Below, piece after piece: positions 1 to 64,000 of a stretch of 64,000 nt of DNA. This DNA comes from Vibrio sp. HDW18 (GTDB lineage: Bacteria; Pseudomonadota; Gammaproteobacteria; Enterobacterales; Vibrionaceae), in assembly GCF_011306175.1 (NCBI RefSeq), contig NZ_CP049913.1:248001-312000 (forward strand), in the 5' to 3' direction. The first letter of the stretch is position 1; each line of letters starts with the position of its first letter. Under the pieces are notes generated by a model. The model had not been told where the DNA came from and did no database searches. It saw only the letters and a program-made list of their open reading frames with translations. The translations under genes and the position numbers were made by a program.

Positions 1-1
1 G

Positions 2-754
2 GATAACCTGCAAGCCAATCTACAAACTATCGTTAAATATAGTGCGGTCTTTTTCGTGATACTAGGCGCATGTAATTTACTGGCGCTACCTGTGATTGAT
101 CGCTATTTGCCACTGCGTACCGACACCAACCACACTAAACTATCGCTTTCAAGCATGATGTTAGAGTCAGCCAAACTGATTTTGGTGGTTGGCGCAGGAC
201 TAGTAATCGGTATTTTACTTAATCAAAATCTAGCGTGGGTAGAATCAGCTAGCAGTTGGATTTTATTTCTGCTGCTGTTTTTTATTGGTATTCAACTGCG
301 CAATAGTGGCTTGTCATTAAAACAGATCCTGCTCAATAAACATGGCATGATCATCGCTGTGGTCATCGTCGCCACCAGTTGGTTAGGTGGCGTACTCGCC
401 GCCTGGCTGCTCGATATGCCACTCTATCAAGCACTAGCAATGGCTTCCGGTTTTGGTTGGTATTCGTTAGCTGGCATTCTGGTCGGCGACGCATTCGGCC
501 CTGTTTTAGGTGGCGCATCGTTTATGATTGAACTATTGCGTGAATTGGTCGCTCTGGTGTTGATCCCAATGCTGATCCGCCGTACACCATGCACCGCGAT
601 TGGCTATGCGGGTGCCACAGCGATGGATTTTACCTTACCGGTGATTCAGACCACTGGCGGGGTAAAATGTGTCCCGGTAGCGATTGTGAGTGGATTTATT
701 CTGAGTCTGTTAGTGCCGATTTTGATCTTATTTTTTGTCTCTCTTGCCAACTAA
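2..754 (+). CDS. lysO: Lysine exporter LysO family (DUF340), 5'-truncated by window edge
   Basis: The reading frame is open from the first bases of the window, so the true start lies upstream; about 250 codons are visible. The protein is almost entirely hydrophobic, with repeated membrane segments. Its second half carries the motif GFGWYSLAG followed by GDAFGPVLGGASFMIELLRE, which I recognise from the LysO/YbjE (DUF340) family. Characterised LysO exports L-lysine (and the toxic analogue thialysine) across the inner membrane. A GTG at 56 could be mistaken for the start, but the upstream codons continue the same hydrophobic protein. It is a separate transcription unit from panP, which starts 164 bases later. 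A riboswitch or other leader, if present, would be outside the window. Family call is strong; function is inferred from the family. Confidence 0.85.
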   Translation, partial: DNLQANLQTIVKYSAVFFVILGACNLLALPVIDRYLPLRTDTNHTKLSLSSMMLESAKLILVVGAGLVIGILLNQNLAWVESASSWILFLLLFFIGIQLRNSGLSLKQILLNKHGMIIAVVIVATSWLGGVLAAWLLDMPLYQALAMASGFGWYSLAGILVGDAFGPVLGGASFMIELLRELVALVLIPMLIRRTPCTAIGYAGATAMDFTLPVIQTTGGVKCVPVAIVSGFILSLLVPILILFFVSLAN

Positions 755-918
755 AGCGTAAGATTGGATTGGATTAGATTGGTATATGGTTGACACTTTT
801 TTGCGGTCACCCAACATCCATGCAATCAAGGCGTTCCGAATTAAGACGGGACATTGTCGCCATTTTGAATTAAATTGTCGCGCCTAATGCTCATCAACTC
901 AAATATCCACGACGCTGT

Positions 919-2565
919 ATGGTATCAGAACAAAAAACTGCGCAAGTCAACTTCGATTCCCTGCTCAAGATCTTCACCGTGCCTGAAGGTCCAGATTCGA
1001 CATTAACCCAAATTGATGAAGAGCTATCGCGCAACTTAAACGATTTCTTGCGCAGACACATTGTCGCTGAAGAAAAACCGCTCAAAGAGATTGAGAAAGA
1101 TTTTTCTAACCCATGCATTCCTGAGCAGCCGCAATTTGTTTCCGATCATACCCAACATTTACTCGATCGCTTGGTATCGCACTCCGTGCACACCGCTTCA
1201 CCAAGTTTTATCGGTCATATGACCTCGGCACTGCCCTATTTCTTGATGCCGCTGTCAAAAATCATGATCGCACTCAACCAAAATCTGGTCAAAATTGAAA
1301 CGTCTAAAGCTTTTACGCCCTTAGAGCGGCAAGTGTTAGGCATGATCCATCGTTTGATTTACGGGCAAAGCGACCATTTTTATCAGCAATGGATGCACAG
1401 TGCCCAGCACTCGCTCGGTGCATTTTGTTCAGGTGGAACCATTGCCAATATTACCGCGCTTTGGGTAGCGCGTAATAATGCACTCAAAGCCAATGGCGAT
1501 TTCCCTGGGGTTGAAAAAGCCGGCCTATTTAAAGCGATGCAGCACTATGGCTATCAAGGTTTAGCCATTTTGGTTTCCGAGCGTGGCCACTATTCATTGA
1601 AGAAAGCCGCCGATGTACTTGGGATTGGTCAAGAAGGGCTGGTAGCGGTGAAAACCGATGCTAATAACCGGATCTGTCCACTCGATTTACAGCACAAACT
1701 TGCCGAACTGCGCACACGTAACATAAAAGTCTTTGCGGTGGTCGGTGTTGCTGGCAGCACGGAAACTGGCAGTATTGATCCACTGCGAGCGATTGCCCAA
1801 ATTTGCCAACAAGAGCAGATCCATTTCCATATTGATGCGGCTTGGGGTGGAGCAACGTTAATGTCCCATCGCTACCGAGCTCTGTTAGATGGGATTGAAC
1901 TGGCCGATTCGGTTACTATTGATGCGCATAAACAGCTCTATATTCCGATGGGCGCAGGCATGGTGTTATTTAAAGATCAGCATGCCATGCGTTCAATTGA
2001 GCACCATGCGCAGTACATTTTGCGGCAAGGTTCGAAAGACTTGGGTAGCCATACCTTAGAGGGCTCTCGCTCGGGAATGGCCATGCTGGTCTACGCTAGC
2101 ATGCACATTATTAGCCGCCCGGGGTTTGAGCTCTTAATCGATCAAAGCATACAAAAAGCGCGCTATTTTGCTGATTTAATTGAGGCACAAGCCGATTTTG
2201 AGTTGGTGTCTCAACCAGAATTGTGCCTATTAACTTACCGCTATGTTCCAGCACAGGTACGGAGTGCGCTTACCCAATCACAAGGGGCACAACGGGCACA
2301 ACTGAATGAATTAATTAATGAACTCACTAAATTTATTCAGAAAAAACAACGCGAAACCGGCAAGTCATTCGTATCCAGAACTCAGTTAAATCCACATCAA
2401 TGGGATAAACTGGCGACAATCGTATTTCGAGTGGTACTCGCCAACCCGCTGACTACTCAAGAAATTTTACATAGTGTATTAGAGGAACAGCGCGAAATTG
2501 CCCAACAAGCACCGAAGTTAATGCAACAACTTACCGAGCTGGCGGCACGCATTGTCAACCACTAA
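919..2565 (+). CDS. panP: PLP-dependent aspartate 1-decarboxylase PanP
   Basis: A 548-residue group II pyridoxal-phosphate decarboxylase. Fold-type I landmarks are a CSGGTIANITALW cofactor-phosphate loop, HIDAAWGG with the cofactor-binding Asp, and DAHKQLYIPMG, whose Lys at about residue 338 is the expected Schiff-base lysine. The length and a long N-terminal region starting MVSEQKTAQV match PanP of Vibrio and related gammaproteobacteria, which makes beta-alanine from L-aspartate for pantothenate/CoA synthesis in genomes without the pyruvoyl enzyme PanD. Older annotation calls it glutamate decarboxylase. The ATG at 919 has no strong ribosome-binding site, but no better upstream start keeps the family length. 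A TTGACA at 790-795 is a possible -35, with only a poor -10. An 11-bp inverted repeat follows the stop. Confidence 0.88.
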   Translation: MVSEQKTAQVNFDSLLKIFTVPEGPDSTLTQIDEELSRNLNDFLRRHIVAEEKPLKEIEKDFSNPCIPEQPQFVSDHTQHLLDRLVSHSVHTASPSFIGHMTSALPYFLMPLSKIMIALNQNLVKIETSKAFTPLERQVLGMIHRLIYGQSDHFYQQWMHSAQHSLGAFCSGGTIANITALWVARNNALKANGDFPGVEKAGLFKAMQHYGYQGLAILVSERGHYSLKKAADVLGIGQEGLVAVKTDANNRICPLDLQHKLAELRTRNIKVFAVVGVAGSTETGSIDPLRAIAQICQQEQIHFHIDAAWGGATLMSHRYRALLDGIELADSVTIDAHKQLYIPMGAGMVLFKDQHAMRSIEHHAQYILRQGSKDLGSHTLEGSRSGMAMLVYASMHIISRPGFELLIDQSIQKARYFADLIEAQADFELVSQPELCLLTYRYVPAQVRSALTQSQGAQRAQLNELINELTKFIQKKQRETGKSFVSRTQLNPHQWDKLATIVFRVVLANPLTTQEILHSVLEEQREIAQQAPKLMQQLTELAARIVNH

Positions 2566-2573
2566 CATCCTGA

Positions 2574-2624
2574 CCAAGAGTGACTAAAAACCGAAATAAA
2601 CTTTCAGATTGTGGTCACTCTTGG
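2574..2624 (+). terminator. Large inverted repeat after panP, possible terminator
   Basis: CCAAGAGTGAC at 2574-2584 is repeated exactly inverted as GTCACTCTTGG at 2614-2624, with a 29-base loop. No run of T follows, so it may be a protein site or transcript-stabilising hairpin rather than an intrinsic terminator. A second, weaker inverted repeat (ATGGCCA/TGGCCAT, 2643-2669) comes next and is followed by T-rich DNA. The rest of the 311-base gap before hexR holds an AT-rich stretch near 2680-2700 that may be the hexR promoter; no clear HexR operator was seen. Confidence 0.4.
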
Positions 2625-2876
2625 GGCAATCAGCGCCAAGAAATGGCCAATATGACGGAAGCTGGCCATCAAATGTGTAGTTTTTATAAAATTTAATTGA
2701 GGCGGGTCATATTCTTACTGTCTTAATGAGAGTTTCATTTCTGGTTCTGTGGCGCTTGGGTTTATACTCTGGCAATTGGCGTTGGTGGGTTAACCATATG
2801 GAAACCATTGATTTATCACCGGTTGTTTCCAGCCACACCCTAACCGACGAGTTGTGCTCTAGCCTGCGTGAACACT

Positions 2877-3746
2877 ATGAATACATTAGAAAAAATTCAA
2901 AAAAATCTGGAAAATTTCAGCAAGTCGGAGCGTAAGGTTGCTGAAGTGATTATGGCATCACCACAAACGGCGATTCATTCCAGCATCGCTACGTTAGCGA
3001 AAATGGCAGACGTCAGTGAACCCACCGTCAACCGTTTTTGCCGCCGCTTAGATACCAAAGGTTTTCCGGACTTTAAATTGCATTTAGCCCAGAGCCTAGC
3101 CAACGGTACACCCTATGTGAACCGTAATGTAGAAGAAGATGATGGCCCAGACGCTTATACACACAAGATTTTCGAGTCGACCATGGCATGTCTCGATGTC
3201 GCCAAAAATAGTCTCGATCCGCTCCAAATTAATCGTGCGGTTGACCTGTTAACTCAAGCCAAACGTATCTCTTTTTTTGGTTTGGGGGCTTCCTCCGCTG
3301 TCGCACGCGATGCTCAAAATAAATTCATCCGCTTTAATATCCCAATTAGCTGTTTTGAAGATATCGTGATGCAACGCATGAGTTGTATTAACTGCACCGA
3401 TAACGATGTGATTGTGCTGATTTCACATACCGGGCGCACCAAAAGCCAAGTTGAAATTGCTAATCTGGCGCGTGAAAATGGTGCAACGGTGATTGCTATT
3501 ACCGCGAAAGATTCACCACTCGACCAAGCCAGTTCATTATCGATTTGCTTGGATGTTCCGGAAGACACAGACGTGTACATGCCAATGGCAAGCCGCGTGG
3601 TTCAAATGACCGTAATTGATGTATTAGCCACCGGTTTCACCCTACGCCGAGGTTCCGGTTTTCGAGAAAATCTTAAGCGGGTCAAAGAAGTGTTAAAAGA
3701 CTCGCGCTACGATAAATTGCCACCTTACTTTAACCCAAGTCATTAA
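2877..3746 (+). CDS. hexR: HexR, RpiR-family regulator of central carbon metabolism
   Basis: About 289 residues. The N-terminal winged helix-turn-helix of the RpiR family (around residues 1-80, with MADVSEPTVNRFCRRLDTKGFPDFKLHLAQSLANGTPYVNRN) is followed by a SIS sugar-phosphate-binding domain (around 120-250, FFGLGASSAVARDAQNKF and ISHTGRTKSQVEIA). These segments match HexR, which senses 2-keto-3-deoxy-6-phosphogluconate and controls Entner-Doudoroff, glycolytic and gluconeogenic genes. I chose ATG 2877 over the in-frame GTG 2868 because family members begin MN(T/M)LEKIQ. In enterics hexR sits beside zwf/edd; here its neighbours are panP and an alcohol dehydrogenase. Confidence 0.92.
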   Translation: MNTLEKIQKNLENFSKSERKVAEVIMASPQTAIHSSIATLAKMADVSEPTVNRFCRRLDTKGFPDFKLHLAQSLANGTPYVNRNVEEDDGPDAYTHKIFESTMACLDVAKNSLDPLQINRAVDLLTQAKRISFFGLGASSAVARDAQNKFIRFNIPISCFEDIVMQRMSCINCTDNDVIVLISHTGRTKSQVEIANLARENGATVIAITAKDSPLDQASSLSICLDVPEDTDVYMPMASRVVQMTVIDVLATGFTLRRGSGFRENLKRVKEVLKDSRYDKLPPYFNPSH

Positions 3747-3760
3747 TGGCGAGAGGTATT

Positions 3761-3786
3761 ACAACGGAGCCCAATGGCTCCGTTGT
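3761..3786. terminator. Hairpin between convergent hexR and alcohol dehydrogenase genes
   Basis: ACAACGGAGCC at 3761-3771 pairs with GGCTCCGTTGT at 3776-3786 around a 4-base loop. The position between two converging genes suggests a bidirectional terminator, although neither side has a long T run. Confidence 0.6.
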
Positions 3787-3847
3787 CGTATCAAGTATTG
3801 GACTCCCGAATCATTCACTTACCCATCAATTCCACCCACTCAAACGG

Positions 3848-5068
3848 TTATTCTTGCTGCAACAAATGGGATATTTTTGCAGTGCCGACCGCCTGAGTCA
3901 CTGGCAAATCCTGCGGATAACAAGCACACACTTGCTGCAGAATATGCGTCAAGCGTTGCACGGTAAGTGGCATTGGATTGCCTTTAATGGAGGTCGATTT
4001 GAGCGCATCCGTCGCCACCCGTTCAAATGAGGTGGTGCATACGCCAAAATCGGTCAAATTGGGGATGCTCAATTTTTCTAGCATCATATTAACCCACAAA
4101 ATACTATCTTCGACTCCGGCATTTTTACGCCCGGTTAAAATACGCGAAATGGTTTGATAGCGTTGCAAAATATCACTGCGCCCAGCCTCTCGGGCAACTT
4201 GAATATTTTCACGCATCACAATCGGTGCTAACCGTGCAGTGATCACGCTATGGGGAGCCTCTAATTTCCCCCCTAACGCTGCGGCTAGCCCATGCGCTGC
4301 GCCTAATTTGGCATTGGTAGAAGCCATGCCACCTAACATGGCAGCAAAAGATAAATCACTGCGCGCCTTTTTATCATCCCGCAGACATGCTGGAATTATC
4401 GAGCGACTTAAGCGACGCAGCCCTTCTTCACAAATCATATCGGTCAACGGATTAGACTGACCACATACATAAGCTTCCATCACATGGGTAAAGGCATCCA
4501 ATGCTCCGCGCCCTGAAATCAGCCGATCAGCCCCATAAGTCAACGTGGGATCGATAATCGCCACATCGGCTAACATCTCCGGACTGCGTAAACTGACTTT
4601 AACCCGATCCTGCGCCGATCGGAGTACTGCATTGCGCGTCACCTCAGAGCCAGAGCTGGCAGTGGTAGGTATCGCAATAAAAGGCAGCGGCTTAGCTTTG
4701 AGCGGAACACTGCGTCCCACCACCTCCACATAATCATACACATTGCCTTGGTTAGGAATTACCGCAGCAACCGCTTTCCCCATATCCAGCACACTACCAC
4801 CGCCAATCGCAACTACCATATCTGGATTAAAACGGCGACCTAGCAGCGCCGTCTCTTCCACCATAGTGATATTCGGTTCACCCGTTACCTGTACATGCTG
4901 ATAACGCAGTTTTTGCTGCTGTAAATAGGCCACAACCGGTGTATAACGTTGAGGGGTTTTGCCTGAAATGAGTAGCACACTGTAGCCATACTGACTAATG
5001 ATCGACAGAGCGTTGTCTAACGACCCTTCACCGAAAATGATCCGTGTCGCGGTCATAAATTGAAACAT
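3848..5068 (-). CDS. Iron-containing alcohol dehydrogenase
   Basis: A 406-residue group III (iron-type) alcohol dehydrogenase. The N-terminal dinucleotide-binding half contains the GGGSVLDMGKA loop (about 89-98) and PTTASSGSEVTRNAV. The C-terminal helical half carries the four expected metal ligands: Asp191 and His195 in GALDAFTHVMEAY, His259 in AAHGLAAALGG and His273 in APHSV. All are intact, so the enzyme should be active on an alcohol or aldehyde with NAD(P). The substrate cannot be read from sequence; relatives reduce 1,3-propanediol precursors, butanal or lactaldehyde. It is a single-gene unit on the minus strand, facing hexR, with about 300 bases upstream shared with grxA. Confidence 0.85.
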   Translation of the reverse strand: MFQFMTATRIIFGEGSLDNALSIISQYGYSVLLISGKTPQRYTPVVAYLQQQKLRYQHVQVTGEPNITMVEETALLGRRFNPDMVVAIGGGSVLDMGKAVAAVIPNQGNVYDYVEVVGRSVPLKAKPLPFIAIPTTASSGSEVTRNAVLRSAQDRVKVSLRSPEMLADVAIIDPTLTYGADRLISGRGALDAFTHVMEAYVCGQSNPLTDMICEEGLRRLSRSIIPACLRDDKKARSDLSFAAMLGGMASTNAKLGAAHGLAAALGGKLEAPHSVITARLAPIVMRENIQVAREAGRSDILQRYQTISRILTGRKNAGVEDSILWVNMMLEKLSIPNLTDFGVCTTSFERVATDALKSTSIKGNPMPLTVQRLTHILQQVCACYPQDLPVTQAVGTAKISHLLQQE

Positions 5069-5369
5069 GCAGCCTCCAAGCTCTCTGATACATCATCAAC
5101 CACTAGCTTGCCCGCAAAGTGGCTAAATTTGTTTGACCCAGTACAACTTGCCAAAATTAACCACAAAAAACCAAGGCTTATTGCACCATCTCACACCTAA
5201 ATATAGTCGTTTCAATCTATTCCATTATAATTGCGAGCAAAAAATCCAATAGCAAGGCCAATGACTGGCCATTTCATCGTTTTTACCTATTGAATAAAGA
5301 GAAAAAACACACTTTATTTCCCACATCGGATCGGGCATAGTACGCGCAAATAAAATGAGGGAGAAAGTT
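5069..5369. other. Divergent promoter region between alcohol dehydrogenase and grxA
   Basis: A gap of 301 bases with no convincing gene. A perfect TATAAT occurs at 5226-5231 facing grxA, but the matching -35 position is poor. ATAG and CTAT half-elements near 5202-5220 recall OxyR sites, which control grxA in E. coli, but their spacing does not fit the OxyR pattern. An AGGGAG-type ribosome-binding site at 5357-5363 serves the grxA start. Confidence 0.4.
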
Positions 5370-5633
5370 ATGTTTGTGGTCATTTTTGGTCGTCCTGGTT
5401 GTCCTTACTGTGTTCGCGCTAAAGAACATGCTGAAACGCTCAAAGCAAAGCGTGATGATTTTAACTACCGTTATGTTGATATTCACGCCGAAGGTATTAC
5501 CAAAGCAGATTTGGAAAAAACCATTGGTAAACCAGTAGAAACCGTTCCACAAATCTTCATTGATGAGCAACACATTGGTGGTTGCACCGATTTTGAAGCT
5601 TACGCGAAAGAAAATCTCGGCCTGTTTGATTAA
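5370..5633 (+). CDS. grxA: Glutaredoxin 1
   Basis: An 87-residue GrxA-type glutaredoxin. The active-site CPYC is at residues 11-14 (FGRPGCPYCVRAKEHAE), the cis-proline motif is in ETVPQIFID, and the glutathione-binding GGCTDF follows, where E. coli has GGYTDF. It reduces protein disulfides and ribonucleotide reductase with glutathione in the cytoplasm. An upstream in-frame ATG at 5355 would add five residues, but it overlaps the GAGGGAG ribosome-binding site. That site is correctly spaced for ATG 5370, and the family begins M-x-V-I-F-G-R, so 5370 is preferred. Downstream is an intrinsic terminator, so it is a monocistronic unit. Confidence 0.95.
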   Translation: MFVVIFGRPGCPYCVRAKEHAETLKAKRDDFNYRYVDIHAEGITKADLEKTIGKPVETVPQIFIDEQHIGGCTDFEAYAKENLGLFD

Positions 5634-5651
5634 GCTAATCTAGTTGCTGAT

Positions 5652-5678
5652 AAGCCTGCTCATTTGCAGGCTTTTTAT
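5652..5678 (+). terminator. Intrinsic terminator of grxA
   Basis: AAGCCTGC at 5652-5659 pairs with GCAGGCTT at 5666-5673 around a 6-base loop and is followed by a run of T. It lies 19 bases after the grxA stop. Confidence 0.85.
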
Positions 5679-5834
5679 TAACCGGAGCACACAAAATCTC
5701 TGTCTTATTTTTAGCGATTAGATAGTGATTCCGACCCATAAATGCAAAAATTCACTTATCTTTTTATATTATTCAGCTACAATTCCCCCAATTTTATTCT
5801 TTCCTCTCTTGCCACACGTAAATTGAGTTAAATC

Positions 5835-7511
5835 GTGAACATCGATGTCGTTTTATTGCTAGAGCAAAATCCTATTTTGCTGATTTTTGTGGTCTTGGCG
5901 ATTGGTCTCTCGTTCGGAAAAATCCGTTTTGGAAGTTTTCAATTGGGCAATTCCATCGGCGTATTGATCACCTCCTTGATCATGGGCCACCTTGGTTTTG
6001 CCTTTACGCCTGAGGCATTAACCATCGGTTTTATGCTCTTTATCTACTGTGTCGGTATTGAAGCCGGCCCCAATTTCTTTGGCATTTTCTTTCGTGATGG
6101 TAAGCACTACCTAATCCTAAGTTTGGTGGTGTTGATCACCGCCACATCGATTGCCTATTTTGGTGGCTATTATCTCAACCTTGGCTACGGGCTAGCGGCG
6201 GGTATGATGGCCGGTGCGCTAACGTCAACCCCTGTGCTAGTTGGTGCACAAGATGCTTTAAATTCAGGGTTGGCCTCCGTGCCACGACAGATGGATCTCT
6301 CGTTGGTGCTGGATAATGTCTCGGTCGGCTATGCGATGGCGTATTTAATTGGTCTGATCAGTATGATCATGTTTGCTAAGCTGCTGCCTAAATTACAAAA
6401 ACAAAACCTCTCTGATTCTGCTCAGCAAATTGCTCAAGAGCGCGGTCTTGGCAGCCAACGTAAAGTCTATCTACCGATTATTCGCGCTTATCGAGTCGGG
6501 CCAGAGCTGATCGATTGGATTGATGGACGTAACTTGCGTGAATTAGGCATCTATCGTCAAACCGGTTGTTATATTGAGCGCATTCGTCGTCACGGCATTT
6601 TAGCCCACCCCGATGGTGATGCAATTTTGCAAGAAGGCGATGAAATTGCACTGGTAGGTTTCCCTGATAGCCACGCACGACTCGATCCTAGCTTTCGTAA
6701 CGGTAAAGAGGTCTTTGACCGTAACCTACTCGACCTGCGTATCTCGGAAGAGGAGATCGTGGTAAAAAGTGACAGTATCGCCGGTAAGCGGCTCTCCGAT
6801 CTGAACCTTTCTGAATATGGCTGTTTCCTCAACCGAGTGGTACGGGCACAAATTGAAATGCCGATGGATCTTGATATTGTGCTCGCCAAAGGTGATGTGC
6901 TGCAGGTCAGTGGCGAAAAAAGTAAAGTCCGAGGACTCGCCGATAAGATCGGCTTTATTTCCGTCCATAGCCAAATGGCGGATCTCATTGCTTTTTGTAG
7001 CTTTTTTATTCTGGGCATTCTGTTCGGATTGATCACGATGACCTTCGGCCAAGTCTCTTTCAGCCTAGGTAATGCGGTAGGACTGTTGCTGTCTGGTATC
7101 ACCTTGGGCTTTTTGCGCGCCAACCACCCGACCTTTGGTTATGTACCACAAGGGGCACTCAATATGGTCAAAGACTTAGGTTTAGCGATTTTTATGGTCG
7201 GAATTGGCCTCAGTGCGGGCAGCAAAATGTTCCAACACCTTTCTGAGGTCGGGGTACAAGTGATTGGTCTGGCATTCTTAGTCAGCGTCGTACCAGTAGT
7301 GTTTGCTTATTTAGTCGGGGCTTACCTGCTAAAGATGAACCGAGCTTTACTGTTTGGTGCTATTATTGGAGCTCGCACTTGTGCACCAGCCATGGATATT
7401 GTCAATGAATATGCCAAATCAACCATTCCGGCACTCGGTTATGCAGGAACCTACGCCATCGCCAACATTTTAATGACCCTAACCGGGACAATTTTTATCT
7501 TGCTCAACTAA
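5835..7511 (+). CDS. ybjL: YbjL-type transporter, aspartate:alanine exchanger (AspT) family
   Basis: A 558-residue integral membrane protein. Two blocks of about five hydrophobic segments (roughly 1-195 and 375-558) flank a soluble centre of about 180 residues with two TrkA-C/RCK_C-like regions (around [34 protein letters not shown] and [19 protein letters not shown]). The inverted-repeat signature G-AxxxTSTP and [10 protein letters not shown], one in each half, is typical of AspT/YidE/YbjL antiporters. The substrate of YbjL proteins is not established. Translation begins at GTG 5835, because the first residues [25 protein letters not shown] align with the family start; the ribosome-binding site is weak. 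The 201-base leader has a TACAAT at 5778-5783 as a possible -10. Confidence 0.88.
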
Positions 7512-7563
7512 ATACCAAGCATATTCAGCACTGCGATCGCGTTATTAACCCGATTGCATGATT

Positions 7564-7589
7564 AAAAAGGCACCTTACGGTGCCTTTTT
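7564..7589. terminator. Bidirectional terminator between ybjL and clpA
   Basis: AAAAAGGCACC (7564-7574) pairs exactly with GGTGCCTTTTT (7579-7589), with a 4-base loop and T runs on both strands. It lies between the convergent ybjL and clpA genes. Confidence 0.9.
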
Positions 7590-7631
7590 ACTATTGATTG
7601 CGTATGCTATTGCGTGAGCTCGTTGATTGGG

Positions 7632-9899
7632 TTAGTGAACAACTTCTTTACGAGTGGCGAAATATTCGAACGATAACCGCTCACTACTCAAGGTGACTTT
7701 AACGGTACCACCATCAACTAAGCAGCCAAACAATAACTCATTGGCCAATGGTTTTTTCAGTTGCTCTTGGATCACTCGCGCCATAGGACGTGCACCCATC
7801 TCACGATCATAGCCTTTGTTGGCTAACCAGTGACGCGCATCTTCTGCAACTTCTAGAGAAACACCCCGTCCATCTAACTGGGCTTGCAGCTCCACGATAA
7901 ACTTATCGACCACTTGATGGATCACTCGCTCATCAAGACGATTAAACCAGATGATGTGATCCAGTCGATTACGAAACTCAGGGGTGAAAACCTTTTTGAT
8001 TTCCGCCATCGCATCATGGCTATTATCTTGCTGGATCAAACCAATTGATTTTTTGACCGTTTCCGCCACCCCAGCGTTCGTGGTCATCACTAAAATTACA
8101 TTACGGAAATCCGCCTTACGGCCATTGTTATCGGTCAGCGTGCCGTTATCCATAACTTGCAATAACAAATTAAAAATATCGGGGTGAGCTTTTTCGATTT
8201 CATCGAGTAACACGACCGAATGAGGATGCTTAATCACCGCATCGGTCAGCAAACCACCTTGGTCATAACCAACATAGCCAGGAGGCGCACCAATCAAACG
8301 ACTCACCGAATGGCGTTCACCATACTCCGACATATCAAACCGCAGCAACTCAATTCCGAGCACTTTAGAAAGCTGCAATGTGACTTCGGTTTTGCCCACC
8401 CCTGTAGGACCGGCAAATAGGAATGAACCGACCGGCTTATGTTCTGCACCTAAACCGGCGCGAGTCAATTTAATCGCCTCGGTCAATACATCAATCGCAG
8501 TATCTTGGCCAAACACCAACATCTTCATTCTTTGATCAAGATGTTTGAGGATATCTTTATCAGAAGAGGAAACCGATTTTTCCGGGATCCGCGCCATTTT
8601 CGCGACCATAGTCTCAATATCAGTCACACCGATCGTCTTCTTACGCCGACTGGCCGGCATTAAACGCGCACGAGCTCCCGCTTCATCAATTACGTCAATC
8701 GCTTTATCCGGCAGATGGCGTTCATTAATGTATTTAGCGGAAAGCTCAACCGCAGCACGTAACGCTTTGTTGGTGTAACGAACATCATGGTGAGCTTCAT
8801 ATTTGCTTTTCAAGCCCATCAAAATTTTAGTCGTGTCATCCAGTGAAGGCTCGATCACATCGATTTTTTGGAAGCGGCGCGAAAGAGCACGCTCTTTGTC
8901 AAAAATATTATTGTACTCTTGATAGGTAGTTGAGCCGATACAACGCAACTTACCGCTACTGAGCAGAGGCTTGATTAGATTGGCGGCATCCACTTGACCA
9001 CCAGACGCCGCCCCCGCGCCAATAATAGTATGAATTTCATCGATAAACAGGATCGCATCTTGCTCTTTTTCAAGCTGTTTAAGGATCGATTTAAAGCGTT
9101 TCTCAAAATCGCCACGATATTTAGTTCCTGCGAGCAGCGAGCCAATATCGAGCGAGTAAATCACGCTGTGTTGGATCACTTCCGGTACATTACCTTCAAC
9201 AATGCGCCATGCCAGACCTTCGGCTATCGCGGTTTTTCCCACCCCAGCTTCACCAACCAATAATGGGTTATTTTTACGGCGACGGCATAGGACTTGAATG
9301 GTACGTTCCAGCTCTTGATCTCGCCCAATCAGCGGATCAATCTGACCTTGTTTAGCTAATAGATTAAGATTGGTCGCAAAGCTCTCCAAACGTTCATGCG
9401 CACTGAGTTCTTCTGAACTGTCACTGCCAACCGAATCCCCAGAAGAATCTTCGTTATGGTTCGAGGCTTTGCTTATACCATGAGAGATAAAATTGACAAT
9501 ATCCAAGCGGCTAATGTCATTTTTTTTCAGTAAATACGCTGCATGTGACTCTTGTTCACTAAAAATTGCGACCAAGACATTAGCGCCGGTCACTTCACTG
9601 CGCCCGGAAGATTGGACATGAAATACCGCCCGTTGTAATACACGTTGGAAACTTAAGGTCGGTTGTGTTTCACGAGTCTCATCATTTTTAGGGATCAACG
9701 GTGTGGTTTGATCAATAAAGGTATCCAACTCGCGGCGTAAGATGTCAATATCAGCCTGACACGCTAGCAGGGCCTCTCGCGCAGCATCATTTTCCAACAA
9801 TGCCAGTAGGAGGTGCTCAACGGTCATAAATTCATGTCTTTTATTGCGAGCCCGAGCAAACGCGCTGTTCAGACTCGACTCTAATTCTTTGTTAAGCAT
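7632..9899 (-). CDS. clpA: ATP-dependent Clp protease ATP-binding subunit ClpA
   Basis: A 755-residue Hsp100 unfoldase that feeds substrates to ClpP. The N-terminal repeat domain (about 1-145) binds ClpS. The first AAA+ module has Walker A GEAGVGKT at 216-223 and Walker B LFIDEIH at 284-290. The second has GPTGVGKT at 497-504 with the GYVGYDQGG pore loop downstream. SIGL in the second module resembles the ClpP-docking IGL loop. Length and domain order are normal for ClpA. The gene follows clpS by 35 bases on the same strand and is probably cotranscribed with it, matching the adaptor/unfoldase partnership. Confidence 0.97.
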
Positions 9900-9934
9900 A
9901 CAGCCTCCTTAACCCACAATCACAAAACACAAGC

Positions 9935-10255
9935 TTAAGCTTGCTCCATCGTGCATAAGAGCGGGTGCTCATTTTCTCTTGCATATAGAGTAAGTTGAGC
10001 CACTTTGGTCTCTGCCACTTCCGCAGTAAATGTGCCACAGATGGCTTTCCCCTGGTAATGCACTTGCAGCATGATTTGCGTCGCCCGATCGATATCCATG
10101 CCGAAAAACCGCTCAAGTATTTCAATTACAAAGTCCATCGGCGTGTAGTCATCGTTGTTTAATACTACGTGATACATAGATGGCGGCTTGATGGCCGTTT
10201 TTTCTTGCTCCAGTAAATCAAAGTCTGGAGAGACCCATTCAAAATTTTTACTCAT
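9935..10255 (-). CDS. clpS: ClpA adaptor ClpS
   Basis: A 106-residue adaptor that delivers N-degron substrates to ClpAP. The core has [24 protein letters not shown], containing the Asn-Asp pair that contacts the N-terminal amine of substrates, then a conserved [10 protein letters not shown] and [10 protein letters not shown]. ATG 10261 lies two codons upstream in frame, but family members begin MS(K/x)xFEW, so 10255 is chosen. No strong ribosome-binding site is visible. It is the first gene of clpS-clpA and divergent from cspD across a 473-base gap. Confidence 0.95.
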
Positions 10256-10728
10256 GATCATTCAATATATTAGGACTGCTCACCGACAATTTCACACTGA
10301 AGTGCGCTAAGCTAAGTCAGTTTAACACTGAACATGATCTTAACCCTCTGCAGTGAATTTCAGCTCTTCTTTAGAGACTAATCTAGCAATGGTAACGCTG
10401 CAAATAAAACATAGCGAATGGTGATCTGCACAAGGGCGACTGCTTAATTTCCCATCACCGATATCAATTGGATAAACATGCTTGGCATCCGTGGTAAATG
10501 ACAAATTTATATAACTTACCCTTAAAAAATTGAGCTCCCATATCAAACTGTGTGCTTTTTATACGTTTATGCTATTGACTGCGCTCTATCATCGTCTAAA
10601 TTGGTCAATTAGTGACTAAGTTTCAGCATCGGCTGAATCGCTATTCACTTTGAGAACTCACCAACGTCACATGACAACATGGGTTTTCTTTTCAACATCA
10701 GTTAGATAATGCATGAGGGATGTATAGC
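10256..10728. other. Divergent regulatory gap between clpS and cspD
   Basis: About 470 bases with no recognisable gene. A 68-codon minus-strand frame (10340-10546) has no resemblance to a known family and no ribosome-binding site. The region must contain the clpS-clpA and cspD promoters; a TTGACT near 10573 is the only -35-like element I noted. A GAGGGA ribosome-binding site for cspD is at 10715-10720. Confidence 0.4.
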
Positions 10729-10950
10729 ATGGCGACAGGTACAGTAAAATGGTTCAATAATGCCAAAGGCTTCGGTTTTATTTGCCCAGAAGGTGAAGAC
10801 GGAGATATTTTCGCTCATTACTCAACCATTCAAATGGACGGATACCGTACACTCAAAGCCGGTCAACAAGTTTCTTATCAAGTGGAACAAGGTCCGAAGG
10901 GGTACCACGCCAGTTGCGTGATGCCAGTTGAAGGCCAAGCGACCAAATAG
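10729..10950 (+). CDS. cspD: Cold-shock-domain protein CspD
   Basis: A 73-residue single cold-shock domain with both RNA-binding motifs: KWFNNAKGFGFI (RNP-1-like, residues 7-18) and DIFAHYS (RNP-2-like). The C-terminal extension after the domain and the location next to clpS/clpA identify CspD, an inhibitor of DNA replication made in stationary phase, rather than CspA. An upstream in-frame ATG at 10720 overlaps the GAGGGA ribosome-binding site, so 10729 is the start. A strong hairpin follows. Confidence 0.93.
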   Translation: MATGTVKWFNNAKGFGFICPEGEDGDIFAHYSTIQMDGYRTLKAGQQVSYQVEQGPKGYHASCVMPVEGQATK

Positions 10951-11009
10951 CGATAATCAGCACCACGGTTTGCAATACGCAAAGCGGCAATAACCATTTA
11001 ATCATAAGA

Positions 11010-11035
11010 CAAACCCGCCAATCTTGGCGGGTTTG
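11010..11035. terminator. Bidirectional terminator between cspD and icd
   Basis: CAAACCCGCCA at 11010-11020 pairs with TGGCGGGTTTG at 11025-11035 around ATCT, with short T-rich flanks. It serves two convergent genes. Confidence 0.8.
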
Positions 11036-11065
11036 GTTTAAAGAGAGCTTGGTACCATGTCGCCA

Positions 11066-13617
<2,552 letters not shown>

Positions 13618-14331
13618 ATGCCCTCGCACACCTCCCGTGATGCCGCGCCCGCTACCGCCAAAACTAAAGCGCATTTTAAGCGTTCTGCAACCCAAAAAAC
13701 GGCTCGCTCTCACAGTGGCTCTCATCGCAAGCGCACGCCCAGCCAGCCGCCCGTCACGACGCGTTCCACTTCGCATCCAATGACGTCGGCGGCGCGCAAG
13801 GTTATTTTATTTAATAAACCGTATGATACCTTAAGCCAATTCACCGATGGTGATGGCAGAACCACGTTAGCGGATTATATTCCGATTAAAGAGGTCTACG
13901 CCGCAGGACGGTTGGATCGCGATAGTGAAGGTCTGCTCATTTTGACCAATGATGGCATCTTACAAGCTCGCTTAACTCAGCCACGCTCTAAAGCGCCCAA
14001 AACCTATTGGGTACAAGTCGAAGGCGCGCCACAAGAGAGCGACCTTGAGGCCTTACGCCACGGTGTGAGCTTAAAAGATGGTCCGACTTTGCCGGCCAAA
14101 GTAGAAATGATCCCCGAACCCACACTGTGGCCGCGTAATCCTCCGGTACGTTTTCGCGCGGCGATCCCCACCACTTGGTTAGCCATTACCTTGAACGAAG
14201 GACGTAATCGCCAAGTTCGCCGCATGACCGCGCACATCGGTTTTCCAACCCTACGTTTGATTCGTTACTCGATGGGCGATTGGAATTTAGGTGATTTACA
14301 GCCTGGTGAATGGCGTGAAGTGACGCTTTAA
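13618..14331 (+). CDS. rluE: 23S rRNA pseudouridine(2457) synthase RluE, with basic N-terminal extension
   Basis: 237 residues. From about residue 60 the sequence is a RsuA/RluB/E/F-type pseudouridine synthase: [17 protein letters not shown], then [17 protein letters not shown] with the catalytic Asp, then [12 protein letters not shown]. RluE modifies U2457 of 23S rRNA. It lacks the S4 domain of RsuA, which fits RluE. The first ~58 residues are rich in Ser, Thr, Ala, Arg and His and look disordered; similar basic tails occur in some family members. ATG 13618 is preferred to GTG 13609 because AAGG at 13606-13609 is correctly spaced for it. Confidence 0.88.
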
Positions 14332-14366
14332 CACTCTAACTTCTACGCGATAGCCAAACGGCTTAA

Positions 14367-14409
14367 CGTTGCAACCAACACCTCAGCAGCTTCAAGTCGG
14401 AAGGGAATA
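14367..14409. repeat. Right-end remnant of an ERIC element
   Basis: The stretch ending GCAGCTTCAAGTCGGAAGGG at 14387-14406 is identical to the right end of the full ERIC copy at 38699-38824, with a recognisable CAACACC just before it. The left two thirds of the element are absent. It lies directly in front of the rluE/his terminator. Confidence 0.7.
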
Positions 14410-14433
14410 ACGCCCCATTAATGGGGCGTTATT
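14406..14433. terminator. Bidirectional terminator between rluE and hisI
   Basis: AATAACGCCCCA pairs with TGGGGCGTTATT around a small loop. It ends both rluE and the histidine operon, which converge here. Confidence 0.85.
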
Positions 14434-14460
14434 GTTGAGTTGGATAGACTCTTCTACCAA

Positions 14461-15089
14461 TTACTTATGCCGTTGTTTAAGCTTATTGATCACATCATTG
14501 ATGGCTAAGCCTTGATCTTGCAGCAATACCAGCAAGTGATAGATCAAATCGGCAGATTCACCAATCAGCTCCTCTTGATCACCAGCGGTGGCTGCCAACG
14601 CAACTTCAACCCCTTCTTCACCCACTTTTTGCGCGATACGTTTAGTGCCACTCGCATATAACGAGGCGGTGTAAGAGGAACTAGGATCGGCATTTTTACG
14701 CTCAGCCAGTAACGCTTCAAGCTGATGAAGCCAAACCATTTGTGACTCCTCCTGCGCATCGCTATCCCAACAAGTCACGCTGCCGGTGTGGCAGGTTGGC
14801 CCTATTGGGTTCACTTTGACCAGTAACGTATCTTGGTCGCAGTCCAGCGCGATATTTTTCAGTTGCAACACATGGCCAGAGGTCTCACCTTTGGTCCACA
14901 AACGCTGTTTACTGCGCGAGAAAAAAGTTACTTGCTCTGTTTCAAGGGTTTTTTGTAACGCTTCAGGGTTCATATACCCCAGCATTAACACTTGGCTGGA
15001 CTGAAAATCCTGCACAATCGCAGGCACCAGTCCATCGACTTTCTGCCAGTCAATACGCTCGCTTAGCGTGGCAAATGGGCTTGCTGGAG

Positions 15090-15093
<4 letters not shown>
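14461..15093 (-). CDS. hisI: Bifunctional phosphoribosyl-AMP cyclohydrolase / phosphoribosyl-ATP pyrophosphatase
   Basis: A 210-residue fusion enzyme for steps 2 and 3 of histidine synthesis. The N-terminal cyclohydrolase domain (about 1-115) has WTKGETSGH and [11 protein letters not shown] with the metal-binding Asp/Cys set, including CHTG. The C-terminal pyrophosphatase domain (about 118-205) has [20 protein letters not shown] and [13 protein letters not shown]. It is the last gene of the his operon and overlaps hisF by four bases (ATGA), which implies translational coupling. Confidence 0.97.
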
Positions 15094-16624
<1,531 letters not shown>

Positions 16625-17236
16625 CTAAAGCTCAAGAAAGTTTTGAATCAAGCGTGCGCCCGCTTTTGAAGAGCGCTCAGGGTGAAATTGCACCCCGTAA
16701 TAGTTCCCTGCTTGAATCGCTGCGCTAAACGGCTGACCATATTCGCACTGGGCAATGGTGTAATCGCCAACGGGCATAGCAAAACTGTGCACGAAGTAGA
16801 AGTATGCATCAGGTTCCACACCGTTAAACAGCGGATGCCCCTCTTTTACTTGCACCGTGTTCCAGCCCATGTGTGGCAACGGCAGATCGCCAGTTTGCAG
16901 CAAACGGACTTCACCGTCGACCAAGCCTAAGCACGCGACCATTTGATCAGCTTGCTGGCCTTTCTCTGCGGATAATTTGCCGAGTAATTGCATACCAAGG
17001 CAGATGCCAAGCAGTGGCTTTTCAACCCGTTTCACCAGTTCAATCAAATCGCGTTCAGCGAGGTTTTTCATCGCTTCACTCGCCGTGCCAACCCCAGGTA
17101 ACAGAAGTTTATCCGCACCTAACACCACCTGAGGATCACGCGAAATCGTCACCGGATAACCTAAGCGCTCAATGGCAAACTTGACCGAAGAAATATTGGC
17201 GCAGCCAGTATCAATAATCACCACCTTCTGAGTCAT
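16625..17236 (-). CDS. hisH: Imidazole glycerol phosphate synthase glutaminase subunit HisH
   Basis: A 203-residue class I glutamine amidotransferase. The nucleophile Cys is in [12 protein letters not shown] (about residue 80), and the His/Glu of the triad are in GVQFHPERS near the C-terminus. It hydrolyses glutamine and channels ammonia to HisF. The start is ATG 17236 with AAGGAG seven bases upstream; a GTG one codon earlier is possible. The hisB stop TGA shares its last base with this start. Confidence 0.96.
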
Positions 17237-18306
17237 CACAGCACTCCTTTACTGCTTGGTAACTCGTTACCTTGCACGGTGATCGCTTGACGCAGCGTAC
17301 GGCCAAACGCTTTAAACAGACTTTCGATGATGTGGTGATCATTTTCGCCACTGGACGAAAGGTGTAGCGTACAGGCTAAGGTATCGGTCAAGGAGCGGAA
17401 GAAGTGATAGACCATCTCGGTCGACAGATCGCCTACTTGTGGGCGGCTAAAGCTCGCAGCAAATTTCAGATATGGACGCCCCGAGAGATCGAGCGCGCAC
17501 TGTGCCAAACATTCATCCATCGGTAGAGTGAAACCAAAGCGCCCAATGCCACGTTTGTCACCCAGCGCTTCACGCAGCGCTTGCCCCAGTGCCAAGGCGC
17601 TATCTTCCACCGTGTGGTGATCATCAATATGCAGATCACCCACCACTTTCAGTTGCAATTGGAAACCGCCGTGGGTCGCGATTTGATCCAACATATGATC
17701 AAAAAATCCCAAGCCGGTTTCAATTTGATTGGCACCGTTCTGGTCAAGATTGACCGCAACGTGAATATCGGTCTCTTTGGTTTTACGCACCACTTGGGCA
17801 ACACGCGGCTTGGTGGTGAGATCGTTAACAATATCCAGCCAACCCATGGTTTGTGGGTGGTATTGAATACCACGCAGCGCCATATTTTCCGCCAGTTGCA
17901 GATCGGTGCTGCGATCGCCAATCACGGCTGACGATTTGAAATCAATTTTGCCACCTTGCAGATACTCTTTGACCAAGCCTAGCTTCGGTTTACGGCACGA
18001 GCAGTTATCGCGATCAAAATGTGGGCAAATCAGCACCTCATCAAACTTAACGCCTTGCGATGCAAAAATATCCATCATCATATTATGTGGCGCATCGAAA
18101 TCCGCTTGTGGGTAACTTGCAGTGCCTAAACCATCTTGATTGGTCACCATCACCAAGCGATAACCCGCCTCTTGCAGCTTAAGCAAACTTGGGATCACAT
18201 AAGGCTCAAGTTTGAGTTTATCCAAGCGGTCAACTTGGAAATCTACTGGCGGCTCAACAATTAAGGTGCCGTCGCGGTCGATAAACAGAATTTTTTGTTT
18301 GCTCAC
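17236..18306 (-). CDS. hisB: Bifunctional histidinol-phosphatase / imidazoleglycerol-phosphate dehydratase
   Basis: 356 residues. The N-terminal HAD phosphatase (about 1-165) starts [12 protein letters not shown], with the nucleophile and acid Asp pair at 10 and 12 and a zinc-type [14 protein letters not shown] loop. The C-terminal dehydratase (about 168-356) has the metal-binding [25 protein letters not shown] and [15 protein letters not shown] repeats. I chose GTG 18306 (protein MSKQKILF) because AAAGGGA lies correctly upstream. An in-frame ATG at 18324 would add six residues. A GC-rich inverted repeat lies just before that ATG. Confidence 0.95.
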
Positions 18307-18324
18307 AATAAATGTCCCTTTCAT

Positions 18325-18349
18325 CAGCAGCCCGCGCTACGCGCTGCTG
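18325..18349 (-). other. Intercistronic hairpin between hisC and hisB
   Basis: CAGCAGC at 18325-18331 and GCTGCTG at 18343-18349 form an inverted repeat with extra inner GC pairing, filling part of the gap between the hisC stop and the hisB start. No T run follows. It could act as an mRNA processing or stability element, or tune hisB translation. Confidence 0.45.
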
Positions 18350-18373
18350 TAAACCAAATTACTGAAAACCCAA

Positions 18374-19417
18374 TTACTGGTAGTAGTTGCGGATAAACGC
18401 GACGGTTTTCTCACACTCTTCGCGGTTGCCAACACTAATGCGCACACAATTTTCAATCGGTGAGTTACGCAAAATAATCCCGTGTTGCCATGCGGCTTTG
18501 AACAGCGCGTCACCATCCACAAATTTGACCAATAGATAGTTACCCCAGCCTTCAAATACCTGAACGCCCGGTATCATCGACAAGCCAACTTGCAAATAAG
18601 CGCGGTTAGCGCCAAGTTCCAGTACTTGATATTTGGCACGCGCCAGCCCCAGTTCAGATAAGGCTTGCACCGCAATTTCGGCCACTGGCACCGGTACTGG
18701 ATAAGGCGCAATCACTTTGAGCAGTACATTAATCAGCTCAGGACTCGCTAGGGTAAATCCGCAGCGCAACCCTGCCAACGCGAAGGCCTTGGAAAGGGTG
18801 CGTAGAATCGCTAAGTTCGGATATTGGGCGAGCAAATCAACCGTCGACGCTTCAGGACAAAAATCGATATAGGCTTCATCCATCACCACAATCGCCCGAT
18901 CTTTGGTCATTTCAAGTAATTCAATAATGTCTGAACGTTGCACCAAATTGCCGGTTGGGTTATTTGGACTACACACAAACACCAGCTTAACCCGATCTAA
19001 ATTAGCCGCAATGCTTGGCAGATCGAGCTGCCAGTCAGCGGTCAGCGGTACGCGTTTGCGCTCAACGCCAAAAGTTTCAGCACTGATGGCATACATACCG
19101 TAAGTCGGAGGACAGAATAAAATGGCATCTTGATTCGGCTCACAAAAGGTTCGGATCAAAAGTTCAATCCCTTCATCGGCACCACGCGATGTCAGCACTT
19201 GCTCTGGACGCACCCCGGCATAGTTTGCGTAAGCCTCAAGCATCGCTTTCGGTTGGCAATCGCTGTAGCGATTCAGGCGGGCAAAATCGGTTTTATATTC
19301 ATTGTTAAACGGCGATTCGTTAGCATTAAGCCACACATCTCCACTGCCGCCAATCCGCCGCGCAGAGAGGTATGGCGTTAAGCCTTGTACTTGTTTACGA
19401 GCCAGTTTTTCCATCAT
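18374..19417 (-). CDS. hisC: Histidinol-phosphate aminotransferase
   Basis: A 347-residue fold-type I PLP aminotransferase acting on imidazole acetol phosphate and glutamate. Motifs are [45 protein letters not shown], and [16 protein letters not shown] with the PLP lysine. The ATG at 19417 overlaps the hisD stop as ATGA, with AAGG seven bases upstream; a second ATG one codon later (19414) is the alternative start. Confidence 0.97.
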
Positions 19418-20712
19418 TTATTGACCTTGTGTAATTTTTCCACGCGAATTGTCACCGCACGTTGGTGTGCGTCTAACCCTTCCGCTTGCGCCATCGTCAC
19501 TACGGTTGGAGCCAGCAACAGCAAACCATCAGCACTCAGCTCTTGCACTGTCATGCGCTTACTGAAATCGGCTAGGCCAAGGCTGGAATAAGTACGAGTG
19601 TAACCGTAGGTAGGCAGGACATGGTTAGTGCCTGAAGCGTAATCCCCTACCGATTCCGGAGACCAATCACCGAGGAAAATCGAACCCGCATTATCAAGCA
19701 ATGGCACCAACTCACGTGGATTGCGCGTCTGCACAATTAAATGTTCAGGGCCGTAGTAATTGGAGATCGCAACTGCTTGAGTGAGTGATTCGGCAATAAT
19801 GATCAAACTGGAAGCCAAAGCTTGCTCGGCAATACTGGCACGAGTCAGCGTTTTCAATTGTTGCTGTAGAGCATCAATCACTTGATCGGCCAACACGGGT
19901 GATGGTGTAACCAGCACCACTTGCGAATCTGGCCCGTGTTCCGCCTGACTGAGCAGATCAGCGGCGATAAAATCAGCATCTGCTGTTTCATCAGCAATCA
20001 CCAACACTTCTGACGGTCCGGCTGGCATATCAATCGCTGCGCCACGAAAATCGTTACTCACTTGGCGCTTTGCCTCCGTGACATAGGCGTTACCGGGGCC
20101 AAAAATTTTGTCGACTTTGGGCACCGTTTGAGTGCCGTAAGCCATCGCGGCGATAGCTTGACCACCTCCTAAGTTGTACACCTCATCGATGTTGCACAGC
20201 TTAGCAACATAGAGTATTTCATCGGCGATCGGCGGTGGCGAGCAAAGCACCACTTTACGACAACCGGCAATTTGCGCGGGCACCCCGAGCATCAGCACGG
20301 TTGATGGTAGCGGTGCGCTGCCACCGGGAATATACAGACCCACTTGATTGATCGGGCGAGTCACTTGCTCACACACCACGCCTGGCATAGTTTCCACTTT
20401 GATTGGCGGCATTTTTTGCGCCTGGTGAAATTTGCTGATGTTGTGGTATGCCAGCTCTAACGCCTGCTTCATCGTTTCCGACAAACGCGCGGCGGCAGCA
20501 TCCATCTCTTCACGCGAAACACGCAGCGAAGCCGGTTTCACCCGATCAAATTTTTCAGTGAGTTCAAACAGTGCAGCATCACCCTCGCTACGCACTTTCG
20601 CAACCACCTGCGCTACCGCCGCGGTGATGTTTGCCCCTTCCGTTATCGCGGGACGTTGTAAAATCGATTGTTGCTGAGCTTCACTCAACGAGTGCCAAAC
20701 TACGGTTCTCAT
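19414..20712 (-). CDS. hisD: Histidinol dehydrogenase
   Basis: A 432-residue zinc enzyme that carries out the last two oxidations to L-histidine with NAD. Diagnostic segments are [71 protein letters not shown] and [11 protein letters not shown], which contain the zinc and catalytic His/Glu residues. The gap from the hisG stop is four bases, and the ribosome-binding site GGAG is inside the end of hisG. Confidence 0.97.
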
Positions 20713-20716
20713 CGCT

Positions 20717-21613
20717 TTACTCCATCATTTTTTCAATTGGTAACACCAGAATTGAACTCGCACCGAGCGCTTTGAGCTGCTCCATGGTTTCCCAAAATAG
20801 GTTTTCTGAGCTCACCATATGTACCGCCACCTTAGATCGATCCGCAGAGAGCGGCAGTACAGTGGGGTCTTCAGCACCAGGTAATAATGTTTTGATCTGA
20901 GAGAGTTTTTCTACTGGTGCGTGCAACATAATGTATTTGGATTCTTTCGCTTGCTGCACTCCGTGCATCCGCGTGAGCAGTTTATCGATCAGCGCCGCTT
21001 TATCGGCAGCAAAAGTACCAGGACGCTGGATCAGGGTCGCTTTGGATTCAAAGATCACTTCCACTTCTTTGAGACCATTGGCTTCTAAGGTTGCACCGGT
21101 AGACACTAGGTCGGCAATCGCATCCGCTAAGCCCGCACGTGGTGCCACTTCTACCGAGCCGGTTAACATACAGGTGCTAAACTCAATCCCTTGGCGATTC
21201 ATATACGCTTTAAGTAGTTGAGGATAAGTAGTCGCAATCCGTTTACCATTCAGATCGTGCGGAGTGCGGTAGTCGGCATCTTTTTCAATCGCAATCGAAA
21301 GACGACAGCCACCAAAATCCATGCGCCGTAAGGTGATAAATTGATGCGGTTGATTAAGCGCGAGGCGATCTAAACGCGTTTCTTCTAATACGTTTTCACC
21401 CACAAACCCTAAATCCACTACCCCATCCATGATTAATCCAGGAATGTCATCATCACGAACGAGTAACAGATCAATCGGCATATTCAGTGAATGAACCACT
21501 AAGCGCTCACCCATGATGTTGAATTTCACACCGCATTTTTTCAGCAGTTCCTGACACTCTTGGCTCAAGCGTCCTTTTTTCTGTAACGCAATTCTCAGTC
21601 GTTGTGTTTGCAT
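20717..21613 (-). CDS. hisG: ATP phosphoribosyltransferase (long form)
   Basis: A 298-residue first enzyme of histidine synthesis, feedback-inhibited by histidine. It starts [20 protein letters not shown], has [15 protein letters not shown] in the catalytic part and a C-terminal ACT-like regulatory domain (about 225-298). The long form needs no HisZ. The open frame extends 19 codons further upstream, but ATG 21613 has AAGGAA at the right distance and fits the family start; the upstream extension would run through the attenuator. Confidence 0.96.
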
Positions 21614-21665
21614 AACATGCTTCCTTGGCAATTTGTTGAATTTATTTGTTTTTTTCAAAGCGTAA

Positions 21666-21700
21666 AACAAAAACCCTCGGGAGTTTAGTCTCCCGAGGGT
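21666..21700 (-). terminator. his operon attenuator terminator
   Basis: In the minus-strand transcript ACCCTCGGGAG pairs exactly with CTCCCGAGGGT (21673-21683 with 21690-21700) and is followed by TTTTTGTTTT, immediately before hisG. Upstream sequence at about 21728-21756 contains ACTCGGGGGA and TCTCCCGGAGT, which can pair with each other, and CTCCCGG resembles the terminator arm, so alternative folds are possible. Confidence 0.92.
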
Positions 21701-21780
21701 TAGAATCTTGCTGTAGCTCTGATTTCAACTCCGGGAGATTCCAGTCCCCCGAGTATGCGTACATCTCCCCGAAAGACAGC

Positions 21781-21825
21781 TTAGGGATGATGGTGATGAT
21801 GAATGTTCATTACGAAATTACGCAT
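21781..21825 (-). CDS. hisL: his operon leader peptide HisL
   Basis: A short frame encoding MRNFVMNIHHHHHP, with five consecutive His codons, then TAA. The start may be ATG 21825 or the internal ATG 21810 (peptide MNIHHHHHP). No good ribosome-binding site is visible for either. It lies between the his promoter and the attenuator hairpins, as in enteric his leaders. Ribosome stalling at the His codons when charged tRNA-His is scarce should favour the antiterminator. E. coli has seven His codons in the equivalent peptide. Confidence 0.93.
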   Translation of the reverse strand: MRNFVMNIHHHHHP

Positions 21826-21861
21826 ACTTAGTGATTTTCTATCTGTTTGAGAACTGCATTC

Positions 21862-21890
21862 ACACTAACTAAGCTGAGTCGATTTTTCAA
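21862..21890 (-). promoter_or_regulatory. Candidate his operon promoter
   Basis: Reading the minus strand, TTGAAA (21890-21885) and TAGTGT (21867-21862) are separated by 17 bases. This places the transcript start about 30 bases before the leader peptide. It is the only good sigma-70 pair in the gap between the NhaC-family gene terminator and hisL. Confidence 0.6.
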
Positions 21891-21941
21891 CCACAAATTG
21901 TTACTTTTCTGGTTATTTTTTAATAGTACGTTTTTTATGTA

Positions 21942-21966
21942 CAAAAAAGGAGGTCCACAGACCTCC
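21942..21966 (-). terminator. Intrinsic terminator of the lysW gene
   Basis: GGAGGTC (21949-21955) pairs with GACCTCC (21960-21966), and on the minus strand the hairpin is followed by a run of T. It lies 26 bases after the transporter stop codon. Confidence 0.85.
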
Positions 21967-21991
21967 TCGTAGCGCAAGCGGATTCAGTCGA

Positions 21992-23593
21992 TTATACCGA
22001 CACTTGCTTACTCAATTTGGTTTTCGAGAGTACAGTAAGAACTAAGCAGATCAACACAAAGCTGACCGATGCCGCCGCTAACGCTAGCCACAACGAAGCA
22101 AAGATACCGAGTACCACATAACCAATCGCAGAAACTAAAGCCACCGCTAATGCGTAAGGCAACTGAGTAGCAACGTGATCGATATGGTGGCAGCGCGCAC
22201 CAGTCGATGACAAAATGGTCGTATCTGAAATCGGCGAGCAGTGATCACCAAATACCGATCCGGCTAATACCGCACCCAACATCGGCAGCATCAAGGCCAC
22301 ATCGGTTGCACCAGCCATATCACCCGCAATCGGCAGCATAATACCAAATGTGCCCCATGATGTTCCGGTCGAGAATGCCATCGCACCAGACAGAACAAAC
22401 AGAATCACCGGTAACCAGTAGGGTTGAATGTTGCCTTGCACCAATGAAGAGAGATAAGTACCGGTTTTCATATCACCAATCACTGAACCAATCGTCCATG
22501 CAAAGATGAGGATCAAAATCGCACCAAACATCGATTTTGCGCCGATCCACAAGGTATTGGCCACTTGCTTAACTGGCAGCTTTTGACGTAGCACAGTAAT
22601 AAACGCCATCGCCAAACCGACTAGGCCACCATAAACCAGTGAGGTACCTACATCGGTATTTTCAAAAGCACCAAAAATATCAAATGGTTTGCCACTTTCA
22701 GTTAACGCGCTCGCGCCAGTCCAAATCATGGCACTGATCGTCGCCACCACTAAAAACACAATCGGCAATACCAGATCTAATACACTGCCACGCGGGCTTT
22801 GTTCAATATCGAGCTCTTCATTAAGTTGATGAGCCGATGGCGCATCGGTACTCGGATCTTCATCAAATCCCCGTCCTTGAGAGGCTGCAATTTCATGTTT
22901 GCGCATCTGGCCAACGTCGATTTTGAACCACACCACAACAAATACCATCAGCAACGCAAAGATCGCATAGAAGTTCATCGGTACTAAACGTAGATAGGCA
23001 CCTAATGCGGAATACTCTTCGATCCCATGAGCCACCAAAACACCGCCAATAATGGTCATAATGTAAGCGCCCCAACTTGAGGCGGGCATCACAACACACA
23101 TCGGCGCGGCAGTAGAGTCTAGGATATAAGCTAATTTGGCGCGAGAAACGTAGAAACGGTCCGTCACTGGGCGAGAAATTGACCCCACCGCGAGGCTATT
23201 AAAGTAGTCATCCACAAAAATGAATACGCCTAAAAATGCCGCCAATAATTGAGAGCCGCGTTTACTTTTTACTCGAACTTGAGCCCACTGAGCAAAAGCA
23301 TGCGTCCCGCCCGACAGGGTCAATAAAGCGGTCATCATGCCCAGCAGCAGTAAAAAGCCAACAATGCTCATATTCCACGCATTAATCGCACCATCTTCGA
23401 TAAATACACTACCGACTCGAGTCGCAATATATTGTGCCGATTGGCCGAGCTCATAATCCGCTAACAGTAAAGCACCTAAGAAAATACCCACTCCGAGTGA
23501 CAGGAGTACGCGACGAGTAATAATAGCCAGACTCAATGCTACCAGTGGTGGTAAAACAGAGAGTGGCGAAGAAGCAAAATCGATTAAATTCAT
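21992..23593 (-). CDS. lysW: NhaC-superfamily transporter, predicted lysine transporter LysW
   Basis: A 533-residue polytopic inner-membrane protein of the NhaC Na+/H+ antiporter superfamily. It has about 11-12 hydrophobic segments. Conserved intramembrane stretches are FVDDYFNSLAVGSISRPVTDRF, DSTAAPMCVVMPASSWGAY, FSTGTSWGTFGIMLPIAGD and VFGDHCSPISDTTILSSTGARCHHIDHV. A charged cytoplasmic loop lies around residues 225-270. Sequence alone would give 'Na+/H+ antiporter NhaC'. The leader, however, carries a lysine riboswitch, and comparative work on lysine regulons named NhaC-type genes under such elements LysW, a probable lysine importer. The substrate is therefore inferred from regulation, not shown. 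Ribosome-binding site AGGAAG precedes the ATG. Confidence 0.85.
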   Translation of the reverse strand: MNLIDFASSPLSVLPPLVALSLAIITRRVLLSLGVGIFLGALLLADYELGQSAQYIATRVGSVFIEDGAINAWNMSIVGFLLLLGMMTALLTLSGGTHAFAQWAQVRVKSKRGSQLLAAFLGVFIFVDDYFNSLAVGSISRPVTDRFYVSRAKLAYILDSTAAPMCVVMPASSWGAYIMTIIGGVLVAHGIEEYSALGAYLRLVPMNFYAIFALLMVFVVVWFKIDVGQMRKHEIAASQGRGFDEDPSTDAPSAHQLNEELDIEQSPRGSVLDLVLPIVFLVVATISAMIWTGASALTESGKPFDIFGAFENTDVGTSLVYGGLVGLAMAFITVLRQKLPVKQVANTLWIGAKSMFGAILILIFAWTIGSVIGDMKTGTYLSSLVQGNIQPYWLPVILFVLSGAMAFSTGTSWGTFGIMLPIAGDMAGATDVALMLPMLGAVLAGSVFGDHCSPISDTTILSSTGARCHHIDHVATQLPYALAVALVSAIGYVVLGIFASLWLALAAASVSFVLICLVLTVLSKTKLSKQVSV

Positions 23594-23717
23594 GATCTTC
23601 CTAAACCAGTAAAAAATGGTTAGAGATCTACTGCAGACAAATTAAGCGACTTCATGTCCACTTAATTTATGTTGAACTAAGCGAAAGGGAAGCGAACACT
23701 TCACCCAACCCTACAGT

Positions 23718-23900
23718 AGCGCTCCATAGTTTAACAAAAATATAGACTATGGCAGTGTTACACCTATTTGATGCAACCCCAGCCAACTGCTGTGATCGGC
23801 AAGTTGACTTCGGCGACAACGCCTTTCTCCACCATTGATTGGCATCACCCCAATTGTGGATACTCTTCGTAATCGCGCCTCTACGGCGAAACCCCCATCT
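23718..23900 (-). ncRNA. Lysine riboswitch (L box) in the lysW leader
   Basis: On the minus strand the conserved lysine aptamer blocks occur in order: GTAGAGGCGCG (23884-23874), GAAGAGTA (23868-23861), GCCGAAGTC (23814-23806), GGCTGGGGTT (23784-23775) and GGTGTAACACTGCC (23764-23751). These are the signature internal sequences of the five-helix L box. The aptamer spans about 23745-23900. Downstream, CCATAGT (23752-23746) can pair with ACTATGG (23730-23724) and would take the 3' side of helix P1, giving a lysine-dependent switch. A further GGGTGAAG/CTTCCC hairpin (23706-23688) with a short T run is a possible terminator. Confidence 0.92.
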
Positions 23901-24243
23901 TGTCAGACCCATTCATTTGGCTCATTCAAAGATGCTTTTCGCATTAGGTAGTGGTTATTTTACTGAACAAAAATCGCAATGCAACTAGCTTTCGCGTGGA
24001 AAATTTCGTGTTACGGCTCGCAAATCAATCACTTATTAGAGACTCGTTTCATAAAAAAACCGGAGGCTGGATATATCGCATATATATTATTTACTGGTGT
24101 GATAAGTATCAAGCAACCATGTTTATATGCATAATTGATGATCAACAAATCACAAGCGACGACGGTTCTTTACCTTCTTTTACTCAATAAATTTTATATT
24201 TTTACTTTCTTACTATTTTGAATTATTATTTACAGAGAATAAC
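23901..24243. other. AT-rich upstream region of vicH
   Basis: No convincing gene. Two overlapping frames of about 80 codons exist but show no family resemblance and no ribosome-binding site; one of them lies across the lysine riboswitch. The DNA becomes strongly AT-rich from about 24040 to the vicH promoter, as is common upstream of autoregulated hns genes. The lysW promoter should lie just beyond 23900 on the minus strand, but I could not pick it. Confidence 0.4.
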
Positions 24244-24272
24244 TTGTCAGAATAATAAGCTAGGTTTAGTAT
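24244..24272 (+). promoter_or_regulatory. Candidate vicH promoter
   Basis: TTGTCA (24244-24249) and TAGTAT (24267-24272) with exactly 17 bases between, in AT-rich DNA. This predicts a leader of about 28 bases before the vicH start. Confidence 0.65.
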
Positions 24273-24306
24273 TAACTCGTATCCAATTTGTGAACAGGAA
24301 ATGGTA

Positions 24307-24723
24307 ATGTCGGAAATCACTAAGACTTTATTAAATATTCGTAGCCTACGTGCTTATGCACGCGAGCTAACTCTTGAACAACTAGAAGAAGCGTTAGATA
24401 AATTAACGCTTGTGGTTGGAGAGCGTAAAGAGGCAGAAGCAGACGAAATGGCAGCTCGTGCCGAGCAAGATGCGAAATTAGCAGCGATTGCAGAACAAAT
24501 GGCAAAAGATGGAATTGACCTAGAAGCGCTTATTTCTGCGCTGTCTGGCGAAACCAAAATGAAAGCCAAAAGCAGCAAAGGCAAACGCGCACCTCGTCCT
24601 GCTAAATACAAGTATATCGACACTAATGGTGAAGAGAAAACTTGGACAGGCCAAGGTCGCACACCTTTAGCGATTCAAAAAGCACTCGATGCGGGTAAAT
24701 CTTTGGACATTTTTGCTATTTAA
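24307..24723 (+). CDS. vicH: H-NS family nucleoid protein VicH
   Basis: A 138-residue H-NS protein. The N-terminal oligomerisation region (about 1-85) is highly charged and predicted coiled coil. A basic linker (KAKSSKGKRAPRPAKYKY) leads to the C-terminal DNA-binding domain with WTGQGRTPLAIQKAL, the conserved hook that reads AT-rich minor grooves. VicH silences AT-rich and virulence DNA in Vibrio. I chose ATG 24307 (MSEITKT) over ATG 24301 because AGGA lies at proper distance for the later one. The gene is monocistronic. Confidence 0.95.
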   Translation: MSEITKTLLNIRSLRAYARELTLEQLEEALDKLTLVVGERKEAEADEMAARAEQDAKLAAIAEQMAKDGIDLEALISALSGETKMKAKSSKGKRAPRPAKYKYIDTNGEEKTWTGQGRTPLAIQKALDAGKSLDIFAI

Positions 24724-24754
24724 TTGCAAATTAACTATTCCAAAGCATTTAGTT

Positions 24755-24786
24755 ATAAAAAAGGCTCCGAAATGGAGCCTTTTTTA
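24755..24786. terminator. Bidirectional terminator between vicH and gsk
   Basis: AAGGCTCC (24761-24768) pairs with GGAGCCTT (24774-24781), with A and T runs on the two sides. It serves the convergent vicH and gsk genes. Confidence 0.9.
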
Positions 24787-26091
24787 TTATCGTTCCCAAT
24801 ACGCCTCTTCGAGGCTATCTTCACGCTCAGGAAGCCCCCGCGATAAACGAGGAGAATGTTGTACCAATACTTCATAACTCGCACGGTTAGAATATTTACA
24901 CACCTGAGAAAAAGAAGAATAAGTCAAAAATTCATGTTGATGCTTGCTCGAGTTAGGCACATTTTCTTTATGATATTTATTGGCCGCCATATCGTGTAAT
25001 AACGCTGATAATGCAGCATCTCCAGCACCATTAGTATTTTTTATCTTCTCTGGTCCACCCATATACGGCGAAATGTGCGAATAAACCCGAATAGGATTTA
25101 TACAACTCTCTTTACGCACTGGGCGACTAAATTCATAGCGGTTAAATTCTGCCACTGAACCCGGTAATAATGGTAACGAGGTTTGACGTTTCGCGGAATC
25201 TTCCGTGTATCCGGCCATAAATAAACCCACAGGCCCAGCCGTACACAGCACTAAATCGACCCAATCCAAGGCCTTATCTGAAGCGGCTAGCGGATCACTT
25301 TCACCAGTTAGTGCTAAAGCCTCGTCCTCGTTCATCGCCACTACAGTGACATGTTCACGTAAAAATTCTTGCCAAAATTGTGGATCATCTTGAATTACAA
25401 ATTTTGTACCTAAAGTTAATACCACTGGCACATCATGTTTTTTTGCATACTCAATGGCACGCATGGTCGCCTCTGGCATCGGATCGCCAGATTTACAGCG
25501 CACTAAATAAGCGGTAATCACTAAAGCGGAGGCACTGGCAAATATTTTTTCCGGAATACTTTCTGGGTGTAATTGGTTCATTTGCCCTTCGCTGATCGCG
25601 AAAGTGCGTTCACCCTCTTCGGTGATCAACGCAAAACAGCGACCGATCGCACCATCAACACCTTGTAAATAGTTAAGATCCACACGACTAGAAGTGTTGC
25701 ACAAATAACGATAGCCATAACTGCCAATTTTAATATCTTGGCTCATTACTCCAAGTAACGTCGAACGATCGTCAGCCAATACAGAGTAGTTATGTAACGT
25801 ATTGCCGATGGTACCACCCGCATACTCATTAGTGATTAAACCATGATGTTTTAATTCGTTATACAGTGCTTCTGCCGTCTGATCATCAATCACTAATGAA
25901 TGCCCTTTACTCAAGCCATAACGTTCGATCAGAGCTGAATCAACCTTAGCCTCAATATCCACCAGAGTTTGATCAATACCGATAATATGCGTGCGCGCCA
26001 TCTTCTTATTTTCTTGCGCTTGAATGACCAAAGGGTCACGCGCATGAACTGGAAAATAATGCTTAGATTTGCGTTGGCCAGGAAATTTCAT
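24787..26091 (-). CDS. gsk: Inosine-guanosine kinase
   Basis: A 434-residue PfkB/ribokinase-family nucleoside kinase. It has an N-terminal extension MKFPGQRKSKHYFPVHARDPL typical of Gsk, substrate-side YAGGTIGNTLHN, and the anion-hole/catalytic NTNGAGDAALSALLHD near residue 355. It phosphorylates guanosine and inosine for purine salvage. It is transcribed alone. A TTGCTG-N17-TAGAAT promoter with a perfect PurR-type palindrome just upstream is described separately, linking the gene to purine control. Confidence 0.93.
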   Translation of the reverse strand: MKFPGQRKSKHYFPVHARDPLVIQAQENKKMARTHIIGIDQTLVDIEAKVDSALIERYGLSKGHSLVIDDQTAEALYNELKHHGLITNEYAGGTIGNTLHNYSVLADDRSTLLGVMSQDIKIGSYGYRYLCNTSSRVDLNYLQGVDGAIGRCFALITEEGERTFAISEGQMNQLHPESIPEKIFASASALVITAYLVRCKSGDPMPEATMRAIEYAKKHDVPVVLTLGTKFVIQDDPQFWQEFLREHVTVVAMNEDEALALTGESDPLAASDKALDWVDLVLCTAGPVGLFMAGYTEDSAKRQTSLPLLPGSVAEFNRYEFSRPVRKESCINPIRVYSHISPYMGGPEKIKNTNGAGDAALSALLHDMAANKYHKENVPNSSKHQHEFLTYSSFSQVCKYSNRASYEVLVQHSPRLSRGLPEREDSLEEAYWER

Positions 26092-26127
26092 AAAGGTTAC
26101 TTGAGGTCAAGGAGAAAAAGAGCGCCG

Positions 26128-26156
26128 ATTCTACCGTGCCGCTTGTAGTGCAGCAA
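26128..26156 (-). promoter_or_regulatory. Candidate gsk promoter
   Basis: On the minus strand TTGCTG (26156-26151) and TAGAAT (26133-26128) are separated by 17 bases, about 37 bases before the gsk start codon. Confidence 0.6.
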
Positions 26157-26169
26157 CTGAGGAAAAAAT

Positions 26170-26183
26170 AGCAAACGTTTGCT
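26170..26183. promoter_or_regulatory. PurR-type operator upstream of gsk
   Basis: AGCAAACGTTTGCT is a perfect 14-bp palindrome matching the core of the PurR box (GCAAACGTTTGC). It lies 14 bases beyond the -35 of the gsk promoter and 172 bases before mnmA. The position suits purine repression of gsk; regulation is inferred. Confidence 0.7.
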
Positions 26184-26315
26184 CTGTGTGGTTTTATTTG
26201 AAAACTTTTCAATAGCACTGGTAGCACAAGAGATTCAATGAGTTAGTAGGATTGTAACCAATGCCAGTGAAGTGTGATTGCGGTCGCGGATCTGTCCTCG
26301 AAAAATTCTTTCTGT

Positions 26316-26321
26316 TAGAAT
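26316..26321 (+). promoter_or_regulatory. Candidate extended -10 promoter of mnmA
   Basis: TGTTAGAAT (26313-26321) is an extended -10 with a good hexamer TAGAAT, 33 bases before the mnmA start. The -35 position is poor, as often with TGn promoters. Confidence 0.45.
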
Positions 26322-26354
26322 CTTGCTCCAAGTTAATTGAGTGGTAGATAAGTG

Positions 26355-27467
26355 ATGTCTGTAGAGCACGCAAACAGCCAAAAAAAAGTGATTGTCGGTA
26401 TGTCTGGAGGGGTTGATTCCTCTGTTTCAGCCTATCTTCTCAAACAGCAGGGTTACCAAGTGGAAGGCCTGTTTATGAAAAACTGGGAAGAAGACGATAA
26501 CGAAGAATATTGCACTGCAGCAGAAGATTTAGCCGATGCTCAGGCGGTGTGTGATAAGCTCAACATTCCACTGCATACCATTAACTTTGCCGCCGAATAT
26601 TGGGATAACGTGTTTGAGTACTTCTTGGCCGAATATAAAGCCGGCCGTACTCCTAACCCAGATATTCTGTGCAATAAAGAGATCAAATTTAAAGCCTTCT
26701 TAGAATTTGCTGATGAAGTGCTTGATGCCGATTACATCGCGATGGGCCACTATGTGCGACGCACCTTCCCGTCAGCGGGTGAAAAACCACAAATGCTGCG
26801 CGGCTTAGACAGCAATAAAGATCAAAGTTACTTCCTTTATACACTCAGTCATGAGCAGGTAGCGCGCAGCCTGTTCCCTGTCGGCGATCTGGAAAAGCCG
26901 GAAGTACGCCGCATTGCCGAAGAGCAGGGGCTGATCACCGCGAAAAAGAAAGATTCGACTGGTATCTGTTTTATCGGTGAGCGCAAGTTTACCGACTTCT
27001 TAGCTCGCTATTTACCGGCTCAACCAGGTAAAATTGAGACTCCGGAAGGTAAAGTGATTGGCGAACACCAAGGCTTGATGTATCACACGCTCGGACAGCG
27101 TAAAGGTCTGCATATTGGTGGAATGAAAGAGTGTAGTGAGCAGCCATGGTATGTGGCAGAGAAAGATCTCAAGCGCAATGTGTTGATTGCGGTACAAGGT
27201 GCCGATCATCCACTGCTGCAATCGCAGGGTTTGATTGCTTCGCAACTGCATTGGGTTAACCGCATGCCGATCACAGAGCCGCTGCGTTGCAGCATCAAAA
27301 CGCGTTATCGCCAAACCGACATTGCTTGCACCATTATCCCACTCAGTGATGATCAGATAAAAGTGATGTTTGACCAACCACAAGTGGCGGTCACTCCGGG
27401 ACAATCGGCGGTATTTTATCAAGATGATGTCTGCCTTGGTGGCGGTATTATTGAACAGCGCATTTGA
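26355..27467 (+). CDS. mnmA: tRNA 2-thiouridylase MnmA
   Basis: A 370-residue ATP-pyrophosphatase that inserts sulfur at wobble U34 of Lys, Glu and Gln tRNAs. The PP-loop SGGVDSS is at residues 17-23; the catalytic cysteines are in [13 protein letters not shown] and [13 protein letters not shown]. Length is normal. ATG 26355 is chosen over GTG one codon upstream. It begins the mnmA-hflD-purB cluster, an arrangement also seen in E. coli. Confidence 0.96.
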
Positions 27468-27490
27468 TAGTCAATTTTTAGGAGATTTAC

Positions 27491-28108
27491 GTGGCTAATG
27501 CAATTTACGATCGTACCCTCGCTTTTGCTGGCCTGTGCCAAGCAGTGACATTGGTTCAACAGATCGCCAAAAATGGCCATTGTGATCCTGATGCGTTTGC
27601 AACTTCGCTAAAAGCTATTACCTGCACTAACCCAAGTAATACTCTGGCCGTGTTCGGCCATGAACATCAACTCAAACTCGGCTTGGCGTGTCTCGTCAAA
27701 GGTATTGATAGCACACCCGCAGGTAGCGAAATTACGCGTTATTTGATCAGCCTGATGGCACTTGAACGTAAGTTAAGTGGCCGTCGCGATACGATGAACC
27801 AACTGGGCGATCGCATTCAAATGATCGAGCGTCAGCTTGAGCATTTTGACCTATTTAATGATCAGATGATCAGTAACCTTGCCAGTATTTATCTCGATGT
27901 GATAAGTCCGATCGGACCGCGCATTCAAGTCACCGGCACCCCATCGGTGTTACAGCTCACCACTAACCAACACAAAGTACGCGCGCTACTGTTATCAGGG
28001 ATCCGCTGCGCAGTATTGTGGCGTCAGGTTGGTGGACGTCGTCGTCACCTGATTTTTGGTCGCAAAAAAATGATCGAACAGGCGCAGATTTTGTTAGCGC
28101 GAATCTAA
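27491..28108 (+). CDS. hflD: HflD, lysogenization regulator / high-frequency-lysogenization protein
   Basis: A 205-residue all-helical HflD family protein: [26 protein letters not shown] at the start, [15 protein letters not shown] in the centre, and [32 protein letters not shown] near the end. In E. coli it associates with the inner membrane and binds phage lambda CII; its housekeeping role is unclear. Translation starts at GTG 27491 behind a good TAGGAGA site. It sits 23 bases after mnmA and 57 before purB. Confidence 0.95.
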
Positions 28109-28144
28109 GTGATGACCCCCAACTCGAATTACTCACACCTTTAA

Positions 28145-29536
<1,392 letters not shown>

Positions 29537-29563
29537 TCTGAATACCAGAGAAGACAAATGATC

Positions 29564-29595
29564 AAGGGGAGCCGCGAGGCTCCCCTTGTTTTTAA
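29564..29595. terminator. Terminator after purB
   Basis: AAGGGGAGCC and GGCTCCCCTT form a perfect stem around a CGCGA-type loop and are followed by GTTTTTAA. It lies between convergent purB and the DUF3833 lipoprotein gene. Confidence 0.88.
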
Positions 29596-29613
29596 ATCTC
29601 AGTGTGACTGATT

Positions 29614-30141
29614 TTACTCCTGCTTTTCAAAAAATAGCGTTATTCGCCCAACCTCAAAGCCAAATTTGCGAATTTTGGTTAAATTGAATAGCCGCTTTTC
29701 ATCTTGGCGATATAACCAATCATCAAAGTGGACCAATACTTCGCTACTGTTACGTTTCAGCATAAAATCATATTGCCAGCGCAGCGCATTACCAACTTCT
29801 TCCCCACGAGCAGCCCCGACGATATCATCGGCATGGCCTTGATACTGATCAGCTCCAGTCCGACTAATCGTCCAGATCCGCTGATCCATTTCGCCATCAT
29901 CAAAGACAAAGTCCTCCACCAGGATCAGTTGATCATTTTCCACTCGGCCTTCAATCGTTACGGTAAAACGTCGGGTTTGCTTATTGGTATAATCTTGTAC
30001 CATTCCCCACGCATGAGTCGTACCTAAAAAATAATTAAACAGATCAAACTTAGGCGTGGCAGCGCGATATTCATGAATATCTGCCGAGCAGCCCCACAGC
30101 CAACCTAAAGTGAGCAGTAAACCACTTTTCCAGAGTTTCAT
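29614..30141 (-). CDS. DUF3833 lipoprotein
   Basis: 175 residues. The N-terminal signal ends LGWLWGCSAD, giving a lipobox with Cys at about residue 18, so the protein is probably an outer-membrane lipoprotein. The body has FNYFLGTTHAWGMVQDYTNKQTRRFTVTIEG and FVFDDGEMDQRIWTI, segments of the DUF3833 family (lipocalin-like beta fold). Function is unknown. It is the last gene of the eight-gene operon and overlaps the chalcone-isomerase-like gene by four bases (ATGA). The operon context suggests a role in envelope lipid handling under oxidative stress; this is inference. Confidence 0.85.
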   Translation of the reverse strand: MKLWKSGLLLTLGWLWGCSADIHEYRAATPKFDLFNYFLGTTHAWGMVQDYTNKQTRRFTVTIEGRVENDQLILVEDFVFDDGEMDQRIWTISRTGADQYQGHADDIVGAARGEEVGNALRWQYDFMLKRNSSEVLVHFDDWLYRQDEKRLFNLTKIRKFGFEVGRITLFFEKQE

Positions 30142-30704
30142 TGTCGATTAACTCCTATTAATTGATTGCGTAGCATTAAATATTCAGTTTGTGGTGATAA
30201 CCAGATCGAGAGAAAAGCATCATTAAATGCTTCATCACTGATCTTACCGATCGAACGCTCATCCTCTTGCTGGCGATAAAAAAAGAACTCTCCATCTTTT
30301 CCATCAGAAACATAGACCAAACGATCTCCGCTTAAAATATTCGGAAAAATTTGCTGTAAATTGGCCAACCCAGCTTGGCTAATCGTCGAAGCAATGCCGA
30401 GCTTACGCCACTGATTTTGAGTGGCTTCAATCAATTCCTGACGACTGATGGCGCGCAAATAAGTAATTTCTAATGCCATCGGATGTGGTGAAATATCTTG
30501 AGATTCTTGGTATTGACCGGTCGGCGTTCTCAGTTGTGCAGTGTAAATATCAAACAAAATCCAAGAAAGTGTCGCTTGCCCAACAATCGGCCAGTCGTGC
30601 CATCGACTCGCAACCAACTCCACCGGGACGGCTGCTTTAAGCATGCTGATATAACTGATACCACAAGTCAGCATAACTAATTTAACTATTGGTGGTTTTT
30701 TCAT
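30138..30704 (-). CDS. Chalcone isomerase-like exported protein
   Basis: 188 residues with an N-terminal hydrophobic signal-like segment (KLVMLTCGISYISMLKAA), then AVPVELVASRWHDWPIVGQATLSWILFDIYTAQLRTPTGQY. It fits the bacterial chalcone_isomerase-like family (PF16036), which has the chalcone isomerase fold but no known enzyme activity. It probably acts in the periplasm. Its start overlaps the end of the DUF2878 gene by 23 bases. The ATG at 30704 has an AAGG about nine bases upstream. Confidence 0.8.
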   Translation of the reverse strand: MKKPPIVKLVMLTCGISYISMLKAAVPVELVASRWHDWPIVGQATLSWILFDIYTAQLRTPTGQYQESQDISPHPMALEITYLRAISRQELIEATQNQWRKLGIASTISQAGLANLQQIFPNILSGDRLVYVSDGKDGEFFFYRQQEDERSIGKISDEAFNDAFLSIWLSPQTEYLMLRNQLIGVNRQ

Positions 30705-31176
30705 ACTTCATGACCTTGATTAACAACCAAGTTATTGCGAGCCATTGCAAAAATACCACTCCCAATACAAGCCAGTGTGAAGATAGCCAACTGACCGCAC
30801 CAGCTCGATAGCCAACCCAATAACTTAAACTACCTAAGCCACCACCTACGACACACAATATCGGCTTTGGATAACGATTGAGTGGTGGGATTAAATAAGC
30901 CGCATACCATGAAAATGCGAACCATAGCGCAACCAACCAGAGTGGTACCTGTTGATCAGAAAAGATAAATAATCCCAAGCTTAGATTGCCATAATCAATC
31001 ACAATGCCGAGTAAGGCGACCCAAACCATGTTGATTAATAAGGGATGGCGCTGGATCATCGCCCATCCATAAGCCATAACGACCAGTCCAGTGGTAAACC
31101 ATAACCACCTTTGCTGACCGAATACGGCCATCGCCCATATCAAGTCAAACCAGATGGAACTTAATAGCAGAGACAT
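30682..31176 (-). CDS. DUF2878 integral membrane protein
   Basis: 164 residues, almost all hydrophobic, with about five or six membrane segments (for example RWLWFTTGLVVMAYGWAMI and LPLWLVALWFAFSWYAAYLIPPLNRYP). It matches the small DUF2878 family found next to cfa-like genes. Function is unknown. The frame can be extended to a TTG at 31194 inside the preceding gene; ATG 31176 is preferred because it follows the cfa stop by five bases. It belongs to the eight-gene operon. Confidence 0.78.
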   Translation of the reverse strand: MSLLLSSIWFDLIWAMAVFGQQRWLWFTTGLVVMAYGWAMIQRHPLLINMVWVALLGIVIDYGNLSLGLFIFSDQQVPLWLVALWFAFSWYAAYLIPPLNRYPKPILCVVGGGLGSLSYWVGYRAGAVSWLSSHWLVLGVVFLQWLAITWLLIKVMKYEKTTNS

Positions 31177-31180
31177 AGAC

Positions 31181-32422
31181 TTAATCTCGCTCAAAAGTGA
31201 GATGAATCGTGCTAATGCTGCGCGCTAAGAAGCCCCCTTCACAGTAGCAAAAATAGTAATGCCACATGCGAATAAAGCGTTCGTCATAACCGAGCTCACG
31301 CACTTTGGGTAACTGCTGTTCAAAACGTTCACGCCAATGTTGTAGCGTTAAGGCATAATCGAGCCCAATATCGAATAGATCACGCACAATAAATCCGGTG
31401 TGCTTGGTCGCTAAATCTGTCAGCACAGAGATAGAAGGTAAAAACCCGCCAGGGAAGATATATTTTTGAATAAAATCAACATTATTGCTGTAACTCACAT
31501 AGCGTTGATCCGCAATGGTAATCGCCTGTAGTGCCATTTTTCCATGCGGTTTCAATAGGGCATAGCATTGGCTCAAAAATGTGGGTAGGAAGGCTTTACC
31601 CACCGCCTCGATCATCTCGATAGAAACCAGCTTGTCATATTGTCCAACCAGCAAACGATAATCTTGTTTCAGTAAGGTGATGTGGTTATACAAACCTAAT
31701 GCACTAATTTTTTGCTGAGTATATGCAAACTGCTGTTCGGAGATGGTGGTCGTGGTGACCTTACAACCGTAGTTTTGGGCCATATAAATCGCCATCGCGC
31801 CCCAACCCGTACCAATTTCCAACACATGATCACTCGATTTAAGCTGTAACTGATCACACAAGCGCTGCATTTTTGCTTGTTGAGCTTGCTCTAATGAAAA
31901 ATGTTTGTGTGTAAATAATGCGCTAGAGTAAAGCATCGTCTGATCTAGAAACAGTTGGTATAACGAATTGCCCAAATCGTAATGTTGATGAATATTCTCT
32001 TGAGCTTGCTCAAGCGTGTTGCGTTTTAGCCAATGCGCTAACCTATTGAGCCATTGAGTAACACGATTACTCTGGCTTTCCAGTTTATCTAACGCCGCAA
32101 AATTGATTGCCATTAATTGCATCAAGGCACTCAGATTAGGACTATCCCACCAGCCATCCATATAAGCTTCTGCGGCAGCAATACTGCCACCTTTTAACAC
32201 TCGCTGATAAAAATCAGGATGCTTTACTTCAATAACGGCATGAATGGTATTTAATCCATCTCGGCCAAATTGCTCACAACGGGGTTGGGTTTGACCCGCA
32301 ATATGTTCGACGAGCGTTAAGTTGCCTTCAAGCGATGATAATGCGCGATAAATAACGCTACGGGCACCTTTTTGCCAGCGGCTGAAAGAAGCTGAGATTG
32401 CCATCGATGAGCTATTTACCAT
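31181..32422 (-). CDS. Cyclopropane-fatty-acyl-phospholipid synthase-like methyltransferase
   Basis: About 413 residues. The C-terminal half is a SAM-dependent methyltransferase with motif I VLEIGTGWGAMAIYMAQNYG, preceded by ENIHQHYDLGNSLYQLFLD and followed by MLYSSALF and SIEMIEAVGKAFLPTF, all typical of the Cfa/mycolic acid cyclase family. The N-terminal part contains GGSIAAAEAYMDGWWDSPNLSALM. It should modify unsaturated acyl chains of membrane phospholipids. This paralogue, linked to DUF1365 and an FAD amine oxidase, is distinct from the growth-phase Cfa and may make a different product such as a furan fatty acid precursor. ATG 32422 has AAGGAG seven bases upstream. Confidence 0.87.
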   Translation of the reverse strand: MVNSSSMAISASFSRWQKGARSVIYRALSSLEGNLTLVEHIAGQTQPRCEQFGRDGLNTIHAVIEVKHPDFYQRVLKGGSIAAAEAYMDGWWDSPNLSALMQLMAINFAALDKLESQSNRVTQWLNRLAHWLKRNTLEQAQENIHQHYDLGNSLYQLFLDQTMLYSSALFTHKHFSLEQAQQAKMQRLCDQLQLKSSDHVLEIGTGWGAMAIYMAQNYGCKVTTTTISEQQFAYTQQKISALGLYNHITLLKQDYRLLVGQYDKLVSIEMIEAVGKAFLPTFLSQCYALLKPHGKMALQAITIADQRYVSYSNNVDFIQKYIFPGGFLPSISVLTDLATKHTGFIVRDLFDIGLDYALTLQHWRERFEQQLPKVRELGYDERFIRMWHYYFCYCEGGFLARSISTIHLTFERD

Positions 32423-32433
32423 CAAGAGACTCC

Positions 32434-33219
32434 TTAATTATTGTTGTGCTCTGATTTTGGATGTGGATAAACTGGCACACCCTTACGCCATAATTTAAAG
32501 GCGTGCCAATAGATCCCCACCATTACCTTTACCGCCATGATGGGAGTTTTGAACAACTGAAATAATAGATTAGTGGTTACCAATGGTTGTGCTTGCATGG
32601 CTAAAGTGGCATCAAACTCTTTATTGGTGCGATGACACTCAAGATGGATCAGCACAGAATGTGTTAATGGTCGGATTTTCCAACAATACCGCTGATCAAT
32701 CGGATTAAAGGGCGAAACATGAAATGCCTTTGGATGCTGCCTTTCAATCACCGAATGGCTAGCTGCCTGATCTTGATCCAGTGCTGAAATGGCATAATAG
32801 TGCCGTTCATTCCATGGCGTATTGCTCACTTCCGCCAGCAAATAACACCAACGCAAATCGGTATCCTGCACATAATAAAAATTGACCGGACTAAAATAGA
32901 TCCCGAGATAACGCATATGTATTAGAGCCACCACTCGCCCTTCAATCCGCTCCCCCGTCAACTGCTCAATTTTATCGAGAACCGCTTGTTTAAGTGAACC
33001 TTGACCAAGATAGTCCTCACGCCGCAAGCGTGCCCAATGCCACCAACGCTCACCCATTCCCCATACGGTACTAGCCAGTTGTGGCCATTCATCTAAATCA
33101 ATACAGGGCATAAAGAGAGAATAGTTGAGATCATGTTGCACTGGAGTAAAGCGACGATGACGCACTTGACCAATCATTAAGCAACTTTGCCATTCGGTTT
33201 TACGATCAGATATCGACAT
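32434..33219 (-). CDS. DUF1365 family protein
   Basis: 261 residues with MIGQVRHRRFTPVQHDLNYSLFMPCIDLDEW, YLGIYFSPVNFYYV and NTPWNERHYYAI, segments of DUF1365, a family of unknown biochemical function nearly always beside FAD amine-oxidase-like and cfa-like genes. The start at ATG 33219 has AGGGAG seven bases upstream and overlaps the preceding gene by 14 bases; the frame extends further upstream but without support. The conserved trio suggests a shared step in fatty acid modification. Confidence 0.85.
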   Translation of the reverse strand: MSISDRKTEWQSCLMIGQVRHRRFTPVQHDLNYSLFMPCIDLDEWPQLASTVWGMGERWWHWARLRREDYLGQGSLKQAVLDKIEQLTGERIEGRVVALIHMRYLGIYFSPVNFYYVQDTDLRWCYLLAEVSNTPWNERHYYAISALDQDQAASHSVIERQHPKAFHVSPFNPIDQRYCWKIRPLTHSVLIHLECHRTNKEFDATLAMQAQPLVTTNLLFQLFKTPIMAVKVMVGIYWHAFKLWRKGVPVYPHPKSEHNNN

Positions 33220-34495
33220 TCGGCGACTCCCTACGCCCCGGCTCAGCTCGCTGTGCATAAGCTTGCAGTTGAGTCACCACATCCAATGCACTGCGTACAC
33301 CATCCTCATGGAATCCATTGTGCCAATAAGCACCACAGTACCAAGTATGGTTTACTCCGCTAATATGTGCCTTTTTCTGCTGCGCTTTAATGGCACTGTG
33401 AGAAAACACCGGATGATGGTAGCTAAAGCGAGCTAATACCTTATTGGGGTCAATATCCTCACTGCAATTAAGCGTCACGCACAACGTTTGTGGCGCTTGA
33501 ATATGCTGCAAAATATTCATGTTATAAGTCAGCGCAGGTAAACGTGTCTGTTGATCAGCCTCACCTTTTAACCAATAGTTCCACGCGGCCTTACATTTTG
33601 GCAATAGCGCACTATCGGTGTGTAAAACAACCTCATTCACCTGATAAGTTAGAGCGGAAAGTAACTGCTGTTCACTCATGCTTGGCTCGCTTAACATCGC
33701 CAGTGCCTGATCGCTGTGGCAAGCAAAAATAACTTCATCAAAAAACTCGACGTCATCATTCACCTGAATCTCAACCCCGGTTGCTAAGCGTCTCACCTGC
33801 TTAACCGCACTATTAAGATGGATCCGGTCGATAAACCCTTGTGTTAATGGCTGAATATAATTACGCGAACCACCAGGGATCACATACCACGGAGGACGCT
33901 GAGTCACATCCAGTAATCCATGGTTCAGGAAAAAACGGGCGAAAAACAGCAGTGGGAAAGCGCGCATATCAGCCAAAGAGGAAGACCAAATCGCTGCACC
34001 CATGGGTAAAATGTAGTTTTCACAAAAATAATCATCAAACTTATGCTCAGCCAAAAACTCACCAAGGGTTTGTTCATTCAGCTGTCGATGCGCTACACAG
34101 GCTTTAGTTAAGCGATTAAAGCGCAATATTTCTGCGATAAAGCGGTAAAACCGCAGGTTGAACCAATTACGTTTTTGGGCAAACAGTGTCGCCAAAGTAT
34201 GTCCATTGTACTCCAAGCCATTGGCATCGTTACGTACACTAAAACTCATCTGGGTTGGTTTACCATGCACCCCAACTTCATCCATCATTTTGATAAAGTT
34301 GGGATACGTTCTCTGGTTATACACAATAAATCCGGTATCCACCGCATATGACTTGCCCTCCAGCTCAATATCGACGGTTGCGGTGTGCCCCCCAATATAA
34401 TCATTGGCTTCAAACATTGTGATATCGTGATAACGATGCAAATAGTAACCACAAGTTAAACCTGAAATACCAGAACCAATGATTGCAATCTTCAT
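33206..34495 (-). CDS. FAD-dependent amine-oxidase-like protein
   Basis: 429 residues. The N-terminus IAIIGSGISGLTCGYYLHRYHDITMFEANDYIGGHT is a Rossmann GxGxxG dinucleotide-binding fold with the acidic residue ending strand 2. The remainder (VDTGFIVYNQRTYPNF, GAAIWSSSLADMRAFP, ALTYNMNILQH) resembles the NAD(P)/FAD amine oxidase family (PF01593). Its substrate is unknown. The conserved link with DUF1365 and cfa-like genes points to oxidation or desaturation of a membrane lipid rather than an amine. It lies 12 bases after the SDR gene in the operon. Confidence 0.86.
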   Translation of the reverse strand: MKIAIIGSGISGLTCGYYLHRYHDITMFEANDYIGGHTATVDIELEGKSYAVDTGFIVYNQRTYPNFIKMMDEVGVHGKPTQMSFSVRNDANGLEYNGHTLATLFAQKRNWFNLRFYRFIAEILRFNRLTKACVAHRQLNEQTLGEFLAEHKFDDYFCENYILPMGAAIWSSSLADMRAFPLLFFARFFLNHGLLDVTQRPPWYVIPGGSRNYIQPLTQGFIDRIHLNSAVKQVRRLATGVEIQVNDDVEFFDEVIFACHSDQALAMLSEPSMSEQQLLSALTYQVNEVVLHTDSALLPKCKAAWNYWLKGEADQQTRLPALTYNMNILQHIQAPQTLCVTLNCSEDIDPNKVLARFSYHHPVFSHSAIKAQQKKAHISGVNHTWYCGAYWHNGFHEDGVRSALDVVTQLQAYAQRAEPGRRESPNVDI

Positions 34496-34507
34496 CCAAA
34501 CTCTCCA

Positions 34508-35233
34508 TTAATCAGCCAATATGCGCCGAACTAATTGGCATTGCCAAGCATAAGGTAAGCTACCCAGTAGGCGGATTAGCCAAGTAAAGCGCCGCGGAAA
34601 ATAGATCTGTGCCAACTCTCGATCCAATCCAGAACGGATCTCTTGGGCCGCTCGCTCAACAGAGATCATCATTGGCATTACAAACGTATTGCGTTGAGTT
34701 AAGGGGGTCGCGACAAAGCCAGGAAAAATAGTCGTCACTTGAATACCGAGCGGATACCAATCGAGTTGCAGTGTGCGTGCAAGATAAGCCACTGCCGCTT
34801 TAGATGCACCGTAGGCTTGTGCGCGGGGCAACGCCAACTCACTTGCAATCGAGCCCACAATCGCAACCCGATGACCACGCGCTAAATAAGGTTGGATCGC
34901 CTCAATAACCGTAGCAACGCCAAGCACATTAACGTTAAATACCCGCCTCATCAGCGCGCTATCCATCTTGCCCTGATTGATATATTCGCAATCACCGGCA
35001 TTTAAAATCCAAAGTTCGGGCTGACTAGGTAATTTTGCTAATGCAATTTTGGTGGCCAGCTCATCGGTCACATCAAAAACCAGCGGATAAATGTTGGGAA
35101 AATCTAAATGCAGGGTTTGTAGAATCTGTTCGTTGCGCCCACAGGCGATGACTGTCCAGCCGTCTTTGGCATAATCTAGTGCCAGTTGTTTACCAATCCC
35201 GGAAGTCGCCCCGGTGATCAAAACCGATTTCAT
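34508..35233 (-). CDS. Short-chain dehydrogenase/reductase
   Basis: A 241-residue classical SDR. Cofactor motif TGATSGIGKQLA is at residues 7-18, NAG appears in WILNAGD (usually NNAG), the catalytic Ser is in IVGSIASELALP, and Tyr/Lys are in AYGASKAAVAYLA. It starts by a four-base ATGA overlap with the SnoaL-like gene. Substrate unknown; operon context suggests a lipid-derived carbonyl. Confidence 0.87.
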   Translation of the reverse strand: MKSVLITGATSGIGKQLALDYAKDGWTVIACGRNEQILQTLHLDFPNIYPLVFDVTDELATKIALAKLPSQPELWILNAGDCEYINQGKMDSALMRRVFNVNVLGVATVIEAIQPYLARGHRVAIVGSIASELALPRAQAYGASKAAVAYLARTLQLDWYPLGIQVTTIFPGFVATPLTQRNTFVMPMMISVERAAQEIRSGLDRELAQIYFPRRFTWLIRLLGSLPYAWQCQLVRRILAD

Positions 35234-35649
35234 TGGCCTAGTCTCCGTCTGATAGTACGGATAAGTGACCCTAATATAGGCAACCGCTCATAAAGCATTT
35301 GTCCCATATCAAAATAATCACGGTGATAGATCACTTTGTCATCCGCAAAGCGCAAATAACTCACACCATTAACACGAACTGGTTGTCCTTTGGCTAATTT
35401 GGGATGCCGTAGGTACATTGTCCATATTAAAAAGGCCCCCGCGTCTACGCTGTACTGCTCGTCAATCACAAAACGACAACGTTCAACATTTTGATATAAC
35501 GTTGCAAAATAATCAGTGAGAGCTTGAACCCCTTGAATACGATGGGCGGGATCTTCAAATACCACATTGTGATGGTAGATTTCGGGTAATTTGTGTAATT
35601 GTGTTTTATCGATATGCTGATAAAAACACGCAACATGTTGTACGTCCAT
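35230..35649 (-). CDS. SnoaL-like / nuclear transport factor 2 family protein
   Basis: 139 residues of NTF2-like alpha+beta fold: FYQHIDKTQLHKLPEIYHHNVVFEDPAHRIQGVQALTDYFATLYQNV is the typical start of SnoaL-like proteins. No catalytic residues can be assigned. It is the first gene of the eight-gene operon, with AGGG about nine bases before the ATG. Members sit beside rpoE-chrR and photolyase genes in other gammaproteobacteria, but no such regulator gene is present here. Confidence 0.78.
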   Translation of the reverse strand: MDVQHVACFYQHIDKTQLHKLPEIYHHNVVFEDPAHRIQGVQALTDYFATLYQNVERCRFVIDEQYSVDAGAFLIWTMYLRHPKLAKGQPVRVNGVSYLRFADDKVIYHRDYFDMGQMLYERLPILGSLIRTIRRRLGQ

Positions 35650-35828
35650 AATGCTAATCCCTAGCGTTATACAACGATAAGAAGTTAATCCTGCATTACA
35701 ACCATAGTTGACTTTATAGCCTTGTACAATATTCGCTCGATATGCCGTTAATGACTTAAGGCTATAAAATAAATCGCTTGAGCAGGCAACTAACTACACT
35801 ACCCGCATGCTTTATTGCTAATCGAAAT

Positions 35829-35930
35829 TATACCCAAACAACTTGGAGTTGCAGGTAGGCGGCAAGTGAGTGAGTACCCATCAGCATAGGCAAACTATGT
35901 GATTGGGGTGAGCGAACATAGCTAACAACG
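35829..35930. repeat. Truncated ERIC element abutting rcnA
   Basis: From TATACCCAAACAACTTGGAG onward this 102-base segment follows the full ERIC copy at 38699-38824 closely, then stops at the complement of the rcnA stop codon (35931). The last ~25 bases of the element are missing. The boundary suggests that the rcn cassette entered at, or was joined to, this repeat. Confidence 0.85.
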
Positions 35931-36779
35931 TTAACTCATCAGTGAAAGGTAACCATATACTCCCATGTATAAACCCACTGCACTAATCAAGATGCCGGAT
36001 AGATAGGGCGCTCGGCGTGCAACATCATTCAATCCACGCCATCTAGATGTCGCCTTTTGTACCCCGACTGAAGCAACAACACCTACCGCAACAAGGGTCA
36101 GTGCTAGGCCGATACTAAACGAAATAACTAAAGTCGCACCCAATATCATCGCTTTAAGCTGTAAACAAATAAGTAGGATAGTGATAGCTGCGGGGCATGG
36201 AATCAGCCCTCCGGTTAAACCAAAAACAAGTATTTGCCCATTCGTTACCTCTCTATTTTCAAAATGCTTTTGAATATCCAGAGCATGGGCTTGCTCATGA
36301 GCATCTTGATACTCTTTATGATCACATCCAGAGCAAGAATCACTATCAAAGTGCACATCGAAGTCATGTGTATGACCATGCTCAGTATCGACAATTTGAT
36401 TGGTCCATTGATGATCATGGTGCTGATCCTTATGCCAAGCTCGTTGATGACGCCATGTTCTCCAAAACATCCATAAACCAGTCAAAACAATAATTACCCC
36501 AGAGATAAGCTGCATCCATGGCTCCACAGCTTCAGGCGTAAATTTACGACTGATATACATACCTCCAACCGCAATTAGCCACACTACAGCAGTATGCGAT
36601 AGTGTGGCGGCTAACCCCAACATCACAGCCTGCTTAACAGTCCCTTTAACCGCCACAATAAAAGCCGCCATCATCGTTTTTGAATGTCCTGGCTCAAGAC
36701 CATGTAGCGCACCGAGTAAAATAGCGCTAGGAATAAAGAACCATCCATTACCTTGCTGCAGTAGTTCGACAAAATCCAT
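35931..36779 (-). CDS. rcnA: Nickel/cobalt efflux protein RcnA
   Basis: 282 residues with about six membrane segments. The first contains LLGALHGLEPGHSKTMMAAFIVAVKG, the HGLEPGHS metal motif of the NicO/RcnA family. A long His/Asp-rich cytoplasmic loop (about 113-165, with DQHHDHQW, EHGHTHDF and SCSGCDH) would bind metal; the CxxC-like cysteines in it are notable. GLTGGLIPCPAAITILLICL is the second conserved block. It exports Ni2+ and Co2+. AGGGA precedes the ATG. It is divergent from rcnR, with operators between. Confidence 0.93.
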   Translation of the reverse strand: MDFVELLQQGNGWFFIPSAILLGALHGLEPGHSKTMMAAFIVAVKGTVKQAVMLGLAATLSHTAVVWLIAVGGMYISRKFTPEAVEPWMQLISGVIIVLTGLWMFWRTWRHQRAWHKDQHHDHQWTNQIVDTEHGHTHDFDVHFDSDSCSGCDHKEYQDAHEQAHALDIQKHFENREVTNGQILVFGLTGGLIPCPAAITILLICLQLKAMILGATLVISFSIGLALTLVAVGVVASVGVQKATSRWRGLNDVARRAPYLSGILISAVGLYMGVYGYLSLMS

Positions 36780-36817
36780 TATTGTTCCCTGTGATCATTT
36801 CAAATTTGAAACGACTA

Positions 36818-36851
36818 TACTCCCCCCAGTAATTAATACTACCCCCCAGTA
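36818..36851. promoter_or_regulatory. Twin RcnR operators between rcnA and rcnR
   Basis: TACTACCCCCCAGTA (36837-36851) is, on the other strand, TACT-G6-N-AGTA, exactly the RcnR recognition sequence. TACTCCCCCCAGTA (36818-36831) is a second copy lacking the spacer base. TATAAT at 36850-36855 overlaps the first and probably serves rcnR. TTCAAATTTGAA (36799-36810) is an additional palindrome towards rcnA. Confidence 0.9.
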
Positions 36852-36910
36852 TAATCAAATGCTACATTACCGCTAGCGCCACTCATTTAGTCACTCAAAG
36901 AAGATAAACC

Positions 36911-37183
36911 ATGTCACATACGACCAGAGATCAAAAGAAACTCAAAACCCGGGTAAATAAAATACAGGGACAAGTGAATGGGCTAAAAAAAATGCTGGAA
37001 AGGGAGCACGAATGCCAAGATGTGCTGCAGCAGATTGCGGCCATTCGAGGGGCAGTTAATGGCCTGATGCGCGAAGTGATTAAAGGCCACCTACTTGAAC
37101 ACGTTGTACTTGGAGAAGATAAGCAACAACGTCAAGTAGATATGGACATTGTGTTAAAAGTTCTAGACTCCTATATCAAGTAA
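36911..37183 (+). CDS. rcnR: Ni/Co-responsive repressor RcnR
   Basis: A 90-residue CsoR/RcnR-family all-helical repressor. All four Ni/Co ligands of E. coli RcnR are present: His3, Cys35, His60 and His64. This separates it from copper CsoR and formaldehyde FrmR. Basic residues around Arg14 and Lys17 should contact DNA. It binds the G-tract sites in the rcnA-rcnR gap and releases them when metal binds, allowing rcnA expression. Confidence 0.93.
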
Positions 37184-37294
37184 TCTACACCAATCGTTTT
37201 TATGCACAAGCTGGATTAAAAAGTGGGCAAACCTATCTCTGCCCAACAAAATGGCTTGATGATTCATCACGCTGCTGGCGACTGATAAAGTGAA

Positions 37295-37327
37295 AAAGGT
37301 CTGACATGATTGCCAGACCTTTATTTT
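37295..37327. terminator. Bidirectional terminator between rcnR and htpX
   Basis: AAAGGTCTG (37295-37303) pairs with CAGACCTTT (37314-37322), followed by T-rich sequence on both strands. A second, smaller inverted repeat TGGGCA/TGCCCA lies at 37224-37245 nearer rcnR. Confidence 0.75.
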
Positions 37328-37356
37328 ATAAATTAAGAAGAGAGTACAGTTTTTAC

Positions 37357-38220
37357 TTACAAATTACGCAGTGCGGCAATCCGTTTTTCGAGTGGTGGGT
37401 GAGTCATCATCAGTTCAGATAAAGAACGCTTACCGTTGATGCCGAATGCCATCATCGAACCTTCAAGTTGCGACTCTTGGCCCATTTTTAGGCGCTCTAA
37501 TGCGGCAATCATTTTGTGCTTACCCACCAATTGCGCAGCACCTGCATCGGCATAAAACTCACGGCGACGGCTATACCACATGGTAATAAAGCTGGCTAAT
37601 AAGCCAAATACCAACTCAAGAACCATAGATACCGCAAAATAAATCATGGTGTTACTGCCCTGACCCTCTTCTGAATCCCGAGAGGCGACAATATTGGCAA
37701 TAAAGCGCGATAAGAAGATCACGAAGGTATTCACCACACCTTGCATTAAGGTCATGGTCACCATATCACCATTAGCGATATGGCTCACTTCGTGGGCTAA
37801 AACCGCTTCCGCTTCATCACGCGTCATGTTGTGCAGCAAACCTGTCGAAACGGCAACCAGTGAATCATCACGTTTCGCTCCGGTCGCAAATGCGTTGATA
37901 TCTGGAGAGTCATAAATCGCTACGGTTGGCATACCAATACCCGCTTGCTCTGCTTGACGACGCACAGTATGTAATAACCAGTGCTCAATTTCGTTACGAG
38001 GGTTTTCAATCACCACGCCATTGACTGAGCGCAGAGCAATGCTTTTCGACATCAGCAACGAGATAAAAGCCCCGCCGAAACCAAAAACGGCGGCCATAAC
38101 CAGTAGCCCAGACAAACTGCCTGGTTGCATGCCGGTTACTGCATACACAATATTCAAAACAACACTTAGCACCATAATTACAGCAAGGTTGGTGGCTAAG
38201 AATAACAAAATACGTTTCAT
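37357..38220 (-). CDS. htpX: Membrane zinc protease HtpX
   Basis: A 287-residue M48 metalloprotease of the inner membrane. Two N-terminal membrane segments (about 5-28 and 38-58) are followed by the zinc motif HEVSH at 143-147, two further hydrophobic segments, and the third ligand in [12 protein letters not shown] (around residue 223). It degrades damaged membrane proteins and is normally part of the envelope stress response. Single gene, convergent with rcnR. Confidence 0.95.
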
Positions 38221-38380
38221 GACTTACTCTCCGAACAACACGGCTCAACTAGGATGATGCGCCAATTTATCACACATCATTTATTATTATTTATAAACCT
38301 ATGTTCTTCGATTTAAAAAACAAGGTTAAGCAATAAATTGCAACATTTAATGTCTTACCTACAGTGACTCAACGCTGAGC

Positions 38381-38403
38381 TATACTCAAAATACTTGAGT
38401 ATA
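38381..38403. repeat. 23-bp perfect dyad, ERIC-end-like
   Basis: TATACTCAA (38381-38389) and TTGAGTATA (38395-38403) are a perfect 9-bp inverted repeat with a 5-base centre. The sequence also resembles the left terminus of ERIC (TATACCCAAACAACTTGAAG), so it may be an ERIC fragment rather than an operator. Confidence 0.5.
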
Positions 38404-38502
38404 GACAGGAGTCATCTTGAGCCAGAGTTCGCCAAGCCATCAAGGGCGACAAAAATACAATGCCAACGTCACCACCATTTCACCATCAGCAAAGGAAAAC
38501 TT

Positions 38503-38682
38503 ATGGTTGAAGCAAATAGCTACCAAATGGCGATTGATTTACTTTGCTGCCATTTAGGTATTGATGAACAACAAGCACGGATCCAACTTGGGTTAGCACC
38601 TAATCCACAAAATCTGCAACAGCGCATTATCGATACACAGCAATCGTTACTGGGCTTCGATGGCAAATCTTCTGCCAACTAG
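38503..38682 (+). CDS. Small hypothetical protein, 59 residues
   Basis: Starts at ATG 38503 behind a good AAAGGAAAA site. Protein: MVEANSYQMAIDLLCCHLGI, then DEQQARIQLGLAPNP and a glutamine-rich tail. It looks helical and soluble, reminiscent of a small ANTAR- or UBA-like three-helix fold, but I do not recognise a family. The frame is open back to a TTG at 38395, giving up to 95 codons, without a ribosome-binding site for that start. It stands alone between htpX and the full-length ERIC element. The start with its ribosome-binding site and normal codon use support a real gene. Confidence 0.6.
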   Translation: MVEANSYQMAIDLLCCHLGIDEQQARIQLGLAPNPQNLQQRIIDTQQSLLGFDGKSSAN

Positions 38683-38698
38683 ATAATCAGCGCCGCAA

Positions 38699-38824
38699 TA
38701 TACCCAAACAACTTGAAGTTGCAGGTAGGCGGCAAGTGAGTGAATCCCCATGAGCATAGACAAACTATGTGATTGGGGTGAACGAACGTCGCCAACACCG
38801 CTGCAGCTTCAAGTCGGAAGGGTA
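38699..38824. repeat. Full-length ERIC element
   Basis: About 126 bases from TATACCCAAACAACTTGAAG to CAGCTTCAAGTCGGAAGGGT. The ends are imperfect inverted repeats (ACTTGAAGTTGCAG versus CTGCAGCTTCAAGT) and the centre has the AACTATGTGATTGGGGTGA block. This matches the ERIC family as seen in Vibrio. It lies 17 bases after the small gene and before the bioD terminator. Confidence 0.9.
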
Positions 38825-38850
38825 TGGCTGATAAGTTTACCGACCGATAC

Positions 38851-38880
38851 GAAAAAGGCGGCTCGTGTAGAGCCGCCTTT
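38851..38880 (-). terminator. Terminator of bioBFCD operon
   Basis: AAAGGCGGCTC (38854-38864) pairs with GAGCCGCCTTT (38870-38880), with an A run at 38852-38856 that gives T in the minus-strand transcript. It lies 10 bases after the bioD stop. Confidence 0.85.
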
Positions 38881-38890
38881 CAACTTTCAA

Positions 38891-39586
38891 TCACGCGACG
38901 GTGACGGAAGCTAACAGCGGTTCCAACTGGATATATTTGCCCAACTCTTGGCGTTTCGCCTTGGGAATATAGGGAATTTCACCGAGTTTTGGTGCTCCGA
39001 TCCGAGCTTCAAGGTGTTCGATAATTTCAGCATAATGTTCGGTGCCAGGATTAACTCGGTTGGCAACCCAGCCAATCAGTGGTAAACCATCAGCTCGGAT
39101 CGCTTCAGCAGTCAAAATGGCATGACTTAGGCAGCCAAGCTTAATCCCAACCACCAAAATAACCGGCAATTGCTGTTGTTTAACCCAACTCGATAAACAA
39201 TCTGCATCGGATGTTGGTACACGCCAACCACCTGCACCTTCGACCACGACCAATTGCGCCTGTTGTTGATGTTGAGCCAGTTTATGACTCAATATCGCAT
39301 AATCAATCGTCACATTTTCATGTTTAGCGGCAATATGGGGAGAGGTCGGTAAGGCCAGCGGGTAAGGATTGACATCCTCATAAGGCATCGCCACGGTGGC
39401 GACTTGCATCAGATGCAGTGCATCACAGTTTCGATAACCAAACTCTGTTTTCTCGCTTCCCGCCGCGACAGGTTTATAACCAATCGTGGTGATATTGTGT
39501 GCTGCTAGCGCCTGTAAAATCGCTTTTGATGCGACTGTTTTCCCTACGTCGGTATCCGTCCCTGCGATAAAAATTGCATTTTTCAT
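38891..39586 (-). CDS. bioD: Dethiobiotin synthetase
   Basis: A 231-residue P-loop ligase: [20 protein letters not shown] carries the Walker A (about 8-15), [12 protein letters not shown] the second active-site loop. It closes the ureido ring of dethiobiotin using CO2 and ATP. The start ATG 39586 overlaps the bioC stop as ATGA; the open frame extends seven codons upstream but without reason. Last gene of bioBFCD. Confidence 0.95.
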
Positions 39587-40401
39587 CGGTGAATAACCCC
39601 TAAACAAACCTGATACGTGGCTGGCACAAGACCGTGTTGATTACGGAAAGCTTGATAAGCTGACTCCACTTTTGCCAACGTTCGACGGCTAATCAGCCCT
39701 GTTGAACGTTCACTGACATGGGTCGCACCGATCCCTTTTAGATCGCGCATCAGTGCAAAGGCCGTCTCATACCAAACCCTCATGGTTACCCAGTCTAAGC
39801 GATGTTGCATACATTCAGCTTGCGCTAACGCAAGCTTTACCTGATTGCAGGTAATGAATGAATTGATATGACGATGCTGATCAACGCTGTGCCAAGCCTG
39901 TTCTAATTCAAATAGCGATCCTTCAAGCAAGGTAGAAATGAATGCTTGGCCACCCGGTTTCAGTACGCGGCGAATTTCTTGTAGCGGTAAGGATAAATCG
40001 TCACACCACTGCAAGGCTAAGCTGGAAAACACCATATCAAAGCGAGCGGAGATAAAAGGCAACTGCTCAGCATCAGCCAACTGATAATCCATGCCGCGAT
40101 CACCACAGCGTTGATGCGCTTGCTCAAGCATGACAGACGAGAGATCGGCACACATTACATCAGCACCACGCTCACGCAATAGAGCAGAAAAATAACCGGT
40201 CCCACAACCGAGATCGAGCACTTGTAGCCCATCTAACCGAGTCGGCATTTTGTCCAGTAAACGCCACCCCACTTGGCGTTGAAAGGCAGCGTGTTGATCA
40301 TAATGCGCCGCTGCTTTACCAAACGCGTGGGCAATCGCTGTTTTGTCTTTCAATACCGCGCTCAATTGAGCTGCAACACATGATTCTGCCACAATAGTCA
40401 T
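39583..40401 (-). CDS. bioC: Malonyl-ACP O-methyltransferase BioC
   Basis: A 272-residue SAM methyltransferase that caps malonyl-ACP to start pimelate synthesis. Motif [20 protein letters not shown] is at about 61-79, then [16 protein letters not shown] and [15 protein letters not shown]. The N-terminal [20 protein letters not shown] is characteristic of BioC. It overlaps bioF by four bases and bioD by four. Confidence 0.95.
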
Positions 40402-41549
40402 GCTCTAAACTCCATCACAGCCGCTAATTGCTCTGCCAGATGTTGTACTTGTCGCTTAGTGTGGGCGGCGGTCAAGGTAATGCGTAACCGCGCGCTACCC
40501 TTAGCAACCGTTGGCGGACGGATCGCACTGACCCAAACGCCCTGCTGTTTAAGCTGATCAGCGACCCTCATCGCATGCTCACTACGGCCTAATAACCAAG
40601 GTTTGATCGGGGTTTGAGTGGCGATAAAACCAGGAAGATCTCGACACTGTTCATCAAAGTACGCCATCAGCTCAGCCAGCTTTTCTCTGCGCCAAGCTTG
40701 GCTTTGGATCATACGTGCCGCTTGAGTTAAGGCGTACGCCTGCGCGGGAGGCATTGCGGTGGAATAGACGTGATGGCGCGCAAATTGGGTCAGATAATCG
40801 CCCACTTGCGCATCACACAACACTGCAGCGCCAGCCAAGCCAAACGCTTTGCCAAAGGTGACCACCAAAATATTCGGTTGAATGCCGGCGGCTTGGCAAC
40901 TTCCCGCACCATGCTTACCAAGCACACCAATCCCATGCGCGTCATCGACCATCAACCAAGCGCGCGGTTTCACTAGCGCTGCGATTTGTGCCAAAGGTGC
41001 GCAGTCGCCATCCATGCTAAACACCCCTTCAGTGACCACTAAGGTATTGGTTGCTTGACGCAGTAATTGATTGAGATGATCAATATTATTGTGCTTAAAG
41101 CGTTGCAGCGTGGCAGGGCTTAATCGGCCCGCTTCGATCAATGAAGCATGATTGAGTTTATCTTGCAGCAGCACATCGCCTTTTTCGAGCAACGTAAACA
41201 GCACAGCTTGATTCGCACTAAATCCTGAGCTGAATAAAATCGCGCGCGGATAGCCCAGCCAATCACACAGCTCGCGCTCCAACTCTGCATGCGTGGTACT
41301 AAAACCCGTGACCATCGGTGATGCGCCACTGCCGGCACCAAAACGGCTCAAACCGGTTTGCCAAGCTTGGATCAGTTCAGCATCATTGGCCAAACCAAGA
41401 TAATCGTTACTGGAAAAATTTGAGTAGCGACGATCAAACAGAGCCAACTCACCCGCGCTACTTCGGTCTAGCTGTTGCAGTTGGCGAGTCAGCCCACCCT
41501 GCTCACGTTCGGTGAGCGCTTGTATAATGCGGGATTTAAAGTGCGGCAT
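40398..41549 (-). CDS. bioF: 8-amino-7-oxononanoate synthase
   Basis: About 383 residues of alpha-oxoamine synthase fold. Motifs are [40 protein letters not shown] and [15 protein letters not shown] with the PLP lysine. It joins pimeloyl-ACP and alanine. I chose ATG 41549 (MPHFKSRI); ATGs at 41552 and 41564 in frame are alternatives, and none has a clear ribosome-binding site. The start overlaps the end of bioB by 14 bases, so translation is probably coupled. Confidence 0.93.
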
Positions 41550-42588
41550 CATAGAATAAATCATTGGCGGTTGGGCGTGCAGCTACGCGTTCAACCACTC
41601 GATCCAGCAGTTCATTTTCGGTGATTTGATCAGGCTTTTGCGCAACTTGTTCACGGTTAATTCCTAGCTTTTTAAACAGCAACATATCGCTGTCTTCGGC
41701 TGGATTGGGGGTGGTCAGTAGCTTGCAACCATAGAAAATCGAATTGGCGCCCGCCATAAAACACAACGCTTGCATCTGCTCATTCATCTGCTCACGCCCC
41801 GCTGACAGGCGGACCGCAGATTTCGGCATCATGATCCGCGCCAGCGCAATCAAACGTATAAAATCAAACGGCTCGACATCATCCACTTGCTCTAGTGGCG
41901 TGCCCTTCACTTTAACCAGCATATTGATCGGCACACTTTCAGGCTGTGTCGGTAAATTCGCCAGCTCAACCAATAATCCAGCGCGGTCATTGACGCTTTC
42001 CCCCATGCCGATAATCCCACCCGAGCAGATCTTCATCCCAGCATCACGCACATGTGACAAAGTATCCAAGCGATCTTGGTAGGTTCGTGTGGTGATGATG
42101 TTGCCATAGAATTCAGGTGAGGTATCGAGGTTATGGTTGTAGTAGTCCAGCCCCGCTTGCGCCAATTGCTGCGCTTGATCTGGCGTCAACATACCCAGCG
42201 TCATGCAGGTTTCTAGCCCCATATCCTTGACGCCGCGGATCATCTCTTTAAGCTGCGGCATATCACGCTCTTTCGGATTCTTCCACGCCGCGCCCATACA
42301 AAAACGGGTCGAGCCTGAATTTTTAGCTTTTTGCGCCGCATCCAACACACGCTCGACTTCCATCAAACGCTCTTTATCTACATCCGTACGATAGTGAGCA
42401 CTTTGTGGGCAATATTTGCAATCTTCTGGGCAGGCGCCAGTTTTGATCGACAGCAGCGTGCTGACCTGCACATGGTTGTGCGGATGATGAAGACGATGCA
42501 CCTGCTGCGCTTCAAACAGCAGATCCATAAAAGGTTGATCCAGTAACGCGTTAACCTCAGCAACCGTCCAGTTGTGACGAACTTCCAC
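41536..42588 (-). CDS. bioB: Biotin synthase
   Basis: A 350-residue radical SAM enzyme that inserts sulfur into dethiobiotin. The 4Fe-4S cysteines are Cys53, Cys57 and Cys60 in [12 protein letters not shown]. Further family blocks are [24 protein letters not shown] and [28 protein letters not shown]. First gene of bioBFCD, divergent from bioA, with promoter and candidate BirA operator in between. Confidence 0.97.
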
Positions 42589-42627
42589 GTGTAATCCTTA
42601 TTGGAGTTATTGGTTTTATGCTTGGCT

Positions 42628-42655
42628 AGTCTACTGACAGGCGTTAGACTGTCAA
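42628..42655 (-). promoter_or_regulatory. Candidate bioB promoter with overlapping BirA-type operator
   Basis: On the minus strand TTGACA (42655-42650) and TAGACT (42633-42628) are 16 bases apart. TGACAG (42635-42640) and CTGTCA (42649-42654) form an inverted repeat within the same segment. A repressor bound here would block the promoter. BirA is the expected regulator from gene context, but the sequence is not an obvious copy of the E. coli bio operator. Confidence 0.55.
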
Positions 42656-42720
42656 CAACAAGAAAATCACAACGTTTACATATGATTATTAATTAATCTT
42701 TTATTAATTTTGGAATGATG

Positions 42721-44001
42721 ATGGATTTAGCCTTCGACCGTTGCCACATCTGGCATCCCTACACTTCGACCCTGACACCTCTGACCTGTTATCCAGTAAG
42801 CCGAGCCGATGGCGTAATGATCACGCTTGAGGATGGGCGCAGCTTAGTCGACGGCATGTCCTCTTGGTGGGCAGCGATCCACGGTTACAATCACCCAAAG
42901 CTCAATCAAGCGGCGCATCAGCAAATCGAGCAGATGTCGCACATCATGTTTGGTGGGTTAACTCATCAACCAGCGATTGAGCTTTGCCAAAAGCTGCTCA
43001 AGATCGCGCCGCAAAATTTGCAGCAAGTGTTTCTCGCCGATTCAGGTTCGGTAGCGGTGGAAGTGAGCCTAAAAATGGCGCTACAGTATTGGCACAGTAA
43101 AGGTCAGCCGAGAGCAAAGTTTCTCACCCTACGCCACGGCTACCACGGCGATACTTTTGCAGCAATGTCAGTGACCGATCCAGCTAACTCGATGCACAAC
43201 CTGTACAAAGGGTTTCTACCCGAGCATATTTTCGCTAACTCACCAGAGGGCGGATTTTTTGATGCGTGGGATGAGCGTGATATTGCCGATTTTCGTGCCA
43301 AACTTACTGAACATCACCACCAGATTGCGGCCGTAATCATTGAACCTATCGTGCAAGGGGCTGGTGGTATGCGTATCTATCACCCCGAGTTTTTACGCCA
43401 AGTTAGAGCTTTGTGTGACGAATTTGGTGTACTGCTGATTTTGGATGAGATTGCGACCGGCTTTGGCCGCACAGGCAAACTCTTTGCTTGTGAACATGCG
43501 GGAATTCAACCGGATATTCTCTGTGTGGGCAAAGCGCTGACTGGCGGATACATGACGCTATCCGCTACCCTCACTACCCAACAAGTGGCCGATACCGTTT
43601 GTGCGGGGGAAGCAGGCTGCTTTATGCATGGTCCAACTTTTATGGGCAATCCTCTGGCTTGCGCGGTGGCAAGCGCGAGTTTATCGCTGATTGAGCAAGG
43701 CGATTGGCAACAGCAAGTCGCGAATATTGAAGCATTTTTTGCCGAACATCTACCTAAATTCAATAATTTTCCACTGGTGAAACAGACTCGTTGGCTAGGC
43801 GCGATTGGTGTGGTGGAGACACATTTTCCGGTCAATATGGAAGTGATTCAGGCTCTCTTTGTCGAGCATGGCGTTTGGATCCGCCCCTTTGGTCGGTTGA
43901 TTTATCTGATGCCACCCTATATTAGTCAACCTGAACATCTGCAAAAGCTGGTGGATGCAATGGCAGCCGCGTTAAGCCAACCAAACTGCTTTAAGCAATA
44001 G
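42721..44001 (+). CDS. bioA: Adenosylmethionine-8-amino-7-oxononanoate aminotransferase
   Basis: About 426 residues of class III PLP aminotransferase, using SAM as amino donor to make DAPA. Motifs are IWHPYTSTLTPL, MSSWWAAIHGYNHPKL, LADSGSVAVEVSLKMA, RHGYHGDTFAAMSVTDP, LILDEIATGFGRTGKLFA and VGKALTGGYMTLS with the PLP lysine. Three consecutive ATG codons (42715, 42718, 42721) can serve; GGA spacing favours 42721. Divergent from bioB. Confidence 0.95.
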   Translation: MDLAFDRCHIWHPYTSTLTPLTCYPVSRADGVMITLEDGRSLVDGMSSWWAAIHGYNHPKLNQAAHQQIEQMSHIMFGGLTHQPAIELCQKLLKIAPQNLQQVFLADSGSVAVEVSLKMALQYWHSKGQPRAKFLTLRHGYHGDTFAAMSVTDPANSMHNLYKGFLPEHIFANSPEGGFFDAWDERDIADFRAKLTEHHHQIAAVIIEPIVQGAGGMRIYHPEFLRQVRALCDEFGVLLILDEIATGFGRTGKLFACEHAGIQPDILCVGKALTGGYMTLSATLTTQQVADTVCAGEAGCFMHGPTFMGNPLACAVASASLSLIEQGDWQQQVANIEAFFAEHLPKFNNFPLVKQTRWLGAIGVVETHFPVNMEVIQALFVEHGVWIRPFGRLIYLMPPYISQPEHLQKLVDAMAAALSQPNCFKQ

Positions 44002-44031
44002 ACAATATGCTGCGCAACAAACGACAAGTAT

Positions 44032-44063
44032 AAAAAAGCCGACATCATCACGTCGGCTTTTTT
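44032..44063. terminator. Bidirectional terminator between bioA and serS
   Basis: AAAAAAGCCGAC (44032-44043) pairs with GTCGGCTTTTTT (44052-44063). T runs on both strands suit the convergent genes. Confidence 0.92.
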
Positions 44064-44110
44064 CGTTCTTATTTCTTTGAGCGCTGATTTCCCTTTAGAG
44101 GAAAACGGGA

Positions 44111-45433
<1,323 letters not shown>

Positions 45434-45521
45434 TTAAGAGTTGCGAGAAAGCGCGTGTGCTTCCTTTTTAGCCAAAGCCACGCGTATTGAAATTTACCCT
45501 GCCAAAGATAACCAAAAGGCA

Positions 45522-46871
45522 CTACTTTTCATAGCGCTTTTGTGGGCTTTTTGCGTCCAAATCCGCCAGATACGCTAACTTTTCAGCAATCTTAGTTTCT
45601 AGCCCACGTTGCGTCGGTTGATAGTAGCGAGTTGTACTGATTTCGGGTGGCAAATAGCACTCACCTGCGGCATAAGCACCCGGCTCATCATGGGCGTAAC
45701 GGTATTCCTCGCCATAACCGAGATCTTTCATCAATCGCGTTGGGGCATTACGCAGATGCGGCGGTACTTCAAACTCAGGCAGATTATGCGCATCCGACAG
45801 CGCTTGTTTCCACGCAGTGTACACCGCATTGCTTTTCGGTGCGCACGCCAAATAGACAATCGCTTGAGCAATCGCGCGCTCGCCTTCTGCTGGACCTACG
45901 CGAGTAAAGCAATCCCACGCTGCGAGTGCCACTTGCATGCCCCGTGGGTCGGCATTACCAACATCTTCAGAGGCAATCGCGAGCAGACGGCGCGCGATAT
46001 ACAAAGGGTCACAGCCTGCGGAAATCATCCGAGCCGCCCAATACAGCGCCGCATCGGGATTTGAGCCACGAATCGATTTGTGCACAGCGGAAATCAGGTC
46101 GTACCAAATATCGCCTTTGTTATCAAAGCGCGAGACTTTTTCACCCGCCACTTCCGCCAGCAACGCCAGATCAATCTGTTTACGACCTTGCTCATCTTCA
46201 TGTGCCATGTCATACAGCAGCTCAAGATAGTTGAGCGCCATCCGCGCATCACCATTGACCAATTCCGCTAAGCGATCCAGCACATTATCGACAAACACCG
46301 CTGAGAGTTGGCCAAGGCCACGTTCACGATCGGCAATCGCCTGCTGTACCGCTTGCAGAATTTCTGACTGGTTGAGCGAAGTGAGTTTATACACCCGCGC
46401 ACGGGACAGCAGCGCGTTATTCAACTCAAACGAAGGATTTTCGGTGGTTGCACCAATAAAAGTCACCGTACCATCTTCGATGTGCGGTAAAAACGCATCT
46501 TGCTGCGATTTATTAAAGCGATGCACTTCGTCGACAAACAAAATGGTGCGCCGCCCACTGAGTTTATTTTCTCGGGCTTTTTCGATCGCGGCACGGATCT
46601 CTTTGACTCCGGACGTCACCGCCGATACGCGTTCCACTTCGGCATTGGCGTAGTTGGCTGCCACTTCGGCTAAAGTGGTTTTTCCTGTGCCCGGAGGTCC
46701 CCAAAGAATCATCGAGTGAATATGCCCCGCCTCTAATGCACGGCGCAGCGGTTTTCCCGGTCCCAAGATGTGTTGCTGACCAATATACTGCTCCACGGTT
46801 TGTGGACGCATACGGGCAGCTAACGGACGAAAATCTTCATCGCCGGAAAAATCTAAACTGTAATTACTCAC
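45522..46871 (-). CDS. rarA: Replication-associated recombination protein RarA
   Basis: A 449-residue AAA+ ATPase of the MgsA/RarA/WRNIP1 family. It has N-terminal [25 protein letters not shown], Walker [14 protein letters not shown] (about 57-65), Walker [16 protein letters not shown] and a sensor region [12 protein letters not shown]. The C-terminal tetramerisation domain has [18 protein letters not shown]. It acts at stalled forks with clamp-loader-like features. Located 24 bases after lolA. Confidence 0.96.
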
Positions 46872-46895
46872 TCGACTTAGTTCCTTGTTACTTGC

Positions 46896-47492
46896 TTAGT
46901 CACGCTGATCGTCAACTTCCACGCCTTTAGGCACTTTGTAGTTAAATAAGCTGGCGTTAGGCTTTTGCTGCTTCACCTTACTAAAGGTAAATTCGCTCTG
47001 CTGACCATCTTGCTCGATCACTTTAAAGCCTTGCACAACCCCTTTATCACTGATGGTGATTTGGAAGCGACCTTGGTTTGAATCCAGCGCGGTAGGCGTC
47101 AGGGTAAATACATCGCCCTTTTCTTCCACATGGTACGCATCCCAATCGCTGGCTTTGCTACGAGTCAGTAGCACAAAAGGCGTCTGCTCTAAAGCTTCTT
47201 CGGCGCGATACAAGGTGACCTGCTCCACGAAAGGATCGAAATGCCATAAGGTTGTGCCGTCAGAGACCAGTAAGTTTTCATCCGGCGTTTCGGTTTCCCA
47301 ACGAAATAGGCTTGGACGAGCAATATCGACCTTGCCATTTCCGGTTAAGATCACTTTGCCCTCTGGGCTTAAGACTTGCTGATTAAAGGTCGCGCTAAAG
47401 CCGTCACTGATCGCTAAACGCTCACTTAAATTTTCTTTAGGGGCGGCAAGCGCCGAAAAACTACAAAATAATAAGGCTAACCATTTGTTCAT
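46896..47492 (-). CDS. lolA: Outer-membrane lipoprotein carrier LolA
   Basis: A 198-residue periplasmic chaperone that ferries lipoproteins from LolCDE to LolB. The signal peptide is [16 protein letters not shown], with likely cleavage before APKENL. The mature part has [25 protein letters not shown] and the [20 protein letters not shown] barrel strands. The frame is open a further 16 codons upstream, but MNKWLAL gives the proper signal peptide and has GGAG upstream. Confidence 0.95.
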
Positions 47493-47569
47493 GCTGACTC
47501 TACTCCAAGCGATATTGCCATCAGAATAATAACACAGCAAAAGAGTAAGCTTTTGCTGTCACTTACATG

Positions 47570-48208
47570 TCAATCATGGGTAAGAAACGATTGCCCACAA
47601 CACTGTTTGAATTTTTTACCGCTGGCACAAGGGCAAGCGTCATTGCGGCCAATGCCTTTAAACGGATTGACACTTTGCGCTTTCGCACCAAGCATGGCTT
47701 CATCAGCCGCGAGGGCTACTTCATGCACCATCAAATTCAGTTGCTCGATCAAATCGGCCAAACTTGGCACTTGCTCGTAGCCGGCCGCCCGCATTTGTGC
47801 TTGGGTCTGCTCTTCATCCATCGCCAGCATTAAGCTGGTCAGCAGTGCTTGCAGCATGCGGATCGAGCCATCTGCAAACGCGCCTTGCTGCCACATCTCT
47901 TCCACCGCGGGCCATAGTTGCATAAAGCCTTGAGCAAAATCGGCTAAACCTTGCTCACGGGATGGTGCATGCTTAGCCAATAGCGCCAATAAATCATACT
48001 CGTTGGCTTTAAGCTGCTGGTATTGCAGATGAATCTGCTCGGTCACCGGCGATAATAACGCCTGATGCTGCTCAACAAACAGCTCTGATAGCCATTGCTC
48101 TGGATCGAGCGGACGAGTGGCAAAATTCGCCGCCAGCACCACGCCTTCAACAAAGAGTGCCGATTGAGGACACTCCAGCGCGCTAAGATCGATCAGGGAA
48201 TAATTCAT
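47570..48208 (-). CDS. UPF0149/YecA-family protein with C-terminal SEC-C zinc motif
   Basis: 212 residues. The first ~170 are helical and resemble the UPF0149 (YecA/YgfB) family, with LFVEGVVLAANFATRPLDPEQWL and FAQGFMQLWPAVEEMW. The last 25 hold a SEC-C motif, GRNDACPCASGKKFKQCCG, the CxC-x8-CC zinc-binding pattern of SecA and YecA. YecA binds ribosomes and SecA in E. coli; this protein may have a related role. Single gene, divergent from dusC. Confidence 0.85.
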   Translation of the reverse strand: MNYSLIDLSALECPQSALFVEGVVLAANFATRPLDPEQWLSELFVEQHQALLSPVTEQIHLQYQQLKANEYDLLALLAKHAPSREQGLADFAQGFMQLWPAVEEMWQQGAFADGSIRMLQALLTSLMLAMDEEQTQAQMRAAGYEQVPSLADLIEQLNLMVHEVALAADEAMLGAKAQSVNPFKGIGRNDACPCASGKKFKQCCGQSFLTHD

Positions 48209-48373
48209 GAAAAATGCTTAATACAAGGAAAGTTGCCGCGCATTATAACTCAAAGCCTGCGAAGTGGCAGCTAGCAAGGCGTGGGATGGCAATTCGAATC
48301 GATGAGTGACATTTGTCAATGCTACTACTACAATCTCGCTCCCTTTGTTCAGCGCAAGCCGGTATTGATCACT

Positions 48374-49339
48374 ATGCGAGTTATTTTAGGCCCAATGGAA
48401 GGCGTGTTAGACCATTTAATGCGTGACATGCTGACCCAAATTAATGACTACGACTTCTGTGTTACCGAATTTGTGCGCGTAGTCAATTTACGGCTGCCAG
48501 ATCATGTGTTTTATCGTCTCTGCCCTGAGCTGCAATATGGTTCGAAAACGCCAGCGGGAGTACCGGTTAAAGTGCAACTGCTAGGGCAAGATCCACACTG
48601 GATGGCAGAAAATGCCATTCGCGCTGCCGAGCTCGGGGCCGATGGGATTGATCTCAATTTTGGTTGTCCAGCCAAAATGGTCAACCAAAGCAAAGGCGGT
48701 GCCGCGTTATTGCAGCATCCAGAGCTAATTTATCAAGTGGTCAAAGCGTGCCGTGACGCGGTACCTGGGCACATTCCGGTTTCGGCAAAAATTCGCTTGG
48801 GCTGGCAAGATCCGGAAGATTGCTTTGAAATTGTCGATGCCATCGCGCAAGCCAAAGCCGATGAACTGACCGTGCATGCACGCACCAAAGCCGATGGTTA
48901 CAAGGCCAATGAAATCAAATGGCATTACATTGATCAAATTCGTCAACACTGCACCATTCCTTTAATTGCTAATGGTGAAGTGTGGAATTACGCAGATGGC
49001 CAAGCTTGTATCCAAACCACCGGTGTCGATTCACTCATGGTGTGCCGCGGCGCGCTCAACGTGCCGAATTTAGGCAATGTGGTCAAACACAATCACGCCG
49101 CCATGCCTTGGAATGAAGTGGTGGATTTGTTGCTGCGCTACACGCAATTTGAAGTGCGTGGTGACAAAGGCAAATACTATCCTAACCGAATCAAACAGTG
49201 GTTTGCTTACCTACGCCACGCTTACCCTCAGGCCAATGAGCTATTTGGTGAGTTACGCGCCTTGACTCAAGTTGAGCGGATCATTGATCAGTTACAGCGT
49301 TATCGGGATCAACTCCAGTCATCCTCAACCGAGCAATAG
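48374..49339 (+). CDS. dusC: tRNA-dihydrouridine(16) synthase DusC
   Basis: A 321-residue FMN enzyme. MRVILGPMEGVLDHLMRD is the family start, and NFGCPAKMVN carries the catalytic Cys98. HARTKADGYK and ANGEVWNYADG contact FMN and substrate. It reduces U16 of tRNA. The frame is open 31 codons upstream of ATG 48374, but the extra residues are not family-like. The last 15 bases overlap the end of the converging ABC transporter gene. Confidence 0.95.
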   Translation: MRVILGPMEGVLDHLMRDMLTQINDYDFCVTEFVRVVNLRLPDHVFYRLCPELQYGSKTPAGVPVKVQLLGQDPHWMAENAIRAAELGADGIDLNFGCPAKMVNQSKGGAALLQHPELIYQVVKACRDAVPGHIPVSAKIRLGWQDPEDCFEIVDAIAQAKADELTVHARTKADGYKANEIKWHYIDQIRQHCTIPLIANGEVWNYADGQACIQTTGVDSLMVCRGALNVPNLGNVVKHNHAAMPWNEVVDLLLRYTQFEVRGDKGKYYPNRIKQWFAYLRHAYPQANELFGELRALTQVERIIDQLQRYRDQLQSSSTEQ

Positions 49340-50119
49340 GCTGTCGTCGGCCAGCTCTTCGCCACGGACTTTGCTAAACATTTCAAGCAGTTCAGTAACG
49401 CCCATCTTGGCGCGTTGCTGACCGCTGACATCTAACACAATTTGGCCTTGGTGTAACATCACGGTGCGATCGCCACAGGCTAGCGCATCTTTCATCGAGT
49501 GAGTCACCATCATCACCGTCAAATTGAATTCGCTGACGATTTTTTTGGTGAGATCAATAATAAAAGCCGCCATACGTGGATCGAGCGCCGCGGTGTGTTC
49601 GTCAAGCAGCAGTAGTTTACTGTCGGCTAAGGTGGCCATCACCAAACTCACCGCTTGGCGCTGCCCACCAGAGAGTAAACCAATATTATCGGCTAAACGA
49701 TCTTCTAACCCTAGACCAAGAATGCTGATCCGCTCTTGGAATAATTTACGCCGCTGACTCGATAGCGCCAAACTCCAGCCACGCTTTTTCCCACGCATAT
49801 AAGCGAGCGCCATATTTTCTTCGATGGTCAGCGCCGCACAAGTTCCGGCTAATGGATCTTGAAATACCCGTGCACAGAGATTAGCACGCTGCGCCACACT
49901 CTGTTTCGTCACGTCCATCTCATCAATCACCACTCGCCCAGCGATGATCGGTGTTTCACCAGTGACAGCGCCAAGCAAAGTCGATTTCCCCGCGCCATTG
50001 GAGCCGATCACTGTTAAAAATTGCCGCTCTGGTACTGCTAAGCCGACACCGCGTAACGCGCGATTCTCCAAAATCGTCCCCGGATTAAAGGTAACTTGAA
50101 TATCTTGTAAACGAATCAT
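49325..50119 (-). CDS. ABC importer ATP-binding protein, TrpZ-like
   Basis: 264 residues. Walker A is GSNGAGKSTLLGAV (about 39-46), the ABC signature LLSGGQRQAVSLVMA, Walker B LLLLDEHTAALDPR and switch His in MMVTHSMKDAL are all intact. It drives the neighbouring permease. Its start overlaps the permease stop by four bases. It ends converging on dusC with a 15-base overlap, leaving no terminator space. Confidence 0.9.
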   Translation of the reverse strand: MIRLQDIQVTFNPGTILENRALRGVGLAVPERQFLTVIGSNGAGKSTLLGAVTGETPIIAGRVVIDEMDVTKQSVAQRANLCARVFQDPLAGTCAALTIEENMALAYMRGKKRGWSLALSSQRRKLFQERISILGLGLEDRLADNIGLLSGGQRQAVSLVMATLADSKLLLLDEHTAALDPRMAAFIIDLTKKIVSEFNLTVMMVTHSMKDALACGDRTVMLHQGQIVLDVSGQQRAKMGVTELLEMFSKVRGEELADDSLLLG

Positions 50120-51057
50120 AGCTTTTCTCCGGATGCGTTAGTCGGCTGATCAGAGGACGAATGCAGCGTGGTATTGCGTTTTTTCGCCTGCCAATTTCGC
50201 TTCACTTTCGGCATGATCAGCGCTAATGCTACTAATACGGCAGTCACTAAGTTAAGATCTGACGCCTGCAAACCAAACATGCCAGAGCTAAGCGCAAACG
50301 CCACCGCTAAACGGTACAGCACCGAGCCAACGATCACCGCCACGACGGCTACCCATATTTTGCGGCCAGGGATCAAGGTTTGGCCTAAAATCACCGCGGC
50401 CAGCCCCACCACTATGGTCCCCACTCCAGAAGTGACATCGGCAAAACTGTTGGTTTGCGCAAATAAAGCCCCAGCAAAACCGACAAAACCGTTAGAAATC
50501 GCCAAACAGAAATAGGTGTAAAAAGCTGTGTTTGCCCCTTGGGCAGCGACCATACGCGCGTTAACGCCGGTGGCACGCAAACCCAAACCAAAATCACTAT
50601 TGAGTAGCCTAACTACCAGCAACGCTGAAACGAGCACCAATACCCCGACCACCAATGGACGGATCAGTACCGCATCTCCCAATGCCTCAAATGGCGTCAA
50701 AATCGTCTCTTCGCCAAGCAAAGCAAGATTGGGACGCCCCATAATGCGGATATTGATTGAAAATGCCGCGATCATGGTCAGAATCGAGGCCAATAGATGC
50801 AAAATGCCGCAACGCACGGTCAAAAATGCGGTGACCCATCCGGTTGCTGCGCCAGCCACAATCGCTAACGCTGTAGCTAGCCAAGGATTCACCCCTGAAA
50901 TAATCGCGGTTGCAGCCACCGCCGCACCCATAGGAAAACTGCCATCGACACTCAAATCAGGAAAGTCGAGCACCCGAAAAGTAAGATAAACACCCAGAGC
51001 CACTAAGCCATATAATAAGCCGAGCTCCAGCGCGCCAAAAAAGGCAAAAGCAGACAT
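50116..51057 (-). CDS. ABC importer permease, TrpY-like
   Basis: About 313 residues with eight or nine membrane segments, of the branched-chain amino acid/BmpD-type permease superfamily (BPD_transp_2). Conserved parts are YGLVALGVYLTFRVLDFPDLSVDGSFPMGAA and LGLRATGVNARMVAAQGANT, which forms the coupling helix region. The frame is open 34 codons further upstream, but ATG 51057 has AAGGAG six bases upstream. It follows the binding-protein gene by 109 bases. Confidence 0.9.
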   Translation of the reverse strand: MSAFAFFGALELGLLYGLVALGVYLTFRVLDFPDLSVDGSFPMGAAVAATAIISGVNPWLATALAIVAGAATGWVTAFLTVRCGILHLLASILTMIAAFSINIRIMGRPNLALLGEETILTPFEALGDAVLIRPLVVGVLVLVSALLVVRLLNSDFGLGLRATGVNARMVAAQGANTAFYTYFCLAISNGFVGFAGALFAQTNSFADVTSGVGTIVVGLAAVILGQTLIPGRKIWVAVVAVIVGSVLYRLAVAFALSSGMFGLQASDLNLVTAVLVALALIMPKVKRNWQAKKRNTTLHSSSDQPTNASGEKL

Positions 51058-51166
51058 AACCACTCCTTTCTGCTTATTGAAATTGGAAAGCGCCAACGTG
51101 TTGAATAAACGCTGACCACTCAGTGCAGGGCAAGCCGCAACACCCAGTGGTTGAAACATCGCTTAG

Positions 51167-52132
51167 TTATTTGATGCTGGTCGCACGAGTCAGTACAGCT
51201 TCAGGAATGGTGATCCCAAGCTGGGCTGCCGCGGTTTGGTTGATCACCAGATCGGAGCCTTTGGCAACTTGTACATCAAGCGTTCCAGGCGCTTTGCCGG
51301 CCAGAATCGCAACCACATAGTCGGCGGTTTGCACGCCAATCTGGTAGTAGTCAAATCCTAAACTGGCAATCGCACCACGCTCTACATAAGAGGTTGCCGC
51401 GCCAAACACCGGGGTGTTGGCTTGATTCGCAGCCACGATCATGCCCTCAATCGCACTGGCCACCGTGTTGTCAATCAGCGCATAAATTACATCGGATTTT
51501 GCGGCAATCGCTTGAGTGGCGGATTGCACATCGGCGGTTTTCAGCGCGGTCGCTTCCACCAACTGTAAACCGTGCTTAGCGGTCGAAAGTTTCAGTAATT
51601 CGATAAGACTCACCGCATTGGCTTCGCCGGGGTTATACACCACGCCGATCGATTGCACATTGGGCAGGATCTCTTTAATCAATTCAATGTGCTGTTCAAC
51701 GGGGGAAAGATCCGACAAGCCGGTCACATTTTTACCCGGTTGCGTCAGTTGCGAAACCAACTTAGCCCCGACAGGATCGGTTACCGCAGTAAAGACAATC
51801 GGAATCGTTTTGGTTGCGGAAGCCAGAGCTTGCGCGGTTGGAGTGGCAATCCCGACTAATACATCCGGTTTTTCACCGACCAATTGACGGGCAATTTGTA
51901 CCGCAATGGCAGGGTTGCCTTGCGCGGTTTTGTAATCAAACTCTAGATTTTTGCCCTCTTCATAGCCTTTGGCTTTCAATCCATCGAGTAGCCCTTGGCG
52001 AGTTGCATCCAATGCGGGATGTTCCACAATTTGTGATACCGCAACTTTGGCTGTTTTGGCCATGATACTTTGGGAAGACAGTAGTGCAGCTCCGGCTAGA
52101 ACAGCTGTAGCAATAATTTTACCTGCTTTCAT
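51167..52132 (-). CDS. ABC importer substrate-binding protein, TrpX/PF04392 family
   Basis: 321 residues with signal peptide MKAGKIIATAVLAGAALLSSQSIMA. The mature protein is a two-lobed periplasmic-binding fold of family PF04392: VAVSQIVEHPALDATRQGLLDGLKAKGY, GIATPTAQALASATKTIPIVFTAVTDPVGAKLV and DNTVASAIEGM. Gram-positive relatives bind aromatic amino acids (TrpX). The ligand here is unknown. It is the first gene of a three-gene importer. No TyrR box or riboswitch was seen in the 431-base upstream gap. Confidence 0.88.
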   Translation of the reverse strand: MKAGKIIATAVLAGAALLSSQSIMAKTAKVAVSQIVEHPALDATRQGLLDGLKAKGYEEGKNLEFDYKTAQGNPAIAVQIARQLVGEKPDVLVGIATPTAQALASATKTIPIVFTAVTDPVGAKLVSQLTQPGKNVTGLSDLSPVEQHIELIKEILPNVQSIGVVYNPGEANAVSLIELLKLSTAKHGLQLVEATALKTADVQSATQAIAAKSDVIYALIDNTVASAIEGMIVAANQANTPVFGAATSYVERGAIASLGFDYYQIGVQTADYVVAILAGKAPGTLDVQVAKGSDLVINQTAAAQLGITIPEAVLTRATSIK

Positions 52133-52563
52133 CTTAACTCCTTGATATAAAGCTTAGTTTTTATGATGTTGTGAATGTTGTTGTTTTAATTATCCTTATT
52201 GGACACTTAAGGCGTCGCTGACAACATTATTACCCGTAACTTTAGGCAAAGGGAAGTGGGATTTAACAGTTAGACAACAGAAAAAGCTCAGAATTTAGTC
52301 AATGTCGAAAATGGAAGTGAAGTTAACTATCTCTCTTCCCAAACGACGTGGAGCGACAGAGGATGGTAGGTCAATTCAATCCCATCAGTCTAGATAGACT
52401 CTATGATTAAGATGACCCGGTAAAAGATGATCCCGATAACAGATAACCATAGGGAAGTAAGAGCAACTCTGCTAGAATGCGCCCCCTCTATAGGGTTCAA
52501 CAAGTGCATGTGCCAAATCTTGATTTACCGACCCTATCTACCGTTTATCCTTAGGAGCCGATA
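52133..52563. other. Divergent gap between the ABC importer and VF530 gene
   Basis: 431 bases with no convincing gene. TGCTAGAAT at 52470-52478 is an extended -10 facing the VF530 gene, and TAGGAG at 52552-52557 its ribosome-binding site. AGTCTAGATAGACT near 52387-52400 is a near-palindrome. I found no recognisable operator for the importer. Confidence 0.4.
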
Positions 52564-52977
52564 ATGATGACCGATCAAGAAAGAATCGAACTACAAAAAA
52601 ACAACCCATTACACGGCCTTAAGTTAGAAACCTTACTGCAAGAGCTGGTGGATTTTTATGGCTGGGATATTTTAGATACAGCAATGCGCTTTAACTGCTT
52701 TCATACCAAGCCTTCGATTGCCAGCAGTGTCAAATATTTAAACAAGACCGAGTGGGCACGAGAAAAACTAGAAAATTTTTATCTCTATCGCTTTAAACGC
52801 ATGCCTCGCGCTTCCAGTGAAGAGTTTAATCTCCCGCCACGCGCACGAACTTTCCCTCATGGCCTACAGCCTAAAGAACCAATGCAATTAACGGTAGACT
52901 CAATTTTGAAATCTCAGGCGAAAGCGGCCTCTGCTCATAAAGAAAGAACGTCTCGCAGTCGCCACACTCAGCGCTAA
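52564..52977 (+). CDS. VF530-family DNA-binding protein
   Basis: 137 residues. NNPLHGLKLETLLQELVDFYGWDILDTAMRFNCFHTKPSIASSVKYLNKTEWAREKLENFYLY is the compact helical VF530 domain (PF09905), known from a structure of a V. fischeri protein. The ~60-residue C-terminal tail is basic and low in complexity. DNA binding is assumed for the family; the role is unknown. Starts ATG 52564 with AGGAG six bases upstream. Confidence 0.88.
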   Translation: MMTDQERIELQKNNPLHGLKLETLLQELVDFYGWDILDTAMRFNCFHTKPSIASSVKYLNKTEWAREKLENFYLYRFKRMPRASSEEFNLPPRARTFPHGLQPKEPMQLTVDSILKSQAKAASAHKERTSRSRHTQR

Positions 52978-53025
52978 CTTATCTTGACCTAATGGGATAG
53001 ATTGCCTTGGCACACTGCAAGTTTC

Positions 53026-53069
53026 TGTGACCAACGATTCGATATGCTATTCGATATTCGTTGGTCACA
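53026..53069. terminator. Large hairpin between VF530 gene and yfbV
   Basis: TGTGACCAACGA (53026-53037) and TCGTTGGTCACA (53058-53069) are a perfect 12-bp inverted repeat. The 20-base loop holds two direct copies of TTCGATAT (53038-53045, 53050-53057). No T run follows on either strand, so a terminator role for these convergent genes is uncertain. Confidence 0.5.
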
Positions 53070-53099
53070 CTGATGGGACAAACAGCCTACACAGCCGCC

Positions 53100-53555
53100 T
53101 TAAAACCAACGAGTTAACGCGGTATCATCCAATTGGCGAAATGCACGATTTAATACCTGTGCCAGCTCTTTATAACGTGGTTTACTTTTGATCGGTTCCA
53201 ATGCAAAACCGGTTTCCACAATCTTCATATACAGTTCGCGATACCAACTCGCCAACGCAGGGGGTAACAAAGTATTGGCGCGATGACCCAACCACCAAAT
53301 TCCCTGTAGTGGCAAGCTTATCGCAAACAAAGCAACCACAATCGCTTGCGGCATCGCTTGCGCATTGGTAAACACCATTTGAGTCAGTATGCTAATCGCC
53401 GCCACCGCAGGCATCACTTTAATCGCAAAACGAGTCGCTTTAATCACACGCAGTTCAGGAAACAAAGGATTTAACTCTTTGCGCATCGGCCAACTATCCA
53501 TGTACTTTTGGCCATCTTTTAGGCTATGCACTATGCCGACTCTATTATTACTCAT
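53100..53555 (-). CDS. yfbV: UPF0208 membrane protein YfbV
   Basis: A 151-residue inner-membrane protein with two central hydrophobic segments (about 47-65 and 70-90). [33 protein letters not shown] and [29 protein letters not shown] are UPF0208 signatures. YfbV of E. coli affects insulation of the Ter macrodomain. It lies beside ackA, as in E. coli. Confidence 0.93.
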
Positions 53556-53904
53556 CTCGACTTCCTCGCTGCTCTTGGCTCAAACTACTAAAATTTAGTT
53601 GAATGATTCAACAAAAGACGCAAAAACTTGACAAAAGCTAATATTGATTCAAATTTTTTTTGTTATCTTGGTTTATTATCGCTATGCTTTGCGAACTCTC
53701 AATCTCATTGTTGCCGTTAATTACCATTTAGGCAATATTGGGACGATTTCTGCACGGATTGCATCGACGCTTTATACTGACTTTGTCACGTCGCCACGAT
53801 ATGGAAATTGACGTTTTATTGACCTAGATTAGCGCGTGTTCACTGATGCGTCGTCTAATCTTGGTACTGATTTTATCCTAACCGATTATTACAGGTAGTC
53901 ACTC
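53556..53904. other. Divergent promoter region of yfbV and ackA
   Basis: 349 bases, AT-rich. The best ackA promoter candidate is TTGTTA (53660-53665) with TATGCT (53683-53688), 17 bases apart, giving a leader of more than 200 bases. Several TTGAC-like words lie nearer the gene (for example 53808 and 53819) without good -10 partners. No gene present. Confidence 0.45.
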
Positions 53905-55101
53905 ATGTCTAAGCTGGTTTTAGTTTTAAACTGCGGTAGTTCTTCACTTAAGTTCGCGGTTGTTGACGCGCAAAGTGGTGAGCAACATCTTTCAGGTCTT
54001 GCTGAATGTTTACACCTTCCTGAAGCTCGTATCAAGTGGAAATTGGATGGCAAGCACGAAGCTCAACTGGGCGAAGGCGCAGCACACGATGAAGCACTGT
54101 CTTTCATCGTTGAAACTATTCTTGCTTCTAAGCCAGAACTGGCGGCTCAACTGAAAGCCGTTGGTCACCGTGTGGTACACGGTGGTGAGCAGTTCACTCA
54201 ATCTGCACTGATTGATGATGCAGTACTGAAAGGCATCGAAGATTGTGCAACTCTGGCTCCACTGCATAACCCAGCACACATCATTGGTATCAAAGCGGCA
54301 CAAAAAGCGTTCCCTGCACTACAAAACGTTGCAGTATTCGATACCGCGTTCCACCAAACTATGCCTGAAGAAGCATACCTGTACGCTCTGCCATACAAAC
54401 TATACCAAGAGCACGCTATCCGCCGTTACGGCATGCACGGTACTTCTCACCTGTTCATCGCACGTGAAGCAGCTGAGCGTCTAGGTAAACCAGCTAATGA
54501 GCTGAACATCATCAACTGCCACTTAGGCAACGGTGCTTCAGTTTGTGCGATCAAAAACGGTCAATCAGTTGACACTTCTATGGGTCTGACTCCTCTGGAA
54601 GGTCTGGTGATGGGTACTCGTTGTGGCGATATCGATCCTGCGATCATTTTCCACCTACACGATGCACTGGGTTACTCTGTTGAACAAATCAACACTATGC
54701 TGACCAAAGAATCGGGTCTGCAAGGTCTAACTGAAGTGACTTCTGACTGCCGTTTCGTTGAAGACAACTACGGTCAAAAAGAAGAAGCAACCCGTGCGAT
54801 GGATGTGTTCTGTCACCGTCTAGCCAAATACGTTGCAAGCTACACCGCTTGCCTAGATGGTCGTCTGGATGCGATCACCTTCACTGGTGGTATCGGTGAA
54901 AACTCTGCGCCTATCCGTGAAATGGTACTAAACCGTCTCGCGATCTTCGGCATTACCGTAGACAGCGCCGCTAACCTCAAAGCCCGTTTCGGTGGCGAAG
55001 GTGTGATCACGACTGCTGACAGCCGTATCCCAGCGATGGTTATCGCCACTAACGAAGAGTTAGTGATTGCAGAAGATACTGCACGTCTGACTAACATCTA
55101 A
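53905..55101 (+). CDS. ackA: Acetate kinase
   Basis: A 398-residue ASKHA-fold kinase interconverting acetyl phosphate + ADP and acetate + ATP. Signatures are [16 protein letters not shown] at the start, [39 protein letters not shown] and [11 protein letters not shown]. First gene of ackA-pta; codon use is strongly biased to optimal codons, as expected for high expression. A 57-bp repeat lies in the gap to pta. Confidence 0.97.
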
Positions 55102-55203
55102 TTCGACTTACACTGGCTAACTTACGTTAGCCAGTGTCATTTAGGGGCTCAGCGTAACCTGCGTTTGAGCTTGGTCTCTTTCAATCTAAACAGCTTAGAT
55201 TGC

Positions 55204-55260
55204 TATACCTAAACAACTTAGCGTGACCGCTAGGCGGCAACAGTAAGTTGCAAAGGTATA
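55204..55260. repeat. 57-bp palindromic mini-element, ERIC-derived
   Basis: It begins TATACCTAAACAACTTA and ends TAAGTTGCAAAGGTATA, an imperfect terminal inverted repeat. Its left end resembles ERIC (TATACCCAAACAACTT) and the centre TAGGCGGCAA is shared with ERIC. It looks like a deletion derivative of ERIC placed in the ackA-pta transcript, where it would fold into a hairpin. Confidence 0.65.
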
Positions 55261-55284
55261 TCAATAGTGTGAGGTACTTTGCCA

Positions 55285-57429
55285 ATGTCCCGTACTATTA
55301 TGCTTGTCCCAATTAGCGCTGGCGTCGGTCTGACTAGCGTGAGCATGGGTCTCCTGCGCGCCATGGAGCGTAAAGGGGTTAGCGTTTCTTTCTATAAACC
55401 GATTGCACAGCCACGCACTGGCGGTGATCAACCGGATCTCACTTCGACGATCATGAGCCATAACAGTGACATCCAGATCGGTGAACCGATGAGTATGTCT
55501 GCTGCAGAAGCGCTGATCGGTAGCGAAAAGATGGACGTGCTGCTGGAAACCGTGGTTGAGCGTTATAACCAGATCAATAAAGGTGCAGAAGTCACTCTGA
55601 TCGAAGGTCTGGTTCCGACTCGCAAACACCCTTTTGCAAACCAAGTGAACGCAGAAATTGCCAACACTCTTGGTGCTGAAATTGTGTTCGTTGCCACCCC
55701 AGGCACAAACAATCCAACCCAGTTGAAAGAGCGCATTGAAGTTGCGTGTTCTAACTTTGGTGGTACCAAAAACAAGAGCATTTCTGGCGTTATCATCAAT
55801 AAACTCAATGCTCCGGTTGATGAAGCAGGCCGTACTCGCCCTGACTTATCCGAAATCTTTGATGATGCGGACAGCGCTAAGCAAGCCAACCTTGAAGTGA
55901 TGCAAATCTTCAACACCAGCCCAATCCGCGTACTGGGTTGTGTGCCATGGAGTATCGATTTGATCGCAACTCGCGCAATTGATATGGCCAAACACCTCAA
56001 AGGCGAAGTGATCAACCAAGGCGACATCAATACTCGTCGTATCAAAAGCATCACTTTCTGTGCCCGCTCTATCCCACACATGATTGAGCATTTCAAACCT
56101 GGCTCATTGCTAGTGACTTCAGCCGATCGCCCAGATGTGATTGTTGCCGCAGCATTAGCGGCCATGAATGGTGTGGAAATTGGCGCCGTCTTGCTGACCG
56201 GCGGTTACGATATTCCAAATGAGATTGTTAAACTGTGTAAACCAGCTTTTGAAACTGGCCTGCCTATTTTCAAAGCGCAAGGTAACACATGGCAAACTTC
56301 GCTCAATCTGCAAAGCTTCAGCCTTGAAGTACCAGCGGATGACAAAGAGCGTATCGAATTTATCAGCGAGCACGTGGCAAGCCACATTGATGGTCCATGG
56401 GTTGACTCGCTGACTGAAGGCGCACAAGCATCTCGTCGCCTAAGCCCACCAGCCTTCCGTTATCAGTTAACCGAACTTGCGCGCCACGCCAACAAACGTA
56501 TTGTTCTGCCTGAAGGTGATGAGCCACGTACCGTAAAAGCGGCGGCCATCTGTGCTGAGCGTGGTATTGCCCAATGTGTGCTGCTAGGTAACCCTGCGGA
56601 AATCAAACGTGTTGCTGCGCAACAAGGTGTTGAGCTGGGTGCAGGTATCGAGATTATCGATCCTGCGGTAGCCCGTGAGCAGTATATCGCTCGTCTGGTT
56701 GAGCTGCGTAAGAGCAAAGGCATGACCGAAGTGGTTGCACGTGAGCAACTGGAAGATACTGTGGTACTCGGCACTATGATGCTAGAGGGTAACCAAGTCG
56801 ATGGTCTGGTTTCTGGTGCAGTACACACTACCGCCAACACCATTCGTCCACCTCTACAAATCATTAAGACTGCGCCAAACGCGTCTCTGGTTTCATCGAT
56901 CTTCTTTATGCTACTGCCAGATCAAGTACTGGTGTACGGTGACTGTGCGATCAACCCAGATCCTAACGCTGAGCAACTGGCTGAGATTGCGATTCAATCT
57001 GCCGATTCTGCTGCCGCTTTCGGTATTGATCCTCGCGTAGCGATGATCTCTTACTCGACCGGAACTTCAGGTCAAGGCGCGGATGTGGATAAAGTTCGTG
57101 AAGCGACCCGCATCGCCAAAGAGAAGCGTCCTGATCTGGTGATTGATGGTCCTTTGCAGTATGACGCTGCAATTATGGAAAATGTTGCCGCCTCTAAAGC
57201 ACCTAACTCGCCAGTCGCGGGTAAAGCAACCGTATTTGTCTTCCCAGATCTGAACACCGGTAACACCACTTACAAAGCGGTACAACGTTCAGCGGATCTG
57301 GTATCAATCGGTCCGATGCTGCAAGGTATGCGCAAGCCAGTCAATGACCTGTCGCGTGGCGCATTGGTTGACGATATCGTCTACACCATCGCCCTGACCG
57401 CGATCCAAGCCGGTCAAGAGCAGAAATAA
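55285..57429 (+). CDS. pta: Phosphate acetyltransferase (long form)
   Basis: A 714-residue enzyme interconverting acetyl-CoA and acetyl phosphate. The N-terminal P-loop-like domain starts [32 protein letters not shown] central DRTGG domain (around 225-340) is followed by the catalytic PTA_PTB domain (about 390-714), with [36 protein letters not shown] and [19 protein letters not shown] 55285 is preferred to TTG 55279 because GAGG is better spaced. Cotranscription with ackA is likely. Confidence 0.96.
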
Positions 57430-57457
57430 ATCGGTACGATTCAGCCCTTAATCTGCC

Positions 57458-57487
57458 AAGCCCCTGAGATTTCAGGGGCTTTTTTTA
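57458..57487 (+). terminator. Terminator of ackA-pta
   Basis: AAGCCCCTGA (57458-57467) pairs with TCAGGGGCTT (57472-57481) and is followed by seven or more T. Confidence 0.92.
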
Positions 57488-57499
57488 TCTTGTTTGCAT

Positions 57500-57534
57500 A
57501 AAAAAAGCGCGATCGGAATTTAAGATCGCGCTTT
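57500..57534 (-). terminator. Terminator of opp operon
   Basis: AAAGCGCGATC (57504-57514) pairs with GATCGCGCTTT (57524-57534); the adjoining A run at 57500-57506 gives T in the minus-strand transcript. It is 20 bases after the oppF stop. Confidence 0.88.
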
Positions 57535-57553
57535 AGTCTGTCACAGACTGAAT

Positions 57554-58546
57554 TTATGCCTCAGCGTATAAACAAGCCACCGAATGTCTATCCGAACCTT
57601 TAATCATAGGTTTAGTTTGTGCACATTCGACCGTCGCTTGAGGACAGCGGGTACGAAATACACAACCTGAAGGTGGATTGATTGGCGAAGGTAAATCCCC
57701 TTCCAACATCTGGATGGTTTTATTGCGCTCAAGGTTAGGATCGGGAATCGGTACCGCAGACATCAACGCTTTAGTATAAGGATGCAGAGGGTTGGTAAAC
57801 AGAGCTTTGGTGACACCAAGCTCGACTGCATTACCTAAATACATCACTAATACGCGATCGGAAATGTGCTTTACCACTGACAGATCATGAGCAATAAATA
57901 CCAAGCTCAACCCAAGTTCTTTTTGCAAATCTTTCAGTAAGTTAACCACCTGAGCTTGAATCGAGACATCCAATGCGGATACGGGCTCATCACAGATAAT
58001 CATCTTCGGCTTGAGGATCAATGCCCGCGCAATACCAATCCGCTGACATTGACCACCAGAGAACTCATGCGGATAGCGGTTGATCACATTCGGTAACAGA
58101 CCGACTTTGGCCATCATCTCTTTGACGCGATCTTTGACCTCTAGCTTGCTCAGCTCAGGATAGAAGGTTTGCAGCGGCTCCGCGATAATATCGCCTACCG
58201 TCATGCGTGGGTTGAGCGAAGCTAAAGGATCTTGAAAAATCATCTGGATTTGCTTGCGCGTGGCGCGACGTTTGACTTCCTGCATGCGGGTTAAATCTTG
58301 CCCTAGCCACACCACTTCACCGTGAGTCGCTTGCACTAAGCCGATAATGGCTCGCGCAAAAGTCGATTTACCACAACCCGACTCCCCCACCACACCTAAC
58401 GTTTCCCCTTCATATAGGCGCACATTCACCCCATCTACCGCTTTCAGTGTCAACGGTTTGGTCCATGGCCACGCTGATTTAGGGGTGATGCTAAAGTGAA
58501 CTTTGAGATCGTTAATCTCTAATAATAATTTTTTTTCTGCGTTCAT
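57554..58546 (-). CDS. oppF: Oligopeptide ABC transporter ATP-binding protein OppF
   Basis: About 330 residues. Walker [16 protein letters not shown], signature [16 protein letters not shown], Walker [15 protein letters not shown] and the C-terminal oligo_HPY region with cysteines in [15 protein letters not shown]. One of the two ATPases energising peptide uptake. The start ATG 58546 overlaps the oppD stop as ATGA; the frame extends ten codons upstream. Confidence 0.96.
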
Positions 58547-59514
58547 TTGGCCCATGCCTCCCAATCCGAAAAACAAGCACGTTGACGATCATCACCAAAT
58601 GGCAGCAAGATCGGTGCTTGACGCGTACAGCGATCCATCACTCGGTGACAGCGCTCTTGATAAGGACAGCCAACCGGTAAGCGCAATAAGTTGGGTGGAT
58701 TACCCGGGATGGTCGGCAACACATCGCCTTCGGTATCCAAGCGGGGGATCGCCCTGAGCAGACCTTCTGCATAAGGGTGACTCGGGTTGTAGAAAATATC
58801 GTTCACTGAACCATACTCCATGGTACGGCCAGCATACATCACCAATACTTTGTCACAAGAGCCCGCCACTACTCCCAAATCGTGGGTGATCATAATGATC
58901 GCGGTATTGAATTCACGCTTAAGTTCGTTCAATAGCTCCATGATCTGCGCTTGCACCGTCACATCCAGTGCGGTGGTCGGCTCATCGGCAATCAACAGTT
59001 TCGGGCGGCACAACAGCGCCATCGCGATCATTACCCGCTGACGCATCCCGCCTGAAAACTCATGTGGATACATAGTGATACGCTGACGCGCTTCAGGAAT
59101 TTTTACCGCTTCCAGCATACGTACCGACTCTTCAAATGCCTGCGCCTTACTCATCCCTTTGTGCAGCATCAACACTTCCATCAGTTGATCGCTCACCTTC
59201 ATATAAGGGTTGAGTGAGGTCATCGGATCTTGAAAAATCATCGCGATTTGCTCAGCGCGCACTTTATTCAGTGCACGCTCGGGTAAGTTGAGGATCTCTT
59301 TGCCTTCAAACTTAGCACTACCAGTAATGGTGCCGTTTTTCGCCAGCAGGCCCATGATCGCAAATACGGTTTGTGATTTGCCTGAACCAGACTCACCAAC
59401 AATGCCTAAGGTTTCTCCCTGCTTGAGTGAGAAATTGAGATCATTGACTGCGGTGACCGTACCATCTTGGGTGGCAAACTCGACACGCAGATCTTTGACA
59501 TCTAATAAACTCAT
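58543..59514 (-). CDS. oppD: Oligopeptide ABC transporter ATP-binding protein OppD
   Basis: A 323-residue partner ATPase. Walker [16 protein letters not shown], signature [17 protein letters not shown], Walker [15 protein letters not shown] and C-terminal cysteines in [15 protein letters not shown], which in relatives bind an Fe-S or stabilise the fold. It lies 27 bases after oppC. Confidence 0.96.
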
Positions 59515-59541
59515 TATGACTTCCTTTATTTTAAGCTTGGT

Positions 59542-60444
59542 TTATCTGTCTTTAGGATCTAGCGCGTCACGCAGACCATCGCCAACATAGTTAAAGCAGA
59601 ACAACGTCAACACCATAAATGTCGCCGGGAACAACAGTTGCCAAATTGCCACTTCCATTGTATTTGCGCCCTCTTGCAGCAAAGCGCCCCAACTGGTCAT
59701 CGGCTCTTGCACACCAAGGCCAAGGAAAGAGAGAAAAGATTCGGTCAAAATCATACTTGGGATCAACAAGGTTGAATAAACCGCCACAATCCCCAGTACG
59801 TTTGGCACAATATGGCGAGTGATAATATTCCACTTGCTGACCCCACACACATGCGCCGCTTCAATAAACTCTTTAGTGCGCAGGCTTAGGGTTTGGCCAC
59901 GAACAATCCGAGCCATATCCAGCCATGCAATCGCACCGATTGCCACAAAAATCAGCACGATATTGCGGCCAAAAAAGGTGACTAATACGATCACCAAAAA
60001 CATAAATGGGATCGCGTATAAAATCTCCAAAATCCGCATCATGACTCGGTCAGTTCGGCCACCAATAAAACCGGAGGTCGCACCATACAAGGTGCCGATC
60101 AAGACCGCCACCAATGCACCCATGATGCCAACCATCAGCGAAATTCGCCCCCCGACTAAGGTACGCACAAACAAGTCACGCCCAAGCGCATCCGTACCAA
60201 ACCAATGTTCAGCAGAGGGTGCCGCATGCATCGCATACCAATCAGTATCTTCGTAGCTATAAGCGGAAAACATCGGCAGGAAAATCACCGCCAAGGTGAT
60301 CAACATCAGTATCAATAAACTCACCATCGCCGCTTTATTGCGCATAAAGCGAATCTTGGCGTCTTGCCATAAGCTGCGGCCTTGAATCTCGAGATTTTGT
60401 GAGAAATTTTCAATCGCTGCTAAGTGTTCTTTTTTGGTTAACAT
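59542..60444 (-). CDS. oppC: Oligopeptide ABC transporter permease OppC
   Basis: About 300 residues. After the cytoplasmic N-terminus MLTKKEHLAAIENFSQNLEIQGRSLWQDAKIRFMRNKAAM come six membrane segments and the EAA loop (EAAHVCGVSKWNIITRHIVPNVLG) that meets the ATPases. The open frame runs 20 codons upstream, but ATG 60444 matches the OppC start and has AGGA upstream. It follows oppB by 13 bases. Confidence 0.95.
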   Translation of the reverse strand: MLTKKEHLAAIENFSQNLEIQGRSLWQDAKIRFMRNKAAMVSLLILMLITLAVIFLPMFSAYSYEDTDWYAMHAAPSAEHWFGTDALGRDLFVRTLVGGRISLMVGIMGALVAVLIGTLYGATSGFIGGRTDRVMMRILEILYAIPFMFLVIVLVTFFGRNIVLIFVAIGAIAWLDMARIVRGQTLSLRTKEFIEAAHVCGVSKWNIITRHIVPNVLGIVAVYSTLLIPSMILTESFLSFLGLGVQEPMTSWGALLQEGANTMEVAIWQLLFPATFMVLTLFCFNYVGDGLRDALDPKDR

Positions 60445-60457
60445 GATCGTAGTCCTA

Positions 60458-61378
60458 TTAGTAGCGAATTTTCGGATCGATATAAGCGAGCAGAATATCG
60501 ACAATCGCGTTAAACAGTATAAATAGGAAGCCGATCAGAATCGTGATCCCCATAACCAGAGAATAATCTCGGTTAAACGCAGCGTTCACAAATAACTTGC
60601 CAATGCCAGGTAAGCCAAAAATGGTCTCAATCACCACAGAGCCGGTGATAATGCCAACAAATGCTGGCCCCATATAAGACACCACTGGCAGCATGGCTGG
60701 CTTGAGCGCATGTTTGATCACGATATAACGGTAGCTAAGCCCTTTGGCACGCGCAGTACGAATAAAGTTGCTGTTGAGTGTTTCAATCATCGAGCCGCGG
60801 GTGATACGCGCAAAGGTGGCTACATACAACAATGACATACCAAGCACTGGCAGTGCCATATAGCGAAAGCCGCCATCTTGCCACCCACCAGCCGGAAACA
60901 GACTGAAGTGAATCGAGAACAGATAAATTAAGACCGGAGCCAACACAAAAGAGGGCATCACCACCCCGATCATTGCGGTCGACATAATGGTGTAGTCAAC
61001 CCAGGTATTGTGCTTCAACGCCGCAATGGTGCCGACAGTTACCCCCATAATGACCGTGAAAATAAACGCCGCCAGACCAATTTTTACCGAAACCGGCAAT
61101 GCACTGCTGATCAGTTCATTCACCGTATAATCTTTGTATTTAAACGAGGGGCCAAAATCACCCTGTACAATATTGGTTAGATAGGTCAGATACTGCTCTG
61201 ATACTGGTTTGTCGAGACCATATTTCGCATTGATATTGGCCATCACTTCCGGCGGTAGCGGACGTTCTGAAGAAAATGGGTTACCTGGCGCGTAGCGCAT
61301 AAGAAAAAAAGATAGCGTGATCAATACCAACATGGTTGGGATTGCTTCAAATATCCTTTTTGCAATGAATTTAAGCAT
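60458..61378 (-). CDS. oppB: Oligopeptide ABC transporter permease OppB
   Basis: A 306-residue permease with N-terminal MLKFIAKRIFEAIPTMLVLITLSFFLMRYAPGNPF, six membrane segments and the EAA loop FIRTARAKGLSYRYIVIKHALKPAMLP. It pairs with OppC to form the channel. It is separated from oppA by 93 bases containing a strong hairpin. Confidence 0.96.
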   Translation of the reverse strand: MLKFIAKRIFEAIPTMLVLITLSFFLMRYAPGNPFSSERPLPPEVMANINAKYGLDKPVSEQYLTYLTNIVQGDFGPSFKYKDYTVNELISSALPVSVKIGLAAFIFTVIMGVTVGTIAALKHNTWVDYTIMSTAMIGVVMPSFVLAPVLIYLFSIHFSLFPAGGWQDGGFRYMALPVLGMSLLYVATFARITRGSMIETLNSNFIRTARAKGLSYRYIVIKHALKPAMLPVVSYMGPAFVGIITGSVVIETIFGLPGIGKLFVNAAFNRDYSLVMGITILIGFLFILFNAIVDILLAYIDPKIRY

Positions 61379-61410
61379 AAACTCACTCTTTCAATCTGTG
61401 ACAAAAATGA

Positions 61411-61441
61411 AAAGACCCTGCATGTGAATTTCACATGCAGC
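61411..61441 (-). terminator. Hairpin between oppA and oppB, leaky terminator or mRNA barrier
   Basis: CTGCATGTGAA (61419-61429) and TTCACATGCAG (61431-61441) form an 11-bp perfect stem with almost no loop. On the minus strand it is followed by GGTCTTTTCATTTTTG. It should reduce expression of oppBCDF relative to oppA, fitting the need for excess binding protein. Confidence 0.75.
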
Positions 61442-61471
61442 GCCGAGATTACTTATAGTTTTATAGTTCGA

Positions 61472-63103
61472 TTATTGAGCTTTAATGTAGAGATCTTTGG
61501 CATAGACCTTATCTTCCGCATTATTGGTTGGATAACCGCCAACGGTTGGAGAGACCAGTCGTGAGATGACATATTGATAAATTGGTGCAATCGGCATATC
61601 ACGCGCCAACAACTTCTCCGCATCCGCATACAGTTTTTGACGCTCCTGCTCAGATGTAGACGTCATGGCTTTTTCGAGCGTCGCATCATACTCAGCACTG
61701 TAGTACTTCGCATCATTCGACGAGTTACTTGACATCATCAAGGTTAAGAACGACGATGCTTCGTTATAGTCACCACACCACCCTGCACGTGTTGCATCAA
61801 AATTACCTTGACGACGCGTATCGAGGAAGGTTTTCCACTCTTGGTTTTCCAATGCGATATCGACCCCTAAGCCAGTTTTCCACATTGATTGGATCGCAGT
61901 GGCAATTTTCTTGTGGTTTTCGGATGTGTTATAGAGCAAAGTAAATTTGAGTGGATTGGCTTTATTGTAGCCTGCCGCTTCCAATAATGTTTGGGCTTCC
62001 GCAATTCGCTGTTTCTGGGTCATTTTGCCGTAAGCCGGCATTTCAGCAGCAAACCCTGCGGTAATTTCCGGCGTCAAGAAGAAGGCGGGTTTTTGACCTT
62101 GCCCCAAGATTGCATCTGAAATCACATCACGATCAATCGCATATGATAGGGCTTGACGTACTCGGACATCATCAAATGGTGCTTTAGCGGTATTAAAACC
62201 GTAGTAATAAGTACAAAGTTGACCTTGTACCAGTACCGATTGTGGATGCTCTTTTTTCAAACGCTTGAAATGCTCAAGTGGCAGTTCGTTGGTGATCTGA
62301 ATCTCACCAGACAAGAAACGGTTCATTTCTGCTACTTGGTTTTCAATCGGCAGATAAGTCACTTTGTTAATGACGGTGTGTTTATCATCCCAGTATTGGG
62401 GGTTACGTTTAAGCTCTAAACGCTCGTTAACCACCCATTTATCCAGCACATAAGCACCGTTACCGACATAATTTTCAGGCTTGGTCCATTGTTCGCCATG
62501 TTTTTCGATGGTCGCACGGTGAACCGGTTTTACTGTAGTGTGCCCCATCATCATCACAAAATACGGTACCGCGCTTTCCAATTCAAAGCGCAGGGTTTTG
62601 TCATCCAGAGCCGTAACACCCAAGGTGGATTTGTCTTTTTCCCCAGCGATGATCTCTTTAGCATTCTTCATCTTGGTGTATTCCATATACCAAGAATAGG
62701 GCGAAGCTGTTGCCGGATCGACCGCACGTTGAAAGCTGTACACGAAATCGTGCGCCGTCACCGGATCACCGTTAGACCATTTGGCATCAGGACGAATATG
62801 GAAAGTAAAGGTGGTGTTATCGGCCGTTTCCCAACGTTCGGCTACTCCAGGAACCACATTACCATTAGCATCCTGATTGACCAGACCTTCTAACAGATCA
62901 CGGATCACGTTGGATTCAGGAACACCTTCGGTTTTGTGTGGGTCGAGAGAGGCAACTTCGGTACCGTTACCGCGCACCAATTCTTGCACGGGAGCCAGTT
63001 TAGTACCCGCAGGGACGTTTGCAGCAACAGAGGTCAATGATGTGGCGGCCACCGCCAAGCCAGCACTGAGCAGCAGTGCTTGGGTGATTTTGTTCTTATA
63101 CAT
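61472..63103 (-). CDS. oppA: Periplasmic oligopeptide-binding protein OppA
   Basis: 543 residues of SBP family 5. Signal peptide MYKNKITQALLLSAGLAVAATSLTSVA with probable cleavage near VAA; no lipobox. The mature part has NGTEVASLDPHKTEGVPESNVIRDLLEGL, RPDAKWSNGDPVTAHDFVYSFQRAVDP and VRQALSYAIDRD. First gene of the opp operon. The ribosome-binding site GGAG is unusually close to the ATG (three bases). Confidence 0.96.
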   Translation of the reverse strand: MYKNKITQALLLSAGLAVAATSLTSVAANVPAGTKLAPVQELVRGNGTEVASLDPHKTEGVPESNVIRDLLEGLVNQDANGNVVPGVAERWETADNTTFTFHIRPDAKWSNGDPVTAHDFVYSFQRAVDPATASPYSWYMEYTKMKNAKEIIAGEKDKSTLGVTALDDKTLRFELESAVPYFVMMMGHTTVKPVHRATIEKHGEQWTKPENYVGNGAYVLDKWVVNERLELKRNPQYWDDKHTVINKVTYLPIENQVAEMNRFLSGEIQITNELPLEHFKRLKKEHPQSVLVQGQLCTYYYGFNTAKAPFDDVRVRQALSYAIDRDVISDAILGQGQKPAFFLTPEITAGFAAEMPAYGKMTQKQRIAEAQTLLEAAGYNKANPLKFTLLYNTSENHKKIATAIQSMWKTGLGVDIALENQEWKTFLDTRRQGNFDATRAGWCGDYNEASSFLTLMMSSNSSNDAKYYSAEYDATLEKAMTSTSEQERQKLYADAEKLLARDMPIAPIYQYVISRLVSPTVGGYPTNNAEDKVYAKDLYIKAQ

Positions 63104-63412
63104 GCATAAACTCCAAGTTTTAATATTGCATCCATGACATCCATGTCAGGTATTCAGAACGGCTGATAGTTGTTGTATAAGTATTGAACAAAAACAACTT
63201 ATACCTGGCACGGATCGCGAATCACCTTAACAACCCTTGCATCAATTTGCCATAAAAATGTCTTACAAACCGACTATGCTCCTTCGGTTCTTTCCGATAT
63301 TAGTAAAAAATTTCACCACTTGGGTTTATCTGCAGTAGATAACGATTTTCCGAGCAGGTCGCTCATCACATCGATAAATGGTGTACCAATCGATACAACA
63401 AAACCATAGACT
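63104..63412. other. oppA leader and promoter region
   Basis: 309 bases between the HAD gene stop and the oppA start. GTATAAG (63175-63181) pairs with CTTATAC (63198-63204), and TGACAT/ATGTCA lies at about 63135-63148, so the mRNA leader is probably structured. AACCGA (63268-63273) and TCGGTT (63284-63289) form a small hairpin that could end the upstream HAD gene. No promoter pair could be chosen with confidence. Confidence 0.4.
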
Positions 63413-64000
63413 CTACACTGCCCAATTTAATACTGGCCAACCATGCTGTGCACCTTGTGCTCGTAATTGTGGACACGGATTGACCAGATAAGTGAAATCT
63501 GCGTGTAGGCATAACGGCAGATCATTGATCGAATCGGTATAAAAATGAATGTGTTGATAGGTTTCACTCTGCTCAGAGAGCCACTGCTGCAAACGCAGCA
63601 CTTTACCTTCACGATAACTGGCTACCCCGGCAATTTCCGAACTATAGCAACCTTGCCTTTCGACTAAATCAATTCCCAATGCATGCGCAATACCAAAATG
63701 CGCAGCCACCTCTTGCACTAAAAAAGAGACGGAAGCAGAAATGATCAGACAGGTGCTGCCCTGCAGCTTTAGCTGTGCCAACAATGTTCGAGCTTGAGCA
63801 AAATGCCGCGGTACAATCAACTGCGCAACGCACTCTTGTGCCCAAGCTTGTACGCTAGCAATCGGCACATTGGCTAACGGCTGCATGGCAAAAGTAATGT
63901 ACTGTGCCATATCCATTTTACCTTGCGCATACAACGCCATACGTCGCCGATCTTCTGTCACAAAATTATGATCCGTCGCAATCCCTTTCTCGGCTAAAAA
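63413..64000 (-). CDS. HAD-superfamily hydrolase, SerB-like (HAD-IB), truncated by window edge
   Basis: About 196 codons visible; the frame is still open at the right edge, so the N-terminus with the DxD nucleophile is outside. Present are the motif II serine in CLIISASVSFLVQEVAAHFGI, the motif III lysine region in GVASYREGKVLRLQQW, and motif IV acids in HFYTDSINDLPLCLHADFTYLVNP. This is the HAD-IB layout of phosphoserine-phosphatase-like enzymes. The substrate is unknown. A GTG at 63961 is an internal codon, not a likely start. Confidence 0.85.
   Translation of the reverse strand, partial: FLAEKGIATDHNFVTEDRRRMALYAQGKMDMAQYITFAMQPLANVPIASVQAWAQECVAQLIVPRHFAQARTLLAQLKLQGSTCLIISASVSFLVQEVAAHFGIAHALGIDLVERQGCYSSEIAGVASYREGKVLRLQQWLSEQSETYQHIHFYTDSINDLPLCLHADFTYLVNPCPQLRAQGAQHGWPVLNWAV

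Follow-up and report, generated by a model that had tools for sequence, protein, structure and literature searches.

Lysine riboswitch before lysW in Vibrio sp. HDW18: a conserved start-codon platform and a family tie to Tet(35)

A transporter gene of the NhaC superfamily in Vibrio sp. HDW18 was proposed, from the letters of the sequence alone, to stand under the control of a lysine riboswitch and to deserve re-assignment from Na+/H+ antiporter to lysine transporter. The locus raises the question of how lysine would control this gene and what the gene product is, a question sharpened by a curated profile that gives members of the same family the name of a tetracycline resistance protein, Tet(35). 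The stretch of DNA analysed here, termed the window, comprises 64,000 nucleotides of contig 1; the genome has three contigs and a total size of 3.14 Mb.

The lysine aptamer upstream of lysW

A cmscan search of the window with Rfam covariance models located a full-length lysine riboswitch aptamer on the minus strand at 23709..23891 (RF00168, 120.8 bits against a cut-off of 30 bits, E 9.8e-32, model positions 1-182 of 182), which bore out the element that the initial annotation had recognised on this strand, although its bounds of 23718-23900 proved to be about 9 nt off. From the end of the aptamer to the ATG at 23593 there are 115 nt, and the gene that begins there, lysW (lysW1; 21992..23593, minus strand), is an open reading frame of 533 aa with a PF03553 match, so that the riboswitch was also correctly placed 5' of an NhaC-superfamily gene. 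In the Rfam alignment, the 5' strand of helix P1 is CCGTAG (23881..23886, minus strand), and the 3' strand with its extension is CTACTGTAG (23711..23719, minus strand), which according to the pairing analysis doubles as the 5' side of an alternative (ON) helix. The repeat pair 23746-23752 and 23724-23730, which had been taken for a competitor of P1, turned out in the same alignment to be the two arms (CCATAGT/ACTATGG) of a hairpin at 23724..23752 (minus strand) that forms the last helix of the aptamer, P5 by the usual naming. The lysine riboswitch before lysW is accordingly real, and its aptamer presumably binds lysine.

The coupling of a lysine riboswitch with the NhaC-superfamily gene lysW has already been published for the Vibrionales, and RF00168, also called the L-box, has been reported upstream of lysW in the Alteromonadales, Aeromonadales and Pasteurellales as well (PMC5584792); the window copy adds one member to this known set. 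RNA family, transporter family and bacterial order are all the same as in the published lysW riboswitches, whereas the start-codon sequestor/antisequestor pair and its conservation, described below, do not appear in the available part of PMC5584792.

Three lysine riboswitches were counted in the whole genome, located 5' of lysW1, for which lysine transport has been proposed, 5' of a gene read as aspartokinase from its amino acid kinase and ACT domains, and 5' of a paralogue termed lysW2, which lies on contig 2 (L004, 3978-5818), is 52% identical to lysW1 and has its riboswitch 78 nt upstream. Among the genomes of the family that were searched, at least one lysine riboswitch was present in 150 of 150 and a relative of the LysW protein in 99 of 101, and the close relatives with species names belong nearly all to Vibrio, with some from Aliivibrio and Photobacterium. 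RF00168 precedes lysW1 in all 14 loci from named records and in 60/60 upstream stretches from genomes of the same family, these being drawn from 61 full-length lysW1 places without a locus, with one genome (G091) left out and gene fragments passed over; for lysW2 the count is 17 of 20 stretches, and the three without it come from one genus. In 20 genomes picked from other families of the order, the switch was found directly before the lysW relative in 14, elsewhere in one and not at all in five. The retrieved loci of nine lysW relatives, eight from family f12 (L165-L172; identity to the window protein 68-72%) and one from family f17 (L173), showed no lysine riboswitch, and whole-genome searches of two f12 genomes (G278 and G340) returned none at all, which makes the f12 relatives a natural comparison for how lysW is otherwise controlled.

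A proposed two-state platform at the start codon

Two hairpins lie between the aptamer and the gene, namely a linker hairpin directly 3' of the aptamer (GGGTGAAG...CTTCCC; 23687..23706, minus strand), recognised from sequence and folding, and a sequestor hairpin (GATCTCTAACC...GGTTTAGGAAGATC; 23594..23628, minus strand), recognised from folding and leader alignment, which ends directly at the AUG. Next to the latter is the antisequestor CTGCAGTAG (23628..23636, minus strand), which can form 9 pairs, G-U allowed, with 23711-23719. This arrangement is part of a conserved block just 5' of the start codon, which reads CAGTAGATCTC-(C/T)-AACC ... GGTT ... AGATC-ATG in most lysW1 leaders, and (C/T)GGTAGATCTCCACC ... 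GGTG ... GAGATC or GAGATT in the lysW2 version, some members of which have one base before the ATG. The GATCTC arm of the block is able to pair with the arm touching the AUG, generating the sequestor, and the antisequestor directly 5' of it, CAGTAG in lysW1 or GGTAG in lysW2, is complementary to the P1 3' strand, i.e., CUACUG in lysW1 and CUACC in lysW2. Every one of the 101 distinct lysW1 leaders has the block, as do 18 of 21 lysW2 leaders (20 distinct), and the same arrangement was seen by eye at a locus from another family (L174).

Taken as a switch, this platform would operate in the following way. At high lysine, P1 would be stabilised, which would leave the antisequestor free and allow the hairpin at 23594-23628 to tie up the ribosome-binding region as far as the AUG, with translation OFF. 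When lysine is absent, the P1 3' strand CTACTGTAG would pair with the antisequestor CTGCAGTAG, and the resulting ON helix would remove the 5' arm of the sequestor hairpin and expose the start site. We hold with considerable confidence that the lysine riboswitch turns lysW translation OFF at high lysine by means of P1, antisequestor and sequestor, an OFF response to lysine being what is expected for an importer or a biosynthetic gene. Action on translation had been named as one of two options by the initial annotation and is the better supported of them, the pairing involved being a different one. Sequence, comparison and calculation establish the aptamer, the two alternative helices and how well these are conserved; the direction of the switch in cells is a prediction. 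In addition, the conserved platform with its two states pinpoints where in the leader the control of lysW by lysine can be demonstrated.

The comparison was based on 123 leaders, of which two identical copies (L079, L151) and three lysW2 leaders without RF00168 (L152, L154, L155) were dropped to give 118. The first five pairs of the ON helix can form in 116 of these distinct leaders and the first six in 99, while pairs 6 to 9 are weaker and fail in 17, 11, 32 and 13 of the 118, respectively. Pair 5 is U-A in 99 leaders and C-G in 17, and the P1 5' strand does not track the change, a sequence pattern that indicates selection for the alternative helix. All 17 C-G cells come from the lysW2 leaders, however, and the covariation may be a single event. 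For the covariation test, 26 of the 118 leaders were chosen by a below-80% identity filter, in which 88.3% of the cells of both helices are paired, compared with 28.6-48.3% after sliding by one to three columns. None of 500 shuffles attained the covariation score of this set (0.180), and the slides stayed below it at 0.038-0.107. Changes on both sides occur in eight of 19 pairs; 5 of 500 shuffles get that far, as does the slide of -3 (8 pairs, 17 vs 18 cells), and the further pair types are unremarkable, with 226 of 500 shuffles equalling them. The 9-pair complement of the window leader alone arose in 68 of 5000 shuffled linkers, which is not rare enough by itself.

Folding energies, which are ligand-free model values, were compared in 113 of the 118 leaders, L095, L107, L110, L117 and L120 being excluded because they are gapped in the P1 5' strand or the paired columns. 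The ON helix was calculated to be more stable than P1 in 99 of the 113 leaders, with a median of -2.9 kcal/mol and a value of -6.2 for the window leader, and was not favoured in 14. The last six leader bases together with the AUG were predicted to be more open in the ON state in 103 leaders (mean 0.52 vs 0.31), with no opening in the remaining 10 of 113. For the window leader folded with 12 nt after the AUG, the openness of the start was 0.65 in the ON state vs 0.27. A run extended by 54 nt of coding sequence gave equal openness in the two states over the 16 bases as far as the AUG (0.29 vs 0.29), the ON-state start region being paired with coding sequence in this run and opened in the 12-nt run. 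The start of the lysW2 leader of the window genome was likewise not more open in the ON state (0.29 vs 0.31).

Two further mechanisms are to be weighed against translational control by the sequestor. A GC-rich hairpin directly 3' of the aptamer could suggest premature transcription termination, and a weak terminator had been proposed at 23688-23706; the hairpin does exist (23687-23706), yet the bases right after it are TTTCGC rather than a U-run, the terminator scan does not report it, and the linker diverges strongly in length and sequence among the leaders with the start-site hairpin retained, all of which renders termination at this place very unlikely. More generally, an intrinsic terminator between aptamer and lysW was rejected, since the scan reports none in this interval on the minus strand; a terminator-like hairpin was reported behind lysW (21947..21968, minus strand). 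Dual control, in which translation is combined with RNase E cleavage (or Rho), has been described for E. coli lysC (PMC5584792) and would be served by the same two folds; being compatible with the translational switch, it may be entertained tentatively as an addition to it. The E. coli lysC switch controls biosynthesis, with RNase E involved (PMC5584792), and the lysW1 switch differs from it in the hairpin ending at the AUG and in the likeness of its antisequestor to the P1 5' strand.

As for precedent, the conserved antisequestor may be new, judged against the available parts of PMC5584792, PMC3766115, PMC6601013 and PMC11477304. Rodionov, in 2003, is said to have described the lysine riboswitch upstream of lysW, and that account may include the sequestor/antisequestor pair, too.

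LysW, its substrate and Tet(35)

The window protein matches PF03553 with 318.5 bits against a cut-off of 23 and is encoded under a lysine riboswitch, and thus carries both marks of LysW. Searching by sequence for relatives of solved structure gave none at E up to 1. The structure prediction drew on 30 sequences, namely the window protein and 29 others with 72-89% identity to it, and had a mean pLDDT of 72.3; the predicted fold resembles the ArsB, INDY, TRAP and MleN transporters. The model resembles, for example, ArsB (Z 19.6, rmsd 4.6, 398 aligned) and an MleN model (Z 17.7, rmsd 5.2, 396 aligned), both over about residues 1-505, and sequence identities to these MleN/ArsB/INDY-like transporters amount to 8-14% in the matches above Z 11. 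The predicted fold can be regarded as ion-transporter-like, and such a shared fold is silent on the substrate and does not settle it.

The best NCBIfam match of the window protein is Tet(35), NF000013, a curated resistance model of 369 residues for the tetracycline efflux Na+/H+ antiporter family with a cut-off of 750 bits, under which the protein remains with 630 bits. The match runs only from residue 165 on, with the first model position at the equivalent of Met165 of LysW, and the corresponding C-terminal part of the gene from this internal Met occupies 21995..23101 (minus strand). In the family of the window gene, it is the C-terminal two thirds that curation treats as the tetracycline determinant Tet(35). 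Among 148 genomes of the genus, a match to NF000013 at E <= 0.001 was found in 147, with those of G159 and G246 being weak, and the cut-off was passed in 22. The passing matches lie in frames of 542-603 aa, as against 369 for the model, and a single one of them runs over a TAA. At all 12 of the 12 best Tet(35) loci, a lysine riboswitch was present before frames of 548-559 aa, and LysW of the V. harveyi type strain, which exceeds the cut-off with 827.5 bits over residues 165-529, has its riboswitch 109 nt upstream. Moreover, residue 165 is Met in 30/30 aligned LysW sequences, within a conserved stretch around APMCV.MPASSWGAY, and columns 1-164 are more conserved than the remainder (82.6% vs 73.3% mean identity to the window protein in 29 relatives). 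Open reading frame and conservation therefore reach 164 residues further N-terminal than the extent of the Tet(35) model, and the structure prediction places about eight helices, some of low confidence, in residues 1-164.

On these grounds Tet(35) is probably the lysine-riboswitch-repressed LysW read from an internal Met, minus approximately its first eight predicted helices. If this is true, tet35 calls across Vibrio would report a housekeeping transporter of lysine (or of a cation), expressed in dependence on lysine, and not a resistance gene. The tetracycline-resistance label is doubtful because the gene family is under lysine regulation. In the open-access literature searched under the unbracketed spelling, no link between Tet(35) and a riboswitch was found, the only paper with both 'tet35' and 'riboswitch' using them in unrelated passages; the identity of Tet(35) with riboswitch-controlled lysW may be new.

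Three functions compete for the family. Tetracycline efflux as the main role, in keeping with the Tet(35) label, would be favoured by the curated model itself, whose best matches in the genus are lysW genes, and by the original Tet(35) report, in which tetracycline resistance was reportedly claimed from a cloned fragment. Against efflux stand the lysine riboswitch at every one of the 12 top loci, the near-ubiquity of the match in the genus and, from a survey that found tet34 and tet35 in all Vibrio species, the tetracycline susceptibility of 62 tested sea otter isolates (PMC11921324), and we consider it highly improbable. The occurrence of tet35 throughout tetracycline-susceptible Vibrio may be due to Tet(35) being the lysW family; the terms 'antiporter' and 'lysine' are absent from the main text of that survey (PMC11921324). 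For Vibrio campbellii, a genome paper names a gene on chromosome 1 with 99.73% identity to the reference AF353562 (PMC5660062). LysW was proposed as a lysine transporter in PMC5584792, where a role in pH is mentioned as well, and a 2024 review calls its function unknown, either lysine transporter or pH-related antiporter (PMC11477304). Were LysW a genuine Na+/H+ (or other cation) antiporter serving pH control, it would carry no lysine and would be made when lysine is too scarce for buffering by lysine decarboxylase; the PF03553 match and both of these papers lend this view some weight, but in one genome the lysine switch is common to two lysW paralogues and an aspartokinase gene, and LysW stays below the cut-off of the NhaC equivalog TIGR00931 (49.1 vs 370 bits), so that the antiporter reading appears unlikely. 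We infer that LysW carries, and imports, lysine. The re-assignment suggested by the initial annotation agrees in this respect with the published proposal and with the regulation, and goes further than the 2024 review, which leaves the function unsettled.

Variant leaders and surroundings of the locus

Several leaders depart from the common form. Three of the 60 scanned lysW1 aptamers are weak, namely those of L114 (164-334, 36.7 bits), L115 (159-331, 50.7 bits) and L138 (135-313, 63.0 bits), compared with 96-139 bits for the other 57, and in these three the aptamer has apparently decayed with the start-site platform kept. In the genomes of L114 and L115 (G042 and G068), a lysW2 is present as well, and its switch is strong (131.5 and 132.9 bits, respectively). 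In L108, L109, L112, L114 and L115, the usual ATG after the hairpin is replaced, and judging from the frame translation may begin at a TTG a few bases on. When plasmid records were searched with the leader and the gene start, a single match came up, in an Aeromonas caviae record of 4.9 Mb, with 71.6% identity over 140 bases.

In the window, an H-NS family gene (24301-24723, plus strand) is divergent from lysW, and the Vibrio RNA AS5 (RF02818, 105.9 bits by cmscan) was identified at 38698-38822 of the plus strand. Directly behind lysW, and outside the switch, cmscan located RF00514, the histidine operon leader belonging to the operon that follows (21665..21802, minus strand), which shares the locus with lysW1 in 12 of the 14 loci from named records.
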